A stretch of 64,000 nt of DNA, from assembly GCA_947243845.1 (NCBI GenBank), contig CAMXIF010000006.1, positions 1 through 64,000 of the forward strand, given 5' to 3'. Origin of the DNA: an uncultured bacterium. GTDB lineage: Bacteria; Bacillota; Clostridia; Lachnospirales; Lachnospiraceae. The position numbers and the translations under genes are program-made. The notes below the pieces were generated by a model. That model ran no database searches, had not been told where the DNA came from, and saw only the letters and a program-made list of their open reading frames with translations. Positions 1 to 64,000 of this stretch are shown piece by piece (within the stretch, counting starts at the first letter, position 1; each line of letters starts with the position of its first letter).

Positions 1-640
1 TATAAGCGTTCGTGGGATGAATACTTCCATCCTCCGTCTCAGCCAAAATCCCCCAATTCAAAAGTATATTTTTCGTTACACCCTTTACCGCTTGTCTCTG
101 TACATCATTCTTACAATTAGCAAGCGCTATCTCTTTCATATCATCACATAGCTTTCCAATCTCTTCCTCTGTAATATTGAGATCAGGACGAATGACCAAA
201 TCATAAGAACGCCCCTCTGATTCATAATACAGTTCCCTCGATATTGCGGTATCTGCTTTTCTTGATGTCCCGGAAACTCTTATATATACACCATCTGTCA
301 CTCCGTCAGCCTTAATATAATACGGTCTTTGTTTCCCGGCAGTGACTGCAACCACAATTACCGTTTTTCCGTTTATAGTCTGAGGATATATATCCGGTAT
401 AATAATCGGCTCACAGCTGTCCGATATAGCATTGGCAAGAGCATCCATCTCTTGAAAAATAATATCTTCTGATATTCCAACAATCTCTTTCGTTATATCC
501 TCTATACCAAAAATAAGATATCCACCCGCTCCATTCGCAAATGCTACTACCGTCTTCATATATTTTATACTTTTTTCCGGACGGCTCACTTTATATTCAA
601 CATTTTTTGACTCACCGGAAAGCAACCTGTCAATATGCAT
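1..640 (-). CDS. AlbA_2/Schlafen-type putative DNA-binding (divergent AAA-4) protein, 3' end outside the window
   Basis: Hand translation from ATG at 640: MHIDRLLSGESKNVEYKVSRPEKSIKYMKTVVAFANGAGGYLIFGIEDI..., open to the window edge; ExxxEYK and FANGxGGxLxFGIED motifs are typical of AlbA_2 proteins. Not in the supplied ORF track. Confidence 0.8.
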   Translation of the reverse strand, partial: MHIDRLLSGESKNVEYKVSRPEKSIKYMKTVVAFANGAGGYLIFGIEDITKEIVGISEDIIFQEMDALANAISDSCEPIIIPDIYPQTINGKTVIVVAVTAGKQRPYYIKADGVTDGVYIRVSGTSRKADTAISRELYYESEGRSYDLVIRPDLNITEEEIGKLCDDMKEIALANCKNDVQRQAVKGVTKNILLNWGILAETEDGSIHPTNAY

Positions 641-802
641 ATAAATCCCTCCACATATATCTTGCCACGTTTAATCAACAAAAATTATAACATACAATCA
701 TAATAAGGGTATATGAAATTTTCTAAACAACAACAGAAAGGGACTGCCTACCGCAATCCCTTTCCAGTGTTCCTTTCTGCTATTTTATCATCACATCACT
801 TT

Positions 803-1963
803 TTACACCTTTTTCCGCACAAACACCGGAATCACATCAAGCGGCGTATCCGCCTCCATCCACTGTCCGCCCGCATATTCTTTTCCGGTAAAACTCTCCG
901 TCCAATCCTCTCCTTTCGGAAGGTAGACACGGCGCTTGTCCTGCCCTGCATAAAGCACCGGCGCCACCAATACATCCGGGCCATACATATACTCATCTTC
1001 CACCTCCCAGCATGACGTGTCCTGGGGATACATATAGAAGAGTGTCCTCATAACCGGCGTTCCTTTCTCATGGGCTTCCTGCATCAGCTCTCTCGTGTAA
1101 GGACGCATCTGTTCCCTGTATTCCATATATTTTTTACAAATCTCATATACCTCTTCCCCATAACTCCACACCTCATTAGCCGCACCAGAACAGCAGGCTG
1201 CTCCGCCGGTGGTGCCATATTGAGGCTGCCTCGGCTCCCTGTCACCATACAGACGCATCACCGGACAGAACGTCCCCCAGGCAAACCATCTGGCAAAAAG
1301 TTCCCTGAACTTCGGATCATCCGGATTGCCGCCGTGGAACCCGCCGATGTCCGTAGTCCACCAGGGAATACCCGCAAGTCCCATGTTCAACCCTGCTGCC
1401 AGCTGATTGCGCATACTCTCAAAGCTGGACGCGATGTCTCCTGACCACACCAAAGCGCCGTACTTCTGGCTTCCGGCCCAGGCGCAGCGAAGCAGGTTGA
1501 CGATATTAGTCTGTCCTTCCCGCTCCATGCCTTCATAGAAAGTCCTGGCATAATCCACCGGATAAGTATTGCCAATCTGCAGGTTCGTGCCACGATGATA
1601 GCGATAGTTGTCAAAGTCATAGACGGTATATTCCGGTTCCGCCTCATCCAGCCAGAATACCTTGATACCCATATCATAATAGTTCTTCTTCGCCTTATTC
1701 CACACATATTCCCTGGCTCCGGGATTCGTGGCGTCATAGTGGATGGTAGCTCCCTGGAAATCCAATCCCACACGGAAGCCTCTCTCTGTGCGGATCAGAT
1801 AACCTTGTTCCAGCATCTCCTCATAATTCTCACAGGTCTTATCCACGGTAGGCCAGATAGATACCATTAATTCTATACCCATCTCCTTCAGTTCCTGTAC
1901 CATAGCCTGCGGATCGGGCCAGTACACCGGGTCAAACTTCCCTCCCCTTTTATTATACGGGTT
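803..1963 (-). pseudogene. C-terminal part of a glycoside hydrolase family 31 (alpha-glucosidase/xylosidase-like) enzyme, 5'-truncated
   Basis: Translation contains VYWPDPQAMV, KVFWLDEAEPEY (GH31 nucleophile region), PWWTTDIGGFHGG, FPVMRLYGDR-like region. In-frame TAG at 1964-1966 and no N-terminal half upstream. Confidence 0.75.
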
Positions 1964-2102
1964 CTATTTGATAAAAAAATGGGAAAAATATAAGATAGGG
2001 TGAAAAATAAAAAGAAAAAGTAATATCTTTTTTTGCATTAACAGAAATGATATACTCAAGCTAAGACGAATATCCCTGACATTTCCAGGAGGTGATCGAC
2101 AA

Positions 2103-3056
2103 ATGACACAAGCCATCTTTTATAGTATAGCAATTGTATTGATACTGCTTCTCCTGCTCGCCTCCTACTGGTGGCATCTAAAAAATCTGCCGCCTGCCTC
2201 GGAAGATGTAATCTACACCATGGATCTGGCACACAGATATTTATTTTGGGCAATCCTCTGCATCATATTTTATGGGGTGATAGCATTTACTGTAAATTTG
2301 ATCATAGAAGAAATGGAGCAATGGATCGTCCTATTTTTAATGTTCTATCTTTTTATGCTCGGAGCAATCTATTTTTGTATTTACGTGATATTCTGGAGAT
2401 GTGTCATCAGAATCGATTCCCTGACTTTTTATACCCCTCTTCTTCCTCCTAAGGAAATAAAATTTCATGAGATCACCTTGGTAAAATATATGGACAACGA
2501 AACACTCTTACATACCCCGAATGAAAAAGTGTTGGTTGGATATCGTAAACATAAAAAAATATTTTTTATTGAGGAAAATACCAAAGGCTTCCCAATATTA
2601 TATGATCTTTTACTGCAATATAAAAAAATGGAACGTATTCCGGTCATAGAAGAATTTGCGGTGACCTGCCCGAGAAGTGACGTCATGCGCGGCGTTTTTT
2701 CCTTTCTGGGATTCGCCATGCTCACTGTGCTCGTCCTATGGAAACATGTCGAACTGGAACTGCCTTACCTCATAATCCTGATTGCCATGACACTGCTATT
2801 CCTATTCGAAATGCTCCGTGTACTGCTGTGGAAAATCACTGTTGATTATCAAAAAATATCCATCAGGAATTTTCTGGGCATAACCAGGACCTACGCACTG
2901 CATGAAATCACCAGGATTGAAGAACGCGGCAGCTATATCCTTCTGTACTCTGCCAAAAAGAAACTGGCTAAAATCGCAAAAGACAGCAATCATTTCCCAT
3001 ATTTGATGGAGCGGTTTCAAAGGGAGGATGTTTTGATACAAAGGATCCTCAAATAA
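2103..3056 (+). CDS. Hypothetical membrane protein
   Basis: 317-aa ORF with strong SD (aggaggtgatcgacaaATG) and several hydrophobic segments. Confidence 0.7.
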   Translation: MTQAIFYSIAIVLILLLLLASYWWHLKNLPPASEDVIYTMDLAHRYLFWAILCIIFYGVIAFTVNLIIEEMEQWIVLFLMFYLFMLGAIYFCIYVIFWRCVIRIDSLTFYTPLLPPKEIKFHEITLVKYMDNETLLHTPNEKVLVGYRKHKKIFFIEENTKGFPILYDLLLQYKKMERIPVIEEFAVTCPRSDVMRGVFSFLGFAMLTVLVLWKHVELELPYLIILIAMTLLFLFEMLRVLLWKITVDYQKISIRNFLGITRTYALHEITRIEERGSYILLYSAKKKLAKIAKDSNHFPYLMERFQREDVLIQRILK

Positions 3057-3120
3057 CATCTATACTAAATGGTATCTGAAAATAGCCTGTCCTTCCAAAA
3101 AGAGCCGGCTGCGCCCGCCC

Positions 3121-4686
3121 TTATTGCCCCTCTGTCAGCGGCGGCTCCAGAATCACCACCGGCTGTTCTAATACAGGCTCTGGCTCCTGCCCCGGTTCTA
3201 ATCCCGGCTCCAATTCCAGCGGAATCTCCGGTAGCGGCTCCGGCTCCGTCCCCGGCAGGTGATAACAGATGACCGGCGTATCCTTTTCCACATAACCATA
3301 AATTTCCTCCGCAACAGAATAAGGCAGATTGATACAGCCATGGGAACCGTTCGTCCTATAAATATCCCTGCCAAACTCACTTCGCCATGTGGCATCATGC
3401 ATCCCTACATTATTATTAAATGGCATCCAAAAAGAAACCGGTGTCCTGTATGTTTCTCCCGTCAGGGTCGCATCCCGTTCTTTATACGTGATCCCATAAA
3501 TTCCATCCGGCGTTTCATTGCCTCTGGCGGGATTACCGGACACAAAATCAGATTCCAGGACACATTCTCCTTCCTGGTATAGAAATAAGTGCTGGGCCGT
3601 CAGGTTAATTTCCACATAAGAATCGCCATAATCCGGTGTCTCATAGGAAGCCGCCGTCTGCCGGTATATGGGAATCCGTTCTCCGCTCTCTCCCCGTTCC
3701 AAAAGCCCGATCAGCGCTTCCGTCTCCTGCCCTACATCCATCCACCAGCCATAATCTCCCTGTTCGATCGTCACTTCTTCCCCATAGCTGGTCATAAATT
3801 TTCTCTTGTGAAAAACAGTGTCATGTTTTCTCCGCAGAGAATTTACATACTCCTTGACCAATTCCGAATCAAGTTCCGCCTGATTCCCTTTGCGTACTAT
3901 CCAGCCCGCTACCGTATCTGCATCCAGAACCTCCCGCTCTGACCCGAATGAATAAGTGACAGCAGTATTCACATAATTCTGAAGCTTTGCATAAGTGTCC
4001 TGCAGACCTACATCCTCCAAAGTGACCCCAGGTTCCTCATAACAGCCGGCTGCTTCCAGATCCACCTGCTCCTGCAAGCCGTCAATCGCTTCCCTGACCG
4101 CTTCTGTGGTCTTTGCGCGGTTCAGACGGTTTCCCCGGTCCTCGGCCACCAGTGCAAAACCACTTCCTGAAACATAATCTCCTATGTAAGCATCCACCGG
4201 TTCCTTCACAAATTCCTTTTGGAAACCGCGCAGAGCGTCTATTTTCTCTTCTAATATCGCTTCTTCATAAAATAACGCTACATCGGTCTCATAAACCGCT
4301 TCCTGCCTTATAAACCACAGGATAGGATTCTGTTCCTGCAGCACAGCTTCCAGAGGTTCTGTGGAAATATAGGCAATGCCAATGTCGCTTCCCAGTATCT
4401 CCTCCTCCAGAACCGTCCCATCAGTCTGACGCTCTATCACCCGCAGAGAATACTGCCCGATCCGTTCCTCCAGTTCCGGGATGCTCATGCCCGACACATC
4501 CACCGCATCAATCAACGTACCATTTAAGAAACAGCTCTGGTAGCGCCCAAGACCGGCTACATAGATGACAAGCAGGATAAGAAACACCGCCGCCGCAGAC
4601 GCTGACAAAATGATGAAAGGCCGTTTTTTATTCGGAATTACATTCTTTTGTTCTGTTTTTTTCCGATGTCTGGGCTGTAATCTCAT
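3121..4686 (-). CDS. L,D-transpeptidase (YkuD domain) with N-terminal TM and peptidoglycan-binding-like region; Pro/Glu-rich C-terminal tail
   Basis: Catalytic motif HGCINLPYSVAEEIY; N-terminal TM anchor; C-term EPEPLPEIPLELEPGLEPGQEPEP. Confidence 0.9.
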   Translation of the reverse strand: MRLQPRHRKKTEQKNVIPNKKRPFIILSASAAAVFLILLVIYVAGLGRYQSCFLNGTLIDAVDVSGMSIPELEERIGQYSLRVIERQTDGTVLEEEILGSDIGIAYISTEPLEAVLQEQNPILWFIRQEAVYETDVALFYEEAILEEKIDALRGFQKEFVKEPVDAYIGDYVSGSGFALVAEDRGNRLNRAKTTEAVREAIDGLQEQVDLEAAGCYEEPGVTLEDVGLQDTYAKLQNYVNTAVTYSFGSEREVLDADTVAGWIVRKGNQAELDSELVKEYVNSLRRKHDTVFHKRKFMTSYGEEVTIEQGDYGWWMDVGQETEALIGLLERGESGERIPIYRQTAASYETPDYGDSYVEINLTAQHLFLYQEGECVLESDFVSGNPARGNETPDGIYGITYKERDATLTGETYRTPVSFWMPFNNNVGMHDATWRSEFGRDIYRTNGSHGCINLPYSVAEEIYGYVEKDTPVICYHLPGTEPEPLPEIPLELEPGLEPGQEPEPVLEQPVVILEPPLTEGQ

Positions 4687-4772
4687 TTACCCTGCTTTCC
4701 TTTCACTTAGTTCCTCGAAATCGTAATCCTATTATATGGGGTTTTTCTTTTGTGTGCAATATGCAACCCACT

Positions 4773-4841
4773 TTTTTCAGAATTTTCAACCGGCGTTTTT
4801 CAGAATTTTTAACCGGCATTTTTCAGAATTTTTAGCCCTAA
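4773..4841. repeat. Three direct 23-bp repeats upstream of the L,D-transpeptidase gene
   Basis: TTTTTCAGAATTTT(C/T)AACCGGC(G/A) at 4773-4795 and 4796-4818, diverged third copy at 4819-4841; CAGAATT recurs exactly every 23 bp. Confidence 0.85.
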
Positions 4842-5014
4842 ATTTCCCCCCTTTTCCACATTTCTTGCTATTACGACTCAAATACGCTAAAATGTTCCAT
4901 ATCAGTACAACCTCTTCTACTACGGCCAACAATATGTCTAATATGGAACCAAACTGATAAATAATAATTCTACATTTTCCCTAACAGGGTTTATTCATAT
5001 GCCTTGTATAACTC

Positions 5015-5058
5015 AAAAAGTGTATAAGGTTTCGTTGACGAAACCTCATACACTTTTT
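5015..5058 (-). terminator. Intrinsic terminator downstream of gltD
   Basis: AAAAAGTGTATAAGGTTTCGT-tg-ACGAAACCTCATACACTTTTT long inverted repeat just after the gltD stop. Confidence 0.8.
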
Positions 5059-5070
5059 ATGAACTGCTTA

Positions 5071-6564
5071 CTACTGCACATACAGATTCGTATATCCCAT
5101 CAAACTCTCATCCACTTCCCTGGCGCACTCCCTGCCCTGGCGGATGGCCTTCACCACCAGCGACTGCCCCGTATGCATATCGCCTGCCGTAAAGACTCTG
5201 TCCACGCTGGTCATAAATCTGCCTGTCTCGGTCTTTACATTGGTTCTGCCGTCCAGTTCCACCTTGAACGCATCCGTCACATACTTCTGGCTGCCCAGAA
5301 ATCCCGCCGCGATCAGCACGATTTCCGCATCCAGTGTCCGCTCGGAGCCTTCCACTTCTTTCATGTTCATACGGCCCGTCTCCGGGTCTTTCTCCCAAGT
5401 GAGAGAAACTATCTTTACCGCCTTCAGGTTCCCGTTTTTATCTTTCACAAACTCTTTCACCGTGGACTCATAAATCCGGGGATCGTGCCCATAAACCTCG
5501 ATGGCTTCCTGCTGACCGTAATCTGTCTTGCAGACCTTGGGCCATTCAGGCCAGGGATTGTTGTCGGCCCTGGTATCGGGGGCCTTGGGCATCATCTCAA
5601 TCTGGGTCACGGACTTGGCCCCGTGGCGGATGGCTGTGCCCACGCAGTCGTTCCCGGTATCGCCGCCGCCGATGATGACCACATTTTTATCTTTGGTATC
5701 TACATACTTCTTATCCTGGAAATCAGAATCTAACAGGCTCTTGGTGTTGGCTGTGAGAAAATCCACTGCAAAGTAGATTCCTTTGGCTTCTCTGCCGGGT
5801 GCCCCTATATCCCTGGGCTGAGAAGAACCGCAGCACAGTACCACCCGGTCAAACTCCTTTAACAGTTTATCCGCCTTTATCTCTTTGCCGATGTTACTGT
5901 TTGTCACAAAGGTCACGCCCTCTTCCTCCATGACTTTAATCTTGCGGTCGATGATATGCTTTTCCAGTTTCATATTCGGAATCCCATACATCAGCAGACC
6001 GCCAATCCTGTCGGAGCGCTCAAATACCGTTACCAGATGGCCTCGCCTGTTGAGCTGGTCGGCCACGGCAAGACCGGAAGGGCCGCTGCCCACCACCGCC
6101 ACCTTTTTGCCGGTACGCACCTTGGGCGGCTTGGGCGCCGCATAGCCCTTCTCATAGGCATTTTCGATAATCGCATACTCATTCTCCCTGGTGGAGACCG
6201 GATCGCCGTTCAGGCCGCAGGTACAGGCCGCCTCGCACAGCGCCGGGCAGACCCTAGATGTAAATTCCGGGAAATTATTGGTCTTATGCAGCCGATTATA
6301 TGCCTGCTCCCAGTTGCCGGTATAGACTAAGTCGTTCCACTCCGGCACCAGATTGTGCAAAGGGCAGCCGGAAGTCATCCCGCAAAGGGTCATGCCGGAC
6401 TGGCAGAACGGTACACCGCAGTCCATACAGCGCGCACCCTGCTCCTGCTGTTCCTCCATGGTCAGATGCTCATGAAATTCATAAAAATTCTGAATGCGCT
6501 TTCTGGGGCTCACATCTTTGGATACCCTGCGCTCATATTCCATAAATCCTGTTGGCTTTCCCAT
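5071..6564 (-). CDS. gltD: Glutamate synthase small subunit
   Basis: CMDCGVPFCQSG, VAVVGSGPSGLAVADQLNRRGHLVTVFE, VVIIGGGDTGNDCVGTAIR; directly follows gltB. Confidence 0.96.
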   Translation of the reverse strand: MGKPTGFMEYERRVSKDVSPRKRIQNFYEFHEHLTMEEQQEQGARCMDCGVPFCQSGMTLCGMTSGCPLHNLVPEWNDLVYTGNWEQAYNRLHKTNNFPEFTSRVCPALCEAACTCGLNGDPVSTRENEYAIIENAYEKGYAAPKPPKVRTGKKVAVVGSGPSGLAVADQLNRRGHLVTVFERSDRIGGLLMYGIPNMKLEKHIIDRKIKVMEEEGVTFVTNSNIGKEIKADKLLKEFDRVVLCCGSSQPRDIGAPGREAKGIYFAVDFLTANTKSLLDSDFQDKKYVDTKDKNVVIIGGGDTGNDCVGTAIRHGAKSVTQIEMMPKAPDTRADNNPWPEWPKVCKTDYGQQEAIEVYGHDPRIYESTVKEFVKDKNGNLKAVKIVSLTWEKDPETGRMNMKEVEGSERTLDAEIVLIAAGFLGSQKYVTDAFKVELDGRTNVKTETGRFMTSVDRVFTAGDMHTGQSLVVKAIRQGRECAREVDESLMGYTNLYVQ

Positions 6565-6566
6565 GC

Positions 6567-9500
6567 TTACGCCCCCTCCTTGTCTTTTTTATAAAAGGCC
6601 TCAATCTGCGCCTGCTCCGCGCTCAGGCCCTTCTCTTCCATCTGCACGATCAGTTTTAACATAATCTCATAGTCATGCGGGATGATCTTCTTAAACTTCG
6701 GCAGATATTCACCGAAATTGTCCAGAATCTCTTTGCCCTTGACGGAATTGGTATAGGCCACGTGTTCCTTGATCATCTCTTTCAGTTCCAGGACATCGTA
6801 TTTCGAGGTGATCTCATAAGAGGACACCATTTCCTTGTTGGTCTTGGTGTACAGGTCGTTATTCTCATCCAGTACATAGGCGATACCGCCGCTCATGCCG
6901 GCCGCAAAGTTTTTGCCCACGGAGCCGATGACCACCACACGCCCGCCGGTCATGTACTCACAGCCATGGTCACCCACACCTTCCACCACCGCGATGGCTC
7001 CGGAATTGCGCACGCAAAACCGCTCGCCCGCCACACCGTTGATGAAGGCCTTGCCGGAAGTCGCACCGTAGAGCGACACGTTACCGATAATGATGTTTTC
7101 GTCCTGCCGGAAAGCCGAGCCCTTCGGAGGATAGACCACCAGCTTACCGCCGGACAGACCCTTGCCAAAGTAATCGTTGGAATCACCCACCAGTTCCAGG
7201 GTCAGTCCTTTGGGGATAAAGGCACCGAAACTCTGGCCGCCGGACCCCTTACATAAGATATGGTAGGTATCCTCCTCCAGCGTATCGCCAAATCTTCTGG
7301 TAATCTCGGAGCCGAAGATGGTGCCGAAGGTACGATCCGTATTGGAGACGTCTACTTCCAGGCTGCGCTTCTGTCCGTCCTCCAAAGCCTTGGAAAGCTG
7401 CTTTAAGAGTACCTTTTCATCCAAGGTCTTCTCCAGATGAAAGTCATATACCTGCTTCGGGTCAAAGATGCATTTCTCCTTGCTGCCCTCATAGGGGTTG
7501 CTCAGAATCAGATTCAGATCCACTTTGCGCTGACGGTCTGTCAGATTCTCTTTTACTTTCAGAAGTTCTGTCCGGCCCACCAGTTCGTCTACCCTGCGCA
7601 CACCCAGTTTCGCCATATATTCCCGCAGTTCCTGCGCGATGAACCGCATAAAGTTCTCCACATACTCCGGCTTACCCGTAAAGCGTTTGCGAAGTTCCGG
7701 GTTCTGGGTCGCTACCCCCACAGGACAGGTATCCAGGTTGCAGACCCGCATCATCAGACAGCCCATGGTCACCAGAGGCGCCGTGGCGAAACCGAACTCC
7801 TCCGCACCCAGAATTGCCGCAATGGCCACATCCCGTCCGCTCATCAGCTTGCCGTCCGTCTCGATACGGACCTTATTCCGCAGGCCGTTCTGAATCAGAG
7901 TCTGATGAGTCTCCGCCAGCCCCAGTTCCCAGGGCAGACCCGCGTTGTGGATGGAATTGCGGGGCGCCGCGCCCGTGCCGCCGTCATAGCCGGATACCAG
8001 GATGACCTGCGCACCCGCCTTGGCCACACCGGCCGCCACCGTACCCACCCCGGCCTCGGATACCAGTTTCACCGAAATCCTGGCCTTGGTATTGGCATTT
8101 TTCAAATCATAGATCAACTGCGCCAGATCCTCGATAGAATAAATATCATGATGCGGCGGCGGGGAAATCAGCCCCACACCCGGCGTGGAGTGTCTGGTCT
8201 TAGCAATCCAGGGATATACCTTGCCGCCGGGCAGGTGGCCGCCCTCACCGGGTTTCGCTCCCTGAGCCATCTTAATCTGAATCTCCTGCGCGCTGTTCAA
8301 ATATTCACTGGTGACACCGAAACGTCCGCTGGCCACCTGTTTGATGGCCGAGCAGCGGTTCAAACCGTCAGCCCCCACCTTCAATCTGTCCTTATCCTCT
8401 CCGCCTTCGCCGGAGTTGGATTTGCCGTGCAGACGGTTCATGGCAATGGCCATGGTCTCATGGGCCTCCTTGGAGATGGAGCCATAGGACATGGCGCCGG
8501 TCTTAAACCTTGTGACAATAGTGTCAACACTCTCCACTTCCTCTATTGGCACGGGTTTCTTCGGATAATTGAAGTCCATCAGCCCGCGCAGGTTCTTAAT
8601 GCTGTCCTCACTATTGACCGCTTTGGTATATTGTTTAAATAATTCATAATCACCGCGTCTGGTTGACTCTTGCAGTAAATGAATGGTCTCCGGATTATAG
8701 AGATGTTCATCCGCACCGCTTCTCATCTGGTGATGTCCAATGCTGTCCAGTGTCGTATCCGTGGATAGACCGAGCGGGTCAAAAGCCATGGAGTGCAGGG
8801 TATCCACCTCTTCCTCGATATCTTTCAGGGTAATACCACCCACGCGGCACACTGTGTTGGTGAAATATTTATTAATCACATCCTTATCAATACCAAGGGC
8901 TTCAAAAATCTTCGAACCCTGGTAAGACTGAATCGTAGAGATGCCCATCTTGGAGGCAATCTTCACGATACCATGTAAAATCGCACTGTTATAATCATTG
9001 ACCGCCGCATAATAATCCTTATCCAGCATATGATTGTCAATCAACTCCTTGATACTCTCCTGGGCCAGATAGGGATTGATTGCCGAGGCGCCAAAACCGA
9101 GCAGAGTCGCAAAATGATGCACTTCCCTGGGTTCCGCCGACTCCAAAATAATATCCACACTGGTTCTCTTCTTGGTGCTGACCAGATGCTGCTGTAAGGC
9201 AGATACTGCTAGCAGGGAAGGGATGGCCACCCGGTTCTCATCCACCCCTCTGTCGGAGAGGATGATGATATTTACCCCATCACGGTAAGCCCTGTCCACT
9301 TCCACAAAAAGCCTGTCGATGGCCTTCTCCAGTCTGGTATTCTTATAATAGGTGATCGGAACCACCTCCACCTTGAATCCTTCCGCCTTCATGGCCTTAA
9401 TCTTCAAGAGATCGGTGCTGGTGAGAATCGGATTGTGCACCCTGAGCATGTTGCAGTTCTCCGGCATCTCCTCTAACAGGTTGCCGTCCTGCCCCAGATA

Positions 9501-11120
9501 GACGGTAGTGGAAGTAACCACTTCCTCACGGATGGCGTCAATGGGCGGATTCGTCACCTGGGCAAACAACTGCTTGAAATAATGGAACAGCGGATGATGC
9601 GCCCTGGAAAGCACCGGAATCGGCGTATCCACGCCCATGGCCGCAATAGCCTCCGCGCCGTTTCTTGCCATGGGCAAGATGCTGGTCTTCAAATCCTCAT
9701 AGGTATAACCGAAAGCCTTCTGCATGCGCTGTCTCTCTTCATAGGTAAACTCCGGCACACGCTGATTGGGAATCTTCAATTCTTTTAAAGTCACCAGCTT
9801 ACTGTCCAGCCACTCGCCGTATGGCTGGGCGGACGCATATTTCTCTTTTAACTCATCATCATCGATGACCCGGCCCTGCACCGTATCCACCAAAAGCATC
9901 TTACCGGGGTGCAGTCTCTCCTTCATCACAATCTTAGAAGAGTCGATGTCCAGCACGCCCACCTCCGAAGAGAGAATCAGGGTGTCATCGTCCGTAATCA
10001 TATAGCGGGAAGGCCGTAGACCGTTCCGGTCAAGTACCGCTCCCATGATATCCCCGTCACAGAACAGAATAGAAGCCGGCCCGTCCCAGGGCTCCATCAT
10101 GGTCGCATAATACTGATAGAAGTCCTTTTTCTTCTGGGACATGGTCTTATTGTTCTCCCAGGGTTCCGGAATGGTAATCATCACCGCCAGCGGCAGCGGC
10201 ATACCGCTCATCACCAAAAATTCCAGCGTATTGTCCAGCATGGCCGAATCAGAACCGGAAGCATTGATGGCCGGCAGAATCTTATGCATCTGCCCCTGCA
10301 GATGCTCGGACTCCATGTTCTCCTCCCTGGCCTGCATCTTATCCGCATTGCCCCGTATGGTGTTAATTTCTCCGTTATGAACAATAAACCGGTTCGGATG
10401 AGCCCGCTCCCAGCTGGGATTGGTATTGGTGGAAAACCGGGAATGTACCACGGCTATGGCAGACTCATAATCTTTGTCCTGCAAGTCCGCAAAGAAAGTG
10501 CGCAGCTGTCCCACCAGGAACATTCCCTTATACACAATCGTCCTGCTGGACAGACTGACTACATAAGTCAAATCCGTTGACTGCTCAAAGGTACGCCTTA
10601 ATATATACAGTTTCCGATCAAAATCAAGCCCCTTCTCCACACCCGCCGGCTTCTTAATAAATGCCTGCATGATACAGGGCATACACTCTACCGCCTTATG
10701 CCCCAACACGGACGGCACCGTAGGCACATCCCGCCAGCCCAAAAACCGCAGCCCCTCTTTCTTGGCAATAATCTCAAACATCTTCTTGGCCTGATTGCGC
10801 TGTAACTCATCCTGCGGGAAAAAGAACGTTCCCACGCCGTACTCTCTCTCCCCGCCGATAACAAAGCCCAGTTCTTTGGTCACTTTCACCATAAACTTAT
10901 GCGGCATCTGTGTGAGGATGCCGACACCGTCACCGGTCTCTCCCTCTGCATCCTTCCCGGCCCTGTGCTCCAGATTCTCCACAATCTTCAGCGCATTTTC
11001 CACGATGTCACGGCTCTTCTTACCCTTGATATTGACACAGGCGCCGATACCGCAGTTATCATGTTCAAATTCTGCCAGGTAGAGCGGGGACCGGGGGATG
11101 GTTGTCTTTACATCAAACAT
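6567..11120 (-). CDS. gltB: Glutamate synthase large subunit
   Basis: 1517 aa with Ntn glutaminase N-terminus (HDNCGIGACVNIKG), FMN-domain KPGEGGHLPGGKV, CPVGVATQ, and GXGXG C-terminal repeats. Confidence 0.97.
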   Translation of the reverse strand: MFDVKTTIPRSPLYLAEFEHDNCGIGACVNIKGKKSRDIVENALKIVENLEHRAGKDAEGETGDGVGILTQMPHKFMVKVTKELGFVIGGEREYGVGTFFFPQDELQRNQAKKMFEIIAKKEGLRFLGWRDVPTVPSVLGHKAVECMPCIMQAFIKKPAGVEKGLDFDRKLYILRRTFEQSTDLTYVVSLSSRTIVYKGMFLVGQLRTFFADLQDKDYESAIAVVHSRFSTNTNPSWERAHPNRFIVHNGEINTIRGNADKMQAREENMESEHLQGQMHKILPAINASGSDSAMLDNTLEFLVMSGMPLPLAVMITIPEPWENNKTMSQKKKDFYQYYATMMEPWDGPASILFCDGDIMGAVLDRNGLRPSRYMITDDDTLILSSEVGVLDIDSSKIVMKERLHPGKMLLVDTVQGRVIDDDELKEKYASAQPYGEWLDSKLVTLKELKIPNQRVPEFTYEERQRMQKAFGYTYEDLKTSILPMARNGAEAIAAMGVDTPIPVLSRAHHPLFHYFKQLFAQVTNPPIDAIREEVVTSTTVYLGQDGNLLEEMPENCNMLRVHNPILTSTDLLKIKAMKAEGFKVEVVPITYYKNTRLEKAIDRLFVEVDRAYRDGVNIIILSDRGVDENRVAIPSLLAVSALQQHLVSTKKRTSVDIILESAEPREVHHFATLLGFGASAINPYLAQESIKELIDNHMLDKDYYAAVNDYNSAILHGIVKIASKMGISTIQSYQGSKIFEALGIDKDVINKYFTNTVCRVGGITLKDIEEEVDTLHSMAFDPLGLSTDTTLDSIGHHQMRSGADEHLYNPETIHLLQESTRRGDYELFKQYTKAVNSEDSIKNLRGLMDFNYPKKPVPIEEVESVDTIVTRFKTGAMSYGSISKEAHETMAIAMNRLHGKSNSGEGGEDKDRLKVGADGLNRCSAIKQVASGRFGVTSEYLNSAQEIQIKMAQGAKPGEGGHLPGGKVYPWIAKTRHSTPGVGLISPPPHHDIYSIEDLAQLIYDLKNANTKARISVKLVSEAGVGTVAAGVAKAGAQVILVSGYDGGTGAAPRNSIHNAGLPWELGLAETHQTLIQNGLRNKVRIETDGKLMSGRDVAIAAILGAEEFGFATAPLVTMGCLMMRVCNLDTCPVGVATQNPELRKRFTGKPEYVENFMRFIAQELREYMAKLGVRRVDELVGRTELLKVKENLTDRQRKVDLNLILSNPYEGSKEKCIFDPKQVYDFHLEKTLDEKVLLKQLSKALEDGQKRSLEVDVSNTDRTFGTIFGSEITRRFGDTLEEDTYHILCKGSGGQSFGAFIPKGLTLELVGDSNDYFGKGLSGGKLVVYPPKGSAFRQDENIIIGNVSLYGATSGKAFINGVAGERFCVRNSGAIAVVEGVGDHGCEYMTGGRVVVIGSVGKNFAAGMSGGIAYVLDENNDLYTKTNKEMVSSYEITSKYDVLELKEMIKEHVAYTNSVKGKEILDNFGEYLPKFKKIIPHDYEIMLKLIVQMEEKGLSAEQAQIEAFYKKDKEGA

Positions 11121-11168
11121 ATGCTACCTCCTTGTCAGAGCAGTTTTGATGACTGTTATACTCTCACA

Positions 11169-11336
11169 AATAAGCAGACTCGAAATGCTTCGCATTTCTC
11201 GTTCGCGGTCTCCGTTCCACTCCGGTCCGCGCAGAGCAGACGTCCACTGGACGTCTTGCGCCTCCTCAGAAGCGCACGAAAACAGACTTTCATGCAGGCA
11301 TGAGTCTGTTTTCGTTCACTTCTGACTCTGCTTATT
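11169..11336. repeat. Multi-hairpin intergenic element bounded by terminal inverted repeats, upstream of gltB
   Basis: Outer arms AATAAGCAGA (11169-11178)/TCTGCTTATT (11327-11336); inner hairpins GAAATGC-TTC-GCATTTC (11182-11198), AGACGTCCA-C-TGGACGTCT (11238-11256), and a long one containing ACGAAAACAGACT...AGTCTGTTTTCGT (11266-11325). Confidence 0.8.
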
Positions 11337-11347
11337 CGCGCAAATAG

Positions 11348-11384
11348 AAAAACGCAAAGAAGGCATCTAGCGCTCCTTTGCGTT
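11348..11384 (-). terminator. Terminator-like hairpin in the inferred gltB leader
   Basis: Minus strand AACGCAAAGgagcgctagatgccttCTTTGCGTTTTTC: 9-bp stem followed by T-run. Confidence 0.5.
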
Positions 11385-11472
11385 CTACATGTATACAATA
11401 ATACACCTGCTTTTGTGAATTGTAAATAAAGACTTTTTGATAAATTGTCAGACTATTTCAAAAATCTTCCCC

Positions 11473-11501
11473 TTGACCAATCACATAATATGGGGTACGA
11501 T
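11473..11501 (+). promoter_or_regulatory. Sigma-A-like promoter upstream of the MutS2-like gene leader
   Basis: TTGACC (11473-11478), 17-nt spacer, TACGAT (11496-11501). Confidence 0.6.
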
Positions 11502-11527
11502 AGAGAAAAAGTTTCAGGAGAATCTGT

Positions 11528-11566
11528 ATGTTAAGTGTAATTGTAATGGAGAATAGTGCAAAATAA
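11528..11566 (+). CDS. Candidate 12-aa leader peptide MLSVIVMENSAK
   Basis: ATG preceded by CAGGAG with suitable spacing, terminated by TAA, located between promoter and terminator-like hairpins. Confidence 0.5.
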   Translation: MLSVIVMENSAK

Positions 11567-11689
11567 ATATTGCCTGGGTGGTTTTTGGTTTACGCTCAAA
11601 GTCTGCCCATTTGCCGGCAACCGATGCTGCCAGCGTTTTCGCCTTACATTTGCTTAATATTATGGTATCTATTTCCAGGAAGGATATTG

Positions 11690-11716
11690 GCATGACTGTA
11701 TGGTCATGCTGTTTTT
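11690..11716 (+). terminator. Terminator-like hairpin 1 in the MutS2-like gene leader
   Basis: GCATGAC-tgtatg-GTCATGC followed by TGTTTTT. Confidence 0.6.
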
Positions 11717-11800
11717 ATGGTATTAGGAAGAAACAAATTTACTCTTTTATTCCTTCATGGCATAACTATATCGTACAGAATAATCCATATAACGATTACA

Positions 11801-11845
11801 AGACCATAGTATCTTAATGCACTTAAGGTATCTATGGTCTTTTTA
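11801..11845 (+). terminator. Terminator-like hairpin 2 in the MutS2-like gene leader
   Basis: AGACCATAGTATCTTAA-tgcac-TTAAGGTATCTATGGTCT followed by TTTT, ~90 bp before the MutS2-like ATG. Confidence 0.7.
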
Positions 11846-11934
11846 CATGTAGGGCGATGCTGCCTGAATTTATTTTGCGGCTATGCTACACGGAATCAGT
11901 GCAAAAGAAGCAGAGAAAGGAATGTATAATTAAA

Positions 11935-13842
11935 ATGAATATTGAAAGACAGATTGAATTTGACAAAATAAAAGACATATGGGCCGATTGCGCAGTCACA
12001 GACCAGGCCAAAGAGAAAATCCATGAAGTTTCCATATGCCTTTCCGAAACCGAATTAAGAAAACAACTAAAGAATACCACAGACGCCAGGAACCTGATTG
12101 AAAAACTGGGGACGCCGCCCCTGCAGAATCTCTCTGAAATAAGGGACATCTTATTGATTGCCCAAAAGGGGGACTGTCTGACACCCTATCAGTTAGAACG
12201 GGTGGAAATCATTTTAGTCGTGATCAGACGGCTGAAAGCGTATTTGGGAAGAGGAAAGATGTATTCTAATTCCCTGGCTTATTATGATGAAAACCTGGAT
12301 GATATCCCAGAGTTACACGAAGAAATATGCAGCAAAATCAGGAATGGAGCTGTCGATGACTACGCCACCAAAGAATTGGGGCAGATTAGGAACCAAATCA
12401 TCAAGTGCGAGGAGCAGATGAAACAGAAGGCGGAACAAATCCTGCGTTCTCATAAGGACTGCATGGCAGACAGCTATTGTACTTATAGGAACGGGCGGAT
12501 ATGTCTTCCTGTGAAAAAGGAATACAAACTGAAGATAACCGGCAGTGTCATCGATAAATCTTCTACCGGCAGCACATTGTTTATAGAACCGTCCGGTGTT
12601 TCGAAATATTATGAAGAACTACAGCTTTTAAAAATCGGGGAAGAAAATGAAGTCCATCGTATTTTATACACCTTATCCGCTTTCGTATCCGCCTCAATCC
12701 CTGTCCTGCATGAGGATCTTAGTATGATCGAAAAGCTGGATTTCATCTTTTCCAAAGGCAAATTGAGCCTGGTCATGGATGCGGTCGAACCAACGATCAA
12801 TACGGAACGAAAAATTACCCTGACGCAGGCGCGTCACCCGCTGATGGACAAAGCACTGGCAGTACCGCTGCAATTTGCCATAGGCGGCGAGATCCAGGGG
12901 ATTGTCATCACCGGCCCTAACACAGGCGGCAAGACTATTGCTATCAAAACAGTTATGTTAACTTGCATCATGGCGCAGTGCGGCATGCATGTTACTTGTA
13001 AACAAGCCGATATCTGCATGAACAGTTCCTATTTATGCGATATCGGTGATGGACAGAACCTCGCTGAAAATCTATCTACCTTTTCCGCACACATAACCAA
13101 TGTGCTGGAAGTCCTGCGGGAAGCCAATCAGGATAGCCTGGTCGTTATGGATGAGCTGGGCTCCGGGACAGATCCCACGGAAGGTATGGGAATCGCCATC
13201 GCAATATTGGAAGAGCTTCGAAAAAGCGGCGCTTTATTTCTGGCCACAACTCACTATCCGGAAGTAAAAGAATACGCCGCCAGAACAGAGTTTATCGTCA
13301 ATGCCAGAATGACCTTTGATAAAAAGACGCTCAGCCCCACATACCAGATGGTGATCGGAGAAGCCGGGGAAAGCTGTGCCTTTTATATCGCTGACAGGCT
13401 GGGTATGCCCAATGAAATGTTAAGAGCCGCAATCCGCGCCGCATATGGCGAAGATACCGCCGCCACGTATCAATTCCAGACGCCTGAAAGCACTATGGTA
13501 AAGAAAACCGGCGCCAGACTCTCCAAAACAAAAAAGGGAAATCAACAAGCGGCTCGCAGCGTCAAATACCAGATTGGCGACAGCGTCATGGTCTATCCAG
13601 AGAAAAAGATTGGGATTGTATGTGCCCCAATCAATGAAAAGGGCGTATTAAGAGTACAGCTGCCAAATAAAAAAATCTGGATCAATCATAAACGCGTAAA
13701 GCTGCACGTGGCGGCAACAGAACTTTATCCGGAAGACTATGATTTTTCCATCCTCTTTGATACAGTGGAAAACAGGAAAAAAAGGCACGACATGCAGCGA
13801 AAATATACTGATGCCGTGCTTGAAAGCAATGAAATAATCTAG
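11935..13842 (+). CDS. MutS2-like ATPase (MutS family) with KOW-like C-terminal region and no visible Smr domain
   Basis: Walker A TGPNTGGKTIAIKTVML, DELGSGTDPTEGMGIAIAILEELR, ATTHYPEVKEYA. ATG at 11935 with upstream AGAAAGGA chosen over the tracked start at 11857; protein ends ~635 aa. Confidence 0.85.
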   Translation: MNIERQIEFDKIKDIWADCAVTDQAKEKIHEVSICLSETELRKQLKNTTDARNLIEKLGTPPLQNLSEIRDILLIAQKGDCLTPYQLERVEIILVVIRRLKAYLGRGKMYSNSLAYYDENLDDIPELHEEICSKIRNGAVDDYATKELGQIRNQIIKCEEQMKQKAEQILRSHKDCMADSYCTYRNGRICLPVKKEYKLKITGSVIDKSSTGSTLFIEPSGVSKYYEELQLLKIGEENEVHRILYTLSAFVSASIPVLHEDLSMIEKLDFIFSKGKLSLVMDAVEPTINTERKITLTQARHPLMDKALAVPLQFAIGGEIQGIVITGPNTGGKTIAIKTVMLTCIMAQCGMHVTCKQADICMNSSYLCDIGDGQNLAENLSTFSAHITNVLEVLREANQDSLVVMDELGSGTDPTEGMGIAIAILEELRKSGALFLATTHYPEVKEYAARTEFIVNARMTFDKKTLSPTYQMVIGEAGESCAFYIADRLGMPNEMLRAAIRAAYGEDTAATYQFQTPESTMVKKTGARLSKTKKGNQQAARSVKYQIGDSVMVYPEKKIGIVCAPINEKGVLRVQLPNKKIWINHKRVKLHVAATELYPEDYDFSILFDTVENRKKRHDMQRKYTDAVLESNEII

Positions 13843-14069
13843 TACAGTCCTGGTGTTCCATTGAAAGGCTTGATATATCTTTGTGATCCAGTCGGTTGTG
13901 TGCTATGATTTCGAAATAGCATTATATGGCTCGGCGTTCCCCAAAAAAGACAAAACCATAAAAACAAAAGGGAACGCCGCTGCAATAGCACTGATAGCAA
14001 AAACAAATTCTTTAGAAAAGTTTTTCATGATTATCATAATCTTCGTTCTATCCACTATGCATTCCAAAA

Positions 14070-14966
14070 TCAATCCCGTTTCACGGGCACCCACAACTCA
14101 CAGAACAGACCGTTTTCCGCATGTTCATAATAAATTTCATAGTCGGTATCCTCTGTCTGCGTATAACCCGTCTGCGGGACAAACTCCTTAAAAAACTTGC
14201 TCCAGGTTTCACCCAGACAATCACCGTCAGAACCAAAGCATTTAAACACCGCATAATCAACAGGTTCTGTCTCCCAGATGGAATAACCGTTCTTGAGAAA
14301 CTGTTCCAGTTTAGCCTCATCCGTATCCTGATCAATCCTGACACCGATTCCATAATTGAAATGCGTCTCTCCGTCTCTCAGCGGATGACACAGGCCGAAC
14401 AGATCCCTTTTTCCTTCCGCACGCAGCATTTTCATAGGCTCGATAAGATTTTTATCATAACACTCCGTCCAGAAATCGGGGATGCTGTGATCATCGTCAT
14501 CATTGATGATCTCATTCGGAAATGCCCTTACCATGGCGATAAATCTCTCACTCTCTCTGTGCTCAATTCTGTAATCCATAACACTACCACCTTCCAGTAT
14601 GATTTTGATGGCAAGCGGATTAAACAAATGAAGTTTTGTGCCTTTTTGCTTTGCCTGTCTGGGCGTTGCACCATGAAACCTTGAAAACGCTTTGGAAAAA
14701 CTTTCCGGCGACTCATAGCCATACTTATACGCAGCTTCAATCACTGAGATATCCGTTGTCTGCAATTCTCTGGCCGCCAGTGTAAGACGTCTTTTTCTAA
14801 TATATTCATTAGCCGTCATGCCTGTAACAAAACTGAACGTCCGATGAAAGTTATAGCTCGACATATGGACACTTTTGGCAACCTCGGCATAACTTATGTC
14901 TTCGCAGATATGTTCTTCCATATAGCATATCGCCTGCTGCATAAGCTGTATCGACATTTGTTCCAT
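14070..14966 (-). CDS. AraC-family transcriptional regulator with GyrI-like effector domain
   Basis: N-term AraC HTH (YNFHRTFSFVTGMTANEYIRKRRLTLAARELQTT...YGYESPESFSKAFSRFHGATPRQAK) plus C-term effector-like domain. Confidence 0.9.
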   Translation of the reverse strand: MEQMSIQLMQQAICYMEEHICEDISYAEVAKSVHMSSYNFHRTFSFVTGMTANEYIRKRRLTLAARELQTTDISVIEAAYKYGYESPESFSKAFSRFHGATPRQAKQKGTKLHLFNPLAIKIILEGGSVMDYRIEHRESERFIAMVRAFPNEIINDDDDHSIPDFWTECYDKNLIEPMKMLRAEGKRDLFGLCHPLRDGETHFNYGIGVRIDQDTDEAKLEQFLKNGYSIWETEPVDYAVFKCFGSDGDCLGETWSKFFKEFVPQTGYTQTEDTDYEIYYEHAENGLFCELWVPVKRD

Positions 14967-15035
14967 CCTCCTTGCATATATCGATTATAACTGTCCATGC
15001 CTGGAAAATCCTGTCCCGCTTTGCACAGATTTGTC

Positions 15036-15503
15036 TTAAAAGGAGTCTTTCCTCAAATCCCTCGCCATACACAACGACTCCGGCATATCCACATATGGCC
15101 CATAATTGGGAATCACTTGAAATCTCAGCTTCCTATATAAGGCACAGGACTCCACCAGCAGTTCCCCCGTTTCCAGGAGCATTCTCTGATAGCCCAGTTC
15201 TGCAGCCCATTCCAGCAACAGCATAACCAGCCTGCTTCCTATCCCCTGCCCCTGATATTCGTTATGTACAAACACCCGTTTTAATTCTATCGTTTCATCA
15301 TCATATCTTCTAATCGCACCGCCGCCGATGGCCTTATACCCATCATAAACGACTATCGCTTCCCGTATCTCATCCAATTGGTTATACTTCTGATATTTAT
15401 CTCTTTTAATCTGCCTCCCGACACGTCTGTCCAAGTCCAGATCAAGGAGTCTGCAGTTTTCTATAAAATCTCTGTTCTTACCATCGGTTCTTATATATTC
15501 CAT
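15036..15503 (-). CDS. GNAT family N-acetyltransferase
   Basis: ELKRVFVHNEYQGQGIGSRLVMLLLEWAAELGYQRMLLETG motif. Confidence 0.9.
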   Translation of the reverse strand: MEYIRTDGKNRDFIENCRLLDLDLDRRVGRQIKRDKYQKYNQLDEIREAIVVYDGYKAIGGGAIRRYDDETIELKRVFVHNEYQGQGIGSRLVMLLLEWAAELGYQRMLLETGELLVESCALYRKLRFQVIPNYGPYVDMPESLCMARDLRKDSF

Positions 15504-15628
15504 GGATATGCCTCCTCTGTTCCTCTCAACCTGAAAGCAGCTATTGATTGTAGCATTTGGTACGCTAATCTTAACTCTGTCAGTAAATCAATATCTTTCA
15601 TTTCAGCTTTTTCAACTATCATGAAAAC

Positions 15629-15877
15629 CTATTTCCTTCTTCTTAGAACCAAACGGACTACGCCTCCGCATATGGTCATGAGCAAACCGTTTTTCAGTAA
15701 TATTTCTCCAATTCTCATGTCAATAATATATTCTATCTGCAGTTCCAGCGGTGGATCCTGATAGGGGACTCCTGCCTTGACCACACAATAATAAGAACCT
15801 ATGAAAATCAAGATCACACCGGATAATACAACCGCGTTGAGCGCTTGAAGGATATAATTGTTTATTTTTGTATCCAT
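15629..15877 (-). CDS. Small hypothetical membrane protein
   Basis: 82 aa with two hydrophobic segments, in line with flanking minus-strand genes. Confidence 0.5.
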   Translation of the reverse strand: MDTKINNYILQALNAVVLSGVILIFIGSYYCVVKAGVPYQDPPLELQIEYIIDMRIGEILLKNGLLMTICGGVVRLVLRRRK

Positions 15878-15880
15878 ATT

Positions 15881-16462
15881 TTACCGCCTTCTTCCGAAAT
15901 ACCGGCAAACCTTATTCTTATAATTCAGATACACTTCTCCAAATGTTTCCAGCAAAAACACTTCTTCTACAAACCTGATCTGCAAATGAAACATAACCAT
16001 CGCCCAAACCGAAACCATCAAAAGCAACCGGTTATAAAACATGAACACCATTCCAATATACACCAAATCAAAACCCAAAAACGCGGGATTGCGGCTGATC
16101 TGATAGATACCTCTTGTCACAAATTCCGTCTTATCTGTACTGGATACGCCTGCCCGCCAGCTGTCCTGCATCGTTATAACCGAAATGATAAACACAATCA
16201 CGCCCATGACAGCGATACCTGCGCCAATCCCCCTCACCGATACAGAAAAAAAGGTCGAATCCATAACGATGCTTACAGCCTCCACAACCGGAACTATGCT
16301 GGTGGCAATCTTCATGGTGATCTCAATATATTTCGCCAAACCGGCCTTTCCTTTTCCGATTTGGTCAGTTTGTATCCCTTTATGGCGCTGGCTAATCATT
16401 TTCATAAAATAGCATCCATAAAATGCTGCTAGAATAAAAACCGCCAGAATCTGAAATACCAT
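15881..16462 (-). CDS. Isoprenylcysteine carboxyl methyltransferase-like membrane protein
   Basis: TRGIYQISRNPAFLGFDLVYIGMVFMFYN...EVFLLETFGEVYLNYKNKVCRYFG, typical of the ICMT/PEMT-like family. Confidence 0.8.
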   Translation of the reverse strand: MVFQILAVFILAAFYGCYFMKMISQRHKGIQTDQIGKGKAGLAKYIEITMKIATSIVPVVEAVSIVMDSTFFSVSVRGIGAGIAVMGVIVFIISVITMQDSWRAGVSSTDKTEFVTRGIYQISRNPAFLGFDLVYIGMVFMFYNRLLLMVSVWAMVMFHLQIRFVEEVFLLETFGEVYLNYKNKVCRYFGRRR

Positions 16463-16480
16463 CCCTATGTTTCTCCTCCG

Positions 16481-17044
16481 TTACATCGGTTTCAAATTTC
16501 TGTTAAGTCTGTCCACCATCCAGGCAAGCCGTTTTTCCCGCCCGGCATCTGTTTTGGCATCCAGGTACGCCCGCGTATAAGTTTTCTTTACTGATAAAGA
16601 CATAGCCCCAAAATTTGTGAAGGCAGGCTCACATCCTTCTAACAAGGCAGCTACACGGGAAATCTGTTCCTCCGTGACCGGCATGGATTTCGGTGCGTCC
16701 CACTGTCCGTTTTTCTTGGCCTCTTCTATCTTCTTCCTGCCAAAATCGGTCATAAGCCCCCGTTCTTCCAGGGTTTGAACCAAAGCCTTGTTCTTCTCCG
16801 ACCACTTACTCTTCTCCCTGCGCATGGAAAAATACTTTTTATACGTTTTATCATCAATACTCTGCATCTGCCCGTCAATCCATCCATAACAGAGCGCTTC
16901 CTCCAAGGCTTCCCCTGCTTTTATTGTTTTCGGCCCGCCGGCCTTGCCAAATAGAAGCCAGATACCGTCATTTGACTGACAATGCTCAGAAAGCCACTGC
17001 CTGAATTCTTCCCTGTTGGCAAATTCCATCATATCACCCATCAC
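16481..17044 (-). CDS. YdeI/OmpD-associated family protein
   Basis: EALCYGWIDGQMQSIDDKTYKKYFSMRREKSKWSEKNKALVQTLEERGLMTDFG is characteristic. Confidence 0.85.
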   Translation of the reverse strand: MMGDMMEFANREEFRQWLSEHCQSNDGIWLLFGKAGGPKTIKAGEALEEALCYGWIDGQMQSIDDKTYKKYFSMRREKSKWSEKNKALVQTLEERGLMTDFGRKKIEEAKKNGQWDAPKSMPVTEEQISRVAALLEGCEPAFTNFGAMSLSVKKTYTRAYLDAKTDAGREKRLAWMVDRLNRNLKPM

Positions 17045-17070
17045 GTGTTTCTCCCTTTTGATAGTTTCGT

Positions 17071-17253
17071 TTAATCTTCAGATGACCAAATTGTCTCGCC
17101 GCCCAAAATAATGTGGTCAATCGTTCCTATATTAATGGATGTCTCATAATGTCCTTCCTGAAAGAAGGGAGATACGAGTACTTTCCTGGCATTCATATAT
17201 AAGATGCTGCCATCCTGATGATACCGAAAACCTCGAAGCAAATAATTAATAGC
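17071..17253 (-). pseudogene. Possible 3' remnant of an unidentified gene (no good start codon)
   Basis: Open frame AINYLLRGFRYHQDGSILYMNARKVLVSPFFQEGHYETSINIGTIDHIILGGETIWSSED* directly behind the stop of the next gene. Confidence 0.35.
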
Positions 17254-18288
17254 TTACCTCCCTAAATAATCTGTAACAAACTCGTCCACACCTGGAAAAT
17301 GCTTAACTGCTATTCCTGCTGTCTTATATACTGCTTCGTATTGTTGTAAACAGGCATCAAATAAACTGACGTTGTTCTCTAAACAATCCGGATCATACGC
17401 TTCCATAATATTATAAGTTCCTATGGCGGCCTCCGATGAAATCTCTGCAAACATATACTGCAAATTGCACATATTCATGAAAGATGTAAATACATTGTTC
17501 TGTTCAGCTGCCTCTTCTACCTTGTTTCTCCAGTTTGAATACATTTCTTCGTAAGTACCGGAAAGGCTTTCTGAAGGCTCTTCTTTATCTTTCTCTTGTT
17601 TCAAGTATCCTTCCGCATATAAAAGAAGGCTCTTTGACAAGGCTCTTAACTCCAAAACATCTTTACTTGAAGCTATGCCCTTTAAGTTATCAACAAAACC
17701 CGCTTCAATAGGCAAGACTGCTAATTCTTCAAGCATTCTTTTTGTGCTGCGCTTAAAATATCTTCCATGAAAAAGCATAATCGCATCCATAAGGAAACAC
17801 ATTACCCCAAATGCATCCAAGCGTACCTGTCCTAATTCCTCATGTAAATAGGCATTGGCATAAGATATTTTTGCTTTGTCCACCAATTCATTCACTCTTT
17901 GGAAACGTTCCTCCGATGCCAGAAACCGTTTAGTCTGTTCTCGTAATTTACACAGTTCATCATAAGCTTCCTGGTTTTTAATATACACGATCTTGGAATC
18001 CATCAACTTGGATATCTGGGCATGATGACATGCGGCATCATATCTAAGCCCATCCCAGTTTGTACAATATATGTCATAACCAACTTTACTGTCATCTAAG
18101 ATAAAGCCCGTACCAAGCTGCCATCCCGCATCGTCCTGAATAAGTATGAGCAAATCTAAATCTGATTTTTCGTACTCGTCTCCTGTAGCAGCCGAACCAT
18201 ATATTCCTATAAAAGCCAACGAATCAGGACAACCTTTCTCCGCTTTTTCTATCACTGCATTCATTATTTTATGATTCACCTGTTTCAC
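17254..18288 (-). CDS. Nucleotidyltransferase-domain protein
   Basis: GIYGSAATGDEYEKSDLDLLILIQDD (GSxxxGxxxxxSDxDL nucleotidyltransferase motif) plus helical C-terminus. Confidence 0.85.
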   Translation of the reverse strand: MKQVNHKIMNAVIEKAEKGCPDSLAFIGIYGSAATGDEYEKSDLDLLILIQDDAGWQLGTGFILDDSKVGYDIYCTNWDGLRYDAACHHAQISKLMDSKIVYIKNQEAYDELCKLREQTKRFLASEERFQRVNELVDKAKISYANAYLHEELGQVRLDAFGVMCFLMDAIMLFHGRYFKRSTKRMLEELAVLPIEAGFVDNLKGIASSKDVLELRALSKSLLLYAEGYLKQEKDKEEPSESLSGTYEEMYSNWRNKVEEAAEQNNVFTSFMNMCNLQYMFAEISSEAAIGTYNIMEAYDPDCLENNVSLFDACLQQYEAVYKTAGIAVKHFPGVDEFVTDYLGR

Positions 18289-18413
18289 AATTATATCTCC
18301 GTTCTATGCATTGTGTTCTTAGTTTCAATTCTATAAACCGCAAACACTATATTTCTATTGTGCGGTTATCCGAAAACATATTGCGTCCGTCTTTCCCCGA
18401 ACCCTCTCACAAA

Positions 18414-19115
18414 TTATAGGGCATTCCAAATAAAACAAAAAGCGAAGACACAGCCCCAGGCATTCCCGGTCTGCCTTTTTACAAGCAGCATGCCATAAAT
18501 TGCCAAAAAGGTCGTGACAATCTCAACCATGCCCCAGAAAGATATGTTGATTGCATGAAACAGTACGCAAAAGACTGCACAGGTAATGGCCCCGTAATCC
18601 AGCCAAATGTTTTGAGGCGGGTACCTCTTATTGATTTTCTCGCAGATTACGGCATAATTGAATCCCTCAAAAAATCCCCACACGAGAGCAATAAGCGCCA
18701 TCCCCAATATGGCAAGAGGAATCCCGCCCGCGATCACATCATCAGTGACTAAAATACTGAATGGCCGATAACCGTTCATCTGACCCGAAATAACCAGGTA
18801 ACAGATATAAGGAATAAAGGATAAGATAGTCCCTGCAACGGCTTTCACCACATTGGTCTTTCTCAATCCGTATGCCGTAAATCTTTCTTTTCTCAAAATG
18901 CAAACAACCGTAATCCCAAGTCCGGCTATTCCAAATTGAACTCCTGCGTTGACCAACAGCCGAGGAATGACAGAAACTTCCGTATTGGTGACGAAAGTTC
19001 TTAACTGGTTGCCCTTAAATGCATAGCAAAAGAAAACAGCCAAAGTGACAAATGCTATCACCCATAAATCAATCTCTGTCTTTTTCTGCTCTGCTGTCAA
19101 TTCTGGCTTATCCAT
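18414..19115 (-). CDS. CPBP-like multi-pass membrane protein
   Basis: Seven or so hydrophobic segments and FFEGFNYAVICEKIN...FHAINISFWG. Confidence 0.6.
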   Translation of the reverse strand: MDKPELTAEQKKTEIDLWVIAFVTLAVFFCYAFKGNQLRTFVTNTEVSVIPRLLVNAGVQFGIAGLGITVVCILRKERFTAYGLRKTNVVKAVAGTILSFIPYICYLVISGQMNGYRPFSILVTDDVIAGGIPLAILGMALIALVWGFFEGFNYAVICEKINKRYPPQNIWLDYGAITCAVFCVLFHAINISFWGMVEIVTTFLAIYGMLLVKRQTGNAWGCVFAFCFIWNAL

Positions 19116-19274
19116 GTTGTTTCTCCTGTATCACATATTATATCTGTAAACCGTCATCTTTGCATTTAAATCACGTTTTTCTTTTTTCAATTACAACAAC
19201 TTTACGCCTGGTCCCATTGCCAAATTCTGCACTTTTAATATTTTTGTCCGACCCTTCTACGCTCTCCATTTTCG

Positions 19275-19640
19275 CTACCGCATTGGTGTTCCCACTTCAA
19301 TCAGATTGCCATCCGGATCATAAAAGCGGATGATTTTCTGTCCCCAACTGTGCGTCATCAGTTTATTAACATATTGAATAGCTGGATACAATTCTTCCAG
19401 TTTCTGAACAAACGCTTCTATCTCACTCTCTTCAAAATATAACTCACAGGAATTGCTCTTTGGAATAATATCCTTCCCTAAAAACCCCTTCCAGATTTTT
19501 TCATCCTGCAGTACCAGGCCTTCTGTCAAAATCATGTTACCCTCATGATCCAACACTGTCTCGAGACCAAACAGGTCATGATAAAACTGCTTTGATTTTT
19601 GGATATCCTTCACAACAATCAAAATATTCTTTAATTTCAT
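19275..19640 (-). CDS. VOC (glyoxalase/bleomycin-resistance-fold) family protein
   Basis: ILIVVKDIQKSKQFYHDLFGLETV...SWGQKIIRFYDPDGNLIEVG. Confidence 0.92.
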   Translation of the reverse strand: MKLKNILIVVKDIQKSKQFYHDLFGLETVLDHEGNMILTEGLVLQDEKIWKGFLGKDIIPKSNSCELYFEESEIEAFVQKLEELYPAIQYVNKLMTHSWGQKIIRFYDPDGNLIEVGTPMR

Positions 19641-19685
19641 CTGCCCTATCCCTTCCTCTTTCTACTTTCAGATAACCGGTTCTCT

Positions 19686-19940
19686 CTAATAATCTGTTAC
19701 ATCAGAACCAATTTTTTCATATAGAGCCGCAACGGTTATCTCACGGTTCCTGATCGCAACTAATTCAGCGTCTGTTGCTCCGATAAATGCAACAAAATCA
19801 AATGCCCTCTAATGGATCATTTCCTCCAAATTGCCAGTTCATCAACGTCCCATAGTGTTTGGGAGCCTTTTGCGTTGGATATATGTTTTCACATGCAGCA
19901 GTTATCGCATCCCAGCCAACTGCCTGGACTTCTTCTTTCT
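19686..19940 (-). pseudogene. Suppressor-of-fused (SUFU) domain protein remnant, internally deleted and frameshifted
   Basis: Minus-strand VGWDAITAACENIYPTQKAPKHYGTLMNWQFGGNDPLEGI* joined, in another frame, to RAFDFVAFIGATDAELVAIRNREITVAALYEKIGSDVTDY*. Confidence 0.65.
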
Positions 19941-19978
19941 ATACTTCTGCTTTGCTTTCTGTTTTCTTTTTCAATTTG

Positions 19979-20542
19979 TCAACTATTCCCGTCTCTATCC
20001 TTCTCCTTTGCAATTTTATCTGCCGATTGTATAAATTCCGGCGTTTTTGACCAGTATTTGATTCCCCAGTTTTCAAAATTCCACTCTTCCATATAATCAT
20101 TACATTCAAAATCAATGTAATAGAGCACTCCCTCTTGTACCACAAAATTTGTCGGGAAATAATCTATATTTGTATGCGCCTCATATAATAAAGCGCACAT
20201 ATTACGGAGCTGGTCTGTATAGGACGGTTTCATTTTATCCTGTAAAATCAGCTCATAGATTGTATCACCCGCAATAAACTCTTTCAAAATACGTTCCTGT
20301 TTGGCATCCACCTCAAGCAGGACGGGCATTGTAATCCCAATCGCTCTTAACCTCTCATAATCATGTACTTCTGCTTCTACTTTATTTCCAAACTGATAGT
20401 AATCACAGGGTTCATGATGAATCTGCTTCAAAACATATTGCTTGTCTCCATCGGCTGCCAAATAAGAATAGCCGCCTTTTCCCTTGCCTAATAACTTAAT
20501 AATCCTGTATTCTTTTCCATTTACAGTCATATTATTGCCCAT
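19979..20542 (-). CDS. Small protein-kinase-like / phosphotransferase-fold protein
   Basis: IIKLLGKGKGGYSYLA..YVLKQIHHE...NIDYFPTNFVVQEGVLYYIDFECN. Confidence 0.75.
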   Translation of the reverse strand: MGNNMTVNGKEYRIIKLLGKGKGGYSYLAADGDKQYVLKQIHHEPCDYYQFGNKVEAEVHDYERLRAIGITMPVLLEVDAKQERILKEFIAGDTIYELILQDKMKPSYTDQLRNMCALLYEAHTNIDYFPTNFVVQEGVLYYIDFECNDYMEEWNFENWGIKYWSKTPEFIQSADKIAKEKDRDGNS

Positions 20543-20551
20543 ATCATCATC

Positions 20552-21016
20552 TTAGTCCTTCTCAAGCTTTATCTGCTTCTTATAAATCCTAGACGGCTCA
20601 CCGCCCATATCATTCATCATCCGGTAAAACTCACATCCGTACTTTTCATATAAACCGGTATGATTGGTTGATATATAGATTTCTTTTACTTTGTCGGCTG
20701 TGGCAATCTTTTCAATTTCTGCAAACAATTTTCCCAGATAATGATGCCCCCTATACTGTGGAAACGTATAGGCAAACCCAATCCAGGGTGTCAGCTCAGT
20801 AGGCTGTATATCATCTTTTTCCGCATAGGTGCAGAATGAAATAAGCTCCTCATCTTCTGTAAGCATCAGCACTTTGGATGTTTCGCCCACGACTTCTTTG
20901 AACCTATCTTCACTGAGCAGTTCATATAAAAACGCCCCTGCACTCCAATCACATTTCTGAATCTTTGCTAACCAATACTCTTTACGTTCACAACTAAAAT
21001 ATTCTATTACCTGCAT
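20552..21016 (-). CDS. GNAT family N-acetyltransferase
   Basis: WIGFAYTFPQYRGHHYLGKLFAEIEKIATADKVKEIYISTNHTGLYEKYGCEFY. Confidence 0.88.
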   Translation of the reverse strand: MQVIEYFSCERKEYWLAKIQKCDWSAGAFLYELLSEDRFKEVVGETSKVLMLTEDEELISFCTYAEKDDIQPTELTPWIGFAYTFPQYRGHHYLGKLFAEIEKIATADKVKEIYISTNHTGLYEKYGCEFYRMMNDMGGEPSRIYKKQIKLEKD

Positions 21017-21165
21017 CTTTTCCTCATCTTTCTAGAACAACAAGGTTAACTTTCTTCCACACGCAACTCCCAGTACGCAAAAACAAACGCTCAACGCGAT
21101 ATAAACACCTCCCATACAATAGGAAAACTCATAACTACCACTCTCTTCGTTTTACCCGCCCCAAT

Positions 21166-21750
21166 TTATCTATTCTCCCTCATGACCCGGCAGGGATTGC
21201 CATAGGCTATGGTATTGCCCGGAATATCTTTAGTGACAACGCTTCCCGCCCCAATCACCACATTATCTCCTATCGTAACGCCCGGCATGATAATCACACC
21301 TCCGCCAATCCACACATTGTTGCCAATGATAACCGGCGCTGTCTGTGTTTTACAAAACGCAAAAGAACCATCTTCCTTCGGTTCTCCAAACCGATCCAGC
21401 GCATTGGTCGGATGAAAAGCCGTATAAATCTGCACATTCGGTGCAATGAGTGCATTGTCTCCAATGCGGATGACATTATCATCTAAAAAAGTACAATTCA
21501 TATTTACTTCACAGTTATTGCCAAAATAAATGTTATTGCCATAGTCAGCAAAAAACGGCGCCGTTATCCAAAGATTATCACCCTTGCCGCCCAACAGTTC
21601 CTGCAGAATCTGTTCTTTTCGCTCCGCGTCTGCAGAATCCGTATGATTGTAATCCCTCACCAAATCTTTTGCCTTGTGCCATTGTGTCAGTAGCTCTTTG
21701 TCACCACAGTCATAAAGCTGTCCTGCCAGCATTTTTTCTCTCTCAGTCAT
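21166..21750 (-). CDS. Sugar O-acetyltransferase (maltose/galactoside acetyltransferase-like)
   Basis: TEREKMLAGQLYDCGDKELL...NIYFGNNCEVNMNCTFLDDNVIRIGDNALIAPNVQIYTAFHP, hexapeptide repeats. Confidence 0.94.
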   Translation of the reverse strand: MTEREKMLAGQLYDCGDKELLTQWHKAKDLVRDYNHTDSADAERKEQILQELLGGKGDNLWITAPFFADYGNNIYFGNNCEVNMNCTFLDDNVIRIGDNALIAPNVQIYTAFHPTNALDRFGEPKEDGSFAFCKTQTAPVIIGNNVWIGGGVIIMPGVTIGDNVVIGAGSVVTKDIPGNTIAYGNPCRVMRENR

Positions 21751-21795
21751 ATAGTCTCACCTTTTCTTCTACCTTACCAATCAAATGGGAAGTAA

Positions 21796-22131
21796 CTAAA
21801 ACGAATAGCCTGTCCCCTGGGAAAACAATAAACCGTCTGTCAATTCAACCCGCAGGATAATGGTATTTTCATCCTCGAAATTATTATGCCCGTTGTCTAT
21901 CCATGCTGCAAAGGCTCTTTTTAACTTATCCGCGATTGCCTGGTTATCTGCAATCTGTCTCATCTTGTTGGAGAGTGCATAGGTAATGATGTAAAAAGCG
22001 CCGTCTTCATAATAGGCATCAACATTGCGCACACAAGGTATGCCGTTTTCTACTGTCGCAAGCGCAAGGATGGTATCTTTTCCGAAACGCTCCGTCATAA
22101 TCTGCTCCATTTCTTGATTTAGCTTTATCAT
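21796..22131 (-). CDS. Pyridoxamine 5'-phosphate oxidase-fold family protein
   Basis: LALATVENGIPCVRNVDAYYEDGAFYIITYALSNKMRQIADNQ. Confidence 0.85.
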   Translation of the reverse strand: MIKLNQEMEQIMTERFGKDTILALATVENGIPCVRNVDAYYEDGAFYIITYALSNKMRQIADNQAIADKLKRAFAAWIDNGHNNFEDENTIILRVELTDGLLFSQGTGYSF

Positions 22132-22188
22132 TGTGGGTCTCCTTCTTTAAAGATACGTTTATATGTTCAACGACTCTTTCCCAACCTC

Positions 22189-22977
22189 TTATTTCACAAC
22201 CCGAAGTTCCGCAATCGCCATGTAATGCAGTATATCAAATTCCGCTGGCGCTATTTGGGCAAGTAATTTCAGATGTTCCTGTTCCCATGCTATAATCTCT
22301 GCCTCTGCAAGGGATGCCCCGATGCCCCGGCATGCCTTCATTCTGCCATGCCATCCCTCTCTGGTAAAATGAACCTTTATGGGAGTTTCTTCCCTGTAAA
22401 CCAGTTCAAACTTTTCCTGATATTCCTCCGGTATGATAATCGGATGGATGGTCTCACCCGCACCACTCCAGACTGGATTATATTGCAGGACAAGCTGTTC
22501 ACTCGTATCTGCGATCTTGTCCTCAAAAGGCAGCCACGCCATATATAATAAAAGCAGCCTCCCGTCCGGCTTTAGCATGCGATAAAGCACAGGCGCAGTC
22601 CTTTTATGATCGAAATAAAAGAAACACTGACAGGCCGTAACCACATCAAATGAGTTCTCCGGAAAATCCACCTCTTCCGCAGCTGTCACAAAATAAATGA
22701 TTTCCATGTCCTCCGAAAGTTTTTTCGCCTGCTCAATCTGCTCCCTGGAAATATCCGTTCCCGTCCAGCGTGCTCCATACCGATACAGATTTCGTGGAAG
22801 CACCCCGGTTCCTGTGCCGATATCCAAAACATTCTGACCACTCCTGCACAGATTCCGTCCGATAATCTTATCGTAAAACTCCTGCGGATAAACATCCCGG
22901 AATCTGGCATAATCGGCTGAAGTCCTGCCCCAGTCAAACGCTCTGCCGCCGTCTATGTTTCTGTTCGTTATGTTCAT
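22189..22977 (-). CDS. Class I SAM-dependent methyltransferase
   Basis: VLDIGTGTGVLPRNLYRYGARWTGTDISREQIEQAKKLS. Confidence 0.93.
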   Translation of the reverse strand: MNITNRNIDGGRAFDWGRTSADYARFRDVYPQEFYDKIIGRNLCRSGQNVLDIGTGTGVLPRNLYRYGARWTGTDISREQIEQAKKLSEDMEIIYFVTAAEEVDFPENSFDVVTACQCFFYFDHKRTAPVLYRMLKPDGRLLLLYMAWLPFEDKIADTSEQLVLQYNPVWSGAGETIHPIIIPEEYQEKFELVYREETPIKVHFTREGWHGRMKACRGIGASLAEAEIIAWEQEHLKLLAQIAPAEFDILHYMAIAELRVVK

Positions 22978-22999
22978 ATCTCTCCTTCCATGTCAAGCC

Positions 23000-23917
23000 T
23001 CAAGCTCCACATCCGTCCACCTTCCGGAACCGCCTTTCCATCATGATACAGCCAACTGCAACTGCAAGCAAAATCACACACACCACCGGCGTAAATATTA
23101 TTTCCTGTAAACGTTTTGCATACGCCGTAATATACACCGCCAGATTGGCCGTCATATGAAAGCAGAAAGGCACGGCAAACCGGCCGCTTCTCTCATACAG
23201 ATAGGCCATCAAGACTCCCATGCACCCGCCGTATACACCCTGCACCATATTGCCGTGGAAAGCGCCAAAGAAAAGGCCTGATGCCAGGATTGCAAGAACC
23301 GGGCCGTAAAGACGTCTCATCCGATTGAAAATCACACCGCGAAAGACCACCTCCTCCGCCAAGGGCGAAACCAGACCATAAAGTATCAGTCCCACCACAA
23401 AAGCCACCCCATACTGTCTGTCAGCCACCTCCTGATATGTCTGGGAACTGTCTGCAAATCCTGCCAATGTCAGTAGGATATTAAGTCCCAAAGAAGAAGC
23501 AAATGCAACAACCACAGTAAACAGTATTTCTTTGACCAGACATTGCCCGCCCTTTTCCTGATCATTCATGCTGCCTCGCAGCCCAAGTTCCCTCTTTAAC
23601 ATGGGAAATATCGGCAAAATGCCGAGCAACATACCGAGTCCTCCCGTCACACCAGCCACGGTAGCCGCCTGCTCCGTCATAAAACTTCGGTATGCCTCAT
23701 TCTTGCTTTTCATCAGCGCTTCCTGCAAAAAAGTAAGGATAATATACGCCGCGCTGTAGGCCAAATAATACAATAGATAAGGGAGCAATACTTCCCATGC
23801 CTTTTGGAGGGAATTCTGTCCTTCTGTACCGCTTTCAACATTCTTTGTTCTCATAATACCCTCCTTATCGATTCTGGCATATTCATCCTTAAATTTATGA
23901 TCCTGCGATAGCCCCAT
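23000..23917 (-). CDS. CPBP family intramembrane metalloprotease
   Basis: SPLAEEVVFRGVIFNRMRR...LASGLFFGAFHGNMVQGVYGGCMG. Confidence 0.92.
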   Translation of the reverse strand: MGLSQDHKFKDEYARIDKEGIMRTKNVESGTEGQNSLQKAWEVLLPYLLYYLAYSAAYIILTFLQEALMKSKNEAYRSFMTEQAATVAGVTGGLGMLLGILPIFPMLKRELGLRGSMNDQEKGGQCLVKEILFTVVVAFASSLGLNILLTLAGFADSSQTYQEVADRQYGVAFVVGLILYGLVSPLAEEVVFRGVIFNRMRRLYGPVLAILASGLFFGAFHGNMVQGVYGGCMGVLMAYLYERSGRFAVPFCFHMTANLAVYITAYAKRLQEIIFTPVVCVILLAVAVGCIMMERRFRKVDGCGA

Positions 23918-23987
23918 ATAGATGAGGCATCCGGCCCGTCATATAGTTCACATCATCAGAGTCCAGAAATCATATCCGGGCGACACT

Positions 23988-24707
23988 TCAGATGCCCTGC
24001 TGCAATGTTTTCCCCAGTTCTTCCACTGTCTCTACAATCACGTCCGCGCCCGCTTTGGTCAACTCCTCTGGCAGTGCATACCCATAGGTAACCCCTATAG
24101 AAGCAATATGATACTCCTTGGCGCCTTCCACATCAAATCGGCGGTCTCCTACCATGACTACTGCATCATGATATTCCCCATCATATTCTTCCACCGTTTG
24201 ACTTTTGGTCCTCCCGTCCATTATTTCCTGAAATAATTTTTCCGGCAGAAGGCATCTGAGCGCCTCCTCCACCACTTCTTCCTTCTTCGTACGGGTGCCG
24301 TCCAGGCCACTCCCCACGATCACATCAAAATACGTCTGCAGACCAAAATGTTCCAGAATCCGCTCCACAAAGATCTCCGGCTTGCTGGATGCCACTGCCA
24401 GTTTCTTTCCGAAAGCCTTCAATTCTGCCAGGAGTTTCTCCACCCCCGGATAAACCTCGTTCTCAAAAATACCCACCGTACTGAAACGCTCCCTATAATA
24501 GCCAATCGCTCTTTGTCCCTGTTCTTCATCAAACTCATAAAATTCATGAAAACTGTCCAAAAGAGGTGGGCCGATGAACGATTCCAGTTTATCAAGATCC
24601 GGCTCCTCAATCCCCATTCTGCGCAGGGCATATTGCACACACCTGGTAATACCGGGTTTAGAATCTGTCAGTGTGCCGTCTAAATCAAACAAAATATATT
24701 CGTACAT
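23988..24707 (-). CDS. HAD family hydrolase (phosphoglycolate phosphatase-like)
   Basis: YILFDLDGTLTDSKPGITRCVQYAL...VMVGDRRFDVEGAKEYHIASIGVTYGYA. Confidence 0.92.
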   Translation of the reverse strand: MYEYILFDLDGTLTDSKPGITRCVQYALRRMGIEEPDLDKLESFIGPPLLDSFHEFYEFDEEQGQRAIGYYRERFSTVGIFENEVYPGVEKLLAELKAFGKKLAVASSKPEIFVERILEHFGLQTYFDVIVGSGLDGTRTKKEEVVEEALRCLLPEKLFQEIMDGRTKSQTVEEYDGEYHDAVVMVGDRRFDVEGAKEYHIASIGVTYGYALPEELTKAGADVIVETVEELGKTLQQGI

Positions 24708-24721
24708 AATCTCCTGTCTCT

Positions 24722-25327
24722 TTATCCAAATATCCGCTGATAACCGTATGTAAGGTTTCCTTTTCTATGGATACATCTCGTGTGACTGCACGTACTGCAC
24801 AGATCACAAAAGGCTGCCTTCCTGCTGTCTGTCAGTGTTGTATAGAAGGCTGCCGTTTTCCTGGGCATGAGCATATAGGCCTGATTATAAGAAATTTCTG
24901 CCGGTTCTAATATGCCAAACATCTCTTCTATCTCTTCGAGAGGCACCCGGTCTCCCAAAAAATCGAAACCATTCATCCACAATCCATAATAATGATAGAT
25001 TTTTTCTGCGGCCTGTTCATAGGCGTTTTTCAAAAGTTCCATGGCAATGCATTCTATCATGTATGCTCCCGACAGATGCCCTGCTGTGGTATATTCTTCT
25101 TGTAAATCATCCACCCCTGCTCCCAGCGTCACCAAAACCGCCAGCCTGGACTCCTCCTGCGGGCTTTTGGGCGCAAAATATACTACAGAATCTATCTTTT
25201 GGTCAAGCTGCTTTGTCAGAGAATGCAATAAAGCTTTGTCCTTTTCCTGAAAATGATAATGAGACAGGATCAGCGAATATGTGTTTTCTGTTATGTATGG
25301 CTCCAGTGTCTCTCGCATCTGCCTCAC
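24722..25327 (-). CDS. Protein resembling vitamin B12-dependent methionine synthase activation-domain proteins
   Basis: SYNQAYMLMPRKTAAFYTT... followed by CDLCSTCSHTRC cysteine cluster near the C-terminus; overall layout like standalone MetH-activation proteins of clostridia. Confidence 0.5.
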   Translation of the reverse strand: MRQMRETLEPYITENTYSLILSHYHFQEKDKALLHSLTKQLDQKIDSVVYFAPKSPQEESRLAVLVTLGAGVDDLQEEYTTAGHLSGAYMIECIAMELLKNAYEQAAEKIYHYYGLWMNGFDFLGDRVPLEEIEEMFGILEPAEISYNQAYMLMPRKTAAFYTTLTDSRKAAFCDLCSTCSHTRCIHRKGNLTYGYQRIFG

Positions 25328-25467
25328 CTTTCTGTCATCTGCTCTATGACGAATATCTCTTCCTCCAGTTCTTCATACGTACTGCCGTTCAAGGCATTGT
25401 AAAGACTTAACAGATCCCGCTTTTCCCGGAAAAGACGCCTGAAGAGCACATCCTTATATCTACGATT
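25324..25467 (-). pseudogene. N-terminal remnant of an Rpn/PD-(D/E)XK transposase-type nuclease
   Basis: NRRYKDVLFRRLFREKRDLLSLYNALNGSTYEEL followed by unrelated residues and an early stop. Confidence 0.6.
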
Positions 25468-25624
25468 CAGCCAAATTACAACAATTACGGGATTATTTCC
25501 GACAGCCGGAAAGAATCTTTGATGGCAAATATGAAATCTGCCAATGTGAACATATTCTAAAACACTGCACCTCAAAAATGCAGGTACATCTTCTAAACCC
25601 TAAGCGGCAGCATCTAAAATGCTG

Positions 25625-26122
25625 CTACGCCGTCATAAACATCTCATAAGCACTGATGGCCTGCTGCATACGGAAATTAGTGATATCACTTCCTGTATTG
25701 CCGCTTCCCATATCCATCGCCGCCGTCTGTACATCCGCCGCAGGCGCTGCTGCCTGAGCCTGTACAAAATTATCATTCTGCACCGTCAAATCTTCTGCGG
25801 ACTGCTCCACATCATTATCCTGAACCATCTTCTCCGCCGCCGGCTGCATAATCCTGGAGGCATGATATCTGCCGCGCTGCATCTGCATCTCCAGCATCCC
25901 CTGGAAATCAAGTGTCTCTCCCTTTTTCAACGGATTCTCATTCTCCGCCTTGGCAAGTCCGCTGTAATCAATCTTTTTATCCAGCACATCGTCTGAAATT
26001 TTGGAAAGCCGGTTCATGCTGGCCGGACTGATACTATTCACGTTATATACATAAGGTTGAAAACTAATTGCACCGATCGTCATGCTTACCTCCATGTCAG
26101 AGCCCAACTGGTGAATCGTCAA
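25625..26122 (-). CDS. Hypothetical protein (possible true start at MTIGAISFQPYVYN)
   Basis: Open frame; C-terminus ITNFRMQQAISAYEMFMTA; no family recognised. Confidence 0.55.
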   Translation of the reverse strand: MTIHQLGSDMEVSMTIGAISFQPYVYNVNSISPASMNRLSKISDDVLDKKIDYSGLAKAENENPLKKGETLDFQGMLEMQMQRGRYHASRIMQPAAEKMVQDNDVEQSAEDLTVQNDNFVQAQAAAPAADVQTAAMDMGSGNTGSDITNFRMQQAISAYEMFMTA

Positions 26123-26232
26123 AGCAGTTTACCGCAATGACACCACTCTGAAACATCTTTTCTACATCTTTATTTATCATAAAACTTCTTAATCAAATAT
26201 ACAAGACCCAATTCAAAAAACTGACAGGTATT

Positions 26233-26826
26233 TTATTCCTCTATCTCCCTGGACTCCACCTCCACTGCCTCCATCTCCTGCTTTAAGATCTTAGCATTCT
26301 TATACACTCTGGACACAATCCAGATATTTGAGAGGCCATCATAAATCAGGAAGATACCGATCAGCATCACTACCGTATCAATAGCTGCGAATGGTCTGCA
26401 GACCAGCAATACGCCGAATCCCACCGTAAGAATCCCTAAAATCAGGGCTATCCACCATTTATCATACTTATCTTTGCACAATTCTATTGCTTGTTGCAAG
26501 TTATGTAAACCATGCAGGGCTATCACGATACCAACAATAATCGGAATGATCGCCAACACTTTATCAGGCTTTATTACAATCCATACACCCACCACAGCAA
26601 AGATGATGCCAAAAATCAGGTTAACCTGAAAGAATAGACTGCCGTCCTTGGCCGTAAAATAACTGACAATCCGCATCATTCCGCTCACAATCAGCACCCC
26701 ACCCACAGCTGTACAGACAATCTGTATGGATAACCCCGGCCAGAGCACCAGCACCAATCCCAATACCACGCATAAAAGTGAAGAAGCCACTACATTGGTC
26801 TTAAACTTCTTAAGTATTTTTTCCAT
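26233..26826 (-). CDS. HdeD/DUF308-like membrane protein
   Basis: Repeated hydrophobic segments, GVLIVSGMMRIVSYF, LIGIFLIYDGLSNIWIVSRVYK; internal start MEKILKKFKTN preferred over tracked 26904. Confidence 0.75.
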   Translation of the reverse strand: MEKILKKFKTNVVASSLLCVVLGLVLVLWPGLSIQIVCTAVGGVLIVSGMMRIVSYFTAKDGSLFFQVNLIFGIIFAVVGVWIVIKPDKVLAIIPIIVGIVIALHGLHNLQQAIELCKDKYDKWWIALILGILTVGFGVLLVCRPFAAIDTVVMLIGIFLIYDGLSNIWIVSRVYKNAKILKQEMEAVEVESREIEE

Positions 26827-27344
26827 CAACAGCACCCCCTTTCTCTTCTCCGCCAGACCATGAACAACCTGTAAATACCATAACCAAGCACCGCTCCCAG
26901 GCAATTCAAAAGAATATCATCCACATCAAAGGCCCCAAATGCACTGAAAAGCTGAAACGTTTCAATGCCCAGAATGAAAATAAAAGCATTGAGAAACATT
27001 ACATGGAACTTCTCTCCCTCTCTGGCAACAAATGGAAAAAGAAGTCCAAAAGGAACAAACACCAGGACATTTCCCGCCAGATTCTCCACGCTGTTCAGTT
27101 TATAGGCATAGTCTATATACATTTTAATTGTCTTAAACGGCATGAAGTTTGCCGTGCCAAGGCCTTCCAAAATCACATCTTTACGCCAGGTGGCCGCGAT
27201 TGCACGCAGTTCTTCATAAGGGTATTTCAATATAATAACCTTTATGACCACTAAAATATAGGCAATAAATAAGAATTTCAGCCTGCTTCTCTTTTGCACG
27301 CATATTTTCTCTTTTATTTCATTATCTTTCAAATCCTTCAACAA
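26826..27344 (-). CDS. VanZ-like family membrane protein
   Basis: NLAGNVLVFVPFGLLFPFV...ETFQLFSAFGAFDVDDILLNCLGAVLGYGIYRL. Confidence 0.9.
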   Translation of the reverse strand: MLKDLKDNEIKEKICVQKRSRLKFLFIAYILVVIKVIILKYPYEELRAIAATWRKDVILEGLGTANFMPFKTIKMYIDYAYKLNSVENLAGNVLVFVPFGLLFPFVAREGEKFHVMFLNAFIFILGIETFQLFSAFGAFDVDDILLNCLGAVLGYGIYRLFMVWRRRERGCC

Positions 27345-27395
27345 AAACAGTCCTCACAAACGCTGGTACGGGCCATCCCTGTCACCGCCTGTTAC

Positions 27396-28394
27396 TCAGG
27401 CACGGGTTACTTCCCATGGATTCTCTTTCCCCTCCATAAAGCACTTGCAGCTCATGAGAGAATCTTTGACCACCGTCTCCACATAATTTCTGGTGTAGAA
27501 CGCCATATGATGCGACACTGTCACATTGGGAAAGCTTCGCAGCATGGCAAGTTCCCTATTCTTTAATATATCCGCTTTGTGGTCATAATAGTATAGTCCG
27601 AACTCATTTTCCACCACATCCAGTCCGGCCGCACCGATTTTGCCATCTTCAATGGCCTCTATCAGGGCATCCGAATCAATCAGCGCGCCTCTGGCCGTAT
27701 TGACAATCACCACTCCATCTTTCATCTGTGCAATAGACTCCTTGTCTATCAGATGGAAATTATCCTGTGTGAGCGGCGTATGCAATGTGATCACATCCGC
27801 CTCCCTCCAAATCTGCGCAAGAGGAACATATTCGGCACATTGCCTGACTTCCTCTTTTTCATAAAGGTCATAGGCCAGAATCCGGCAGCCAAAACCGGAA
27901 AGATCCTTAATCACCGTGGCGCCTATCCTTCCCGTTCCAATGACTCCTACGGTCAAATCCTTGAGTTCCCTGCCATTTAGTCCCGCCAGAGTATAATCCT
28001 GCAATCCGGTACGCCCCAGAATCGCGCCCATTTTACGGATGGACATAAGTATCAGCATCACCGTATAGTCAGCCACACCAGCCGGTCCGTAGGGCGCATT
28101 TCCCACCTTGATGCCGCAGGCTTTAGCTGCTCTGATATCAATATGATCATACCCTATTGTCCTGGTACTGATATACTCTATGCCGTTTTCCTGAAAAGCC
28201 CTGATCAACGGCTCGTCAATCTTAGATGTGATAACATCAACACAACGACTGCCTTTACACAACGACACATTTTCAAGATCAGGCGCATCCCCGCACAGCA
28301 CCAGTTCAATCCCTATTTCTTTCGCATATTCTATAAACAAATCCTTTTCATCAAAAGGTCTGCAGTTATATACAGTGACTTGCATGGTCAACAT
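27396..28394 (-). CDS. D-isomer-specific 2-hydroxyacid dehydrogenase (D-lactate dehydrogenase-like)
   Basis: TVGVIGTGRIGATVIKDLSGFGCRILAYD, HTPLTQDNFHLIDKESIAQMKDGVVIVNTARGALID. Confidence 0.92.
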   Translation of the reverse strand: MLTMQVTVYNCRPFDEKDLFIEYAKEIGIELVLCGDAPDLENVSLCKGSRCVDVITSKIDEPLIRAFQENGIEYISTRTIGYDHIDIRAAKACGIKVGNAPYGPAGVADYTVMLILMSIRKMGAILGRTGLQDYTLAGLNGRELKDLTVGVIGTGRIGATVIKDLSGFGCRILAYDLYEKEEVRQCAEYVPLAQIWREADVITLHTPLTQDNFHLIDKESIAQMKDGVVIVNTARGALIDSDALIEAIEDGKIGAAGLDVVENEFGLYYYDHKADILKNRELAMLRSFPNVTVSHHMAFYTRNYVETVVKDSLMSCKCFMEGKENPWEVTRA

Positions 28395-28472
28395 ACCCTC
28401 TTTCTTTATCTCATCATTCCTTATGTATCATTTTGACACCCGATCCTATCAGACTATTTCTGAAACTGTCTG

Positions 28473-29798
28473 TCATTCCCCTGGCTTTTCGCCCTTACCT
28501 TTATCCTGTTCTGCTTTTCTGGCAATAATCTTTTTCAGGATTGGCGGTTCCTCAATCTTTAGCTGAGAAGCCTCCTGCCGCTCTTCCTCCAATTCCTTTT
28601 CATGCTGTAATTCCATCTGATAAGTATTTCTGGCCTCTCTCTCATAGTCCGCCACAATGGCCATATCGGCAGCGCGTATCTTGCGGAATCTGTTGAATCC
28701 CGCTACCAGAATCTGCAGACTCTGCCTGGTGGTATCAAAAACCCCCTCCTCGTACAGGTTGACCAGAATAATCCCAATCGGCACAGCCAAGATCATACCG
28801 ATCATCCCCGCCATCCTGTATCCAATATACAGCAAAAACAGCGTGGGTATGGCATCCACTCCAATGGAATCCCCCACGATTTTGGGTTGGATTACCTGCC
28901 TTACCAGCTGTCCGACCAGCCAGATTGCCAGCAGGCCAAACATCATCTTATAATCTTTACTCAGAAACTCTACCACAGCCCAGGGCAGCATCACTGTTCC
29001 TGTGCCAAACACCGGCAAAAAGTCCAAAAAGGCAATACCCAGCGCCACCAGGAACGCATAATTGACATCCAGAATCATAAGCCCAATCACAAGAAGGATA
29101 TATACCCAACACTCTATCTTAAACTGTGCTTTAAAATATCCTCCGATAGCCTTGCTGAAACTCCGGCGGATCAGATTAAGCCGGTACCTGATGGATCTCG
29201 GTACATATTTTTCCGCTACATTGGCCATATAACTTTTATCCGCCACAAAGAAATAAGCAGACAGCAGGCAGATTATGATATTCAAAAAGATATCCGGTAT
29301 CTGCTTCGCCACATTCCCCACCGCCTCAAAGGAAGGCAGTTCGATATTCGACATGATATTTCCAAAATAGTCTCCCATCTCCTGGCCGATATTGTCCAGT
29401 GTTCTCTGCATGTCTGCGGGCATCCTGTCATAGAGCCCCTGCAGATTGTCCCCCACCTCATAAAATTCTGCCAGAATACTGTTCCAGATATCGGGCAGTT
29501 CATTGATAAAACTGATTCCCTCCTTCACTAACTTGGCAGCCAACAGATACACCAATAAGAACACCACAGCCAAAACTGCCACAATCACAATCGCTGATAC
29601 AGCCTTGCGCCTGACTTTCAATTTTTCTTCACAAAACCGCACCACCGGGGAAGCAATCAGGGATATAATCCAGCCCACGATAAATGGCATAAAAAACCAG
29701 ATGCATTTGGGCAGTAAAAAGATACAAAAAAGCAGAACCACCAGCGCAGTGGCCAGATTTAAGATTACTTTGAGGTATGTTTTAATAGATTGTCTCAC
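28473..29798 (-). CDS. AI-2E family transporter-like permease
   Basis: FLDFLPVFGTGTVMLPWAVVEFLSKDYKMMFGLLAIWLVGQLVRQVIQPKIVGDSIGVDAIPTLFLLYIGYRMAGMIGMILAVPIG. Confidence 0.9.
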   Translation of the reverse strand: MRQSIKTYLKVILNLATALVVLLFCIFLLPKCIWFFMPFIVGWIISLIASPVVRFCEEKLKVRRKAVSAIVIVAVLAVVFLLVYLLAAKLVKEGISFINELPDIWNSILAEFYEVGDNLQGLYDRMPADMQRTLDNIGQEMGDYFGNIMSNIELPSFEAVGNVAKQIPDIFLNIIICLLSAYFFVADKSYMANVAEKYVPRSIRYRLNLIRRSFSKAIGGYFKAQFKIECWVYILLVIGLMILDVNYAFLVALGIAFLDFLPVFGTGTVMLPWAVVEFLSKDYKMMFGLLAIWLVGQLVRQVIQPKIVGDSIGVDAIPTLFLLYIGYRMAGMIGMILAVPIGIILVNLYEEGVFDTTRQSLQILVAGFNRFRKIRAADMAIVADYEREARNTYQMELQHEKELEEERQEASQLKIEEPPILKKIIARKAEQDKGKGEKPGE

Positions 29799-30412
29799 TC
29801 TGTCTCCTCCTCTATAACGGCATCCAACAGATCATAAATCTCCTCTCTGCCCTGTTTGGTAAGCGCAGAATAGGGTATGACAGTTGTGTCATCTGCTACG
29901 TCAAGTGCGTCACAAATCAGTTTTGTCTGCTTTGCGACTTGGCTTCTCTTAATTTTATCCAGTTTGGTGGCAATAATAATCGGTTTATATCCCCTGTTCC
30001 GAATCCAGTCATACATAATCCTGTCATTCTCAGAGGGCTTATGCCGGATATCCACCAGTAAAAAGATCATACTGATTTTCTTAGACTGATGAAGGTAATC
30101 TTCAATCATCTTCCCCCACTGCGCTTTCACTTTCTCGTTGGCAGTCGCATAACCATATCCCGGCAGATCCACAAAATACATCTGTCCATTGATATTATAA
30201 TAATTGATGGTCTGTGTCTTGCCGGGCGAGGAACTGGTGCGCGCCAGTGCCTTGCGGTTCATCAATCCGTTGATCAGGGATGACTTTCCCACATTGCTCT
30301 TGCCCGCAAAAGCAACCTCCGGCAGTTTGTTCTCCGGCAGTTTGCTGGTAATGCCGCATACCATCTCTAAATTTACATTTTTGATAATCATAATAGCCCT
30401 CACTCCGGACAC
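29795..30412 (-). CDS. engB: YihA/EngB family ribosome biogenesis GTPase
   Basis: EVAFAGKSNVGKSSLINGLMNRKALARTSSSPGKTQTINYYNINGQMYFVDLPGYGYA. Confidence 0.95.
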   Translation of the reverse strand: MSGVRAIMIIKNVNLEMVCGITSKLPENKLPEVAFAGKSNVGKSSLINGLMNRKALARTSSSPGKTQTINYYNINGQMYFVDLPGYGYATANEKVKAQWGKMIEDYLHQSKKISMIFLLVDIRHKPSENDRIMYDWIRNRGYKPIIIATKLDKIKRSQVAKQTKLICDALDVADDTTVIPYSALTKQGREEIYDLLDAVIEEETE

Positions 30413-30519
30413 TTACACGCCAAAGCCTCTATACTGTCCATACAAAACCGCCGTCTCCAAATGTATATCCGGCATTCCTCTTATTCGATACCTGCCCGCC
30501 ATAATGCTTTCGCGAACCA

Positions 30520-32913
30520 TTATACAAAGGCGTAACCCGCCACATCCTCCATAGACTCTACCAGAATAATCTCAAGCCCTTCCTGAATCTCCGCATCGAT
30601 TTCCGCCACATCCTTTTCATTTTCCTTCGGCACAAGGACTGTCTTTACCTGCGCCATCTTGGCTGCCAGCATCTTCTCCTTGAGACCGCCAATGGGAAGT
30701 ACTCTGCCCCGCAGGGTAATCTCACCTGTCATAGCCAGATCGGCCCGCACAGGTTTCTTGGTCACTGCCGACAATAACGCTGTCGCCATGGTAATCCCTG
30801 CAGAAGGACCGTCCTTCGGCACAGCCCCCTCCGGAATATGAATATGAAAATCTGTCTCTTTATAAAACTGGGCGGAAATATGATGTTTATCACTGACAGA
30901 CCGCACATAACTAAGTGCCGTCCGTGCCGATTCTTTCATCACATCTCCCATTTGACCAGTTAAGTCAATCTTTCCTTCACCCGGCATGATATTGACTTCT
31001 ATCTGTAACGTGTCCCCGCCTACGCTGGTCCATGCCAGACCTCTGACAATACCAATCTCCGGTTTCTCATTGATCGTATCCTGTCTGTACTTGGGTTTGC
31101 CCAGATAGTGTTCCAGGTTGTCAGGTGTTATATTGACCATTTCAGTCACATTTTGCTGCCTGCGATTCAGAATCTCGCGTGCCTCCTTGCGGCAGACCGC
31201 TCCAATCTGGCGTTCCAGTCCACGTACGCCTGCCTCCCTGGTATAAAACCGCACGATATCCACAAGCGCCTCATCACTAAATGACAACTCTGTTTCAGTA
31301 ATGCCGTTCTTGACAAGCTCCTTTGCCACCAGATATTCCCTTGCAATATGAAACTTTTCGTTGGCTGTGTAACTGTTGATCTCAATAATCTCCATCCGGT
31401 CTAAAAGCGGCTTGGGAATTCCCTCTCTGTTGTTGGCTGTAGCAATAAAGAGCACTTCCGACAAATCCAGAGGAATCTCTACATAATGATCCCGGAAAGC
31501 ATGATTCTGCTCCCCGTCCAACACCTCCAAAAGCGCCGAAGAAGGATCGCCCTTATAATCATTGCCCAGTTTATCCACCTCATCCAACAGCATCAAAGGG
31601 TTCTTGACCCCCGCCTGCTTCAGTGCATTGGCAATACGTCCCGGCATGGCCCCCACATAGGTCTTGCGGTGTCCTCGAATCTCTGCCTCGTCCCGCACGC
31701 CGCCCAGACAGATACGTACATACTTCTTATGAAGTGCTTCTGCCACACTTTTTGCAATGGAAGTCTTACCGGTGCCCGGCGGTCCCAGCAAACAGATGAT
31801 CTGACTTTGTATCTTATTCTTCGACATCCCTGCCAGTGTCCTCACCGCCAGAAATTCCAGCATACGTTCCTTCACCTTATCCAGCCCATAATGCTGTTCA
31901 TTCAAAATCTTCTCCGCCTGCACCATATCATTGCTGTCCCGGGATGTCTTATCCCAGGGCAGTTCCAGCATTGTTTCAATATAAGCCCTCTCTACTGCGC
32001 TCTCGGAACTGCTGCCGGATACATTCTTATAACGCGCAATCTCCTTGCGTATCTTCTCTTTGACTTCTTTGCCCGCCTTCAGTTTCTCTACCGCTGCCAG
32101 GAACTGCTCTACATCGGAATCCGTGTTATTCTCACCCAATTCCTCCCGAATATACTGCATCTGCTCCCGCAGGATATAATCCCTCTGGTTCTTATCGATA
32201 CGCTGTCTGATATCCTTGGCCAGTTCATTCTTGATACGGATCACTTCTACTTCCCGCATCATCATGGCTGTCAATGCCTCGTACCGTTCCCGCACCGATA
32301 CGGCGCTCAAAACTGTCTGTTTGTTCGCCGCAGAAAGGGGTAGATTAATCGTGATGGCATCCAGCAGTTCTCCCAAACTCATGGAATCGTCAATCTGATC
32401 CTCCACAGCCTTGCCAACCTTGGGAAAACATGCCCCATACGCCGCCAGAACCTCCTTGACTGTTCTGGTCATTGCCTCATTTGAGGCCTCGTCAATATCC
32501 GACACCTCATCCTTTTCACATGACAACTGTGCCACATGATAGCCTTCTATCTCAATAAATCTGTAAATTCTGGCTCTGGAGACGCCCTCCACCAGCACCC
32601 GCAGGACATGTCCCGGCAGTTTACTGACTTGCTTGATCAATGTAACCGTGCCCACATCATAGATATCCTCAAACCCAGGATTCTCCTGCGCAGCATCCTT
32701 CTGTGTCACCACCAGCAGTCTCTGATCACCGATCATGGCCCGTTCCACGGACTCTATAGAATGGTTTCTGCTCAAATCAAAATGAATTACCATACCCGGC
32801 AGGATCGTAAGTCCACGCAGAGCCACAGCCGGAAGGCTAGATTCCCCAAGGATCTGCAATGCCTTCCCATATTGTTCTCCGTTTTGTGTCTGATTCAAGT
32901 TATTCATCCTCAT
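30520..32913 (-). CDS. lon: ATP-dependent protease La
   Basis: [53 protein letters not shown]; protease [18 protein letters not shown]. Confidence 0.97.
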
Positions 32914-33000
32914 TCCTTCATATGTTCATATTGTCATCCTATCACAAACGCCGCCAAGGTTCTGGCGGCGTTTTCTTTTTATGGTATAGGAAATCTCTTC

Positions 33001-33071
33001 CGCTTATCCGAGTCCGCACAGCGGATCTCGCGATCGAGCTTGCTCGATTTGTTAATCTTGCGAAGCAAATT
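33001..33071 (-). repeat. REP-like intergenic hairpin element between clpX and lon
   Basis: Minus strand TAATTTGCTTCGCAAGATTAACAAATCGAGCAAGCTCGATCGCGAGATCCGCTGTGCGGACTCGGATAAGCG, closely similar to the head plus first unit of the 51.2-kb array. Confidence 0.85.
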
Positions 33072-33078
33072 ACTTTTC

Positions 33079-34335
33079 TTATTCTGCCTGTAACAACCTA
33101 TCCCGGTAAGTTACACGCGGCTTCTGTGTACCGTCCACCGATTCCTTTGTCAGAATACACTCTGCTATATTATCATTCGATGGAATCTCATACATGACAT
33201 CCATCATGACTTTTTCCATAATGGAGCGAAGACCTCTGGCACCAGTCTTTCTCTCGTAAGCCAAGCGGGCAATCTCTTCCAGTGCATCCTCCTCCACGCT
33301 CAGCTTCACCTCATCGAACTCAAACAATTTTTTATACTGTTTGATCAATGCGTTCTTGGGCTCTTTCAAAATCTGGATTAAAGCCGCCTGATCCAAACCT
33401 TCCAGCGCCACCGTCACCGGCACACGACCGATGAACTCCGGGATCAAACCGAATTTCATCAGATCCTGAGGCACCACTTCCTTCAAGATGGCACCAATCT
33501 CCTTGCTGCTCTTCTCTGTAATCTGGGCATTGAAACCGATGGAATGTCTGTCAAGACGCTCCTCCACGATTTTCTCCAGGCCATCAAATGCCCCGCCGCA
33601 GATAAAGAGAATATTGGAAGTATCTATCTGCAGCATCTCCTGATGGGGATGCTTCCTGCCTCCCTGGGGCGGCACATTGGCCGTGGTTCCTTCAATGATC
33701 TTCAAAAGCGCCTGCTGTACGCCCTCACCGGATACATCCCTGGTGATGGAAACATTCTCGCTCTTCTTGGTAATCTTGTCAATCTCATCAATATAGATAA
33801 TCCCATACTGTGCCCGGTCAATATCATAATCCGCCGCCTGAATCAGCTTTAACAGGATATTCTCTACATCTTCGCCCACATACCCGGCCTCTGTCAGGGT
33901 GGTGGCATCCGCAATCGCAAAGGGTACATTGATAATCTTCGCCAATGTCTGCGCCAGATAAGTCTTACCGGAACCGGTGGGGCCTACCATGATGATATTG
34001 CTCTTCTGCAGTTCCACCTCATCATCGTCTTTGGGCGCCATAACTCTTTTATAATGATTATAAACGGACACGGCCATCACTTTCTTGGCCTCCTCCTGTC
34101 CGATCACATAATCATCGAGGAATTTCTTGATCTGCGCCGGCTTCAAGAGATTAATCTCCATCTCTTCCACTTCCGGTTCTTCCTCATATTCCTCCTCAAT
34201 GATGTCAGCGCAGATGTCCACACATTCATCACAGATATATACACCCGCCGGACCAGCAATCATCTTTCTGACCTGATCCTGCGTCTTATTGCAAAAAGAA
34301 CATCTCACTCTGTCATCAGAATTCTTTCCCGCCAT
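33079..34335 (-). CDS. clpX: ATP-dependent Clp protease ATP-binding subunit ClpX
   Basis: N-terminal Zn finger [11 protein letters not shown]...[52 protein letters not shown]. Confidence 0.98.
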
Positions 34336-34373
34336 TTTAGTTGTCCATGCCTTTCTACTTATAATGGAATCAA

Positions 34374-34976
34374 TTACTCTTTGCTCTCAGTGCTGGCATG
34401 ACTGGTGATAATGCGGTCGATCAGGCCATAGGCAAGCGCCTCCTCCGCACTCTTCCAGTTGTCTCTCTCCGTATCCGCCATGATCACCTCAAAATCCTGC
34501 CCTGTATTCTGTGCCATGATTCTGGCCATTTTTTCCTTGGTTGCCAGGATATGCTTAGCCGTGATCTCAATCTCCGTAGCCTGCCCCTGGGCACCGCCCG
34601 CCGGCTGATGGATCATAATCTCCGCATTGGGAAGCGCCATTCTCTTACCCTTGGTACCGCCCGCAAGCAGAAATGCACCCATACTGGCCGCCATGCCGAT
34701 ACATACTGTAGACACGTCACACTTAATAAACTGCATCGTATCATAAATCGCCATACCGGCTGTGATCACACCACCAGGGCTGTTGATATACAGACTGATA
34801 TCCTTCTCCGGATCCTCCGACTCCAAGAACAAAAGCTGTGCCACGATCACACTGGCACTGGCATCATTAACTTCCTCACCCAGGAAGATAATCCTCTCTT
34901 TTAAAAGTCTCGAATAAATATCGTAAGAGCGTTCCCCCTTAGATGTCTGTTCAATGACATAAGGTATTAAAGCCAT
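34374..34976 (-). CDS. clpP: ATP-dependent Clp protease proteolytic subunit
   Basis: [45 protein letters not shown]. Confidence 0.98.
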
Positions 34977-35040
34977 AATTTCTCCTCCATTCAGTATAAG
35001 GTGGCAAATCTTCCTTCGTCAGATTATACCACCTTAAATT

Positions 35041-36336
35041 TTATTTTGCTTTGCTTTCCTTTGCATGATCTGTAATAAATTCAGCCGCTTTTCTGACCGC
35101 CAGATCCTGCATGATATTTTTCTTTTCGCGCTCACCCATGAGATCTTTCACCTTGGCAACCTCCATCTGGTATACCTCAGCCATGGTTTCGAGCTCTTTT
35201 TCGTAATCATCTTCTGTCACTTCGATATTCTCAGCTTTCACAACTGCCTCGAGCACCAGTCTGGATTTGATTCTCTCCAAAGCCTGTGGTTTCACCTGCT
35301 CTACCATCTTCTGATAGTTGGTACCCGTGAACTGGAAGTACTGCTCCATGGAAAGCCCCTGCATGGTGATGCGCTGTGCGAACTCATCTACCATCTGTCT
35401 CTGCTGGCTTTCTAACATCGGCTCAGGAATATCCATCTCGGACTCCTCAACCACCGCCTTGATAGCAGCCTCTTCCTTGGCGTTCTTCGCGTCCTTCTCT
35501 TTCTTCTTTGCCAGAGTATTCTTCACATCTTCACGGTACTCGGCCATGGTCTCAAACTCAGACACTTCGCTGGCAAATTCGTCATCCAGTTCAGGAAGTT
35601 CCTTCTCTTTGATCTCCTTGACTGTACACTTAAAGACCGCTTCTTTACCCTGCAGGTTTTCCGCCTGATAATCCTCCGGGAAAGTGACTTTCACTTCCAC
35701 TTCCTTACCGACTTCAGCGCCCACAAGCTGTTCCTCAAATCCCGGAATGAAAGCGCCGGAGCCAATGGTCAGCGGATAGTCCTCACCCTTGCCGCCTTCA
35801 AATGCCTCTCCATCTACGAATCCCTCAAAATCCAGCTTGGTCATATCTCCATCTTTTACCGGACGGTCTTCTACCGCGATCGTTCTGGCATTGTTCTCGC
35901 GCTCTTTATTAATCTCCTCATTGATTTCCTCATCTGTCACTTCCGTGTCCATCTTATCGACTTTCACGCCCTTATACTTGCCCAGTTTTACTTCCGGCTT
36001 CAAGGCAACGGTCGCTGTGAAGATAAAAGGCTTGCCTGCCTCAATCTGTACCACCTCAATCTTTGGTGAAGACACAATATCCTCCTCACACTCATCCAGC
36101 GCCTTATCATAAGCGTCCGGGATCAGCTCATTGGCCGCATCCTCATAAAACACCTCTTTGCCGTACATTTTCTCCACCATTTGGCGGGGAACCTTACCCT
36201 TTCTAAAACCCGGGATGCTGATCTTATTCTTCTGCTTCTGATAAGCCTTCTCGATCGCTTTCTCCAGTTCATCCGCACCCGCCTCAATGGTAAGTTTCGC
36301 CATGTTCTTTTCCAGTTTCTCCACCTGTAAACTCAT
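35041..36336 (-). CDS. tig: Trigger factor
   Basis: IPGFRKGKVPRQMVEKMYG, FKBP domain GDMTKLDFEGFVDGEAFEGGKGEDYPLTIGSGAFIPGFEEQLVG; start MSLQVEKLEKN chosen over tracked 36357. Confidence 0.97.
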   Translation of the reverse strand: MSLQVEKLEKNMAKLTIEAGADELEKAIEKAYQKQKNKISIPGFRKGKVPRQMVEKMYGKEVFYEDAANELIPDAYDKALDECEEDIVSSPKIEVVQIEAGKPFIFTATVALKPEVKLGKYKGVKVDKMDTEVTDEEINEEINKERENNARTIAVEDRPVKDGDMTKLDFEGFVDGEAFEGGKGEDYPLTIGSGAFIPGFEEQLVGAEVGKEVEVKVTFPEDYQAENLQGKEAVFKCTVKEIKEKELPELDDEFASEVSEFETMAEYREDVKNTLAKKKEKDAKNAKEEAAIKAVVEESEMDIPEPMLESQQRQMVDEFAQRITMQGLSMEQYFQFTGTNYQKMVEQVKPQALERIKSRLVLEAVVKAENIEVTEDDYEKELETMAEVYQMEVAKVKDLMGEREKKNIMQDLAVRKAAEFITDHAKESKAK

Positions 36337-36508
36337 TCCAGTAAGTTCCTCCTTCAATTCCTCTGCAACATATATCTTCTTATTTAAAACGTCTATTCCC
36401 GTGCTCTCTCACAACACATGACGTTTCCAGCCACAGTCATCGAGATATTATAGCATATAGCCGTGGAAAATACTAGCTTTTTTTATACTTGAATTTCTGC
36501 CTGCTGTC

Positions 36509-38380
36509 TCAGTTCTCCTCCTGCCTCTCCGACAACAATTGCATCGGCTCCCGCCTGAGGCTCCTGTTCATCTTCACCCATGCGATCCCCACACCCGCTG
36601 CCACAATAAACAGGGTGTTCCAGACAGCTGGCATCTGTGTATCCGCCGCTTCTTCTACAACAATCTCATTGTCCGCATTGGTCAATCCAACCGTATATGT
36701 TGTCTCATAATAACTCTCTCCGGCATGAATCACAGAAACCCGGTCTGCAATCTTCACGCCCGCCACTGAACCCAGGACAGATCCAATCAGCACCAGCAGT
36801 CCAAATCCTGATATCATGGACCACCGGCACATGGCCGCCCGCATGCCAAGAGACCGCTCAACCGCCGTCCGCTGGGCCTGTCTGGTAATAAACAGATGGC
36901 TGAAGAAAAACAGCAGAAGCACTGTCAAGGCCACACCCACCGCAAACAGGCACAGGGAAATCTTCTTCATATTATCAATGCCCGCCTTCAACTGGGAATA
37001 TCCCATATCATAAAAAGTAATCTCCAGCTTATCCGTCCCGTATTCCGCCCAGCCTTTTAAGAATTCGTCAATACTGCCATTGGCAATCTGGAAGGAGGAA
37101 GTCGTGTCTGTCATCGGCCCGCTTGCCAGCAGGTTCTTTCCATCCCGTGCCTCGATGGATTCCATGGGCACGATCAACTCATCCGCGCCCGGATCAAAAA
37201 TACTATCCTCATGGCTGATCGTCACATCATAGATACCCACCACCTCATATTCGGAGGTCTCAAACACCTGGAGCGGTTCTCCCGCCGTATCCACCAAACC
37301 GCTGTAAAAGCCAATCGACCCGTCCAGCCAGAACTTCCTTCCTGCATTGATGTGCGTATCCGTATAAAGAAGCTGCACCTTTATCCGATCACCGAGAGAC
37401 AGCCCGTTATTCTCCATAAATTTCTTGGGCGCCAGACATACCTTACTGCCGGAAGTATATTCCTCCTCACTGATGTCCCGTCCCTCACAGATATAAGACT
37501 GCCCGTTATAAAAGGGCATCAACAGACAGGTTTTATTGGTTCCGGTAACTGGCTGGCAGTGCCTCCAAATTCCCATTGACTGTGCCAGGTTCAGAATTCT
37601 TTGCCCTGCGTCTGTCTCATAAAAATCGTCCGTGACTTCAAAAATCTCCTCTCCTCCCCGAAAGGCATCCTCCGGCAGGCTGCCATCCGGCAGACACAAA
37701 CCTGTTTCCAGAGAACCCGGTATATACTCCAAGCCAATATGGACCTCATTCTTTGATTTCATCAATTCATCATACATACTGCCATGTATGTACAAATAGG
37801 TTTGCAGCGCTGCAACATAGGTCTTATCCTTATACAGCATCTTGGGATTCGGATTCATGTGATCGCAGAAGTTATCCACCACACCTTCCATCCTCTGATC
37901 TCCGCCGACCACCTTTGTAATCTGAATCTTTACCGATTCATCGGGCATGCAATCCTCCATGGGCTTAAATTCCGCAATCAAAACACTTGATGACAATGCA
38001 GACGGATTCAAACTGACGCTGTACATCAGATACTCCGGCCCGTAAGAAATATAGAAAGCCCTCTGCTCCGGCTTCGCAATATACTCTACCCCCGGAAAGA
38101 GCATATCCTCCGGCATGAAATAGGAACTGTACTGTGCACTTTTCCTTACATCATAATCCTTAGTCTCCGCATTCCACTGCAGTGTCTGCTCGAAAGAATC
38201 CGGAACCTGCCGCACCGTCCCGATGGTCATGAAACGGTTTTCATACTGTGCCATGGTCCTGTTCCCCTTCAGCCAGATACAGGTGCCAAGCGTCAGAAGA
38301 AGCGCCGCAACAATCATTAAAACCAGGAAAAGCGCTGTGCGGACAGGTGTGCGCATCATCTGCTTCAAGCTGTTTTTCAT
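36509..38380 (-). CDS. ABC transporter permease (FtsX-like)
   Basis: N-terminal TM, large extracytoplasmic domain, C-terminal FtsX-type TMs; adjacent to ATPase. Confidence 0.85.
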   Translation of the reverse strand: MKNSLKQMMRTPVRTALFLVLMIVAALLLTLGTCIWLKGNRTMAQYENRFMTIGTVRQVPDSFEQTLQWNAETKDYDVRKSAQYSSYFMPEDMLFPGVEYIAKPEQRAFYISYGPEYLMYSVSLNPSALSSSVLIAEFKPMEDCMPDESVKIQITKVVGGDQRMEGVVDNFCDHMNPNPKMLYKDKTYVAALQTYLYIHGSMYDELMKSKNEVHIGLEYIPGSLETGLCLPDGSLPEDAFRGGEEIFEVTDDFYETDAGQRILNLAQSMGIWRHCQPVTGTNKTCLLMPFYNGQSYICEGRDISEEEYTSGSKVCLAPKKFMENNGLSLGDRIKVQLLYTDTHINAGRKFWLDGSIGFYSGLVDTAGEPLQVFETSEYEVVGIYDVTISHEDSIFDPGADELIVPMESIEARDGKNLLASGPMTDTTSSFQIANGSIDEFLKGWAEYGTDKLEITFYDMGYSQLKAGIDNMKKISLCLFAVGVALTVLLLFFFSHLFITRQAQRTAVERSLGMRAAMCRWSMISGFGLLVLIGSVLGSVAGVKIADRVSVIHAGESYYETTYTVGLTNADNEIVVEEAADTQMPAVWNTLFIVAAGVGIAWVKMNRSLRREPMQLLSERQEEN

Positions 38381-39054
38381 TCGCGCACCACCTCCAATGC
38401 ACCATCTAACATACCATAGACCACATCCGCCGCCTCGGCTACCTTTTCATTGTGGGTGACCACGATCACCGCATAACTTTCCTCATGCGCCAGCTTACAG
38501 AGCAGATCTACGATCACTTTTTCATTCTGGCTGTCCAGATTTCCTGTGGGTTCGTCCGCCAGCAGAATCTGTCCGCCGGAGGCCATAGCCCTGGCAATCG
38601 CTACCCTCTGCTGCTCTCCGCCGCTGATCATATTGGGCATCTTCCCGTACAGGCTGTCCGGCAGCCCCACTTTGCCAAGAAATTCCTGTGCCCGCTCTTT
38701 GGCCTCTTTCTTGGGCACATGTTGTAACTGCATGGGAAACATCACGTTTTCCAGCACCGTCAGCAGCGGGAAAAGATGGAACGCCTGATAAATCACGGAA
38801 GCCCTGTTCATCCGATAGCTGTCCCTGTCAATCTCCCGAATATCCTTACCATCTATGTACAGATTTCCCTCCGTGGGCACATCAAGCCCCGCCAGAAGGG
38901 AAAGAAACGTACTCTTTCCACTGCCGGACTTGCCGGTAATCGCGTACACCTTTCCCTGTTCAAAGGAACAGCTTACCTGCGTGAGCGCCTTTGTCTTCTG
39001 GTATTTAGACTGATAAATATATCCTACTTTTTCCGCTTCAATTATTTTACCCAT
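38377..39054 (-). CDS. ABC transporter ATP-binding protein (LolD/MacB-like)
   Basis: AITGKSGSGKSTFLSLLAGLD, ISGGEQQRVAIARAMASGGQILLADEPTGNLDSQN. Confidence 0.97.
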   Translation of the reverse strand: MGKIIEAEKVGYIYQSKYQKTKALTQVSCSFEQGKVYAITGKSGSGKSTFLSLLAGLDVPTEGNLYIDGKDIREIDRDSYRMNRASVIYQAFHLFPLLTVLENVMFPMQLQHVPKKEAKERAQEFLGKVGLPDSLYGKMPNMISGGEQQRVAIARAMASGGQILLADEPTGNLDSQNEKVIVDLLCKLAHEESYAVIVVTHNEKVAEAADVVYGMLDGALEVVRE

Positions 39055-39216
39055 ATTTCCCCCATTTCTGCGCTGCCTTGCTTCCGACTATGCTGCCACA
39101 TCACTTTGACGGGTTTGTGTCAGGCAGCACACGCACACAAATCTCGTCATTTGAAATCTATTATATATTCTGATCCATCTGTCCGCCTTTGCCGATACTC
39201 ACGGACAACCGGTCAC

Positions 39217-40437
39217 TCAATGTTGCGTGGATAAAAGATACACCACGCTTTCCCTGCTCATCCGGCCAAATGCTGCTGCCGCCCCGATCAGATATGCAGT
39301 CACGATCACACCGTTGACTGCGGCCATCGTGGAAACCGCCGGCATTGTCAGTGCCATCACGATATCTCCCACCAGACACCCTGCCAAAACCAATATCATC
39401 TGTTCCATCAAAAACAGCAGGGATGCCTGACCCTTCTTCACCCCTTGCAGACGCAACAGGGCAAACTCATCCCTTCTGCTGTTCCCGGAAAGGTAACTGA
39501 CTACATAACCGATCATCAACACCAGGACACACATCACCGGAAAAAAGGATCGCAGCAGTTCTATGACCCGTCTTAAGTTGGTAGCGCTTTCAATAAAGTT
39601 GGCATCCCGCACCATCAAGGCACATCCCGGATAGGATTCCATTGCTTCCGATGATATTTCCAGCAATCCGATCTCCTGCATTTGTTCCTTAAAAGTTCCC
39701 AGATTCAATGGATCTTTCACATGAAATGCAACCGTATCTGCGAAGAATGGAAGTTCAAACTGCGCAAAAATATTCTGCACGGTCTTAGCCGGCAGCACCA
39801 CGTCTGTAGCGATCGCATTCGTTTTGCCTATAATATCCTCCATGGTTCCCACGACCTTGACTTCCACCACACCTCCCATGGGATGTATCTCCAATTTGTG
39901 GAATTCACTTGAAGCATCATAGTAATAACATTTCAATACAATCTGATCTCCAATCTCCCAGCCGCGTTTGCGAAGCACCTTTTCATTGACAATGCACTCC
40001 ATCCTGTCAGAGGCAAAAAAATCATCCACCAGTTCCGGCTCCATACTGATCATCTCGTTGGTCAGTTCTCCCACGGCCTCCACATTATTGGCGCCTACGA
40101 CATACAGCTGCAGGTATTTGGAATACTCTGTCTCCTTAAAGTCACCCTCGCCTGCCATCATGACCGTCATATAGGACAGGTCTTTTACCTGGTCAGATTG
40201 TTCCAGGGCGTCCACGATCCGTTTCGGCGTAAACAGCCCGTTCACCAAAGTCCCGCTTAAGTTGGAAACCTGACAGTATATAGGCACATTCTCCGCCAGA
40301 TCTGCAAGCTGATCCCGGTAACTGCGAATACTCCCGAAATACAGATACAAGAGCAGCACCAGCATAATGCTGATTCCCGCCGTGACCAGATTTGCAATCC
40401 TTCTTTTTTTCATGCTGTACAACACATAATGAAGCAT
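39217..40437 (-). CDS. FtsX-like ABC transporter permease
   Basis: TM-large loop-TM layout, FALLRLQGVKKGQASLLFLMEQMILVLAGCLVGDI. Confidence 0.85.
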   Translation of the reverse strand: MLHYVLYSMKKRRIANLVTAGISIMLVLLLYLYFGSIRSYRDQLADLAENVPIYCQVSNLSGTLVNGLFTPKRIVDALEQSDQVKDLSYMTVMMAGEGDFKETEYSKYLQLYVVGANNVEAVGELTNEMISMEPELVDDFFASDRMECIVNEKVLRKRGWEIGDQIVLKCYYYDASSEFHKLEIHPMGGVVEVKVVGTMEDIIGKTNAIATDVVLPAKTVQNIFAQFELPFFADTVAFHVKDPLNLGTFKEQMQEIGLLEISSEAMESYPGCALMVRDANFIESATNLRRVIELLRSFFPVMCVLVLMIGYVVSYLSGNSRRDEFALLRLQGVKKGQASLLFLMEQMILVLAGCLVGDIVMALTMPAVSTMAAVNGVIVTAYLIGAAAAFGRMSRESVVYLLSTQH

Positions 40438-40609
40438 CCCATTCCCCCTCGCTCATGACACATCCGATTTGCAGATGCTGTAAACCTCCGCAATGCCTGC
40501 AATAATCACATCGCAGCTTGCCATCCATCGCCAAACTGTTTATTTATGAATATTTTAGCACACACAGCACATATTATCTACCATTTTAGCTCTTACAGGC
40601 TTATTAAAG

Positions 40610-40650
40610 CAGAAAGACAACCCGCCTGCTCTGTGGCAAACGGGTTGTCC
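40610..40650 (-). terminator. Intrinsic terminator downstream of the SASP gene
   Basis: Minus strand GACAACCCG-tttgccacagagcagg-CGGGTTGTCTTTCT. Confidence 0.75.
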
Positions 40651-40667
40651 TTCTAAATCATAATAGC

Positions 40668-40868
40668 TTACTTCATCTGCTCTTCCTGGCTCTTGATCAT
40701 TCTACGAACCATCTCACCGCCGATAGAACCGGCCTCTTTGGAAGTAAGGTCGCCGTTGTAACCCTCTTTCAGGTTTACACCTAACTCAGACGCTACCTCA
40801 GTCTTGAAACGATCCATAGCTGCTTTTGCTTCAGGAACTTCTACTCTATTCGTCTTGTTGCTTGCCAT
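40668..40868 (-). CDS. Alpha/beta-type small acid-soluble spore protein
   Basis: MDRFKTEVASELGVNLKEGYNGDLTSKEAGSIGGEMVRRMI. Confidence 0.97.
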   Translation of the reverse strand: MASNKTNRVEVPEAKAAMDRFKTEVASELGVNLKEGYNGDLTSKEAGSIGGEMVRRMIKSQEEQMK

Positions 40869-40920
40869 TTCTTTTCACCTCCGAAATACGTTTGAATGTT
40901 ATCCATTCTTTATCTATATT

Positions 40921-41001
40921 GAGATAAGCGCTCGCTCCCTGCGCTTATCTCAGTGACGTATGTCGCTGTGAGGCGCATTGGTTTGTTCGCTTATCTTGAT
41001 G
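40921..41001. repeat. Intergenic hairpin plus third copy of the arm sequence
   Basis: GAGATAAGCGC-tcgctccct-GCGCTTATCTC (40921-40951; 11-bp perfect arms) and CGCTTATCTTGATG at 40988-41001. Confidence 0.7.
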
Positions 41002-41069
41002 TTAGTATGTTCGGATGGTGAGAAAATATAATGGTAAGTTTTGCTATCTTTCATATAAATTTTTAAAGC

Positions 41070-41645
41070 TTATCTCTGATACACCACCGTGTCAGCCATC
41101 TTGTCTGCCGCATCTTTACCCTGCAGCTTTTCCAAAATCGCAAGACCGAAGGCAATGGCTGCACCCATGCCGCGTCCCGTAATGATATTCCCGTCCGTAA
41201 CTGCCGCTTCCTGCAGCACTTCTGCCCCCTCCAAATGACTCTCCATGGATGGATAAGAACATGCCTTCTTTCCTTTTAAATGACCGCGATGCCCCAGAAT
41301 GCTGGGCGCCGCACAGATTGCCGCCACAATCTTTCCCTTCGCCACAAATTCGTCCACTTGTGCCATCAGCGCTTCACAAGCTTCCAGATTCTTCGTTCCC
41401 GGCATACCACCCGGGAGCACCAGTACATCCACACTGTCAAAATCCACCGCCGCAAGCGTCTTATCCATTTCCACTGTAACATTATGGGAACTCGTCACGC
41501 TTTTTTCGTCTGTAACAGACACCATCTCCACTGTCTCACCGGCCCTGCGCAGAATATCCACCACCGTCAGCGCCTCAATCTCCTCATAACCTGTGCCAAA
41601 AAATACTGCTATCTTACTCATTTTGTTGTCCCCCATTTCTTTCAT
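41070..41645 (-). CDS. DJ-1/PfpI family protein
   Basis: VLVLPGGMPGTKNLEACEALMAQVDEFVAKGKIVAAICAAPSILG; likely start MSKIAVFFGTGYEEIEAL. Confidence 0.95.
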   Translation of the reverse strand: MKEMGDNKMSKIAVFFGTGYEEIEALTVVDILRRAGETVEMVSVTDEKSVTSSHNVTVEMDKTLAAVDFDSVDVLVLPGGMPGTKNLEACEALMAQVDEFVAKGKIVAAICAAPSILGHRGHLKGKKACSYPSMESHLEGAEVLQEAAVTDGNIITGRGMGAAIAFGLAILEKLQGKDAADKMADTVVYQR

Positions 41646-41677
41646 GAAAGTTTACTGTACCAATTTAATACGATTCC

Positions 41678-43012
41678 TCAACTTTTCTGTCGGCTTCTGC
41701 CCTGCCCCATGGCCGCAATGCCAACCATATCTGCAAGCGCCCAGCCAATGGGAATCGCCCACCAGATTCCCAATACGCCGATTGCCGGAACTGCCGCCAG
41801 TATGTATGCCAACACGACTCTTGTTCCCAGGGAAATGATCGTCAGCACCAGCGAAACGCCGGGCCGGTTAATACCCCGGAAATATCCATAAAGCAGAAAC
41901 AGAACGCCAATCCCCACATAGAATGCACCTTCAATCCGCAGATACTGCATCCCAATTTCTATGATCTGCGTATCCTGCGCTTTCACAAAAATCAGCATCA
42001 GATACCGCGCAAGCACAAAAACAAGCACCGACACCACGGCGCAGAACACTGCGGAAACGCCCAGCGCCTTTCTGGTTCCCTCTCTCACTCTCTCCGGTTT
42101 GCCGGCACCGTGGTTCTGGGATATATAGATAGAATAAGCATTCCCGAACTCCTGAGCCGGCATATAGGCAAAGGTATCAATCTTTACCGTAGCCGCAAAA
42201 GCCGCCATCACCGCCGGGCCAAAGCTGTTTACCAGACTCTGCACCATCAGGATCCCAAAATTCATGACCGACTGCTGCATACAGGTCATGCCTGAATATT
42301 TGCAGATTTCCGCCACCGGTTTTTCTCCCCGCACGAACCCCCGCAGGGAAAACCGGTAAAACGGCTCCTTCCGCCAGATATAAACACCAAGTCCCACGCC
42401 CGACACCGCCTGGGCGATTACCGTTGCCAGCGCCGCGCCCCGAAGCCCCCAGTGTAACTGTAATACAAAAAACAGATCCAGACCGATATTTAACACCGAT
42501 GCCACACCCAGAAAACACAGAGGTACCACCGAATTGCCCAGAGCCCGCAATAAAAATGCAAAATAATTATAGAGGAAAATGAACACGATCCCCGCAAAGA
42601 TAATCACCAGATATTCCTCTGTCATCTGCACGAGTTCTCCCGGCGTGCGAAGCAGCCACAAAATCGGTTTCCGAAAACACTGTACCGCCACACTGACCAC
42701 CACAGCCAACAGGCCGATCAGCGCAAAAGAGGTCTGGGCACAGGATTTCACCTTCTGCCGGTCTCCCTTTCCTATATAATAAGAAAAAACAGCCCCGCTT
42801 CCCATACACAGACCGATCAGCAGGGAATTTAAAAATGTCATCAGCGTGTAGGACGAACCCACCGCCGCCAAGGCGTCCGCGCCCACATATCTGCCCACCA
42901 CCCAGGTGTCCACTATATTATAACACTGCTGCAGCAGATTTCCCAGAATCATCGGCCCCGCAAACATAAGCAGAGAACTGGTCACATTGCCTTTTGTCAA
43001 ATCATGGTTCAT
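41678..43012 (-). CDS. MATE family efflux transporter
   Basis: DLTKGNVTSSLLMFAGPMILGNLLQQCYNIVDTWVVGRYVGADALAAVGSSYTLMTF. Confidence 0.96.
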   Translation of the reverse strand: MNHDLTKGNVTSSLLMFAGPMILGNLLQQCYNIVDTWVVGRYVGADALAAVGSSYTLMTFLNSLLIGLCMGSGAVFSYYIGKGDRQKVKSCAQTSFALIGLLAVVVSVAVQCFRKPILWLLRTPGELVQMTEEYLVIIFAGIVFIFLYNYFAFLLRALGNSVVPLCFLGVASVLNIGLDLFFVLQLHWGLRGAALATVIAQAVSGVGLGVYIWRKEPFYRFSLRGFVRGEKPVAEICKYSGMTCMQQSVMNFGILMVQSLVNSFGPAVMAAFAATVKIDTFAYMPAQEFGNAYSIYISQNHGAGKPERVREGTRKALGVSAVFCAVVSVLVFVLARYLMLIFVKAQDTQIIEIGMQYLRIEGAFYVGIGVLFLLYGYFRGINRPGVSLVLTIISLGTRVVLAYILAAVPAIGVLGIWWAIPIGWALADMVGIAAMGQGRSRQKS

Positions 43013-43152
43013 AATTACGCTTTCCTATATCATAAAATATCTATTATGCTATTATACCCCGAATCATCACAGCCTTCCATATCTTTTTGCCCGCCAAATA
43101 TTTTCCCAAAATATTTTCCCAAATTATCCATGTAAATAAGAGGGAATAGAAA

Positions 43153-43181
43153 TTGACATATTTCATAAAATACGGTAAACT
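43153..43181 (+). promoter_or_regulatory. Sigma-A-like promoter for the CYTH-domain gene
   Basis: TTGACA (43153-43158), 17 nt, TAAACT (43176-43181). Confidence 0.65.
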
Positions 43182-43251
43182 AACAGCCTGAAGAAAGAAC
43201 CGACAGACGAAAAAAAGCACAAAACTTTATCACCCAGAAAGGGGCACCCTT

Positions 43252-43755
43252 ATGGAAATCGAACGCAAATTCACCATCATCAGACTCCCCGCAGACCTGT
43301 CCGCCTACCCCTGCCACATTATCGAACAGGCTTACCTCAATACTGACCCGGTTGTCAGGATCCGCCGGCAGGATGATACCTACTATCTGACGTATAAAGG
43401 CAGGGGACTGCTGGCCAGGGAAGAGTACAACCTCCCTTTAAATGAGCCGTCTTACTATCATCTGCGGGAAAAAGCAGACGGAAATATCATCTCTAAAAAA
43501 CGCTATGTCATACCGATCGATCACCCGCAATTCGATGCGACATATATGTCATCCAGACAAAATTCTATTGACCAGCTTAGTCTGTCTGTAGAATTGGACA
43601 TCTTCGAAGCCCCCTTCGCCCCGCTGATCATCGCTGAAGTAGAGTTCCCTGACAAAGAGACAGCGGAAGCATTTCTTCCTCTTGACTGGTTTAGTCAAGA
43701 TGTTACAAATGATCCCGCCTATCATAATTCTAATCTGAGCCGACAGCAATTTTGA
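43252..43755 (+). CDS. CYTH domain protein
   Basis: MEIERKFTI...IEQAYLNTDPVVRIRRQDDTYYLTYKGRGLLAREEYNLPL, EVEFPDKETAEAF. Confidence 0.93.
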   Translation: MEIERKFTIIRLPADLSAYPCHIIEQAYLNTDPVVRIRRQDDTYYLTYKGRGLLAREEYNLPLNEPSYYHLREKADGNIISKKRYVIPIDHPQFDATYMSSRQNSIDQLSLSVELDIFEAPFAPLIIAEVEFPDKETAEAFLPLDWFSQDVTNDPAYHNSNLSRQQF

Positions 43756-43771
43756 AATATCCGGTCAACCC

Positions 43772-44821
43772 TTACTGTTCAAGCCGTTTCCTGCACGCTC
43801 CGGTTGACTCCCGCACCACCAATTCTGCCGGTAAAACAATCTGCTGGTGTTCCTCCCGCTGTGCGATCACATCCAGCAAAAGATGTATGGTCTTTCTGGC
43901 AATCTCCTCCGCCGGCTGCCTGATGGTTGTCAGTTGCGGATTATAATACTCTCCCAGTTCAATGCCGTCATATCCGGCCACTGAAATGTCTTCCGGAATC
44001 CGCTTGCCTGCTTCCAATACAGCCCGGCAGGCGCCGATGGCCAGAGAATCTGAGACCGCATAGATGGCCGTCACTTCTTCCTCTGACTCCAGCAGCTTTT
44101 TCGCCGTCAGATAACCATTCTCCATGGAATAATGATCGATTTCTTCCTGCACATAGCAGATCAGATGTTCCGGCACATTCAACCTGCGTTTCGCGTAAGC
44201 CTCTCTGTAGCCTTCCATACGCAGACGTCCAATGGGACGTTCCGACCGCTCCGTGATCAGCGCGATCTGTCTGTGCCCGAGTCCCAACAGATATTCCGTC
44301 ATCCTCTCGCTCTCCAGCCGGTCATCCACGGCAATATTGGAAAACGCCACCTTACCGGCGCGGTCCAAAACATTGACTCCGATCATGCTGAAGATAAAGG
44401 GCACATTCAACTTCCCAAGTTTTACCTCAGAATGCTCAAACAGTCCTCCCAGAAACACAATGCCCCGCAGCCGTTTCTCCTTTTCCAGTTCCAATGCCGC
44501 ATCCACCTCGTCCTCCTGCATCTCCACATGCCGAAGCACCAGTGCATATTTATTGCGCTGCGTTTCCTCTTCGATGATTCGGATCATATTGCTGAAGACC
44601 GGATTGGTAATACCTTTCACCAGCACGGCAATGCACTTGGCATCCGTCCTTTTCAGATTCCTGGCGCTGTTATTGGGAATAAATCCCGTATCTTCAATTA
44701 CCTGAAGAATCTTTCTCCTGGTTTCCGGGTTGATATCCGGATGATTGTTCAAGGCCCTGGAAACAGTACTGATTCCCACGCCGCATTGTTTTGCAATATC
44801 CTTAATCGTAATTTCATCCAT
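43772..44821 (-). CDS. LacI family transcriptional regulator
   Basis: TIKDIAKQCGVGISTVSRALNNHPDINPETRRKI plus periplasmic-binding-like effector domain. Confidence 0.96.
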   Translation of the reverse strand: MDEITIKDIAKQCGVGISTVSRALNNHPDINPETRRKILQVIEDTGFIPNNSARNLKRTDAKCIAVLVKGITNPVFSNMIRIIEEETQRNKYALVLRHVEMQEDEVDAALELEKEKRLRGIVFLGGLFEHSEVKLGKLNVPFIFSMIGVNVLDRAGKVAFSNIAVDDRLESERMTEYLLGLGHRQIALITERSERPIGRLRMEGYREAYAKRRLNVPEHLICYVQEEIDHYSMENGYLTAKKLLESEEEVTAIYAVSDSLAIGACRAVLEAGKRIPEDISVAGYDGIELGEYYNPQLTTIRQPAEEIARKTIHLLLDVIAQREEHQQIVLPAELVVRESTGACRKRLEQ

Positions 44822-44842
44822 CCAAACACCCTGCTTCTCTTC

Positions 44843-46324
44843 TTACTTCTGTACTCTTCCGTAAAGTTTGGTCATATCATAAATCTTCTCTGCCAGTTCC
44901 TCCGTGAACTGTCCCGGCAGCATCCTCCACTTCCAGTTAGTTCCCAGTGTAGAGGGCATGTTGGTCCTGGCCTCTGTACCCAGTTCCAGATAATCCTGCA
45001 TGGGAATCACGCAGGTATCGGACACACTCGCCAGAGCCGCGCGAATGAATACCCACGGAACATCCTTTCTGGAACGGATATCCAGATATTTTCTGGCAAA
45101 CGCTTTATCTCTTCGCTGCAATTTGTCATACCATCCAAGCGTGGTGTCATTGTCATGCGTCCCTGTATAAGCAATGCTGTTGGCCACATAGTTGTGCGGC
45201 AGGTAATCGCTCTCCTCTCTGGAGTCAAAGGCAAACTGCAGAATCTTCATACCCGGATAGCCGGTCTTTTTCACCAGTTTAATGACCGAATCAGTCAAAA
45301 ATCCCAAATCCTCCGCAATCACTGCTTTTCTGCCTAATTGTGCTTTCATGGTCTTAAAGATCTCATACCCCGGCCCTTTCTCCCAATGTCCGAACTCCGC
45401 AGTGGGATCGCCGTAAGGAATGGAATAATACTCGTCAAATCCACGGAAATGATCGATGCGCACCACATCATAGAGCCGGTAACAATAATCTATGCGCTTC
45501 ATCCACCACGCATAATCCGTCTCTTTGTGATAATCCCAGCGGTATAAGGGATTTCCCCACAACTGTCCGGTAGCCGAAAAGGCATCCGGCGGACAGCCTG
45601 CCACCGCAATCGGCGTCAATGTCTCATCCAGCTGGAAAAGTTCCGGATTCGCCCAGGTATCCGAACTGTCAAAGGCCACATAAATAGGAATATCTCCGAT
45701 GATCTGAATATTCCTGTCATTCGCATATTGTTTCAGTGCAAGCCACTGTTTGGCAAACAGATACTGCTGGAACTGATAGAAAGATATCTCTTCTGCAAAT
45801 TTCTCAGTATACTTCTTCATCGCGGCTGGCTTACGGAGTCTGATATCCTCATCCCACTCGCACCAGCTTTTGCCGCCGAAGGAATTTTTTACCGCCATAT
45901 AGAGCGCATAGTCTTTGAGCCAGTAAGCGTTGTCCTCCACAAACTCCTGATACCCTGCATCCTCCTCAATATGGCTGTTCTTATAAGCAGCCTTAAGCGC
46001 CTTAAATCTGGACAGATAAATCTTCTCATAGTCCACATAGGCCGCTTCGTCACCGAAATCATACTTGTCACATTCCGCTTTCGTCAGATAGCCGGCTTCA
46101 ATCAGCGCTTCCAGGTCAATATAGTAGGGATTGCCTGCAAAAGTTGAAAAAGATTGGTAGGGGGAATCTCCGTAGCCCGTAGGCCCCAGCGGCAGGATCT
46201 GCCAGTAGGCCTGCCCCGCCTTTTCTAATAAATCAATGAACGTATAAGCCTCCCTGGAAAAGGCGCCGATCCCATACCTGGACGGGATACTGGATACAGG
46301 CAACAACACTCCGCTTTTTCTCAT
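44843..46324 (-). CDS. malQ: 4-alpha-glucanotransferase (amylomaltase)
   Basis: RKSGVLLPVSSIPSRYGIGAF, DSPYQSFSTFAGNPYYID, VRIDHFRGFDEYYSIPYG, IAYTGTHDNDTTLGWY. Confidence 0.97.
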   Translation of the reverse strand: MRKSGVLLPVSSIPSRYGIGAFSREAYTFIDLLEKAGQAYWQILPLGPTGYGDSPYQSFSTFAGNPYYIDLEALIEAGYLTKAECDKYDFGDEAAYVDYEKIYLSRFKALKAAYKNSHIEEDAGYQEFVEDNAYWLKDYALYMAVKNSFGGKSWCEWDEDIRLRKPAAMKKYTEKFAEEISFYQFQQYLFAKQWLALKQYANDRNIQIIGDIPIYVAFDSSDTWANPELFQLDETLTPIAVAGCPPDAFSATGQLWGNPLYRWDYHKETDYAWWMKRIDYCYRLYDVVRIDHFRGFDEYYSIPYGDPTAEFGHWEKGPGYEIFKTMKAQLGRKAVIAEDLGFLTDSVIKLVKKTGYPGMKILQFAFDSREESDYLPHNYVANSIAYTGTHDNDTTLGWYDKLQRRDKAFARKYLDIRSRKDVPWVFIRAALASVSDTCVIPMQDYLELGTEARTNMPSTLGTNWKWRMLPGQFTEELAEKIYDMTKLYGRVQK

Positions 46325-46382
46325 AACACCAACAAATCCTTTCCTTTATTATGCTTTATCCTATTTACTTCAAATCGCTCAG

Positions 46383-46403
46383 ACCGGTAATGTTACCGGT
46401 AAC
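46383..46403. promoter_or_regulatory. Palindromic LacI-type operator candidate upstream of malQ
   Basis: ACCGGTAA-tg-TTACCGGT (46383-46400) overlapping the perfect palindrome GTTACCGGTAAC (46392-46403). Confidence 0.6.
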
Positions 46404-46497
46404 GTTTCCAACTCCGTGAAATCAGCATATCACCCTCCTGTCCTTTTGACAAGAGGGGATTCCTATGATACTTTATTTTTGCTGTTTTAGATAGAAA

Positions 46498-48303
46498 TTA
46501 AACATTGTTTTTGTGCAAAAATTCCACAAACTCCGTTTCGGGAAGCGGCTTGGAAAAATAGTAGCCCTGAATATAATCAATGCCCAGACTTTCCATCTTA
46601 TGATACTGTTCTTCGTCCTCAATGCCTTCCGACACAATCTTAAGCTGCAAACCCTGAATCATCTGCATGGCCGCATTCATCACGTACCGCGCCTTCTCAT
46701 CCCGGAAGAATGCCTGACTCATCTCCCTGTCAAATTTCACAATGTCTACCGGCATGTCCACAATATAGTTGAGATTGGACTGCCCGGTTCCAAAATCATC
46801 CAGGGAAAACCGCACGCCAAACTCCTGCAGTCTGCGCATATTTCTTAACAGCGTCTTTTTGGCCGACATGGAGGCTGATTCCGTAATCTCCAGGTTGATG
46901 TATTCCGGATTGATCCGATATTTCTTCATAATACTGATATATTCTTCCGCAAGCTGTTCGTAACTGCACTGCACTACGGACAGATTCACTTCTATATAAT
47001 GCAGTCCGCACTGTTCCAGATGCTGTTCTGCAAAAAAGCGGCATACCTTATCAAAAACAATCTCTCCCAGCTACAATATCTTCCCGTTTCTCTCCGCCAC
47101 AGGGATAAAGGACGCCGGCGACACCAGTCTTCCCTCCGTATCCCGCATCCGCACCAGGGCTTCCGCACTCACAAATCTATGATCCTTCGTGGAATATATG
47201 GGCTGATAGAAAACCTCTATCCGCTCTTCCTTCATAGCCTGTTCCAACATCAGTTCCATGCTCTTTTCCTGCTGCATCTGCACCACAAATTCCCGGTCCA
47301 TCTGCCGGAAATTGGATACCGCATGATCCTGATTTTTCCATCTGGCATACTGCATGAGATGAACCATCTCCTGATAATCATTCACCAGAAGGGAACTTGG
47401 CATATAAATATATTCAACCTGCGCCATTGCGCCGATTTCTTTTCTCCCGCCCTCAATAAATATTTTAATCTGTTCGATGGTATCCTCCACCTGCCTTAAA
47501 TCATCAAATACCATCCATACTTCATCATCCGCCATCTTAAAGATTCTGGTATTCCGAAAAGCAGGTACTCTTCTGGAAAATTCCCGATCCATATTATAAA
47601 GCTTTCTGGCGTAAAGAAAGAGCGCATCCTGATTAAAAAGCCCCGTCATACGATCCATCATATATTCCGGATTTTCCTGACGTAAAAAGATGATCAAAAT
47701 ACCCACAGCTCCGGCGTATCCCACCAGAAGCAGTTCATTATTCAAAAACTGTACCACTGCTGCCGCAAACCAGACTCCCAGCCACATCAGCACTACCTAG
47801 GTTCTGCGCGGATTGGCCTGCCTGCGCTTTTTGATGGTGAGGATGAAATTGACCACCAGAAAGCTGCATGTGCCAAGATAAGTCATCAGCACACTTGAAC
47901 CTTCCGTATACACAATTCTGCCATGCTTGCTGATATTAATAGGCAGACAGGCTATAATAATAATGTATACAATGGCCACACCCAGTCCACACATTGTCAC
48001 CCAGACAAATTTCTTCTGCCGCTCATATACTCCCGAACACTCATACAATAGTCCGGCCAGTCCTACCAGCACCAGGGAAGCCAGATATGCCTTGCAGATC
48101 ACTACCACCGCCGTCCGGGACTTTGCCAACAGACGTACGATTGCCCAAATGGATAACATATCAAAAAGCACGCAGAAAAGAACTACTACGAGAAGACACT
48201 GGAATATAATCTGTGTATTCAATCGCAGGCTTTTATATCTGACATAAAATAGGATCATAATGATAATCAGTATAATTCCACACAGCTGGGCCTGAATATT
48301 CAT
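46498..48303 (-). pseudogene. Membrane-anchored degenerate GGDEF plus EAL domain protein interrupted by two in-frame TAG codons
   Basis: ORFs 47797-48303, 47071-47793 and 46498-46989 share one frame: ...RRQANPRRT*VVLMWLGVWF... and ...FIPVAERNGKIL*LGEIVFDKVCRFFAEQHLEQCGLHYIEVNLSVVQCSYEQL... . Confidence 0.8.
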
Positions 48304-48395
48304 TTCACTCTTCCTCCTCTTCTTGTCATCGTCTTACTTGCATCCCTGCCACCGGCAATCTAGTGTCACTTACTATCTACTAACATTCAAATGTG

Positions 48396-49235
48396 TCACT
48401 TCTCTCTCCTGCCGGCATCCACAAAGGGAATCATCTCCCGCACCGAATGAAAGATCAGGTGCGGCATAATCTCAGAAGCCTCTACCTCTTCCATCGTTGC
48501 CTCTCCGCTTAAAACCAGAACACTTTTCAGGCCATGGTTTCTGCCTGCTGCAATATCCGTATACAGCCGGTCTCCTACCATAGCGATCCGCTCCCGCTTT
48601 GTGTTGACTCTAGTGGTCAAATATTCAATAATATCTTCGTTTGGTTTCCCGATCACCCGGTCAGGATAACGGAACGCCGATGCATGGATAAACGCATGGA
48701 TAGCGCCCGCATCCGGAATAAACCCATCTTCCGTAGGGCAGTTATAATCCGGATGTGTTGCAATATAAGGAAGCCCGGCCCGCACATGATTGCAGACCTT
48801 GCACATTTTGGCATAATCAAGACTTGTGTCAAAAGCCGTCACCACCACATCCGGGTGATCCTCCTCCAGTGTAATCCCCGCCTGCCTAAACTCCTCCTGC
48901 AGCAGCGGATTGCCAAGAAGAAACACGCGGGCCTCCGGAAAGTGCTTTCTTAGATAATAAATTGTGGCCTGACCGGAAGTGACAATCTTCTCCTCCCCGA
49001 CAGCAAGTCCCATCCGCTCAAGTTTTTCCACATAGACCGCCGCGTTTTTGGAAGAATTGTTGGTCAGGAACACATAGTCTCTGCCGGATTCCTCAATCCT
49101 GGCAAGAAACTCCCTGGCGCCGTCTATCCAACGTTCTCCCAGATAAATGGTGCCGTCCATATCCAGCGCGAAACATTCCACCTGCGACAATATGCCTTCC
49201 GTGTCCTCATCAATTCCGGGAATCAGTGCCTGCAT
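48396..49235 (-). CDS. HAD-IIA family hydrolase (NagD-like)
   Basis: FALDMDGTIYLGERWIDGAREFLARIEESGRDYVFLTNNSSK, KPNEDIIEYLTTR, MVGDRLYTDIAAGRNHGLKSVLVLSGE. Confidence 0.95.
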   Translation of the reverse strand: MQALIPGIDEDTEGILSQVECFALDMDGTIYLGERWIDGAREFLARIEESGRDYVFLTNNSSKNAAVYVEKLERMGLAVGEEKIVTSGQATIYYLRKHFPEARVFLLGNPLLQEEFRQAGITLEEDHPDVVVTAFDTSLDYAKMCKVCNHVRAGLPYIATHPDYNCPTEDGFIPDAGAIHAFIHASAFRYPDRVIGKPNEDIIEYLTTRVNTKRERIAMVGDRLYTDIAAGRNHGLKSVLVLSGEATMEEVEASEIMPHLIFHSVREMIPFVDAGRREK

Positions 49236-49394
49236 CTTTACACCTCATTTTCTTCGTATCCGTAAGTATCCTGTATTCTTAGTCAATTCAGCATTATAGC
49301 AAAAGCGCTCCCGGTTGTCACCAAAAACATGAGATTTACCTAATATATTATCGAAAGCGGCCATGCACATCGCCTTATTCATAAATTGGCTTGT

Positions 49395-50192
49395 CTATTG
49401 TCTGTCCAAACCCGCCAATATTTGCATCACACCCGCCTCCTCATTGGAAGGCGCAATGTACTTTGCCACTCTCTTTAATCCCGGATGCGCATTGCTCATG
49501 GCATAACTCTCCTCGCACTGCCGCATCATACTCTCATCATTCAGGAAATCCCCAAAGGCCATACATGCGGCGGCATCTATCTGATAACGATTCTGCACAA
49601 ACTGTAATGCCGCGCCTTTACTCACCTCTTTGTTGGCTATATCCAGCCAGCAGTCCCCCGAAAGCGCCACATTCACCTTTTCCGGTATATCCGTCAACCC
49701 GCTATAATAGGACACCGCGTTATAATCTTCGATAAACACTGCCAGCTTAATGATCTGATCCCTCTCCATACAGCCTTGCAGATCATCTGTAAACGTCAGC
49801 CGCTCATAGTACATATGTGCATTTTTCTCCAGATCAGCGCTGCCATGCTTTACATAAGCCGACTTTACCCCGCATAGGATAACGCTGTGCCCGTCTCTGA
49901 CGCCGAAACGTTCCATACACGCCTTCACATCCTCCGGCTGCATGGTATTGAGATAGATAAATTCCCCCCGCTCTGCCACCAATCCGCCATTATCAGCTAT
50001 AAAGAGCATCTCCTGTGCAGCCTTCGGAAACAGCTTATAGATATTATAATACTGCCTGCCGCTGGCAATCACGGTCTTAATCTCCGGATGGCTGCATACC
50101 CAGTCTTCAAATCCAGCCGGCACCTCCTTACGTGAATTGAGCAGAGTCCCGTCAAGATCCGTGACCACAAGTCTGATTTTCTCGTCTTTCAT
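49395..50192 (-). CDS. HAD-IIB (Cof-like) family hydrolase
   Basis: LVVTDLDGTLLNSRKEVP, VSKGAALQFVQNRYQIDAAACMAFGDFLNDESMM. Confidence 0.95.
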   Translation of the reverse strand: MKDEKIRLVVTDLDGTLLNSRKEVPAGFEDWVCSHPEIKTVIASGRQYYNIYKLFPKAAQEMLFIADNGGLVAERGEFIYLNTMQPEDVKACMERFGVRDGHSVILCGVKSAYVKHGSADLEKNAHMYYERLTFTDDLQGCMERDQIIKLAVFIEDYNAVSYYSGLTDIPEKVNVALSGDCWLDIANKEVSKGAALQFVQNRYQIDAAACMAFGDFLNDESMMRQCEESYAMSNAHPGLKRVAKYIAPSNEEAGVMQILAGLDRQ

Positions 50193-50411
50193 TCCACATA
50201 TCCTCCCTTAAAACCGCATGATTTGACACCCGAATCTTAATATATTAGTAATATAAGCAATGCATAAATGCCAGCTACCATTATAACAATCCTAAAGCGT
50301 ATGTCAATTACATACATCTCGCATACATCTCCCATCCCCATTGATCCCTTCCCATCTTCCCGCGCAGATGTTATAATAGACGCAAGATCAACAGCAAAAG
50401 GAGTCCTGCAC

Positions 50412-51173
50412 ATGAAAGAAAAACTCTATACCATCCCCCTGAATGATGCCATGAACGCCCACGATGAATGTCCTTTCTGCTTCATTGAAAGAAACGTGGA
50501 ACAGGACCTGATCGATTTCGTCTTAGGTTCCGGCTCCTCCTATATGGAAAGTGATGTGCGCGAGCAGACCGATCATGACGGCTTCTGCCGGGAGCACTTT
50601 AAGAAAATGTTTGACTATGGTAACACTCTGGGAAACGCCTGGATTCTCAAAACACACTATGTCCAGATGAACCGCGAATTGCATGAGCAGATCAAATCTT
50701 TTAAACCCGGCAAAACATCGCTGAAAGATAAATTCAAAAAACAGACCGAACGACAAAATCCCATCGGCATCTGGATCGCCCAGAAAGAGCAGTCCTGCTA
50801 TATCTGCAAACGCTATGCAGACACCTACGACCGCTATCTGGACACTTTCTTTGTGATGTATAAAAAAGACCCTGCATTTCGCGACAAGGTCAAAAGCAGC
50901 AAGGGCTTCTGCCTGCATCACTTCGGGGATCTGTGCGAGGCTGCCGACAGCCGCTTAAATGATAAAGAAAAAGCCGATTTCTACGATCTTGTCTTCCCGT
51001 TAATGGAACAGAACATGAATCGTTTGTATGAGGACGTTGCCTGGCTGGTAGAGAAATTCGATTACCGCAACAAAGATGCCGACTGGAAGAACTCCAAGGA
51101 TGCCATCCAACGCGGTATGCAGAAATTAAAAGGAGGATATCCGGCGGATCCGCCGCACAAGATGAATAAATAA
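50412..51173 (+). CDS. DUF6062-like family protein
   Basis: MKEKLYTIPLNDAMNAHDECPFCFIERNVEQDLIDFVLGSGSSYMESDVREQTDHDGFCREHFKKM; start at 50412 with upstream AAAAGGAG. Confidence 0.75.
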   Translation: MKEKLYTIPLNDAMNAHDECPFCFIERNVEQDLIDFVLGSGSSYMESDVREQTDHDGFCREHFKKMFDYGNTLGNAWILKTHYVQMNRELHEQIKSFKPGKTSLKDKFKKQTERQNPIGIWIAQKEQSCYICKRYADTYDRYLDTFFVMYKKDPAFRDKVKSSKGFCLHHFGDLCEAADSRLNDKEKADFYDLVFPLMEQNMNRLYEDVAWLVEKFDYRNKDADWKNSKDAIQRGMQKLKGGYPADPPHKMNK

Positions 51174-51175
51174 AA

Positions 51176-51445
51176 GTAAATTTGCTTCGCAAATTAACTT
51201 TACGAGATCCGCTTCGCGGACTCGGATATTCGGTAGGTTAACTTTACAAAATCTGTTTCGCGGACTCGGATATTCGGTAGGTTAACTCTACAAAATCCGT
51301 TTCGCGGACTCGGATATGCGGTAGGTTAACTTTACAAAATCCGTTTCGCGGACTCGGATATGCGGTGGGTTGACTCTACAAGATCCGTTTTGCGGACTTG
51401 GATATTCAGTAGGTTAACTCTACATATTCCGCTTCATAGACTCGA
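51176..51445 (+). repeat. 44-bp tandem repeat array with a GC-TTC-GC hairpin in each unit, preceded by an AAATTTGC-TTC-GCAAATT head hairpin
   Basis: TTAAC/TTGAC unit starts at 51194, 51238, 51282, 51326, 51370 and 51414 (exact 44-bp period); unit TTAACTTTACAAAATCCGTTTCGCGGACTCGGATATTCGGTAGG with point variants; last unit diverges by ~51445. Confidence 0.95.
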
Positions 51446-51452
51446 ACCCGAC

Positions 51453-51489
51453 AAAAAGGCGGCTGGGTTGCATCAACCTGGCCGCCTTG
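51453..51489 (-). terminator. Intrinsic terminator downstream of the acidic-protein gene
   Basis: Minus strand AAGGCGGCCAGGTTgatgcAACCCAGCCGCCTTTTTG. Confidence 0.8.
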
Positions 51490-51516
51490 ATTATTTTTGT
51501 ATCTGGAAACTTCGTC

Positions 51517-51879
51517 TTACATTGCATCCATGGATCCATCGCTGTCATCGTCATCGAAGAACTCTTCCACCTTTTCCTCGACTTTCTGTGCCGCTTCCTG
51601 CACACCGCCAACAACTTTCTCAGCTGCATCGGCTTTCTCCGCGCTGATGCCCTCCTTGAAATCGTCAGCTTTCTGAAGATCTAAATCCACATAATTACGG
51701 TCTGCATCTTTGGCCGCGCCATCTTCGTCCAGATCATCATCAAAATTATCAAAATCATCATCGTCATCAAAATCATCATCCATGAGAGCATCTTTACTCT
51801 TCAGATAATAATATGCTCCCGCCGTCACGGCGCCAAGAGCCGCTGTTACCATTAAAAACTTACCAAATTTCTTCGCCAT
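51517..51879 (-). CDS. Hypothetical N-terminally membrane-anchored, highly acidic protein
   Basis: MAKKFGKFLMVTAALGAVTAGAYYYLKSKDALMDDDFDDDDDFDNFDDDLDED...EEFFDDDDSDGSMDAM. Confidence 0.8.
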   Translation of the reverse strand: MAKKFGKFLMVTAALGAVTAGAYYYLKSKDALMDDDFDDDDDFDNFDDDLDEDGAAKDADRNYVDLDLQKADDFKEGISAEKADAAEKVVGGVQEAAQKVEEKVEEFFDDDDSDGSMDAM

Positions 51880-52113
51880 CAGTGTTCTCCTTTCACCGTG
51901 TGTTATATCACTATATTAATACTATTTTACGAAAAAGAAAAGGGAATATGTACAAAAAAAGTAAAAAAGTCAATTCCTTCAGATTTCACTTAACGAAATT
52001 AGTTTTGCGGCCTGGATTTTAGTACAAATATATCTTCTCACCCCATTTTATCGCACTCCGACCACAACATCTTGTACTTAAAATTTTTCTCTAAACTAGT
52101 TTTTCACATAACA

Positions 52114-52168
52114 TTGAATCCTACAAAAATTTGTGTTATAGTATAAATCGACCAAAAAGGTCAATTTA
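52114..52168 (+). promoter_or_regulatory. Promoter and palindromic operator candidate for the TetR gene
   Basis: TTGAAT (52114) N17 TATAGT (52137-52142), then TAAATCGACC-AAAAA-GGTCAATTTA (52144-52168). Confidence 0.65.
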
Positions 52169-52186
52169 TGCAGAATTGGGGAGAAC

Positions 52187-52792
52187 ATGAACGAAAAATT
52201 TTTTGATCTAAAGAAGGAAAAACAGGATCGCATGATCAATGCTGCTCTGAAGGTATTTTCAATGGGCGGCTATAAACATGCCAGTACAGATGACATCGTA
52301 ACAGAAGCAGGAATCAGTAAGGGTCTTTTATTTCACTATTTCGGAAGCAAGCTGGGACTTTATACTTTTCTCTATGACTACAGCGTCAGATTCATGAAAC
52401 TGGAACTGACCAGCGGCGTATCTTCCACGACCACCGATTATTTTGAACTCCGTAAGCAGATGGAATTTGCCAAAATGCAGGTTCTTAAGAATTATCCTTA
52501 TATGCAGATGTTCTTAAACCGCTGCCGCCGCGAGGACATGGGGGAAGCGCTCTCCGCCATTGAACGGCAGCGCAATGTATTACCGGATGTCTATGCCGTC
52601 TTGAAGAACCAGTCTGACCGTTCTTTGTTTAATGCGGACGTTGATTATGACAAACTTGACGAAATGCTGGACTACACCATCGATGGCCTGATGGGAGCCC
52701 GTTTCCAGGACGCTTCCTTCCACCCGGAGATGCTATACGAGGAGACAGCCTCCTATCTGAACATGTTAAAGAAGATTACATATCAAAGATAA
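52187..52792 (+). CDS. TetR/AcrR family transcriptional regulator
   Basis: RMINAALKVFSMGGYKHASTDDIVTEAGISKGLLFHYFGSKLGLYTFLYDY. Confidence 0.95.
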   Translation: MNEKFFDLKKEKQDRMINAALKVFSMGGYKHASTDDIVTEAGISKGLLFHYFGSKLGLYTFLYDYSVRFMKLELTSGVSSTTTDYFELRKQMEFAKMQVLKNYPYMQMFLNRCRREDMGEALSAIERQRNVLPDVYAVLKNQSDRSLFNADVDYDKLDEMLDYTIDGLMGARFQDASFHPEMLYEETASYLNMLKKITYQR

Positions 52793-52816
52793 CAATCGGG
52801 CAGCATACAAAGTAAA

Positions 52817-52858
52817 AGTCCGGTCTTGGATTGCAGCGTCTAAGACCAGACTTTTTTT
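52817..52858 (+). terminator. Intrinsic terminator after the TetR gene
   Basis: AGTCCGGTCTTggattgcagcgtcTAAGACCAGACTTTTTTT. Confidence 0.8.
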
Positions 52859-54306
52859 AGTATACCGATTCCCTCCCGGATCTCTTCCATAGACAATCCG
52901 CCGTAGCCCAGAATCATAGTGGCCGGCATCAGAAACCCTCTCTCTTCTCCGGTGTCCGATGTCTCCCCCAGCCGAAAATCTCCCAGCCGATAGGTCTTTA
53001 CACCCTGCAGCCGGGCAGCCTCCTCCAGAGCCGCCTCACTTCTTCCCTTCCTATCCGTCAACAGGATATGCAGGCCCGCATTGCCCCCTGTGACACGGAA
53101 CTCCTTTTCCAGAGGGCGGATCTCACTTAGGAGCAGATCGTGTTTCATACGATAATGTTTACGCATCTTGTTCAGATACCGTTCAAAATATCCGTCCCTG
53201 ATAAACTCATTTAAGATGGTCTGGTCGATACGCGACACGGACGAAGAAAAGAAGCCGCATTCCCGCCGGTATCTCTCAAGAAGCGAGTAGGGAAGCACCA
53301 TATAACTGATACGGATAGCCGGCGCAATCGCCTTGGAAAAAGTACCGATATAAATGACCCGCCCCGCCGTATCGGAAGCCTGCAGGGATGGCAGTGGCTT
53401 TCCTTTATAGCGAAATTCACTGTCGTAATCATCCTCGATCAGATATCGCCCCTCCTGTTCTGCCGCCCACTTTAGGAGCTCCATACGCCGCCCGATGGGC
53501 ATGGATACTCCCGTAGGATACTGATGAGACGGCATCACATAAGCAATCTGTGCGTCTGTCTTTCGCAGACAGTCCACCCGGATTCCCCTCTCATCCACCG
53601 GCACCAGCGATACCGGATAAGCAAAGGAACGAAAAATTTTATACGCTCTCACATAGGTAGGATTTTCCATTGCCACATGAATATGGCGCCCCAGAATCTT
53701 TTCCAATAAAAGAAGCAGGAAATCATTCCCTGCTCCGACAATAATCTGTTCCGGCTCACAATTCACCCCGCGGGATCCATGCAGATAACGGCAGATCGTT
53801 GTCCGAAGTTCCGCATCACCCTGCGGCTCCCCCAGCGCAAACATATGGCTCTTGGCATCTACAAGAATATTCCTGGTAATCTTTTTCCAGGTAGCATAGG
53901 GGAAGAGACGCATATCAATCACATTCGGAGAAAAATCATAACGACAGGCATCCAACTGTTCCTGCGAGGATTCCATCTGCAGACCTTCACCAGACTTTTG
54001 TCCCACAAAGGGCAAATCCTTCAACTCATACAAACCTTCTAAGGCGCTGACATAGTAGCCTCTCTTGGGACGCGCCACAAGATACCCTTCCGCCACCAGC
54101 TGCCCGTACGCCATATCAACCGTAGTTCTGGACACCTGCAGATCCTGAGCCAGAAATCTGGCGGAGGGCAGCTTCTCATTTACCAAAAGCCGTCCTGCCC
54201 TGATCTCTTCCCGAATGTATTCATAGATCTGCTCGTATAATGTTTTACCGCTCTTTAAGTCTAACTGAATATGAATCGGTAATTCTTTCATCTTTTCAAC
54301 GACCAT
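52840..54306 (-). CDS. MocR-type GntR regulator with PLP-dependent aminotransferase domain
   Basis: GntR wHTH TLYEQIYEYIREEIRAGRLLVNEKLPSARFLAQDLQVSRTTVDMAYGQLVAEGYL plus aminotransferase YIGTFSKAIAPAIRISYMVLP. Confidence 0.94.
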   Translation of the reverse strand: MVVEKMKELPIHIQLDLKSGKTLYEQIYEYIREEIRAGRLLVNEKLPSARFLAQDLQVSRTTVDMAYGQLVAEGYLVARPKRGYYVSALEGLYELKDLPFVGQKSGEGLQMESSQEQLDACRYDFSPNVIDMRLFPYATWKKITRNILVDAKSHMFALGEPQGDAELRTTICRYLHGSRGVNCEPEQIIVGAGNDFLLLLLEKILGRHIHVAMENPTYVRAYKIFRSFAYPVSLVPVDERGIRVDCLRKTDAQIAYVMPSHQYPTGVSMPIGRRMELLKWAAEQEGRYLIEDDYDSEFRYKGKPLPSLQASDTAGRVIYIGTFSKAIAPAIRISYMVLPYSLLERYRRECGFFSSSVSRIDQTILNEFIRDGYFERYLNKMRKHYRMKHDLLLSEIRPLEKEFRVTGGNAGLHILLTDRKGRSEAALEEAARLQGVKTYRLGDFRLGETSDTGEERGFLMPATMILGYGGLSMEEIREGIGILKKVWS

Positions 54307-55170
54307 CTACTTTCTGGCCGCATTTTTTTCCTTAATCTTCTTCATCAGCATTTCCTTCACATCCCTTGCCTTATCCTTCATACGCGGATTAGCACCGGTG
54401 GAAGTGAGGATGCCTGTAATCAGACGGCTGGTTAAGTCATACTGTTCAAAACGCATTGCCGTCACTGCAATCAGATAATCCACTGTGGGTTCATCCATAC
54501 CACACATAGGGAAATTCTCTGTCTGTCTTGCCGCCAGGAACCCCTCCAAAGCATTTCTCAAGAATTCATCTTCCTCTTCCTGACAAGCTTTCTTCTGTTC
54601 CTCATAATCCGGCTGCGTAGTATCCAGATGTTCCGCCTTGCCGCGCAGCAGCCAGGCTGTCTTCAAACAGATATATGCCTTCTCACTGGATTTCGCCTGT
54701 TTGACGATCGCATTCGCCAGCGTCAGCTTATAACGCTCTAACGCCTCATCATAGGTATATGTCTCCTTGGTCTCTTTCTGCGGCTTAAAAGTCGAAGAAA
54801 TCGCCTTCTGTATATTCTTCGCCTGGGGTGATGTAAGGAACTTAAAAAATCTGCTAAGCGCCGCATACCCACAGTATGGACACATGATGATATCATACTT
54901 CAAAAGATCGATCTGCTCGTATCTGGGACGAAGATCCAGATCGCTGCCCCCCAGTTTTGCCTTGCCGATCTTAACGGTCCTTGCCTTAAATTCCTTATCA
55001 CAGATCGGACAGTTAAAGGACTTATCAAACAGAAAATCCTGCTCCTGTACCACTGGCGCCGCGGGCGCTCCATCCGGCCCCGCCTCCGCTTTCTTAGGCG
55101 CTTCATACAAATCCATGCTTTCCAGATTACTCAAACCAAACTGCTCTAACCCCGACAATAATCCTGCCAT
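54307..55170 (-). CDS. DUF2225-family protein
   Basis: FLFDKSFNCPICDKEFKARTVKIGKAKLGGSDLDLRPRYEQIDLLKYDIIMCPYCGYAA. Confidence 0.85.
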   Translation of the reverse strand: MAGLLSGLEQFGLSNLESMDLYEAPKKAEAGPDGAPAAPVVQEQDFLFDKSFNCPICDKEFKARTVKIGKAKLGGSDLDLRPRYEQIDLLKYDIIMCPYCGYAALSRFFKFLTSPQAKNIQKAISSTFKPQKETKETYTYDEALERYKLTLANAIVKQAKSSEKAYICLKTAWLLRGKAEHLDTTQPDYEEQKKACQEEEDEFLRNALEGFLAARQTENFPMCGMDEPTVDYLIAVTAMRFEQYDLTSRLITGILTSTGANPRMKDKARDVKEMLMKKIKEKNAARK

Positions 55171-55217
55171 TACTTTATCCTCCCAGCTATAAATAATACA
55201 TATAAAGATATTGTACC

Positions 55218-56930
55218 CTAATTCTCCTTTTTCGGCAATACATAAGAACTCTTAAGAGACACAATTCTGTTAAAAACAAGTGCTCCCGGCCTGGAATCTT
55301 TGCAATCCACACAGAAAAACCCCTGTCGCACGAACTGAAAACTCTCATATGCCTCCGCATCCTTCACAGAAGGCTCAACCCTGCACTCATCGAGCACCCT
55401 AAGAGAATTGGGATTCAGGTTCAGGCTGCCGTCCTCATTGTAGACACCCTTTTCCTCATCAATAATATTCTCATAGAGCCTGACCTGTGCCTTCACAGAC
55501 TCTGCCGCCGATACCCAGTGGATGGTTCCTTTGACCTTTCTGCCATCAGGACTGTTGCCCCCTTTGGACGCCGGATCATAAGTACAGTGCACCACTGTCA
55601 CATTTCCATCTTCATCCTTCTCGCACCCTACACATTTCACGAAATAGGCACTCATGAGACGAACTTCATTACCCGGAAACAGTCGGAAATACTTCTTTGG
55701 CGGCTCCTCCATAAAGTCCTCTCTCTCGATATATAACTCCCTGCTAAAAGGCACCTCACGAGATCCCAGAGACTCATTCTCCGGATTGTTGACTACGGTA
55801 AGCCACTCGGTCTCTCCTTCCGGGTAGTTATCAATCACTAATTTGACCGGATCGGTCACTGCCATAATCCTGGGGCGTTTCATCTTCAGATCTTCTCTGA
55901 TGCAATACTCCAGCATGGAGTACTCCGCCGAGGAATTGGCCTTGGATACACCGCACAGATCCACGAACAGCTTAATGGATTCCGGTGTGAATCCCCTTCT
56001 TCTAAGTGCGGCAATGGACACCAGCCTGGGATCGTCCCAGCCGTCCACAATGCCGTCCTCCACGAGTTTCTTAATATATCTCTTGCCGGTGACCACATTG
56101 GTCAAATACATCTTTGCAAACTCAATCTGCTTAGGTGGATGAGGATATTCCAGTTCTGTCACCACCCAGTTATAGAGCGGCCTGTGATCCTCAAATTCCA
56201 ACGTACAGATCGAATGGGTAATTCCCTCGATGGCATCTTCAATGGGATGTGCATAATCATACATGGGATAGATGCACCATTTATCTCCCGTGTTCTGATG
56301 AGATAAATGAGCCACACGATAGAGAATCGGATCCCGCATATTAATATTGGGTGAGGACATGTCAATCTTTGCCCGAAGCGTCTTCTCACCATCGGCATAT
56401 TTGCCCTCTTTCATCTCCTCAAACAGTTGCAGGTTCTCTTCCACGCTTCTGTCTCGGTTCGGGTCATCGCGCCCCGGCTCCGTCAGCGTGCCGCGGTATT
56501 CCCGCATCTGCTCAGCGGTGAGATCTGACACATAAGCCTTCCCCTTCCTGATCAGCTTAAGCGCTCCCTCATACATCTGCTCAAAATAATTGGAAGCAAA
56601 GAACAATCTGTCCTCATAATCTGCGCCAAGCCACTTCACATCGGCTTTGATGGACTCCACGAACTCGCTTTTTTCCTTGGTTGGATTGGTATCATCGAAA
56701 CGCATATTGAACTTGCCGCCGTACTGGGCTGCAAGCCCTGAATTTAACAGAATACTCTTGGCATGGCCAATGTGCAGATAACCGTTGGGTTCCGGCGGAA
56801 ACCGGGTATGCACGGTGTCATAAACACCTTCTGCCAGATCTTTCTCTATAATCTGCTCAATAAAATTCTTGGACACCACTTCCCTTGTTTCAGATTCCTC
56901 CGGTGTCAGCTGTTTCTCATTTTCACTCAT
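55218..56930 (-). CDS. glnS: Glutaminyl-tRNA synthetase
   Basis: [68 protein letters not shown]; start [12 protein letters not shown] chosen over tracked 56954. Confidence 0.96.
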
Positions 56931-57053
56931 AGATATTTCACGCGGCTTTCGCAACTGCTGCCGCCGCTTCCTCCTTCAAAGAATCAAGTATCACTCGATT
57001 ATTCCTAAATATTTTACCATAGGCTGACTAAAATAGAAAGAAAAAACTATAAA

Positions 57054-57102
57054 AAACAGGGCAAAATCCCACTCTGTGAAATTCCACCCTGCCCTGTACC
57101 TC
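57054..57102 (-). terminator. Intrinsic terminator downstream of the 39-aa small ORF
   Basis: Minus strand ACAGGGCAGGGTGGAATTtcacagagTGGGATTTTGCCCTGTTTTTT. Confidence 0.7.
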
Positions 57103-57148
57103 TCTTACTTACCGAATCTATCCATCGGTAAAAGCCCTTTTCTATTCC

Positions 57149-57268
57149 TTAGTCTTCCTCGTCATCTACTGCCGCAGCAATGCCGGAAACTACGGAAGAC
57201 ACTACGGAAATCACCACCGGAATGATGACAACCACTACAAAACCGCCCACTAACAATGTAAATCCCAT
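57149..57268 (-). CDS. 39-aa small hydrophobic protein with acidic C-terminus
   Basis: MGFTLLVGGFVVVVVIIPVVISVVSSVVSGIAAAVDDEED-type translation (one hydrophobic stretch, DDEED end), preceded by AAGGAGGAATCAGGCG-ATG; absent from the ORF track. Confidence 0.65.
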   Translation of the reverse strand: MGFTLLVGGFVVVVIIPVVISVVSSVVSGIAAAVDDEED

Positions 57269-57372
57269 CGCCTGATTCCTCCTTGCAAAACTGCTTTGCC
57301 GGCTGTATAAACCTATTTATCATTATACACACTTTGCCAAAAACTGCAAGTCCCGGTATGGGAACTGCCGGC

Positions 57373-57912
57373 TTAATAGTTCTCTGCGCTGACCTCGAAA
57401 TAGCTCTGTGGGTGATTGCAGACCGGACATACTTCCGGCGCTTTGGTGCCCACCACAATGTGACCGCAATTACGGCACTCCCACACTTTCACTTCGCTCT
57501 TCTCAAACACCGCTTTGGTCTCCACATTATGTAACAGTGCACGGTATCTCTCCTCATGATGCTTTTCGATCGCGCCTACCATGCGGAACTTCTCCGCCAG
57601 TTCCGGGAATCCTTCCGCCTCCGCAGTCTTCGCGAATCCTTCATACATATCTGTCCATTCGTAATTCTCACCATCTGCCGCTGCACCGAGATTCGCCGCC
57701 GTATCACCGATGCCGTTTAACTCCTTAAACCACATCTTGGCATGCTCTTTCTCGTTGTCCGCCGTCTTTGCAAAAATGCCTGAAATCTGCTCAAAGCCTT
57801 CCTTCTTGGCTACAGATGCGAAATAAGTATACTTATTCCTTGCCTGTGACTCTCCCGCAAATGCTGCTTCCAGATTCTTCTCTGTCTGTGTTCCTGCGTA
57901 TTTGTTGCTCAT
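57373..57912 (-). CDS. rbr: Rubrerythrin
   Basis: [54 protein letters not shown]-terminal rubredoxin [28 protein letters not shown]. Confidence 0.97.
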
Positions 57913-58083
57913 GGTATTAATCTCCTTCCGTGATTTATATATTCAATGTTACATTACCTACGCGTGTTTAATATTGGTATACTCCGATATCTCCCGGTTG
58001 ATCGTACAAAGATCTCCCACATGCAGATCATGAATATTCCCATGCCCGGTTATCCTGGCAAACGTCTTTAATTCCTCCGTAGA

Positions 58084-59376
58084 TCAGATCAGGTAATTTG
58101 CCACCCGTTTCGCTGCTGCCTCCACATGCAGTCTGGCCCGCAGTTCAGGATCCTGCGTTGCCACGCCCACCGGGCACATGCCGGAACCGCAGATCCGGTA
58201 CTGCTGGCAGGCTGCCGCCACCATCGCCGCCGAGGCCACCGCCACCGCGTCCGCTCCCATAGCCAGCGCCTTGGCAAAATCAGAAGATACCCGGAGGCCG
58301 CCGGTAATCACTAACTGAATATCGGATTTGACGGTATCCAGATATTTCCTGGCACGGTAAAGTGCATAAATAGTAGGCACACTGGTGGAATCCCTGACGA
58401 TTGCCGGAGACGCCCCCGTTGCACCGCCTCTGCCGTCTATGGTAATAAAGTCCGGTTCCGCAAAGACACAGTATTCCAGATCCTGCTCAATCCGTCCTGC
58501 CGCGATTTTGATGCCAATCGGTCTGCCGTCACTTCTTCTACGCAATTCCTCTACCAGCGCTTTCAGATCTTCTTTGGTATCAATGCCCGGCATCCTGGAA
58601 GGGCTGATCACATCCTCTCCCAGAGGTTTTTCGCGAATCTTCGCAATCTCCGGCGTCACCTTACTGCCCGGCAGATGTCCTCCCATGCCCGGTTTAGTTC
58701 CCTGTCCAATCTTAATCTCCACCGCATCTGAAGTCCGGAGATTTTCGTCCGTCACACTATACTTATTCGGAACATACTCAAATATGTATCTGTATGCGGC
58801 TTCCTTTTCTTCCGGCAGGATACCGCCCTCCCCGCTGCACATGGCAGTGCGGGCCATAGCGCTTCCTTTGGCCATAGCGGTTTTGACTTCCTTGGACAAT
58901 GCTCCGAAGGACATATGGGAAATATAGACCGGCGTATCCAGTATCATGGGACGTTTCGCGTTTTTGCCAATGACCGTAGTAGTCACTACAGGCGCATGTT
59001 CATCTAAAGGCATCGGATTCAGCTGCGCCCCCAGCACGAGAATATCATCCCAATCCGGCATGGACATCCGGGTGCCCATCGCCTCGATAATCGGCTTCCC
59101 GGTCACTGCCATCTCTTGGATCTGCTTCATGTAACGGTAATCTGCATCCATTTTGCGGGTTTCCTTGGGATACTGTAGGTCTTGATGACCCGGTTCCATT
59201 TCTTCTCCCTCTTGCCCTTTTCCGGCTGCTGCCACAGCTCCTGATTTCTGTTCTTCCATCGGCACAAACTTATCTGTAGGCTGTTTGCACATAGGACATT
59301 CCGTCACTTCCGCCAGTGTTTTTCCCTCTTTCTCCTCATCAAACACATATCCGCATACACTGCATTTATACACCAT
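58084..59376 (-). CDS. N-terminal rubredoxin-like domain fused to an FMN-binding glutamate-synthase-like domain, C-terminus cut by TGA
   Basis: MVYKCSVCGYVFDEEKEGKTLAEVTECPMCKQPTDKF; GTKPGMGGHLPGSKVTPEIAKIR, CPVGVATQDPELR; start at 59376 behind GGAGGTGGTAAT preferred over tracked 59436. Confidence 0.88.
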   Translation of the reverse strand: MVYKCSVCGYVFDEEKEGKTLAEVTECPMCKQPTDKFVPMEEQKSGAVAAAGKGQEGEEMEPGHQDLQYPKETRKMDADYRYMKQIQEMAVTGKPIIEAMGTRMSMPDWDDILVLGAQLNPMPLDEHAPVVTTTVIGKNAKRPMILDTPVYISHMSFGALSKEVKTAMAKGSAMARTAMCSGEGGILPEEKEAAYRYIFEYVPNKYSVTDENLRTSDAVEIKIGQGTKPGMGGHLPGSKVTPEIAKIREKPLGEDVISPSRMPGIDTKEDLKALVEELRRRSDGRPIGIKIAAGRIEQDLEYCVFAEPDFITIDGRGGATGASPAIVRDSTSVPTIYALYRARKYLDTVKSDIQLVITGGLRVSSDFAKALAMGADAVAVASAAMVAAACQQYRICGSGMCPVGVATQDPELRARLHVEAAAKRVANYLI

Positions 59377-59527
59377 ATTACCACCTCCTGTTTCTCTTTT
59401 CTTATCTCCTTTTTTATCTCTCTTTTTATCTCCCATTGTTCCTTTTCCTTAGTTAAGTTGTAATCATTTTAGGGCTCTCTGTCTTTCTTTTCCTGCTTAT
59501 TCACCTAACTTCGCAGCCCCTGTACGT

Positions 59528-62500
59528 TCAGATATCCTCTATATAAAACGGTACCAATTCCCGGTAATTCCAATAACGACTGCTTTCGCTCAATATCTGC
59601 TGTGCCATATCCACAATCTCCTCCATCGAATACAGCGGAGAAATACAGATTTCCTGTCCGTTATGCAGATACAGCGTTCCCGAAACGGCATCATAGGCCA
59701 GATATCCATGAATCTGGGAGAGTTTATAGTACATCTGCCCCTTTTGCAGATTAATCTGGTAGGCGTCATTATCTCCGCACAAGAGACCGAAATTCGCTCC
59801 CTCCACCGCCTCGTACCGTGTCATCTTCTCGGAAAGCCCCTCATAACTGCCATGAGCGCCGCAGAAATGAACATCCTCACTGTTCCAGTTCACAAAGTAA
59901 ATGACCACTCTTCCATCTTTATACACCAGATAAAGATCGTCATCATCCTCGTCAAAGAACATGGTCTCCAGATAATCCACATCTATCCCCGCTTTGGGAT
60001 CCATAAAGACTTCCGCCTCTCCCATCTGGTAGAAGAGCAGGCCATCCGCCTCCTTGGAGGCTACCGCATAAAAGGGCTGTCCATGGCACACAGCCGTGAT
60101 GCCGTCCTCCAATTCTTCCTCATAGAGAAGGGCGCCGTCCGCGATCCGGTATCCGTACAGCGTTTGATAATCCTGCATACAGATTACCCCGTTTGCCGTA
60201 TCCATGCCCAGATAATCCATATAACTGTCTGGAAATGTCACCGTACTGATTACATTCCCATCCACCGGATTAATCATATGATATGCCCCCTTGGTGATCA
60301 CCATGAGGGTTTCTGTTCCATCCCCGTCAAAATCACCAAAGTTCATGGCCTCATAATAACTGTCATCCTCATAAGTCCATAAGAGTTCTTTCTTAGCCGT
60401 ATCAAACATCTCCACACAGGTATGGTAGCTCTCATTATACCTGGACGCCGCCAGGAGTCCTCCGTCCGCACTGAGCTTGGCCTGCTGGTAAATACCTTCC
60501 CCCTCATAGAAGGACTCCACACCCGCACCGCGGGCTGTCCGGTATATGGTCGCACAGTTACTGCCATAAGGCAGTGTCACACAGTAGCCGTCCCCGATGG
60601 CAAAATCCTTCACATTGGAAGAAGTACAGTCAACAAAGGTCATGCCCACCATATCCTCCATCCGTCCGGTGTGCAGATAATGCCAGACACCATCCCTGGT
60701 AAACGCCATAAAATGCTCAGAGTCCTTATAAGCGCCGGTCTTTACCACCTCGGAACCAAAAGAAAAGGTATGAATCGGACTGCCGTCCCGCCTGTCAAGC
60801 AGCAGCACCTCGCTGTACATCTGACACAAAAGGTAATTGCTGTCCTTTTGATGAGCCAAACCCACATCATAGAGCCAGCCGCCGGACTTATCATAAGACC
60901 AGAGTTTGTTTTGACCAGACAAGTCAAACACTTGCAGCCGTCCTGTCATATCACCCATAGTTACAGAAGCATCTGTCTTTTCACTGTGGTTACTGATCAC
61001 ATAGAGCAGGTCGCCTTGCTGCTGATAACTGTCCGCTTCCAGACAGATACCGCCTATATATTCATAATCGATGGGATAGAGCGCAGCTGTGGGTTCTCCC
61101 CCGCCGTTGCCGTCATATTCCAGCGTTACGATCCATTTTCCTTCTCTTCCCGGCAGACTCCCGGCAGACGCATCCGCCGTCCCATCATCTGCACTGACTG
61201 TACCAGTCAGTTCCAGCGCTGCCAGAATCCTGCCGTCTTTCGTGACTGCCTGGGCAAATTCAAAACCGGACTTGGCGCTCAGTCCCTCCTGCAGCTGATC
61301 CCACTGCAGCCGGTCCGCCGCCTTCCCGTCTGCTCCCACCAGGTAACATCCCGACTTCTCCACTACCAGGAAGGATCCTTTATCCGGTATGGGAATCACT
61401 CCTTCATACGCATCACAGGGATAGGTGGTAATCTCCTTTGTCTCAATATCCTGCAGACAGAGCGTATCTTCCTGGGGATACAGAATCTGATCTTCTGACA
61501 GGAAATCCATCTGGCTTTCCCAGTACAGATTCACCCCCTCCGGTTTGACCGATAACTTAGCGCTGTCCTTCTGACTCTCCCAGACCGACAGACTGCCGGA
61601 ATCTCCCACCGTCATCAATCTGCTCCCCTCCGGCGATAATTTCATATGGCGGATGGTACTGCCGGCTTCCAGAATGCGGTCCGGTTTGATCTGCGTCCCG
61701 TTCTCATATAAATACATCAGTTCCGTCAACGCATAGGTGAGCTGGGAAGGGCATTCCTCCAACGCAGTCATTCCTTTATAGATATTTTCATCATCCAAAC
61801 CATCAAATATCTTTTCCGGAGACCAGTTCTCGTAGGCCATGACGGCTTCCGTCATCCCCAGCATCCGGTTCCCCTCTTCCAGAAAGGAAAGAGCCTCCCT
61901 GGCCTGCGCTTCGGCCATCCGTTTACTGACCTCCACGTTCTGCGCAGCTATCACCTCGGATTGTTCATAAATCTGCTGCGCCGATTTCTCAATCTGCTCA
62001 CTCTGATACTGTATCTGCTGACTCTGATGCTGTATCTTCAGCGCCATGATCGTACTGACCAGACCGATCAACAGACACACCGCACTCACCGACACCGATG
62101 TCAAAATGGTTTTCCGCATCTTCTGCTCTTTGTGCCGCTGCCTTAAATCATCATAATTACAGTCAAACATAGGAGCCGCCAGACGAAGCAGCTCATTCCT
62201 AACCTTCTTGCGTATTTCTCTGTGTGTGCGCCCGCGCACGTCCGCCGCCAGCGGTTCCACGGGCACCTTCTTATATACGACACTGCCGTCAGGCTGCAGT
62301 TCTTCCTCCTCCCGGTAGAGCAGTTCCTCCGGAAACGAGGTCTCCGGCTCTCCCTCCACCAAAACAGCCAGCACATGCTCTCTGTCATGCATCTGGATAA
62401 AGGTCTCTATCTCCTTGCGGCACCACATTGACTCATTCAGTCTAGGAGAACAGATGACAATGAGAAACTCCGACTGTTCCAACGCCTCCGTGATCGGATC

Positions 62501-62827
62501 CGCCAGATTACTTACAAGCGGCAGTTCTTCCCGATCTCGGAAAACTCTGTGAATCCGGGTCTTCATCTCGGACGTGTCGTGCAATATCCTTTCTTCTCCA
62601 TTCCCGCTTTCACGTACGGCCGTGTCTTTCTCCTCGCTTGCCATAATCTGCCGGCGCAGTTCTTCCTCCCTCTGCCGCACCAGACTGCGGGGCAGCTTAA
62701 AACTTTCCAGGCACTTATGCAGTGTCTGCGCTACATAGCTGTCCGGTTCCGTATGACGGTAACTGATAAAGGCATCATACCGCATCCCATTCTCTAAGGT
62801 CGTATCTTCTTTATTCTTCACATCCAT
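59528..62827 (-). CDS. TIR-domain protein with TM segment, coiled coil and beta-propeller-like C-terminal region
   Basis: YDAFISYRHTEPDSYVAQTLHKCLE...FLIVICSPRLNESMWCRKEIETFIQMHD (TIR); TM ILTSVSVSAVCLLIGLVSTIMAL; Q-rich coiled coil; WD/PQQ-like repeats. Confidence 0.85.
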   Translation of the reverse strand: MDVKNKEDTTLENGMRYDAFISYRHTEPDSYVAQTLHKCLESFKLPRSLVRQREEELRRQIMASEEKDTAVRESGNGEERILHDTSEMKTRIHRVFRDREELPLVSNLADPITEALEQSEFLIVICSPRLNESMWCRKEIETFIQMHDREHVLAVLVEGEPETSFPEELLYREEEELQPDGSVVYKKVPVEPLAADVRGRTHREIRKKVRNELLRLAAPMFDCNYDDLRQRHKEQKMRKTILTSVSVSAVCLLIGLVSTIMALKIQHQSQQIQYQSEQIEKSAQQIYEQSEVIAAQNVEVSKRMAEAQAREALSFLEEGNRMLGMTEAVMAYENWSPEKIFDGLDDENIYKGMTALEECPSQLTYALTELMYLYENGTQIKPDRILEAGSTIRHMKLSPEGSRLMTVGDSGSLSVWESQKDSAKLSVKPEGVNLYWESQMDFLSEDQILYPQEDTLCLQDIETKEITTYPCDAYEGVIPIPDKGSFLVVEKSGCYLVGADGKAADRLQWDQLQEGLSAKSGFEFAQAVTKDGRILAALELTGTVSADDGTADASAGSLPGREGKWIVTLEYDGNGGGEPTAALYPIDYEYIGGICLEADSYQQQGDLLYVISNHSEKTDASVTMGDMTGRLQVFDLSGQNKLWSYDKSGGWLYDVGLAHQKDSNYLLCQMYSEVLLLDRRDGSPIHTFSFGSEVVKTGAYKDSEHFMAFTRDGVWHYLHTGRMEDMVGMTFVDCTSSNVKDFAIGDGYCVTLPYGSNCATIYRTARGAGVESFYEGEGIYQQAKLSADGGLLAASRYNESYHTCVEMFDTAKKELLWTYEDDSYYEAMNFGDFDGDGTETLMVITKGAYHMINPVDGNVISTVTFPDSYMDYLGMDTANGVICMQDYQTLYGYRIADGALLYEEELEDGITAVCHGQPFYAVASKEADGLLFYQMGEAEVFMDPKAGIDVDYLETMFFDEDDDDLYLVYKDGRVVIYFVNWNSEDVHFCGAHGSYEGLSEKMTRYEAVEGANFGLLCGDNDAYQINLQKGQMYYKLSQIHGYLAYDAVSGTLYLHNGQEICISPLYSMEEIVDMAQQILSESSRYWNYRELVPFYIEDI

Positions 62828-62876
62828 CCTCCATGGCAGAGCCGTTTACGGCCGCCTAATCCCCTTCTTGATCCTA

Positions 62877-64000
62877 CTACTGCGCTGCTTTCTCCTCATA
62901 AGTCTTATGGAAGATATCCCGCTCTACCACATAGATATCATGCATATCATCGAAACGCACTGCCAGATAGTCTCCCGGTTTTCCCAACATATATTTTTCC
63001 TCATCCCACGCCGTAAATATCTTGACTCTTTCAGTCAACTCTTTCGCATAGATATGGGTACCGCCGCTGGCAATACAGATCTTGGCCTGATCGACCAGCT
63101 TCATCACCTCTCCCGTGGAACGATTATGTATCGTTGGCTCATACAAAAGTTCGCAGTGTGCATGATCCTCGCACTCATGGTACGATCTCTGTGTCGTCTC
63201 ATAGCTCTTCTCAAAACGATCTCTGCGGTTCGGATACACTTCTCCCTTGATCCCAACCATAATGATCAGATCATCCTCCACCACCATATCCACATCTCCC
63301 TCCAGTGTACGGATGGTGATGGGCGTACCTGTAGGCAGTACCTCTGTGGCCTCCACGTAGCCAAGCGGCACAGGCTTTTTGACATAAGGCTGCATATCCG
63401 CAAGGCCAATCTCATACTCTTTCGCATAAATAACCTGACAGTGATCGAAATAGTCATTGAGACGCTCACTGAAAAAGGCTTCCGAATGCAGCGTTGGATA
63501 GGCTTCCTCGTACAGCTGCATACTGATAAATCCGCCCGCTTTCTCCCGGTGTCCGCCACCAGATCCCACGCCTTCCGCCAGGAAAGCCGCCAGTTCATTG
63601 GCCTGTACTTCCTTCACACAGCTGCGGACAGAGAATTTATAACCGTCCCCGGTCTCATTATAAACAACACAGCAATAAACTTCCGCCACCTGAATCAGGA
63701 AATCACTGATCAATCCCAGAATATTCGGATCACAGGGTTTGGATTTGATGATCGCATAGTTATAGTCATCATTATAGATATGCCGAATCATAGCCACACC
63801 GGCTACTTCCATCTCCTGCAGGGACAGATTGGAGTTACGAAGCAGTGTGATCAATGTCTTATCACAGGGAACCGCTTCCCGCATATCCATATCCAGCGGA
63901 TTAAAAATCTCTGCAAATTGATTGGTGTCCGTGAACAATCCATAATAGAGGGCTGTCCCCAGACGCAGATCCTTTATCTGATATCCTGCTTTGTCCAATA
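62877..64000 (-). CDS. DHH-family phosphoesterase-like protein (partial; N-terminus outside the window)
   Basis: LGTALYYGLFTDTNQFAEI and GVGSGGGHREKAGGFIS are DHH/DHHA1-like; extra C-terminal domain ending PGDYLAVRFDDMHDIYVVERDIFHKTYEEKAAQ. Confidence 0.75.
   Translation of the reverse strand, partial: LDKAGYQIKDLRLGTALYYGLFTDTNQFAEIFNPLDMDMREAVPCDKTLITLLRNSNLSLQEMEVAGVAMIRHIYNDDYNYAIIKSKPCDPNILGLISDFLIQVAEVYCCVVYNETGDGYKFSVRSCVKEVQANELAAFLAEGVGSGGGHREKAGGFISMQLYEEAYPTLHSEAFFSERLNDYFDHCQVIYAKEYEIGLADMQPYVKKPVPLGYVEATEVLPTGTPITIRTLEGDVDMVVEDDLIIMVGIKGEVYPNRRDRFEKSYETTQRSYHECEDHAHCELLYEPTIHNRSTGEVMKLVDQAKICIASGGTHIYAKELTERVKIFTAWDEEKYMLGKPGDYLAVRFDDMHDIYVVERDIFHKTYEEKAAQ

Follow-up and report, generated by a model that had tools for sequence, protein, structure and literature searches.

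The locus and the parts of its leader

The window, which here means the whole 64,000-nt stretch of DNA that was analysed, carries on its forward strand a gene for a 635-aa protein of the MutS2 family (11935-13842), preceded by its own Shine-Dalgarno sequence (11916-11921) and by an elaborate leader. Direct reading places a sigma-A promoter at 11473-11501, with the -35 box TTGACC at 11473-11478, a 17-nt spacer and the -10 box TACGAT at 11496-11501; relatives have the consensus TTGACA..TATAAT at the equivalent place. A Shine-Dalgarno sequence AGGAGA (11516-11521; family consensus AGGAGG) and a leader ORF of 12 codons and a stop, MLSVIVMENSAK, with its ATG at 11528, follow (11528-11566). A small hairpin, P0, surrounds the leader stop codon (11558-11573), and a second hairpin, P2 (11613-11634), lies between the ORF and a segment complementary to it, the anti-leader AGCGTTTTCGCCTTACATTTGCTTAATATT (11632-11661). 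Two terminators complete the array: T1, the hairpin TGGCATGACTGTATGGTCATGCTG with TTTTT (11688-11716, stem 11688-11711), seen in the terminator scan, in relatives and by covariation, and T2, the hairpin GACCATAGTATC..GGTATCTATGGTC with TTTTT (11802-11845), seen by folding and in relatives. Promoter, Shine-Dalgarno sequence, 12-codon ORF, both hairpin and T-run sites and the gene start at 11935 were all read where the initial annotation had placed them.

Statistics on the single sequence are modest, and it is because of its conservation in relatives that the leader can be placed beyond chance. Promoter-like sites number 9 against 5.6 in shuffled sequences, a modest excess, and terminator-like sites 7 against 3.0, the scan listing T1 and not T2; the fold of 11508-11850 has a z of -2.9 relative to shuffles. 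A comparison of the whole window with Rfam gave no match above the gathering score. The covariance model built for the leader family, R1, matches 11515-11719 with 208 bits, a score obtained by a copy that belongs to the model's own 55 training sequences.

The surroundings deserve brief mention. Between gltB and the leader lies a large imperfect palindrome (11165-11350), pieces of which recur in the genome with 82-97% identity over 25-60 nt, and which looks like a REP/MITE-type repeat. On the other side, and convergent with the mutS2-family gene, is a gene on the reverse strand (14070-14966) for an AraC-type regulator whose C-terminal effector part looks GyrI-like and which could be a drug sensor.

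A second MutS2 that lacks the Smr domain

The assignment of the gene as MutS2-like, made earlier from the sequence alone, is borne out by its family matches, its motifs and its predicted fold. The protein matches TIGR01069 with an E value of 1e-160, only to position 511 of the 790 positions of that model, and also matches PF00488; both Walker motifs, A (GPNTGGKT) and B (MDELGSGTDP), are intact, and 33 homologues show no variation in them. Its AlphaFold model, with a mean pLDDT of 84.5, superposes on disome-bound Bacillus subtilis MutS2 (7qv3) with TM-scores of 0.71/0.76. Neither an Smr domain in the C-terminus nor the mismatch and connector domains of MutS were found in the 635-aa protein. In the full model a five-stranded barrel (residues ~548-592) precedes a poorly predicted tail; its match to the canonical KOW/MSSS domain is weak (hhalign E 9e-4 at 23% probability, with no Pfam match), and the C-terminal domain modelled alone reached a pLDDT of 39.5 and was discarded. 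The modelled barrel is probably KOW/MSSS-like, an identity that we regard as suggestive.

The same genome encodes a full-length MutS2 of 807 aa (G000:C20) as the housekeeping homologue, as well as a MutS1-like gene, so that the 635-aa protein is to be seen as a second, specialised MutS2. Such Smr-less proteins occur in only about one-fifth of the genera in a sample of 200 Lachnospiraceae genomes, and in a phylogenetic tree the full-length MutS2 sequences form one group (support 100/99) with all Smr-less sequences outside it. In B. subtilis, MutS2 splits stalled ribosomes and its ATPase is essential; cells without it become more sensitive to chloramphenicol, tetracycline and erythromycin, and mutations in the SMR domain have only a modest effect on survival in erythromycin (PMC10897456). 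Taken together with the stall-sensing leader proposed below, these data make an inducible factor for ribosome rescue or resistance the best reading of the Smr-less MutS2. As a separate observation, tblastn revealed in-frame TAG or TGA stops in three mutS2 homologues (L004, L008 and L024, from genomes G086, G009 and G003), which could be pseudogenes or sequencing errors.

Conservation of the leader in Lachnospiraceae

The leader loci examined comprised 80 from one scan and 30 from another, and leader models (HMM and CM) gave matches upstream of most relatives. Across the 80 Lachnospiraceae loci of the first scan, the peptide has the consensus MLSVIVMEKIAK and a length of 12 codons in 72, the remainder having 10, 11 or 14; the ORF is never out of frame, its insertions and deletions comprise whole codons only, and the peptide ends in Ala-(Lys/Asn)-stop in 62 of 69 cases. 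This retention of frame and Shine-Dalgarno sequence argues that the leader ORF is translated. Close and distant copies have in common the promoter, the Shine-Dalgarno sequence, the ORF, a GGG..CCC region, P2, the core CGCCTTACAATTGCTTAATATTGTGG, T1 and T2. Six divergent leaders (L014, L015, L019, L021, L022 and L032) show the same architecture in other letters, P0 included.

With model R1, the leader was detected in 54 of 397 Lachnospiraceae genomes, and a class-wide CM search of a sample indicates that it is essentially confined to that family. Carriers available in culture include Parablautia muri D42-62, Acetivibrio ethanolgignens and Lachnospiraceae bacterium 3-1. Some relatives lack T1 or T2, one locus (L052) has no detectable leader, and a BLAST search of the leader against plasmids returned no match.

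Pairing between the leader ORF and the anti-leader

The anti-leader is complementary to nearly the whole length of the leader ORF. ORFs pair with their own anti-leaders at -20.85 kcal/mol and with swapped partners at -18.83 kcal/mol (z -8.0; 0 of 20000 permutations), and the preference for own partners holds in the divergent subset (z -5.9; 0 of 20000 permutations). Over the 28 pairs of the helix, 87.5% of alignment cells are paired and 12 pairs have changes on both sides, a result equalled in none of 500 shuffles; every control in which the two strands were slid against each other lowered pairing to 35-52%. Compensatory changes are also present in all five main pairs of P2 (0 of 500 shuffles) and at six pairs of the 9-bp T1 stem, 97% of whose cells are paired. 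P0 is paired in 87.6% of cells with few double changes, which is weak evidence of covariation. The comparative check called for by the initial annotation thus comes out in favour of the leader: ORF, T1, T2, P2 and the ORF:anti-leader helix are conserved, and the last of these, P2 and T1 covary.

Terminators and possible antitermination

At least one terminator lies within 300 nt upstream of 90 of 104 Smr-less mutS2 genes; among 20 genes for full-length MutS2 from Lachnospiraceae the number is 4. Three loci (L027, L028 and L030) were scored in the opposite orientation in this count, and two of them, L027 and L028, do have terminators. Two or more terminators precede 58 of the 104 Smr-less genes and none of the 20 full-length ones, and a T2-equivalent hairpin could be classified in 52 of 74 leaders.

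How a freed anti-leader might prevent termination is less plainly written in the sequence. A mutually exclusive antiterminator, for which folding had been suggested as a check, finds weak support at T2, where pairing of the anti-leader with the 5' arm is modest (z -1.3), and none at T1, where it stays at the level of shuffles (mean z -0.27); neither pairing gave an own-versus-swapped signal. A domino arrangement in which the freed 3' arm of T1 pairs with the 5' arm of T2 was also considered and rejected, the 7 bp in question (GACCATA/TATGGTC in the window) being present and not significant (z -1.6). At equilibrium both terminators keep their folds, whether or not a ribosome occupies the ORF, in 12 of the 13 cases listed, so that any switching would have to be kinetic. 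When the ORF was masked, sequestration of the 5' arm of T1, prior to synthesis of the 3' arm, rose on average from 0.51 to 0.66, with a gain of more than 0.2 in 21 of 52 leaders, against 0.54 and 6 leaders when a neighbouring block was masked as a control; in the window leader, masking raised sequestration from 0.30 to 0.54 for T1 and from 0.35 to 0.78 for T2. Any antitermination would probably be kinetic.

In five leaders (L033, L038, L043, L045 and L079), the stretch between T1 and T2 contains variable inserts, several of them palindromes ending in TAGGAAA..TTTCCTA, and in L033 the insert stands in place of T1. These are possibly small repeat elements that have landed in the leader.

A second copy of the leader and its other client genes

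The genome contains the leader a second time, at G000:C12:48265-48470, where R1 scores 182 bits. This copy encodes the peptide MLIVVVTEKIAK and is equipped with a T1 and a T2 of its own, and downstream of it lie an ABC ATPase gene and two PF06182 permease genes, that is, an ABC-2 exporter operon. In other genomes the leader precedes the equivalent exporter as well as exporter-mutS2 operons. Many Smr-less mutS2 genes that have no adjacent leader stand directly behind an ABC2_membrane_6 permease gene with the leader further upstream; shared sequence places the leader upstream of exporter-mutS2 in five genomes (L053, L071, L092, L094 and L110), and in three further genomes it lies ahead of the exporter ATPase gene. 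Other clients are GNAT acetyltransferase genes (L161 and L172) and a methyltransferase-mutS2 pair (L175). Judged from their annotation, the exporter, GNAT and methyltransferase clients would fit a response to ribosome-targeting compounds, and the presence of one leader before both a mutS2 paralogue and an exporter suggests that gut bacteria possess an antibiotic-response regulon which has so far escaped notice. In the genome of the window (locus L143), a MATE-efflux-like ORF (1082-2440, reverse strand) and a gene for a YeiL/CRP-like regulator (2484-3125, forward strand) adjoin the leader-led ABC-2 exporter.

Parallel leaders in other Bacillota

Smr-less MutS2 proteins with leaders of their own are also encoded in Cytobacillus, Paenibacillus, Acetoanaerobium, the pSOL1 plasmid of C. 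acetobutylicum ATCC 824 (gene CA_RS19705) and records labelled Enterococcus and Listeria, among others, and nearly all of these genes have terminators. The 14 leaders that could be read have a uORF of 3-7 codons (MSVSVLN, MLGVVLN, MSEVVLN, VSVVGI and others) and a downstream complement to it. Own partners were preferred over swapped ones (26 of 20000 permutations), a signal that is not significant singly in L187, L188 and L192. These leaders share only the uORF/anti-leader principle with that of the Lachnospiraceae.

A proposed attenuator conditional on stalled ribosomes

We consider it likely that the leader is a ribosome-mediated transcription attenuator through which a reserve factor for ribosome rescue is made only when ribosomes stall. 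In the absence of a stall, a ribosome would complete the 12-codon ORF and depart, the ORF RNA would pair with the anti-leader, and RNA polymerase would halt at T1 or, failing that, at T2. Were a ribosome to be arrested or delayed on the ORF, for instance by a drug, it would cover the ORF and leave the anti-leader free to pair with downstream sequence before T1 and T2 are complete, permitting readthrough into mutS2. The product, an Smr-less MutS2 ATPase, may then act like B. subtilis MutS2 and split ribosomes that have stalled or collided, and the ABC-2 exporter operon, through its copy of the leader, would be induced by that stall event as well. The reading is based on the conserved leader, the in-frame uORF, the covariation of the ORF:anti-leader helix, P2 and T1, the terminators, the second copy and the protein family, and from these we infer the order of events, the antitermination, the inducer and the activity of the protein. 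The uORF/terminator attenuator of the initial annotation is thus supported, and the case reaches further than that annotation did, to a second copy before an exporter and to parallel leaders in other Bacillota. Candidate stall positions are Met7, with Glu8 in the A site, and Lys12 at the stop. As to the inducer, the SVIVME stretch of the peptide is similar to the region of the ErmAL1 macrolide leader where stalling occurs, and chloramphenicol or linezolid favours contexts such as a penultimate Ala; these likenesses could guide a drug screen and do not count as evidence.

The signal could also be the general translation rate or amino-acid supply instead of drugs, the MutS2 paralogue then dealing with collisions caused by starvation or stress, which we hold to be unlikely and yet worth keeping in mind, since the helix spans the whole ORF, so that any slow ribosome there would act, and since the RLR macrolide motif was not found in the peptide. 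Against this, in none of the leaders examined does a single amino acid have its codons in a run, which makes starvation for a particular amino acid an improbable signal, and the linked genes encode an exporter, a GNAT acetyltransferase and a methyltransferase and not biosynthetic enzymes. Moreover, the Ala-(Lys/Asn)-stop end is kept constant while codons and hairpin letters vary, which suggests that the peptide itself matters.

Somewhat more doubtful is that regulation operates as proposed while the substrates of the Smr-less MutS2 are nucleic acids, in recombination, and not ribosomes. The earliest descriptions of MutS2 proteins were as nucleases that counteract recombination, and the Smr domain, which takes part in collision recognition in B. 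subtilis (PMC10897456), is absent here. However, the protein also lacks the mismatch and connector domains of MutS, retains the ATPase and the probable KOW domain, and is encoded under a translation-sensing leader, and SMR mutations rendered B. subtilis only modestly sensitive to erythromycin (PMC10897456).

It is very improbable that T1 and T2 are ordinary terminators or insulators and the mini-ORF incidental, with mutS2 expressed by basal readthrough or from an internal promoter. Promoter-like sites do occur near 11757 and 11942, the single-sequence statistics are weak and both terminators remain stable in equilibrium folding; yet the in-frame ORF and its Shine-Dalgarno sequence are conserved with a promoter just ahead of them, the ORF:anti-leader helix covaries, full-length mutS2 genes are without such arrays and the leader is reused before unrelated genes. 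The leader could instead be a riboswitch with a ligand, or bind a protein, and the ORF be no more than a part of the RNA structure; this would agree with the long conserved non-coding core and the covarying P2 but has hardly any likelihood, given the lack of an Rfam match, the retention of Shine-Dalgarno sequence, start, stop and frame, the involvement of the ORF itself in the conserved pairing, and the parallels in other Bacillota that have only the uORF/anti-leader principle in common.

Relation to known systems

For the attenuator reading, the closest precedent is hflXr of Listeria monocytogenes, whose leader rli80 combines a promoter, a 14-codon uORF and a terminator and acts by ribosome-dependent transcription attenuation (PMC6310831). 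In both systems a paralogue of a housekeeping ribosome-splitting factor lies behind a promoter, a short uORF and a terminator, and the analogy with hflXr drawn in the initial annotation is strengthened by the 807-aa housekeeping MutS2 and the leader-bearing paralogue found together in one genome. In contrast to hflXr, the enzyme here is a MutS2 ATPase and not an HflX GTPase, the 12-codon peptide has no RLR motif, there are usually two terminators, the pairing of ORF and anti-leader is full-length, and the leader is reused before an exporter; the likeness is one known from sequence, with inducibility predicted. The leaders of ARE ABC-F genes in Bacillota (vmlR, PMC9226507; cplR, PMC10201436; msrD, PMC10314930) similarly place a uORF and a terminator before a ribosome-acting ATPase, whereas the MutS-type ATPase here is expected to split ribosomes rather than expel drug, and its leader is unrelated in sequence to any Rfam family.

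With B. subtilis MutS2 (7qv3; PMC10897456), the 635-aa protein shares the core/lever, clamp and ATPase fold and the intact Walker motifs, but it is shorter by ~150 residues, lacks the Smr domain and the long stretch between ATPase and KOW, and has its own C-terminal tail and an attenuator in front. The second leader copy recalls the bmrCD attenuator of B. subtilis, where a drug-exporter operon is under ribosome-mediated attenuation (PMC4191407), although the leader is unrelated and one leader family here serves both an exporter and a ribosome factor. No report of a MutS2 leader, or of an Smr-less MutS2 under attenuation, was found in the openly accessible literature.

We see an even chance that Smr-less MutS2 proteins constitute a class, so far overlooked, of inducible factors that split ribosomes in response to antibiotics across Bacillota, with uORF attenuators arising alongside, and that reuse of the leader in Lachnospiraceae has built a regulon of exporter, acetyltransferase and methyltransferase genes that acts in cis only, with no protein regulator. 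HflXr has established that duplication of a ribosome-splitting factor can give rise to a resistance gene under inducible control, and, if true, the present reading would put a second, unrelated enzyme family on the same route in abundant gut bacteria. Model R1 could serve as a sequence handle for further ribosome-stress genes of unknown function, while the leader shared with the exporter offers a testable regulon and, being defined, lends itself to cloning in a reporter. For such reporter work nature provides a minimal version, the strongly shortened leader before the GNAT gene of L172 (peptide MLTVIVIEQSAIA), in which the ORF, the anti-leader-like segment GCAATTGCTTAAT and the terminators are all compressed.
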